Below are positions 1-5,200 of a DNA stretch of 5,200 nt, one piece after another (the first letter of the stretch is position 1; every line of letters starts with the position of its first letter). This DNA is from Chloroflexota bacterium (GTDB lineage: Bacteria > Chloroflexota > Chloroflexia > JAMDCE01). The notes below the pieces were generated by a model that saw only the letters and a program-made list of their open reading frames with translations, made no database searches and had not been told where the DNA came from. Location of the stretch: positions 19,572-24,771 of the forward strand of contig JAMDCE010000568.1 in assembly GCA_023489135.1 (NCBI GenBank), written 5' to 3'. The translations under genes were made by a program, and so were the position numbers.

Positions 1-130
1 TACGTCCACGACTTGGCATCGCTGCTGAAGTAGGTGGCATAGTTCTTTCCTTTGCGCCGGGAAATGCGTAGGTAAGTATCTCCATCCAGCGGCGTGTTAA
101 CTTGCTTCTGCCCGCCCCCGCTGCTGGTCT
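1..130 (-). repeat. Inverted copy of the lipoprotein gene segment 2047-2180
   Basis: Read on the minus strand, bases 130-1 match bases 2047-2180 of the plus strand with one substitution (base 124) and one gap: the 2047-2180 copy carries four extra bases (GAAT, 2131-2134). Identity breaks off after the shared TGGTCT at 125-130. Translated on the minus strand, this copy keeps the intact reading frame through the part of the beta-sandwich domain reading RISRRKGKNYATYFSSDAKS. The match starts at base 1, so the repeat may extend beyond the window. Beyond base 130 the sequence belongs to the unrelated membrane-protein gene, so this is a gene fragment rather than a second whole gene within the window. 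Whether it is biological or a chimeric sequence end cannot be decided here. Confidence 0.95.
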
Positions 131-1019
131 GGTAATTACTTGGGTGCCGGCCCTGCTCTTCTTCAACCTCGCCAGCCAATCTCGTGATGCTGGAGCAATC
201 GTGAGTCTGCTCGGTTTACTTATCCTTTGGGTTGGGCTGACCATCACATATGGGCTCGTCGTGAAGATGAGCCATGAGCACCTAACGGCTGGATCCGCGA
301 TGCAGTGGCGTGCGGCACTGAGCTACGTACTCGCCCATCTGAATGGTTTTCTGCTTGGCCCGATCGTATTCGGCATCGCGCTGTTTCTGGTCCTCGCGGT
401 GGAGGTCGTCGTGCTGCTGTTGGGCCGCATTCCCTTTCTTGGAGAGATCGTTGCCTCGCTGCTCTTCCTGCCGGTGATGGCGCTGAACTTTGGAGCGCTG
501 GTTGCTGTGCTGTTTGGCTCCTGGCTGCTCTTTCCGGTCGTCGCTGCGGAGGGGGCCGGTGGGGTGCGGGCGACAATGCGCGTTATCGAGCTGGTGCGTC
601 GGCGCCCGGCACAGGTAATGATGTATGGAATCGTCGCGCTGCTTCTGGGTGCGGTAGCCATGACGGTCTTATTCTTCCTGCTGATCTTGAGTCTCGCGCT
701 CACGACCGGCGTTAGCGGCGTTGGCCTTGGCGCAGAGAAGATGGCGCAGATCATGGACCTTGGCCTCCTAAGCGGCATCATCCCGGGCGCGGGCACAATG
801 CCATTCTTCAGATTCCAGGCTCCACCCTTTACCATTCAATTTGCCCGTTTCATCTTCTCACTCGCTCTCGCGGGCTTTACCGCCCTCGTCTACGCCTTTC
901 CGCTTGTTTTCCTTCTGGCAAACAGCTGCTCAGTGTACCTCACGGTTCAAACACAACATGTTGAGAATGCCGAGGCGCGCCCAAGCCAAGGCCCGATGCC
1001 CCTTGGGACAGCCCAGTAG
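102..1019 (+). CDS. Multi-pass membrane protein, probably 5'-truncated
   Basis: This is a hydrophobic protein with about six predicted membrane segments, near residues 9-23, 32-55, 84-108, 112-148 (possibly two), 172-200 and 247-275, and a hydrophilic tail of about 20 residues. The basic stretch between the fourth and fifth segments (GGVRATMRVIELVRRRPAQV, 153-172) resembles the loop seen in YciC/DUF975-like or GPDPase-membrane-domain-like bacterial proteins. That family link is only an impression, and no catalytic motif is visible. The only start is a TTG at 102 with no Shine-Dalgarno sequence, and a TAG stop at 69-71 blocks upstream extension. Residues 1-9 come from the inverted copy of the lipoprotein gene, so the native start and probably N-terminal residues are missing; authentic sequence begins near base 131. 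The stop TAG at 1017-1019 is followed by 111 nt before the lipoprotein gene on the same strand, so the two may form an operon. Confidence 0.7.
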   Translation: MLLPAPAAGLVITWVPALLFFNLASQSRDAGAIVSLLGLLILWVGLTITYGLVVKMSHEHLTAGSAMQWRAALSYVLAHLNGFLLGPIVFGIALFLVLAVEVVVLLLGRIPFLGEIVASLLFLPVMALNFGALVAVLFGSWLLFPVVAAEGAGGVRATMRVIELVRRRPAQVMMYGIVALLLGAVAMTVLFFLLILSLALTTGVSGVGLGAEKMAQIMDLGLLSGIIPGAGTMPFFRFQAPPFTIQFARFIFSLALAGFTALVYAFPLVFLLANSCSVYLTVQTQHVENAEARPSQGPMPLGTAQ

Positions 1020-1068
1020 CTCGCAGGTGCCCAGGGACAACGGCCGAGGCGCCGAACAAGAAAGCGTG

Positions 1069-1134
1069 AGGAGGGATACCTTGCTTGGAAAGTCCCATAA
1101 GAATAAAGCTTCTTGGGTGGAGGACGAAAGATGA
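1069..1134 (+). other. Possible 17-codon leader ORF overlapping the lipoprotein start
   Basis: A perfect AGGAGG (1069-1074) sits 6 nt before TTG at 1081. This opens a 17-codon frame (MLGKSHKNKASWVEDER) whose TGA (1132-1134) overlaps the lipoprotein ATG (1131) in an ATGA arrangement. That layout would permit translational coupling. The peptide is highly charged and matches nothing I recognise. It may be chance, because the lipoprotein has its own GGAGG at 1119-1123 inside this frame. The rest of the 1020-1130 gap shows no clear terminator or promoter. Confidence 0.25.
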
Positions 1135-2213
1135 TGCTGAAATCTATCAGATGCCTTGTCGTTGTGTTGGTGCCCTTTGCTCTCGGACTGCTCCTCTCGG
1201 CCTGCTCCAGTGGAGGCCCGGAGGCAGCGGCGCAAAAGGGCTTTGAAGAATGGACGAAGAACATCTCAGTTGCTTACCGCAACGTGAGCTACAGGACTGT
1301 TTCCAGTAAGGAGGCATTTGCCACCGTTGAGGTAACCGGCGAGTTCCAGAATGCTCCCAATACCCCCTGGGTTGAGCAACAGGCGGCGGTCCAAGTGGTC
1401 AAACAGGGAGATCAGTGGAGGCCCCCGACGCAGTTCGTGTTTGCGCCCAGCCCCCGCGCCGTCCAGACGGCGCAGGCCATCAGTAACGCTACCGCGACGG
1501 TAGAGTCCGCGAGGGCATCGGCGACTCAGGCTGCCTTCGAACAAGTTCGACAAGCTACGGCAACGGCAGCGATACAAGCTGCTCAAGCCACCGCAACGGC
1601 GGTCACTCAAGCGGCTCAGGCCACGGCAACGGCGGCCACTCAAGCGGCTCAGGCTGCGGCTGCAGCCGCTACTCGGGCTACCGCCACTGCCGTCGCGTCC
1701 GACCGGCAGAAGGCCGCGGGTGCCAACGGCGACTTCAACGGGAGCTCGCTTCCGCCGGAATGGAACGTGCTTCGCCCCGATCCCAACCGCTGGCGCTTGG
1801 ACCAAGGTGCCTTGGTGGTCATGCCAGCCCCTGAGATCGAGTGGAATCGCTGGTACAACACGTTCATCCGTCCCCTTCCTACGCTGAACTCCGACCTTGA
1901 TATAACCATCAAGCTGCAGGTTACCGAGAAAAACGTAGATCGGCAGTTTTTCTGGATGCGCTTGCAGGCAGGCGAGGAAACGCAAAATGGTCCGTGGATG
2001 GATGTTGCGGTCTCTCTCGCACGTTCCGGTTCGTCAGTGTACAGCAAGACCAACAGCGGGGGCGGGCAGAAGCAAGTTAACACGCCGCTGGATGGAGATA
2101 CTTACCTACGCATTTCCCGGCGCAAAGGAAGAATAGAACTATGCCACCTACTTCAGCAGCGATGCCAAGTCGTGGACGTACGTGAACGAATGGAACAACG
2201 CTCCTGCGTTTGA
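1131..2213 (+). CDS. Lipoprotein with Ala/Thr/Gln stalk and beta-sandwich domain, N-terminal part of a frameshifted gene
   Basis: This is a predicted lipid-anchored surface protein of unknown substrate. ATG 1131 is chosen because GGAGG (1119-1123) lies 7 nt upstream and a good signal peptide follows: basic MMLKSIR, a hydrophobic core, then lipobox LSAC with Cys25 as the predicted lipidated residue. Residues about 33-105 look like a small alpha+beta domain (EEWTKNISVAYRNVSY... QGDQWRPP), family not recognised. Residues about 115-190 are a low-complexity stalk of 11-residue repeats. Residues about 200-333 start a DUF1349/concanavalin-like beta-sandwich (DFNGSSLPPEWNVLRPDPNR, 201-220; WRLDQGALVVMP after it), a fold often binding carbohydrate. 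The frame is lost after Gly333 at the 4-nt insertion 2131-2134, and the last 27 residues of this 360-residue ORF are out of frame. Deleting GAAT, as in the inverted copy at 1-130, joins it to the downstream ORF as a 514-residue protein spanning 1131-2679. The break is either a recent mutation or a sequence error. Confidence 0.8.
   Translation: MMLKSIRCLVVVLVPFALGLLLSACSSGGPEAAAQKGFEEWTKNISVAYRNVSYRTVSSKEAFATVEVTGEFQNAPNTPWVEQQAAVQVVKQGDQWRPPTQFVFAPSPRAVQTAQAISNATATVESARASATQAAFEQVRQATATAAIQAAQATATAVTQAAQATATAATQAAQAAAAAATRATATAVASDRQKAAGANGDFNGSSLPPEWNVLRPDPNRWRLDQGALVVMPAPEIEWNRWYNTFIRPLPTLNSDLDITIKLQVTEKNVDRQFFWMRLQAGEETQNGPWMDVAVSLARSGSSVYSKTNSGGGQKQVNTPLDGDTYLRISRRKGRIELCHLLQQRCQVVDVRERMEQRSCV
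1551..1682 (+). repeat. 33-bp tandem repeat encoding an 11-residue stalk unit
   Basis: Four consecutive 33-bp units (1551-1583, 1584-1616, 1617-1649, 1650-1682) encode QATATAAIQAA, QATATAVTQAA, QATATAATQAA and the diverged QAAAAAATRAT. Units two and three are almost identical in DNA, suggesting recent duplication; the fourth is degenerate. Less regular Ala/Thr/Gln sequence flanks the array on both sides. An 11-residue period fits a right-handed hendecad coiled coil or helical stalk lifting the downstream domains off the membrane. Unit number may vary between strains. Confidence 0.85.
2047..2180 (+). repeat. Right-hand copy of the inverted repeat
   Basis: This segment lies inside the beta-sandwich coding region of the lipoprotein and is the partner of the inverted copy at 1-130. 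It differs by one base and by the 4-nt insertion at 2131-2134. The two copies are in opposite orientation and bracket 131-2046, which holds the membrane-protein gene and the first two thirds of the lipoprotein gene. Confidence 0.95.
2131..2134 (+). other. 4-nt insertion (GAAT) breaking the lipoprotein frame
   Basis: The inverted copy at 1-130 reads GGAAAGAACTATGCC, whereas this locus reads GGAAGAATAGAACTATGCC. Removing GAAT restores the codons for RKGKNYATYFSSDAKSWTYV and fuses the two flanking ORFs. The surrounding GAA-GAA-TAGAA sequence is slippage-prone. The insertion also creates a TAG (2134-2136) in the downstream frame. Confidence 0.9.
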
Positions 2214-2679
2214 CAGGCTAGTCCTGGCGGGCAGCGCAGCCCCGAAGGTCAACTCCCCCATTAACGTCTACTGGGTCCATTTCGAGGTTCCTGACCCAGA
2301 CCCGGTGGCAGTCGTCTCTCCGCCCACGGTTCCGGTTGCGGCGCCTCCCCCGCCCCCTGGGCCCATGCAATCCGCGTCGTCCGTACCCGTGTTCGTTTAC
2401 CCACAGAATGGTCAGACGCTCGACCTGAACGGATCGTACATGTTCAAGATAAACCCCGTGCCCGGCGCCAGCGGTTACCTGTGGGGATTCAAGCGCAACG
2501 GCGAGCTCGTGTGGGAAAATCTTCGGGACGAGGGGAAAATGTCAGGCGTTGAATACAATATTCACACTGGAACCACCGGACACGACAAGCTTGGTCCCGG
2601 CCCAATAGAGGTCTGGGTACGTGCCATGATCGACGGCAAATGGGGCGAAGCTCGCACAATTACCATTAACCTCAGATAA
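2182..2679 (+). CDS. C-terminal part of the frameshifted lipoprotein (Pro-rich linker plus Ig/FnIII-like domain)
   Basis: The nominal start is GTG 2182, but no ribosome binding site precedes it. The true frame already runs from 2135 (KNYATYFSSDAKSWTY), so this is the continuation of the upstream lipoprotein and not an independent gene. Residues 1-37 of this ORF (restored 350-386) complete the beta-sandwich with NEWNNAPAFDRLVLAG and INVYWVHFEVPDP, typical closing strands of a DUF1349-like domain. Residues 38-62 are a Pro/Val-rich linker with a run of five prolines. Residues about 68-165 (VPVFVYPQNGQTLDLNGSYM then FKINPVPGASGYLWGF) resemble an Ig- or fibronectin-type-III-like adhesion module; this assignment is from strand pattern only. 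If untranslated, the cell would lose this module and the sandwich's last strands. The stop TAA is 2677-2679, just before the hairpin at 2683-2717. Confidence 0.75.
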   Translation: MNEWNNAPAFDRLVLAGSAAPKVNSPINVYWVHFEVPDPDPVAVVSPPTVPVAAPPPPPGPMQSASSVPVFVYPQNGQTLDLNGSYMFKINPVPGASGYLWGFKRNGELVWENLRDEGKMSGVEYNIHTGTTGHDKLGPGPIEVWVRAMIDGKWGEARTITINLR

Positions 2680-2682
2680 CGA

Positions 2683-2717
2683 GGCAAGTCGGGGGCAGGG
2701 CTCTCCCCCGACTTGCC
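2683..2717. terminator. 13-bp hairpin between convergent genes, putative bidirectional terminator
   Basis: GGCAAGTCGGGGG (2683-2695) and CCCCCGACTTGCC (2705-2717) form a perfect 13-bp stem with a 9-nt loop. It starts 3 nt after the lipoprotein stop and ends 28 nt from the thrS stop. Neither side carries a proper T-tract, so it may block convergent transcription or protect 3' ends rather than act as a textbook intrinsic terminator. Confidence 0.7.
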
Positions 2718-2745
2718 ATTCGCACACTCGTTTGCAATACGGCTC

Positions 2746-4491
2746 TCAGCTCAGCTCCAGCGCCCGCGACTCGACCTGCTGCACCGCCCTCTCCACGAAG
2801 GTGACCACGCCCAGCGGTCCCAGGTTCTCGCCCGACCGCAGCCGGACGGAAACGGTGTCGGAGGCCGCTTCCTGGTCCCCCGCCACCAGCATATAGGGTA
2901 TCTTCTGTAGCTGGGCCTCGCGTCGATTGTAACCCATCTTCTCCCGCCGAGTATCCACCTGCACGCGCAGCCCGGCCTGCTCCAGGCGCTGCTTCACCGC
3001 CTCGACGTAGTCGTTATGTCGATCCGCGATGGGGATGAGCACGGCCTGAACCGGCGCCAGCCAGAGCGGAAACGCCCCCGCGTAGTGCTCGATGAGCCCG
3101 CCGATGAAGCGCTCCAACGCCCCCAGCACCGCCCGGTGCACCATCACCGGCCGGTGGCGCAGTCCATCTTCGCCCACGTACTCCATGTCGAAGCGCTCCG
3201 GGAGGTTGAAATCCACCTGAATGGTTGGCCCCTGCCAGGACCGGCCCAGGGCATCCTTCACCTTTATGTCGATGGCCGGCCCGTAGAACTTGGCCTCCCC
3301 CTCCATCCGCTGGTATGGCACACCTTTGGCCTCCATGGCATTCGTCAGGGCATCCTCAGCCATCTGCCACACCTCGTCGGCGCCGGCGTACTTCTCCTTT
3401 TCCTTGGGATCGCGCACGCTGAGCTCGACGTCGTAGTGCTCGTATCCGAAGGTCCGCATCATGAACTGAGCCAGGTCGAGCACTCCCACGATCTCCGACT
3501 CCAGTTGCTCGGGCCGGCAGAAGATGTGAGCGTCATCCTGGGTAAACCCGCGCACCCGCAGGATTCCGTGCAGCACCCCTGATCTTTCGTAGCGGTACAC
3601 CGTGCCCAGCTCGGCCCAGCGCAAGGGCAGGTCGCGGTAGCTGCGCAAATGGCTCTTGTATATCAGGATGTGGAACGGGCAGTTCATGGGCTTCAGAAGG
3701 TATTCCTGCCCCTCGACGTCCATAGGTGAAAACATGTTTTCGCGGTACCAGTCCCAGTGCCCGCTGGTCTTCCACAGGTCCAGCTTACCCACGTGAGGGC
3801 TGTAGACGATCTCGTAGTCGCGAGCCAGGTGCTCCGCGCGCCAGAAATCCTCGATGACCTTGCGTACGGCCCCTCCCTTGGGGTGCCAGAGAACCAGCCC
3901 CGGCCCCAGCTCCTCGCTGATGCTGAACAGATCCAGCTCCCGACCCAGCTTCCTGTGGTCACGCCTGGCCGCCTCTTCCAGCTTGCGCAAGTGCTCGTCG
4001 AGCTCCTCCTGTGTGGGAAACGCCGTGCCATAGATGCGCTGGAGCATCGGCCGCTTCTCGTCGCCTCGCCAGTAGGCCCCGGCCACGCTCAACAGCTTGA
4101 ACGGACCGATCCGGCCGGTGCTCTCGACGTGAGGCCCCCGACAGAGATCGACGAAGTCGCCCTGTCGATACACCGAGACCGTGTCGTCGGGAATCTCCTC
4201 GATCAGCTCCACCTTGAAGGGCTGCCCCAGGATCTCGAAAAGTCTCTTTGCCTCATCTTTGGACACCACCTCACGCACGAAGGGCAGATCGGCGGCCACG
4301 ATCTGGCCCATGCGCTTTTCGATTTCCTTCAAATCGTCGGGAGTCAGCGTTCTGGGAAGCTCGAAATCGTAATAGAACCCCTCGGTGATGGCCGGGCCGA
4401 TGCCCAGCTTCGCCTGGCCCAACAGCGATTGGACGGCCTGAGCCATCACGTGTGCCGCTGAGTGTCTCATCGCATCCAGTCTGTCTTCCAC
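2746..4491 (-). CDS. thrS: Threonyl-tRNA synthetase lacking the TGS domain
   Basis: This cytoplasmic enzyme charges tRNA-Thr with threonine using ATP. GTG 4491 is the start, with AGGAGG 8 nt upstream. The product is 581 residues; E. coli ThrRS has 642, and the missing part is the N-terminal TGS domain. Residues 1-190 form the editing domain that clears Ser-tRNA-Thr, with HSAAH (10-14) and CRGPH (117-121) supplying the expected His10, His14, Cys117 and His121. The class II catalytic core follows: motif 1 region about 216-234, motif 2 around YRYERSGVLHGILRVRGFTQ (299-318), motif 3 around VMVHRAVLGALERFIGG (449-465). The zinc ligands that select threonine are Cys271 (MNCPFH), His322 (DDAHIF) and His452 (MVHRA). 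The anticodon-binding domain is about 476-575 and contains DTRREKMGYNRREAQ. All key residues are present, so activity is expected. A TAG lies in frame 14 codons upstream, so no TGS domain is hidden there. Expression is controlled by the upstream T-box leader. Confidence 0.98.
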   Translation of the reverse strand: MEDRLDAMRHSAAHVMAQAVQSLLGQAKLGIGPAITEGFYYDFELPRTLTPDDLKEIEKRMGQIVAADLPFVREVVSKDEAKRLFEILGQPFKVELIEEIPDDTVSVYRQGDFVDLCRGPHVESTGRIGPFKLLSVAGAYWRGDEKRPMLQRIYGTAFPTQEELDEHLRKLEEAARRDHRKLGRELDLFSISEELGPGLVLWHPKGGAVRKVIEDFWRAEHLARDYEIVYSPHVGKLDLWKTSGHWDWYRENMFSPMDVEGQEYLLKPMNCPFHILIYKSHLRSYRDLPLRWAELGTVYRYERSGVLHGILRVRGFTQDDAHIFCRPEQLESEIVGVLDLAQFMMRTFGYEHYDVELSVRDPKEKEKYAGADEVWQMAEDALTNAMEAKGVPYQRMEGEAKFYGPAIDIKVKDALGRSWQGPTIQVDFNLPERFDMEYVGEDGLRHRPVMVHRAVLGALERFIGGLIEHYAGAFPLWLAPVQAVLIPIADRHNDYVEAVKQRLEQAGLRVQVDTRREKMGYNRREAQLQKIPYMLVAGDQEAASDTVSVRLRSGENLGPLGVVTFVERAVQQVESRALELS

Positions 4492-4499
4492 GTCCTCTT

Positions 4500-4505
4500 C
4501 CTCCT
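4500..4505 (-). promoter_or_regulatory. Shine-Dalgarno site of thrS
   Basis: A perfect AGGAGG on the minus strand lies 8 nt before GTG 4491. It supports the GTG start over the internal ATG at codon 8 (4470). It directly abuts the right end of the MITE-like element. Confidence 0.85.
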
Positions 4506-4507
4506 TA

Positions 4508-4608
4508 TACCATTTGGCGGTGCATCCGCCCTATAATCGCGCTTCGCACCTTCGCGCCTTCGAGTGAGGCCCCAGTCTAATACAGGACTGAACCACGCAC
4601 ATTTGGTA
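4508..4608. mobile_element. MITE-like 101-bp insertion in the thrS leader
   Basis: The segment is bounded by inverted ends TACCA/TGGTA; the similarity extends imperfectly over about 16 bp (TACCATTTGGCGGTG against TACCAAATGTGCGTG). It is flanked by TTA at 4505-4507 and TTA at 4609-4611, a candidate 3-bp target duplication. It has no ORF and contains internal hairpins GGCGG/CCGCC (4516-4530) and CAGTC/GACTG (4573-4590), plus octamer-like repeats of the CCTTCGCG type (about 4540-4563). These are features of miniature non-autonomous elements. It lies between the T-box terminator and the thrS Shine-Dalgarno site. The family is not identified, and short end repeats can arise by chance. Confidence 0.5.
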
Positions 4609-4647
4609 TTACATTGCGATCGGGAAACCCTTTCAACGAGTCCAATT

Positions 4648-4677
4648 AAAAAACCCCTCGCCCATTGGGACGAGAGG
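4648..4677 (-). terminator. T-box intrinsic terminator of thrS
   Basis: On the minus strand CCTCTCG(T)CCC pairs with GGGCGAGGGG around an AAT loop and is followed by TTTTTT. The stem has 10 pairs with a one-base bulge and one G-U. It would end transcription before thrS when tRNA-Thr is charged. Confidence 0.92.
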
Positions 4678-4906
4678 AGTCCTCGCGGTTCCACCCAAAT
4701 TCAGGACCCTTCGTGGCCGGTAGAGCCACGATAGCCTGCCGCTTCATTGGGCCGATAACGGGTGCCTCCGTGAGGTTGTACTCGACGATCTTTCCAACCC
4801 AGGCTCACAGGTGGTTTTCTTCGGTCCGTAGCTAAGGAACTCACAGCCCAGGGTCCCTTCTCTCTGAAGCTAGATTACCGAATACTCGTCCTGCTCAACG
4901 CCGGTT
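4648..4906 (-). promoter_or_regulatory. T-box riboswitch, threonine-specific, controlling thrS
   Basis: This leader RNA senses uncharged tRNA-Thr and permits transcription of thrS. Stem I (4906-4796) has an AACC-GGC/GCC-GGTT base, a kink-turn-like TGAG/TGAG pair, a CAGG/CCTG helix, AGTA (4886-4883) in the specifier loop, an upper helix TTCGGT/ACCGAA, an AGAGAG box (4865-4860) and a GNTG-type box GCTGTGAG (4847-4840). The specifier is ACC at 4815-4813 (a second ACC follows directly), a Thr codon preceded by GAAA and followed by A. A stem II region (about 4790-4741) holds a second AGTA. Stem III is TCGTGGC/GCCACGA (4731-4711). The T-box core GGGTGGAACCGCG lies around 4695-4684, inside an antiterminator closed by GTCCT/AGGAC (4707-4703 with 4683-4679). 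The competing terminator follows. The bulge TGGA would pair with the tRNA 3' end. Confidence 0.95.
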
Positions 4907-4935
4907 CTTCTTGTCAAACATGTGAAGCCTGCCGG

Positions 4936-5009
4936 TGGGCAAGATAGGGATCGAACCTACGACCTCAGCGATGTCAACGCTGCGCTCTAACCAACTGAGC
5001 TACTTGCCC
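4936..5009 (-). tRNA. tRNA-Val (anticodon GAC)
   Basis: This 74-nt cloverleaf has acceptor GGGCAAG/CTTGCCC, D arm GCTC-AGTTGGTTA-GAGC, anticodon stem CAGCG/CGCTG with loop TTGACAT, a 5-nt variable loop AGGTC, T arm GTAGG-TTCGATC-CCTAT and discriminator A. The anticodon GAC (plus-strand positions 4973-4975) reads valine codons GUC and GUU. CCA is not encoded; CCG follows the discriminator, so CCA must be added by nucleotidyltransferase. It lies about 29 nt upstream of the T-box leader on the same strand. Confidence 0.97.
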
Positions 5010-5023
5010 GCGAGACACAAGGT

Positions 5024-5053
5024 ATTCTAACAAACCGTGCGAACCCTTGTCAA
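5024..5053 (-). promoter_or_regulatory. Sigma70-type promoter of tRNA-Val and probably thrS
   Basis: On the minus strand a perfect -35 TTGACA (5053-5048) and a -10 TAGAAT (5029-5024, 5 of 6 consensus) are separated by 18 nt. Transcription would begin about 6-8 nt before the tRNA 5' end at 5009, leaving a very short leader. No comparable promoter is found between the tRNA and T-box stem I. Confidence 0.8.
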
Positions 5054-5065
5054 GGAAGACAGCGC

Positions 5066-5115
5066 TCAAGCCAGTCGGAAGATGGCTTGACTGTGACAAC
5101 ACTATCTGCTAATGT
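5066..5115 (+). promoter_or_regulatory. Weak candidate promoter with overlapping inverted repeat upstream of scpA
   Basis: A TTGACT (5087-5092) and a poor -10 TAATGT (5110-5115) are 17 nt apart, 32 nt before the scpA GTG. The -35 overlaps an 8-bp inverted repeat, TCAAGCCA (5066-5073) and TGGCTTGA (5083-5090), with a 9-nt spacer, which could be an operator or a hairpin. The evidence is weak because the -10 matches only three consensus bases. Confidence 0.3.
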
Positions 5116-5136
5116 GCCTGCTGCAGACGATTGGGG

Positions 5137-5142
5137 GGGAGG
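5137..5142 (+). promoter_or_regulatory. Shine-Dalgarno site of scpA
   Basis: GGGAGG, inside a purine run starting at 5133, stands 5 nt before GTG 5148. It is the main reason for choosing that non-ATG start. Confidence 0.75.
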
Positions 5143-5147
5143 AAAAA

Positions 5148-5200
5148 GTGGAATACCAGGTAAAGCTTCCAGTTTTCGAGGGGCCGCTGGACCTCCTTCT
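5148..5200 (+). CDS. scpA: Segregation and condensation protein A, N-terminal fragment
   Basis: Only 17 codons are inside the window: MEYQVKLPVFEGPLDLL, running off the right edge. The VFEGPLDLL stretch is the conserved N-terminal signature of ScpA (Rec8/ScpA kleisin family). In the family, this region contacts the SMC coiled-coil neck; ScpA links SMC heads and binds ScpB to form the bacterial condensin complex acting in chromosome segregation. GTG is the start, with a GGGAGG site 5 nt upstream and the conserved motif beginning right after it. It is divergent from the tRNA-Val/thrS unit, and its neighbour beyond the edge is often scpB in other bacteria. The fragment is short, so the call rests on this one motif. 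Confidence 0.85.
   Translation, partial: MEYQVKLPVFEGPLDLL

Follow-up and report, generated by a model that had tools for sequence, protein, structure and literature searches.

Does the inverted copy at the left end of this stretch of Chloroflexota DNA belong to the genome, or was it made in the tube or during assembly? The window, by which we mean the whole stretch of 5,200 nucleotides that was analysed, opens with a piece of a lipoprotein gene in reverse orientation and continues from base 131 into the reading frame of a membrane protein. When the window was compared with itself, bases 1-130 proved to match 2047-2180 on the opposite strand, apart from one mismatch and a single gap of 4 nt; the initial annotation had described the repeat correctly, and its coordinates and its mismatch and gap counts were recovered unchanged. 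The arms lie 1916 nt apart and share three exact inverted runs, of 77 nt (47-123 with 2054-2130), 46 nt (1-46 with 2135-2180) and 6 nt (125-130 with 2047-2052). The single mismatch pairs base 124 with base 2053, the four additional bases of the main copy, 2131-2134, are missing from the arm, and an alignment with only one mismatch is obtained with just one placement of the gap. In 100 order-1 resamples of the window, no exact inverted match exceeded 18 nt, and the longest one per resample averaged 12.9 nt; matches of 77 and 46 nt are far beyond chance. According to these runs and the alignment of relatives, the arm (1-130, minus strand) is an in-frame segment from the interior of the lipoprotein gene, cut by the window edge, while its source copy (2047-2180, plus strand) lies within that gene. 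The possibility that the 46-nt exact end is an assembler k-mer was rejected by reasoning, since the 77-nt exact run would also have collapsed.

The repeat ends at a word common to both sequences, TGGTCT, at 125-130, where the initial annotation had also placed the end of the match; it pairs with 2047-2052 and is bordered by base 124, the sole mismatch. Among pairs of junction points drawn at random, a flush shared word of at least 6 nt occurred at a rate of 0.000265 (200,000 draws), from which it follows that annealing probably made the join, in the cell or in the tube. Since the sole mismatch is the first base past the 6-nt word, the copy proper carries 0 substitutions in 123 bases plus the 4-nt gap, and, as these 123 other aligned bases are identical, the arm shows no sign of age. 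Base 124 itself either is native to the membrane-protein gene or arose as an error where the strand switched. A 24-mer of the repeat had 0 matches in viral contigs, and a search among plasmids for DNA similar to positions 1-2700 of the window gave no match.

Beyond what the initial annotation had described, the main copy contains a 4-base frame break, whereas the arm is in frame. The N-terminal part of the lipoprotein and its Ala/Thr-rich linker occupy 1131-2129 on the plus strand, where two relatives, P0005 and P0006, show about 40% identity and the frame holds until the 4-nt insertion; the frame of the relatives is broken at 2131-2134, the four bases of the source copy that the arm does not have, and the C-terminal part follows on the same strand at 2137-2679 in a different frame. 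Both relatives match the main copy in frame 3 until 2129 and in frame 1 from 2137, whereas against the arm they run in one unbroken frame across 35 residues, with identities of 54% for P0005 and 49% for P0006. P0002, the protein predicted for this gene in the database, is read from the broken frame of the main copy. Because the arm keeps the frame of the relatives and the main copy does not, the arm would have been copied from an intact version of the lipoprotein gene, and because the two differ in frame state, they derive from different molecules or one of them bears an error. Either strain variation or an error in the consensus would account for the four extra bases of the main copy.

We consider it likely that the inverted copy at 1-130 is a chimera formed in vitro or during assembly, not a real feature of the genome. 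A strand being copied leftward through the membrane-protein gene would have ended in AGACCA, and this end could have annealed to the complementary TGGTCT at 2047-2052 of the minus strand, whether that lay 1.9 kb back on the same strand or on a copy that had been displaced. Extension of the annealed end along the lipoprotein gene would have produced the inverted tail, with a molecule carrying an intact lipoprotein frame as its template, and an assembler may then have ended the sequence on its left side with this chimeric read or molecule, masking the true sequence before 131. Such an event would have taken place in vitro or during assembly, and base 1 would lie at or near a contig end. In favor of a chimera, the arms are inverted and 1.9 kb apart with a 6-nt word flush with the junction, and the arm starts mid-gene and in frame, as a random copy of an intact template would. 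Against it, the 4-nt difference is unexpected from one amplified cell and requires a second variant or an error, and real rearrangements also show microhomology and inverted orientation. No partial gene was found at the left edge among 3 candidates, in a search over about 56-178 aa; this range misses longer proteins, and the result says nothing if gene calling skipped the edge. In the protein database the contig of the window has a length of 24,771 nt. The initial annotation had set out this anatomy and held two readings open, a real inverted duplication and a strand-switch chimera or misassembly; the anatomy and the pair of readings were right, and the evidence now leans toward the chimera, because the mismatch lies at the switch point, no other substitution is present, and the frame is intact in the arm but broken in the main copy.

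Chimeras of this form have been described. Passages of the study by Lasken and Stockwell (2007; PMC1855051) report that 406 of 475 phi29 amplification chimeras were inverted, that the joined segments lay less than 10 kb apart in 337 of the 406 inverted ones, that 76.8% of junctions had complementary words between 2 and 21 nt long, and that complementary bases were present at the junction in 93.5% of inverted joins of less than 10 kb. In the figures of those passages, an inverted join of segments about 2 kb apart with a short priming word is the commonest form. The join in the window resembles these phi29 MDA chimeras in anatomy, being inverted, spanning less than 10 kb (1916 nt) and having a short complementary word at the junction (6 nt, within the range of 2-21 nt); it differs from those described in the passages in that its arm and the assembled source differ by 4 nt. 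Passages of PMC10908179 also report inverted chimeric reads, from sonicated or enzymatically fragmented human libraries, with a mechanism offered as a hypothesis. As in the window, a short inverted repeat there leads a strand over into its own inverted complement, and mismatches are left at the site of pairing; unlike the window, the reads come from human libraries, and the passages state no distance such as 2 kb. Judged by these passages, the two papers make an in-vitro origin ordinary, yet neither proves it here.

A template switch at the 6-nt word inside the cell would give identical anatomy. The inverted piece would then be a recent and real partial duplication of the lipoprotein gene, confined to this lineage or to a subpopulation, the original of which was later frameshifted by 4 nt, and the older intact frame of the arm fits copying before that frameshift. 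We nevertheless find this account unlikely, as a new mid-gene fragment that happens to extend to the edge of the window and has 0 substitutions over 123 bases is, in our judgement, a less common event. The junction was also seen in no relative found, a point that weighs little against a real duplication since the searches for relatives with the membrane-protein gene (0 of 400 genomes) or with a close lipoprotein likewise came back empty.

The membrane-protein frame on the plus strand is open from the junction (131-1019, within an open reading frame at 102-1019), as judged from the translation and its hydrophobic segments. The corresponding database protein, P0004, has 272 aa and begins at GTG 201, five bases before which a GGAG was read by eye; GTG 201 could be the true start, in which case the membrane-protein gene need not be truncated, a point that counts against the chimera. 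The codon score of 131-200 is 0.026 in the membrane-protein frame versus 0.054 in a minus-strand frame, while that of 132-230, which includes bases past GTG 201, was reached by a fraction of 0.0085 of 2,000 shuffles. A scan of 1-2800 for promoters and terminators gave 0 and 1 sites, respectively, no more than in shuffles. Neither Pfam nor NCBIfam gave a match for the protein, no relative but the protein itself stood among the matches listed (7,998 candidates scored), and a phmmer search with P0001 against the open reading frames of 85 loci returned none at E <= 1. The proteins of the window had one match in these loci, which was in L081 and involved the N-terminal part of the lipoprotein (E 3e-13), and ten further, partly overlapping loci gave nothing at E 0.1 for the membrane-protein gene or the lipoprotein.

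The right half of the window holds a threonyl-tRNA synthetase gene, identified with Pfam at 2746-4491 on the minus strand, and upstream of it a T-box leader at 4663-4907 on the same strand (Rfam RF00230, 103.8 bits). A tRNA-Val (gac) adjoins the leader, and the right end of the window consists of the first codons of what is apparently scpA. The synthetase was matched at E <= 1e-180 in 299 of 400 Chloroflexota genomes, the best match being 79% identical; across all phyla, none of the matches listed was more than 65% identical. The contig that bears the 79% match stops about 635 nt beyond that gene, and in two of the next-best genomes a tRNA-Val also adjoins the synthetase gene. Judged by this one gene and its neighbors, the organism probably belongs to Chloroflexota.

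Few relatives of the lipoprotein itself turned up. Queried with P0002, the search gave 3 relatives besides the protein itself among the matches listed (7,996 candidates scored), and no match in groups of 6, 2, 13 and 29 genomes, the last three of which are nested groups around one genome; its relative P0005 had 5 weak matches in 400 genomes, and tblastn of P0005 against phages gave no match. Three tandem 33-nt repeats at 1551-1674 encode an Ala/Thr/Gln-rich linker in the lipoprotein. The N-terminal part and the Ala/Thr-rich linker are common to P0005, P0006 and P0007, and the C-terminal part of P0007 differs, for which reason the lipoprotein family looks modular.

This difference in the C-terminal part of P0007 makes swapping of C-terminal parts conceivable, and with it a further explanation, in which the arms are the recombination sites of an invertible cassette and the minus strand to the left of base 1 encodes another C-terminal half for the lipoprotein. 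Flipping of 131-2046 (1.9 kb) would join the N-terminal half to the alternative C-terminus, the visible, frame-broken orientation being the off state; since the frame is intact in the left arm and broken in the right, inversion would alter how the gene is read. Shufflons and hsdS inversion are invertible gene cassettes with silent partial copies, and the window resembles them in that its long, nearly identical inverted arms place a mid-gene partial copy, which has no gene start, opposite a full gene. It differs from them in that neither a recombinase nor an alternative C-terminal part is visible within the window itself: Pfam found no recombinase among four of its open reading frames, two of which, together with two relatives, were also searched with NCBIfam. 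A short junction word with an adjacent mismatch also suits copying better than exchange between old repeats, and we hold an invertible cassette to be highly improbable. The little probability left beside the chimera, the duplication and the cassette falls to something else.

What the locus means for the organism depends on which of these accounts is true. Were the inversion reading correct, it would describe a phase-variable surface lipoprotein in Chloroflexota, of which we know no other in this phylum. If 1-130 is a chimera, as we think likely, the finding is a warning only, that neither this record's left end nor the start of its membrane protein is to be trusted.
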